Shown here piece by piece: positions 1-5,911 of a DNA stretch of 5,911 nt. The DNA is from Candidatus Desantisiibacteriota bacterium (GTDB lineage: Bacteria > JACRDZ01). The first letter of the stretch is position 1. Every line of letters begins with the position of its first letter. Under the pieces are notes generated by a model. The model had not been told where the DNA came from. It ran no database searches and worked only from the letters and a program-made list of their open reading frames with translations. A program made the translations under genes and the position numbers. The stretch is taken from contig JACQWU010000309.1 of assembly GCA_016209155.1 (NCBI GenBank), positions 1 through 5,911 on the forward strand, read 5' to 3'.

Positions 1-230
1 AATCCCTGTATAGTTCCGACAGATTCTTCGATTTTTGTAGTTATATTTGTTTCAACATCAACAGCACCCGCACCCGGATAGGTTGTGATAACTGAAATTG
101 CCGGTATTTCCAATTTCGGCATTAAATCTATCCCAAGCATGGAATAGGACACTGCCCCTAATACTATAATGGCAAGAAAAATCATTATTGTTGTAACCGG
201 ATTTTTAACACTAAATTCAGGTAAACGCAT
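1..230 (-). CDS. RND-family multidrug efflux permease, N-terminal part (partial)
   Basis: This is the inner-membrane pump of a tripartite efflux system, which in this family uses the proton gradient to export drugs or other toxic compounds. Only the first 76 residues are present; the gene runs off the left edge, while the family is usually about 1000 residues or more. The start is the ATG at 228-230, preceded by GGAGG at 235-239 with a four-base gap. Seen in the translation are a short cytoplasmic start (MRLPEFSVKNPVTT), a first membrane helix at about residues 13-30 (IMIFLAIIVLGAVSYSML), then GIDLMPKLEIPAISVITTYP and a PGAGAVDVETNITTKIEE stretch ending in GTIQG. This order (short start, helix 1, D-x-x-P-x-x-x-x-P, YPGA..DVE, IEE..) is typical of the HAE1/AcrB branch. 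It follows the adaptor gene in the same direction but after 222 bases of repeats. The substrate cannot be told from this part. Confidence 0.93.
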   Translation of the reverse strand, partial: MRLPEFSVKNPVTTIMIFLAIIVLGAVSYSMLGIDLMPKLEIPAISVITTYPGAGAVDVETNITTKIEESVGTIQG

Positions 231-234
231 AAAA

Positions 235-239
235 CCTCC
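235..239 (-). promoter_or_regulatory. Shine-Dalgarno site of the RND pump gene
   Basis: GGAGG on the minus strand, four bases before the ATG at 228-230. It is a strong site lying just outside the repeat element, so the pump gene has its own ribosome entry site despite its distance from the adaptor gene. Confidence 0.8.
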
Positions 240-252
240 GCTAAAAAGATAG

Positions 253-280
253 CAATGAGCAATGAGCAACTAGTGATGAG
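253..280. repeat. Short inverted heptamer array (4 units)
   Basis: On the plus strand the units read CAATGAG, CAATGAG, CAACTAG (degenerate) and TGATGAG. These are reverse complements of the CTCATTG and CTCATCA units of the larger array, so the two arrays face each other across a spacer of about 90 bases. Confidence 0.85.
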
Positions 281-307
281 TTATAAAAGATTCAGATTTC
301 TGCTTTT

Positions 308-361
308 TCGTCCCTCGTCCTATCGTCCTAATGAGCAAAGCGAATGGTCGTCCATCATCCT
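308..361. repeat. Second heptamer family (TCGTCCN) in the loop
   Basis: Units are TCGTCCC (308-314), TCGTCCT (315-321), TCGTCCT (323-329, after one extra base), TCGTCCA (348-354) and a variant TCATCCT (355-361). A stretch starting AATGAGC at 330-336 and ending GCGAATGG interrupts them and resembles the flanking array units. The same seven-base period as the outer arrays suggests a common origin by slippage or by a shared amplification process. Confidence 0.65.
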
Positions 362-369
362 TCTTGTTA

Positions 370-446
370 CTCATTGCTCATCACTCATCACTCATTGCTC
401 ATTGCTCATCACTCATTGCTCATTGCTCATCACTCATCACTCATTG
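370..446. repeat. Tandem array of 11 perfect heptamers
   Basis: Eleven contiguous 7-base units, each exactly CTCATTG (call it G) or CTCATCA (call it A), in the order G A A G G A G G A A G. The two unit types differ only in their last two bases. The first four units repeat as the last four, which fits duplication of a 49-base block. Seven-base tandem repeats between genes are known in cyanobacteria (STRR sequences); whether this array is related cannot be told here. It is transcribed in the antisense (TGAGCAA/TGAGTGA type) sense as part of the efflux operon if the operon reads through. Confidence 0.95.
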
Positions 447-452
447 CTAAAT

Positions 453-1892
453 TTATTCCATCACTCTTACTTTCATCCCGTCTTTACAATACTCTTTCCC
501 AACCAGGATGATATTATCATCTTCACTCACACCTTCAAGTATTTCAACTTTTTCATCTTGAGATAATCCAATCTTGACATTACTTAAAACCGCTGTTTCA
601 TTTTTAATTAAAAAAAGTTGATATTTATTATCGCTTGTTATAAGTGCATCTCTTGGAATAAAAAGAGTATTATCTTTTTTACCGGTATTAATTATAAGTC
701 TTCCGAACATACCGGGTTTTAGGAGATTATCTTTATTGATAATTTTTATTTCAATTCCGCAAGTACGTGAATTAGCATTGAGCACAGGATTGATGTGGTT
801 TATTTTACCTGTAAAAATTTTATCCGGATACGCATCGAATATTAATTCTGATAGGAGCCCTATTTTAATTTTAGATATTTCATTTTCAGGTATTTCAGTT
901 TTAAATTTTAAAGGGTCTAATTTTGAAATAAAAAATACCGGTATCCCTGGAGAAACCATTTCACCGGCATTGACAGTCTTTATTATTATGACTCCGCTCA
1001 TTGGTGATATGATTTTTGTATTTTCAAATGCAGTTTGAAGTAATTCAACAGCAAGCTTTAACTGTTCTATATGAATTTCCAGATTTTTTAAATCTTCCTC
1101 AAGAATAGTTTTTTCCTGTTTTGATATTTCAACCATTTCAATTGCAACCTGTGATGCATTGAGATTAGCCTCTGCTATAGCTTTATCCTCATCACGGGCG
1201 CCGGTCTCAACTAAATTCAGCATTTCTTTTGAAAGTTTTAATCTTGATTCAGCAAGATCGTATTGCATTTTGGCAATTTCAAGCTGCGGTTTAGGGATAG
1301 ACCCTGATTTATATAATTTCTCCAAACGATCATTACTGATTTTAGCATTATCTAAAGTTATCTCTGCCTGCTCAACTCCCAGCTTAGCCTGCTCTTTTTC
1401 TTCCTGTCTTGAACCTGCTTTTACTTTAGTAACCACTGCTTTTTGAACTTCAACTCCGGCTTGTGACTGCTTAAGCATAACAGCAATTTTATCATCCAGA
1501 AGCTTTATCCCCAGGCGGGCTTTATTTATTAAATTATCTGTGGATTTTATATTCATATCCGCCTGCTTAATTTGTATATTTATTTCAATATCTTCAATTT
1601 GAAACAGAAGGTCGCCGGCTTTTACATAATCACCCTCTTCGAAAAACACTTTTGTTATTCTTCCGGGTATTTTTGAACTTACTTTCACATCATCCCATGC
1701 TTCTAAACTTCCGGTGAGCTGCAGCTTTTGTTCAATCGTACCGTATTTTGCCGAAATTATTTTTACCAGAAGAGTGTTAGCCTGCTGTTCTACTTGTGTT
1801 GCGGCAGCCTGCTGCGGAGCATCCTTTTTATTACCGCATGATGTATTTAAAAACATTATAATTAATACTAAAAAAATAATTTTATTTTTCAT
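453..1892 (-). CDS. Periplasmic adaptor (membrane-fusion) lipoprotein of an efflux pump
   Basis: This 479-residue protein should bridge the inner-membrane pump and the outer-membrane channel. The ATG at 1890-1892 has AAGGGG at 1898-1903. Residues 1-18 are a hydrophobic signal followed by Cys19 (FLNTSC-GN), a relaxed lipobox, so it is probably a lipoprotein. Residues 60-105 form the first half of the barrel-sandwich/lipoyl domain (KIPGRITKVFFEEGDYVKAG). Residues 105-290 are a very long alpha-helical hairpin whose tip is near 189-204 (RLEKLYKSGSIPKPQLE). Residues 295-322 close the lipoyl domain (ISPMSGVIIIKTVNAGEMV), and beta-barrel and membrane-proximal domains follow to the end (LLKPGMFGRLIINTG, FIPRDALI). 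The hairpin carries AGSR..EE (159-165) and TGAR.ED (230-236) motifs as in YbhG/HlyD-type adaptors. It lies 27 bases after the channel gene, in the same operon. HlyD/RND adaptor family membership is firm; the substrate is unknown. Confidence 0.94.
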   Translation of the reverse strand: MKNKIIFLVLIIMFLNTSCGNKKDAPQQAAATQVEQQANTLLVKIISAKYGTIEQKLQLTGSLEAWDDVKVSSKIPGRITKVFFEEGDYVKAGDLLFQIEDIEINIQIKQADMNIKSTDNLINKARLGIKLLDDKIAVMLKQSQAGVEVQKAVVTKVKAGSRQEEKEQAKLGVEQAEITLDNAKISNDRLEKLYKSGSIPKPQLEIAKMQYDLAESRLKLSKEMLNLVETGARDEDKAIAEANLNASQVAIEMVEISKQEKTILEEDLKNLEIHIEQLKLAVELLQTAFENTKIISPMSGVIIIKTVNAGEMVSPGIPVFFISKLDPLKFKTEIPENEISKIKIGLLSELIFDAYPDKIFTGKINHINPVLNANSRTCGIEIKIINKDNLLKPGMFGRLIINTGKKDNTLFIPRDALITSDNKYQLFLIKNETAVLSNVKIGLSQDEKVEILEGVSEDDNIILVGKEYCKDGMKVRVME

Positions 1893-1919
1893 AATATCCC
1901 CTTATGCTTTTAATCATTG

Positions 1920-3206
1920 TTACCACTCAAAATTTCCCATTGCTTTTTTTAAGTCCGCTAATGCTAATTGATAATCATAAAGAGCGCTATAATAATTAAT
2001 GTTTGCAGTAATGAGCATTGAATGCGCATTTAAAACTTCTGTATTTGTAATGAGATTTTCCTTATATTTATCTTCCGTCATTCTATAATTTTCTTTGGCC
2101 TGTATAATGGTCAGTTTGAATGTTTCTATTACCTTACTTATTGATTCAGCATTTAAGTATGCCTGTTTTACCTGAAGTGAAATCCGATCTTTAAGCTCAA
2201 AAAGCTGCAGCTGGTTTTGCTCTATAATGGATTCCTCCTGATAAATTTTGTGTTTTGTTTTGTCATGATCCCAGATAGGGAAACTGGCATTTAGAGCGAT
2301 ATTCCACATGTTATTTTTTGTCATTCCACCGTCATCAATGTTATAAGCGCCGATTAAAGATACTTTTAATTTATTTTCAGTCGCGGTAAGGTCTTTTTTA
2401 GATTTTTCAATTTGTATCGCAAGATTTACTGCTTTTATTTCCATTCGATTATTATAAGCATTTGACAGGCATTCTTCATACTTCATTGAAAACCCCGGAT
2501 GTTCTTTATAATCCATAAGAACAATAGAACTATCCATTTCCCTTCCTAAAAGTTGATTAAAAGAAGTTTCGGAAATTCTAATGGAATTTTTCGCTTTAAG
2601 CAAAATCTGCTGTGCTTCTGCAATTTTTACCTGAATAGAAAGCAAATCATTTTTAGTTGTCATTTCTAACGCGAAAAGATCATTAATTGTTTTTTCATGC
2701 GCTTTTAAAAGAGAAATAGATTCATTTGCAATATCATAAAATTTGTACGCTTTTAAAACATTAAAATAATTTTGATATACAGCATAAATGATATCCAACT
2801 GTGTGATTTTTGAATTGAGTTCATTATATTCAAGCCCCAATTCGGAAATTTTTGCACCTATCTTCGTTGCTCCGGAAGTATATAAAGGATATATAACCTG
2901 AAGTTTAGTATTGTAAACATTGGCATCACCTGTTTTACTGCCCTGTGTAGGTGCTTTTTCAAGTCTGGTATATAAAAAACTTGAGATTACACTAGGATAA
3001 AATAGAGTTTTAACTTCTTCTACTTTTTCACGGGCTTCAATAATTTTTTGCTCATCAATTGCGGTTTTGCGGCTGTTTTTTGTTGCCATATCTATACAAA
3101 CGGCAATATTATATTCAGATATTTTTGGCAGTTCTTCTGCTCCTGTTAATGAAAAAGGTAAAAAAAGAAATAGATATAAAAATATCATTTTAACTTTTTG
3201 TTTCAT
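1920..3206 (-). CDS. TolC-family outer-membrane efflux protein
   Basis: This 428-residue protein should form the outer-membrane channel and periplasmic alpha-helical tunnel of the exporter. The ATG at 3204-3206 has AGGAG at 3214-3218 with seven bases between; a longer frame exists upstream but would overlap the regulator gene. Residues 1-23 look like a Sec signal peptide (basic start, MIFLYLFLFLPFSL, then TGA before EE). The mature part has the two repeated OEP halves of the family. The first, about 30-225, contains YPSVISSF, then VIYPLYTSGATKIGAKISEL, then a helix pair ending SFNQLLGRE. The second, about 245-425, contains ALNASFPIWD at 304-313, then long amphipathic helices, then LITNTEVLNAHSMLITAN and YDYQLALADLKKAMG. 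Length is normal for the family. It starts 13 bases after the TetR stop, so the two genes are co-transcribed. Confidence 0.93.
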   Translation of the reverse strand: MKQKVKMIFLYLFLFLPFSLTGAEELPKISEYNIAVCIDMATKNSRKTAIDEQKIIEAREKVEEVKTLFYPSVISSFLYTRLEKAPTQGSKTGDANVYNTKLQVIYPLYTSGATKIGAKISELGLEYNELNSKITQLDIIYAVYQNYFNVLKAYKFYDIANESISLLKAHEKTINDLFALEMTTKNDLLSIQVKIAEAQQILLKAKNSIRISETSFNQLLGREMDSSIVLMDYKEHPGFSMKYEECLSNAYNNRMEIKAVNLAIQIEKSKKDLTATENKLKVSLIGAYNIDDGGMTKNNMWNIALNASFPIWDHDKTKHKIYQEESIIEQNQLQLFELKDRISLQVKQAYLNAESISKVIETFKLTIIQAKENYRMTEDKYKENLITNTEVLNAHSMLITANINYYSALYDYQLALADLKKAMGNFEW

Positions 3207-3213
3207 AATTAAA

Positions 3214-3218
3214 CTCCT
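3214..3218 (-). promoter_or_regulatory. Shine-Dalgarno site deciding the TolC start
   Basis: AGGAG on the minus strand, seven bases before the ATG at 3204-3206. It lies in the 13-base gap after the regulator's stop codon and selects this start over any codon in the 31-residue in-frame extension inside the regulator gene. Confidence 0.85.
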
Positions 3219-3219
3219 A

Positions 3220-3810
3220 TCATTTTTTAAAAATACCTGAAGAAATAATTTCCACAATAATTGGAAGCTCTTGAGAAAGAGGATATGATTTAGTACCACT
3301 GCATATCCATTTCCATATTAGAGAGTCAATAAAACCAAATAAGGCATAGGTTAAACTCCCGGCATTCAATGATTTTATTTCACCTTTATTAATACCTTCC
3401 TGAATAAAGGGTTTAAATAAATCAACCTGTTTCCTGCGATGCAGAAGAAAAGCTTCTTTACCAAATTCACTTTTTTCATGTATAAGTATTTGATAAAAAT
3501 TTTTATTTTTTTCAAAATATTTTAGATATGCGCATACTCCTGCTTCAAGACGTTTATGTGTGCCCTGCTGTTTTGATATTTCCTTAAAAACAGCAACTTT
3601 TAATTCATCCACTTTATATTCTATTAAGGCTAAAAATAAATCTTTTTTATTTTTAAAATATCTGTAAATTGTTCCTTTCCCAATTCCGGCTTTTATAGCT
3701 ATCTCTTCTATTACTGTATTATGATAACCTCGAGAAGAAAATATTTCGAGCCCTGCATTTAAAATCGCATTATATTTTTGTTCTTTTTTTTCTTTAATAA
3801 GTATACGCAC
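3220..3810 (-). CDS. TetR/AcrR-family transcriptional repressor
   Basis: This 196-residue protein is probably the local repressor of the efflux operon. The start is GTG (3808-3810) with AGAGG at 3820-3824, nine bases upstream; I see no nearby in-frame ATG. Residues 13-63 are a typical TetR N-terminal DNA-binding domain: ILNAGLEIFSSRGYHNTVIEEIA (first helices), then KAGIGKGTIYRYFKNKKDLF, which holds the recognition helix (GTIYRYF). Residues 64-196 form the helical ligand-binding and dimerisation part, which is variable in the family (YFEKNKNFYQILIHE; LTYALFGFIDSLIWKW). It is the first gene of the operon, 13 bases before the TolC-type gene, and a palindrome overlaps its promoter, which suggests autoregulation. 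Family and role as efflux regulator are well supported; the inducer is unknown. Confidence 0.93.
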   Translation of the reverse strand: MRILIKEKKEQKYNAILNAGLEIFSSRGYHNTVIEEIAIKAGIGKGTIYRYFKNKKDLFLALIEYKVDELKVAVFKEISKQQGTHKRLEAGVCAYLKYFEKNKNFYQILIHEKSEFGKEAFLLHRRKQVDLFKPFIQEGINKGEIKSLNAGSLTYALFGFIDSLIWKWICSGTKSYPLSQELPIIVEIISSGIFKK

Positions 3811-3828
3811 CGATTTTTTCCTCTAAAG

Positions 3829-3844
3829 CTGACTAATCAGTCAG
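3829..3844. promoter_or_regulatory. Palindromic operator, probably bound by the TetR protein
   Basis: CTGACTAATCAGTCAG has perfect 6-base arms (CTGACT/AGTCAG) around AATC. It lies between the promoter's -10 box and the regulator's start, at or just after the expected transcription start near 3845. TetR dimers commonly bind such short palindromes next to their own genes, so binding here would block transcription of the whole operon. The palindrome is seen; the binding is inferred. Confidence 0.75.
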
Positions 3845-3851
3845 TTTTAAT

Positions 3852-3880
3852 AAAATATACTAACATGAAAAGAATGTCAA
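3852..3880 (-). promoter_or_regulatory. Sigma-70-type promoter of the efflux operon
   Basis: On the minus strand a perfect TTGACA (3875-3880) is followed after 17 bases by TATTTT (3852-3857, four of six matches to TATAAT). An overlapping TATATT would give a 15-base spacer. The expected start is near 3845, leaving a leader of about 35 bases before the GTG. No other comparable promoter is seen before the channel or adaptor genes, so this one probably serves all four genes. Confidence 0.7.
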
Positions 3881-3918
3881 GTTTTTTTATCCGTGATCAG
3901 TAATTCCCGATGAATTAA

Positions 3919-3955
3919 AATCCAGATCTTAAAACAATGGTTTAAATACTGGATT
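3919..3955. repeat. Imperfect inverted repeat (hairpin) upstream of the efflux promoter
   Basis: Perfect 7-base arms AATCCAG (3919-3925) and CTGGATT (3949-3955) enclose an inner pair, TTAAAAC against GTTTAA with one bulged A, around an AATG loop. It lies about 40-75 bases upstream of the -35 box. It could be an activator site, the end of an old element or chance; there is no T-tract to make it a terminator. Confidence 0.45.
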
Positions 3956-4005
3956 CCCATCTCCAATCTCTTACGAAAAGAATGTAATTATCTATCATTA
4001 TTCTA

Positions 4006-4014
4006 TGATATAAT
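4006..4014 (+). promoter_or_regulatory. Possible extended -10 promoter box facing the TPR remnant
   Basis: TGATATAAT is a perfect extended -10 motif on the plus strand, but the expected -35 position (about 3986-3991, AATTAT) is poor. It points into the TPR remnant, which has no good start codon. In sequence this AT-rich the match may be chance. Confidence 0.2.
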
Positions 4015-4016
4015 AG

Positions 4017-4238
4017 AAACTGGCGCCTGCTTATTTGCTTCTCAGCATATGTTATCTCGAAAAAGGAATTAAAAATAATAATACTTTATTGGATGATGTA
4101 ATAAAAGAATTAAATATTTACATTTCTTTAAAATCAGATGATGGACGCGGATATTTATTTAAAGGTATCTTATATCAAAATAGAGAAAAAAATGCGAAAG
4201 CTATCCGGTTATATGAAAAAGCTATTCAATGCTTCGGG
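4017..4238 (+). pseudogene. TPR-repeat protein gene remnant
   Basis: The frame opens right after a TAG stop (4014-4016) and reads KLAPAYLLLSICYLEKG, a helix resembling TPR helix A, then a charged linker, then GRGYLFKGILYQNREKNAKA with IRLYEKAIQ, a good TPR unit (small residues at the helix contacts, final A-I). TPR motifs are protein-interaction helix pairs. About 70 residues remain and there is no ATG or ribosome site: the only in-frame start candidate is a TTG at 4035-4037 with no Shine-Dalgarno. After about 4238 the same frame continues to 4364 but is antisense to a different gene's remains, so the true TPR sequence ends there. It is probably an internal piece of a larger TPR gene cut at both ends. 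Confidence 0.6.
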
Positions 4239-4357
4239 CAGCCGCCCCTTTTTAATTCTTCGGCAACTTTTTCCCCCAGACTCTGCATCGCAGCTGCCAT
4301 AGCCGCCACTCTGTCTTCATCAACATTTGAAGGTAAAGCAGACGCAAGTTTATTTGT
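4226..4357 (-). pseudogene. Roadblock/LC7-domain protein gene remnant
   Basis: Between TGA stops at 4358-4360 and 4226-4228 this frame reads TNKLASALPSNVDEDR then VAAMAAAMQSLGEKVAEELKRGG. This matches the middle of the Roadblock/LC7 domain (pattern ..IASALP..VDE...AAM.AA...LGE..AEEL..G), found in bacteria in MglB-like regulators of small GTPases. The N-terminal strand and helix and the C-terminal strands of the roughly 100-residue domain are missing and no start codon is present, so it cannot be functional as it stands. Its GC content is visibly higher than its surroundings. It reads in the same direction as the PBP2 gene and ends against the TPR remnant on the other strand. The domain assignment is by eye. 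Confidence 0.6.
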
Positions 4358-4408
4358 TCATTAAGTATAATCAAAATAAAACAATATTGTTAAGTTTTTA
4401 AATTAGCA

Positions 4409-5911
4409 TTATTCCCTTGTTTCCAGTACAATGTTCTTTATTATTGGGTTAATTTGGGAGGAATCGAACAAATAAAAAGGTTCATGAGTTAAATTTATCA
4501 TGGATTCGTCCTTTGGTTTTGGGATATCACCGGGATTATGAATCTTATCAAGAGAATAATCTCTTTTTTCTTCTTTTAAATATTCATCATACATTAATTT
4601 TGCGATAGGAGCGCTGGACTGTCCGCCTTCTCCCCCGTGTTCGATCAATATTGCAATTGCAATTTTAGGGTCTTTCATTGGAGCGCATGTTACAAACCAG
4701 GCATGGGGCCTAATCTGTTCAGGTATTTTGTTTGTTTCAATATCATCATAATAATCTTGCTTTGCCGCCATCTGAGCGGTACCGGTTTTCCCCAAAATAT
4801 TTAAACCGGGGATACGTGTCCTGCGGCCTGTACCCCAGCGATTAACTACTTTCCATAAAGCATCTCTTATTATTTCCAGGGTTTTTGCGGAAATATTTAT
4901 TTTAGATATCTCTTTTCGGGGAATTTTATAAATAATTCTATTATTTACAGATACAACCTCTCTGACAAGATGCGGCTGCCATAAAACACCTCCATTAACA
5001 ATTAATGATATCATATTTGCCATTTGGACAGGCGTAACAAGTAAGGCTCCCTGTCCAACTCCTATTAAAATATTATCACCAGGGTACCAGGGCAGCTTTG
5101 TTGCGGATTTTTTCCAGGACGGATTCGGAACAAGTCCATTTCTTTCCTGACTGAGATCAATCCCTGTTGCTTTGCCGAGTCCAAACATAAGTGCGTATTT
5201 TTCAACCTTTTTTATTCCGGCATTAAGACCCAATTTATAAAAAAATATATTGCATGAATTAATCAGCGCTTCAGTAACATTTATTCTTCCATGCCCTTCC
5301 TTTTTCCAGCATTTGTATTTAGCATTACCGTAAATAAATTCTCCGAGGCATTCTTCCGTAAATTCCGCATCAATGACTTTTTCTTCCAGAGCTGTAATAG
5401 CTATAAGAATTTTGAATGTTGAACCGGGAGGATATGCTCCCATTATTGTACGATTGATCAAAGGGTGCATAGGATTATCATTAAGTTCTTTCCATAATTC
5501 AGAGGATATTTGCCCGGCAAATAAATTGGGATTAAACCCCGGCTTACTCACCATTGCCAGAATTTCTCCGCTCCTGGGATCAAGAGCCACAATTGCGCCG
5601 GTTTTACCCTCCATAGCTTTCTCAGCCACTTCCTGTAAATTTTTATCTATTGTAAGTATTAGATTATATCCCGGGACAGGATCATCTATAACATTTGTTC
5701 CAAGCTGCTGCCCTATTGCATTAACTTCTATGATGCGTTTACCGTCTTTTCCTCTTAAAAATTTTTCATATTTTTTCTCAAGCCCTGTTTTTCCGATCGT
5801 GTCATCCTGACGGTAGTTACTATATTCACTTTTCTTAAGTTCATTGTCATTTATCTTCCCCAGGTAACCGAAAAAATGAGCCCCAAATTCTCCCCTTATA
5901 TAATCACGGCG
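4409..5911 (-). CDS. mrdA: Penicillin-binding protein 2, peptidoglycan transpeptidase (5' partial)
   Basis: PBP2 cross-links peptidoglycan in the periplasm during cell elongation, working with RodA and the rod complex. The last 500 residues are present; the N-terminal membrane anchor and part of the pedestal domain are outside the window, and the frame is open to the right edge. Visible residues 1-95 are the end of the pedestal (RRDYIRGEFGAHFFGYLGKI; IGKTGLEKKYEKFLRG; NAIGQQL), typical of PBP2. The transpeptidase domain has all three catalytic motifs: STFK (Ser codon 5420-5422), SCN (5255-5257 on) and KTG (4787-4789 on). CW.KEGHG, GIDLSQERNGLVPNPSWKK, WYPGDNILIGVGQG and HAWFVTCAP point to PBP2 rather than FtsI. 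A charged tail of about 50 residues follows the core. The internal GTG at 5627-5629 is a valine codon within the domain, not the start. It is unrelated to the efflux operon in function. Confidence 0.94.
   Translation of the reverse strand, partial: RRDYIRGEFGAHFFGYLGKINDNELKKSEYSNYRQDDTIGKTGLEKKYEKFLRGKDGKRIIEVNAIGQQLGTNVIDDPVPGYNLILTIDKNLQEVAEKAMEGKTGAIVALDPRSGEILAMVSKPGFNPNLFAGQISSELWKELNDNPMHPLINRTIMGAYPPGSTFKILIAITALEEKVIDAEFTEECLGEFIYGNAKYKCWKKEGHGRINVTEALINSCNIFFYKLGLNAGIKKVEKYALMFGLGKATGIDLSQERNGLVPNPSWKKSATKLPWYPGDNILIGVGQGALLVTPVQMANMISLIVNGGVLWQPHLVREVVSVNNRIIYKIPRKEISKINISAKTLEIIRDALWKVVNRWGTGRRTRIPGLNILGKTGTAQMAAKQDYYDDIETNKIPEQIRPHAWFVTCAPMKDPKIAIAILIEHGGEGGQSSAPIAKLMYDEYLKEEKRDYSLDKIHNPGDIPKPKDESMINLTHEPFYLFDSSQINPIIKNIVLETRE

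Follow-up and report, generated by a model that had tools for sequence, protein, structure and literature searches.

Why does one junction of a drug efflux operon hold a long pair of facing heptamer arrays, and do these arrays serve the genes on either side? The window considered here (the whole stretch of 5,911 nt) carries on its minus strand an operon of drug-pump type in the order TetR-type regulator (3220-3810), outer membrane efflux protein (OEP, 1920-3206), membrane-fusion adaptor (HlyD_D23, 453-1892, with its stop codon at 453-455) and RND pump. The pump is represented by its start (ACR_tran, 3-230, Pfam E-value of 9e-17), with an ATG at 228-230 that is supported by the paralogue N-terminus MFLPEFSVKNP and a Shine-Dalgarno sequence, GGAGG, at 235-239, outside the hairpin. 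As a sequence-only reading of this DNA had pointed out, the adaptor-pump gap (231-452) measures 222 nt, against 27 nt (1893-1919) and 13 nt (3207-3219) at the remaining operon junctions.

Anatomy of the element

The element (250-449) is a composite inverted heptamer repeat, in which two arms of one family enclose a copy of another. On the plus strand, the family 1 left arm (253-280) reads CAATGAG, CAATGAG, CAACTAG, TGATGAG, and the right arm (370-446) is a contiguous run of eleven perfect units, six CTCATTG and five CTCATCA, with a 21-base higher-order repeat; TRF on 369-448 gives a score of 132 and likewise prefers a period of 21. The facing arrays described by the sequence-only reading are thus present, with the refinement that the shorter arm comprises three perfect units and one degenerate unit (CAACTAG). 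The 16-base complementarity and 10-base inverted ends that it listed proved exact: 251-266 (AGCAATGAGCAATGAG) is the reverse complement of both 391-406 and 412-427, and 250-259 (TAGCAATGAG) mirrors 440-449 (CTCATTGCTA). The order of unit types along the eleven-unit arm is itself palindromic (ABBAABAABBA), an arrangement expected by chance about 1 time in 32.

What had been passed over as a spacer (~302-360) turned out to be one member of another dispersed hairpin family. Next to the left arm, 281-301 holds what is left of the family 1 core (TTATAAAAGATT), judged against cores such as TTGAAAAAATATTTTAA at three host loci (L011, L014 and L019), together with a junction segment ahead of the insert. 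The nested family 2 copy follows on the plus strand (302-360, GCTTTTTCGTCCCTCGTCC..TAATGAGCRAAGCGAATGGTCGTCC), recognised by comparing genome copies by eye and best conserved at 325-353; its left edge probably falls at 301/302, where the other family 2 copies would place it.

Two dispersed families and the probable arrival of the window copy by insertion

Searching the 3.08-Mb draft host genome with CTCATYRCTCATYRCTCAT returned 55 matches (31 + 24) against none for the reversed control, and the heptamer arrays are not a product of chance. The matches fall at no fewer than 12 places, window included. Nearly all of these follow one plan, AAG-(CAATGAG/TGATGAG)n, a core such as TTGAAAAAATATTTTAA, and (CTCATTG/CTCATCA)n-CTT, with facing arrays of the window's architecture seen at L011-L021. 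Nearly all family 1 copies in the host are inward-facing palindromes, and two-armed copies face inward without exception both here and in a Nitrospinae genome (G098), two unrelated genomes. Arm lengths are unequal among loci (10 versus 4, 3 versus 10, 4 versus 11), and higher-order repeats of 14 and 21 bases differ from locus to locus. Own-genome copies are almost all intergenic, and usually lie after a stop codon and before the following Shine-Dalgarno sequence, mostly ending beside AGGAG. As read from translated ends, the flanks appear to include murF-mraY (L011), rpmJ-rpsM (L012) and leuC-leuD (L019), genes so varied that no functional theme is evident. One one-armed heptamer array lies within an open reading frame, without introducing a stop (L037:785-812, G000:C313). 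Separately, a third short repeat (CTTCAGTCTAA / TTAGACTGAAG, with CTTCAGC units) occurs near the elements at L035, L041 and L108, also in the host's own genome.

The second family was traced with GTCCTAATGAGCRAAGCGAATGGTCGTCC, taken from the window's former spacer; allowing up to 3 mismatches, the genome has it at nine places, against none for the control. Its surroundings are GGACGAR heptamers in a hairpin arrangement with a left boundary of GCTTTTTCGTCC. Family 2 copies lie inside family 1 in the window, at L018 and at L042, with a different entry point in each; at L035 a copy adjoins a family 1 arm, and the other five of the nine (L038-L041 and L043) lack a neighbouring family 1 array of at least three units. 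That four of nine should coincide with family 1 junctions has a chance probability in the order of 1e-7, a rough hand estimate that treats junctions as equally likely, ignores gap length, and takes ~16 junctions with family 1 among the ~2,500 genes extrapolated from 145 per 174.6 kb sampled. Because the point at which family 2 has lodged in family 1 differs among the three loci, we regard the window element as a nested composite, and this composite nature is new. At a further locus, upstream of an apparent recN, the two unit types form a chimera, its left arm made of about eleven GGACGAR heptamers and its right arm of CTCATTG units (L034, ~640-790, G000:C187).

Most likely, to judge from comparison of junctions, the window copy arrived by insertion. 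A paralogous efflux operon in the host, whose adaptor is 56% identical, has an adaptor-pump gap of just 32 nt; this paralogous operon, in place of an orthologue, stands in as the empty site, the collection holding no close relative of the host. Adaptor-pump gaps in phylum relatives, a comparison that the sequence-only reading had proposed, are free of the element and measure 54, 20 and 0 nt, and heptamer arrays are absent from all three phylum relatives searched. This type of operon can therefore do without the element. At the corresponding junction in one relative there is a small palindrome of another kind (L105, 2898-2952, G001; CCGTTTAAACGGTTTAAAC..GAACCGTTTTA).

The account that we favour, with a probability of roughly two in three, is that a dispersed repeat, palindromic and built of short units, came to lie between the adaptor and pump cistrons, grew by slippage under near-neutrality, and later took in a nested copy of family 2. 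A family 1 copy would have reached the gap by some copying process. Its arms would then have grown separately by slippage in 7-, 14- and 21-base steps, as the unit patterns suggest, and such independent growth would give rise to eleven units facing four. Family 2, with its GGACGAR units, would have inserted afterwards to yield the 200-nt composite, which may have persisted because the stretch from a stop codon to the following ribosome site tolerates such sequence. On transcription, a large predicted hairpin would lie in the pump mRNA past the adaptor stop.

Mobility, which had been put forward before on inspection of the window, is thus indirectly backed as to insertion, by the short paralogous and relatives' gaps and by element-free orthologous sites in Nitrospinae. 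The copying step itself is putative, since target-site duplications were not seen (the longest symmetric direct repeats are mostly 0-3 nt) and a mobilising enzyme did not turn up; E. coli RayT as a tblastn query gave no match in 223 kb of host sequence or 458 kb (overlapping) of G098, a search of low coverage. Plasmids returned no match to the repeat, and viral contigs a single chance match without an array.

The same element and its sites in other genomes

The earlier suspicion of an element family holds well beyond the host. An exact 26-mer of units was matched in eight stretches belonging to seven further species, sporadically across several phyla, and the unrelated Nitrospinae genome carries ~40 copies of the form AAG-(CAATGAG)n ... 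(CTCATTG)n-CTT, sharing the AAG/CTT ends. In Chlorobi genomes, at L028 (Chlorobiaceae, 3411-3800) and L026, the same units form very long arrays of more than 40, accompanied at L028 by a small opposing arm. The host is much poorer in tandem arrays than Nitrospinae: 7 arrays were counted in 80 gaps, 2 of them of period 7, against 40 above threshold in 194 Nitrospinae gaps, 31 of them of period 7, many palindromic and drawn from many unit families.

Two ribonucleotide reductase genes of G098 carry the element in-frame (open frames of 615 and 843 aa), orthologues at L090 and L091 have no insert at that point, and other Nitrospinae orthologues have different arrays there, such as (AACACCAG)n facing CTGGTG units or (CAGTCAC)n. 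Across the loci surveyed (L084, L095, L085-L089, L092 and L096), this loop holds in-frame arrays of 6-8-base units that differ between Nitrospinae genomes; the G098 paralogues (L084 and L095, on C22 and C74) share a near-identical insert within ribonucleotide reductase proteins that have otherwise diverged. Orthologous intergenic junctions of G098 and its relatives are, in a similar manner, often filled by an inverted array of another family: one (L136, 18005-18090) shows CAATGAG, AGTGTCA, ACGCAGATAA and ACAACTA types across four genomes, and another (L144, 9647-9718) shows AACTAAC, AGTGTCA and ACTTTATA types among G098 and its relatives. Several orthologous junction pairs in which both members are positive have just 0-2 8-mers in common, and element-free orthologous junctions exist as well (L144 10937 and L136 7594). 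Inverted arrays of unrelated unit families, differing by species, also occupy L144:12498-12655 and its orthologues. Nested palindromes of two unit families were seen in Nitrospinae at L142:10404-10579 and in the G107 orthologue of L144:3715-3988 (L190).

These exchanges raise a tentative alternative, one compatible with the favoured account, in which some process would single out hairpins or period-7 arrays and fill their sites anew with other unit families, the window composite being an intermediate. The differing unit families at single junctions and at the single in-frame ribonucleotide reductase site speak for it, as do the three loci where a family 2 copy is lodged within family 1. Across species, however, site co-occupancy did not exceed expectation (odds ratio of 1.4, p of 0.45), in a small test of 35 comparisons with a criterion that gave zero false positives in 300 shuffles yet missed some known arrays, and recurrent independent insertion at a few tolerant spots accounts for the data too. 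Given that outcome, independent occupation of such spots is the simplest reading. It is in the same tentative sense that inverted short-unit arrays may form a class that keeps its architecture and sites while its unit sequence changes, with hairpin sites re-seeded and nested composites as intermediates; if true, unrelated arrays of 6-10-base units would be re-seeding existing sites, even within an in-frame ribonucleotide reductase loop. We found no description of cross-species re-occupation or of the in-frame ribonucleotide reductase site in a limited literature search. The ribonucleotide reductase loop, the common operon junctions and the nested copies offer concrete places to test how such elements form.

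Folding, regulation and known systems

A less probable alternative is that the element is a selected, REP/BIME-like intercistronic hairpin, which would retard 3'-5' degradation of the adaptor transcript or uncouple adaptor and pump expression. It lies between the adaptor stop and the pump Shine-Dalgarno sequence, and the long hairpin proposed by the sequence-only reading is indeed predicted to be stable: for 231-452 in the sense orientation, the RNA has a folding energy of -67.4 kcal/mol and a z-score of -3.96. What did not stand is an RNA-specific fold, since the opposite strand (-57.7 kcal/mol, z-score of -5.90) is at least as unusual, and the hairpin is therefore a property of the DNA palindrome. 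At co-directional loci of the own genome, the sense strand has the lower energy in 11 of 11 and the lower z-score in only 3 of 11, so that the antisense z-score is equal or stronger at most loci, and Nitrospinae copies show no clear bias in energy between sense and antisense. Selection on the sense-strand RNA was accordingly rejected and the energy bias treated as compositional, although weak RNA selection would also fit the lower sense energy at all eleven loci. Many co-directional junctions carry copies, but 80-84% of all junctions are co-directional regardless, and an enrichment there was rejected on that background.

The arms tell against selection on pairing as well. In the own genome, identity between arms of one element does not exceed that between arms taken from separate elements (p of 0.59-0.80), and in Nitrospinae it is if anything lower (p of 0.83-0.999). 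Rfam returned no family at gathering score, with matches only far below it; no intrinsic terminator (a G+C-rich stem followed by a T run) was found in 150-600, and a promoter scan gave no signal above shuffles. With no arm co-variation and no specific stabilisation of the sense RNA, regulation is unsupported, and a selected RNA function of the hairpin is not indicated. The suggestion that the element tunes pump dosage or protects mRNA is not supported on the same grounds, and also because functionally unrelated junctions are occupied; the 32-nt gap of the paralogous operon points the same way. The mRNA may be affected incidentally, in the manner of REPs, and any influence on pump level or adaptor-mRNA decay would be of that kind.

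Many uncultured bacteria contain heptamer arrays, which have previously been interpreted as a regulatory code. That they are sites for a global regulator, as proposed in Geobacter, or for a translation regulator, as proposed for TAACTGA repeats, is very improbable here: arrays often abut a Shine-Dalgarno sequence, as in PMC4679880, but the flanked genes have no evident common function and relatives interchange unit families at one site. The present data favour a dispersing repeat that turns over rather than a regulatory code.

A literature search for the literal repeat gave nothing relevant; several described systems resemble it in part. REPs are palindromes of 20-40 bp with a GTAG/CGTC tag (PMC3733652). 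Like REP/BIME sequences, family 1 consists of dispersed palindromes between co-directional genes, some within genes (PMC3733652), but its ends (AAG-CAATGAG ... CTCATTG-CTT) lack the tag and its arms are tandem heptamers. Rickettsia palindromic elements, in the partial account cited in PMC3733652, lie in-frame in protein genes, as the element does in Nitrospinae ribonucleotide reductase; by that description they are set apart from it by its tandem units, its other host and its almost wholly intergenic own-genome copies. TAACTGA heptamers, found in Beggiatoaceae, Cyanobacteria and Bacteroidetes with 7-nt indels between strains (PMC4679880), share the 7-base unit, a mostly intergenic position just before start codons and a sporadic distribution across phyla, but have a different unit and are almost only direct (169 direct sets, one indirect repeat; PMC4679880).

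The closest likeness is to Geobacter metallireducens, for which paired tandem arrays of octa- and heptanucleotides (classes 1-3) are described on opposite strands at variable distance and were proposed as sites for IHF/HU-type global regulators (PMC2700814). As far as the available part of that description goes, the two share tandem units of 7-8 bases, two arrays on opposite strands, multiple copies, intergenic location and variable spacing; the Geobacter arrays have three to five tandem units each, with unit sequences that differ from the window's, and nesting, found in the window element, is not among the features reported there (PMC2700814). Judged by its sequence, and within the same part of that account, the window element belongs with these paired opposite-strand arrays, a known but poorly understood kind.
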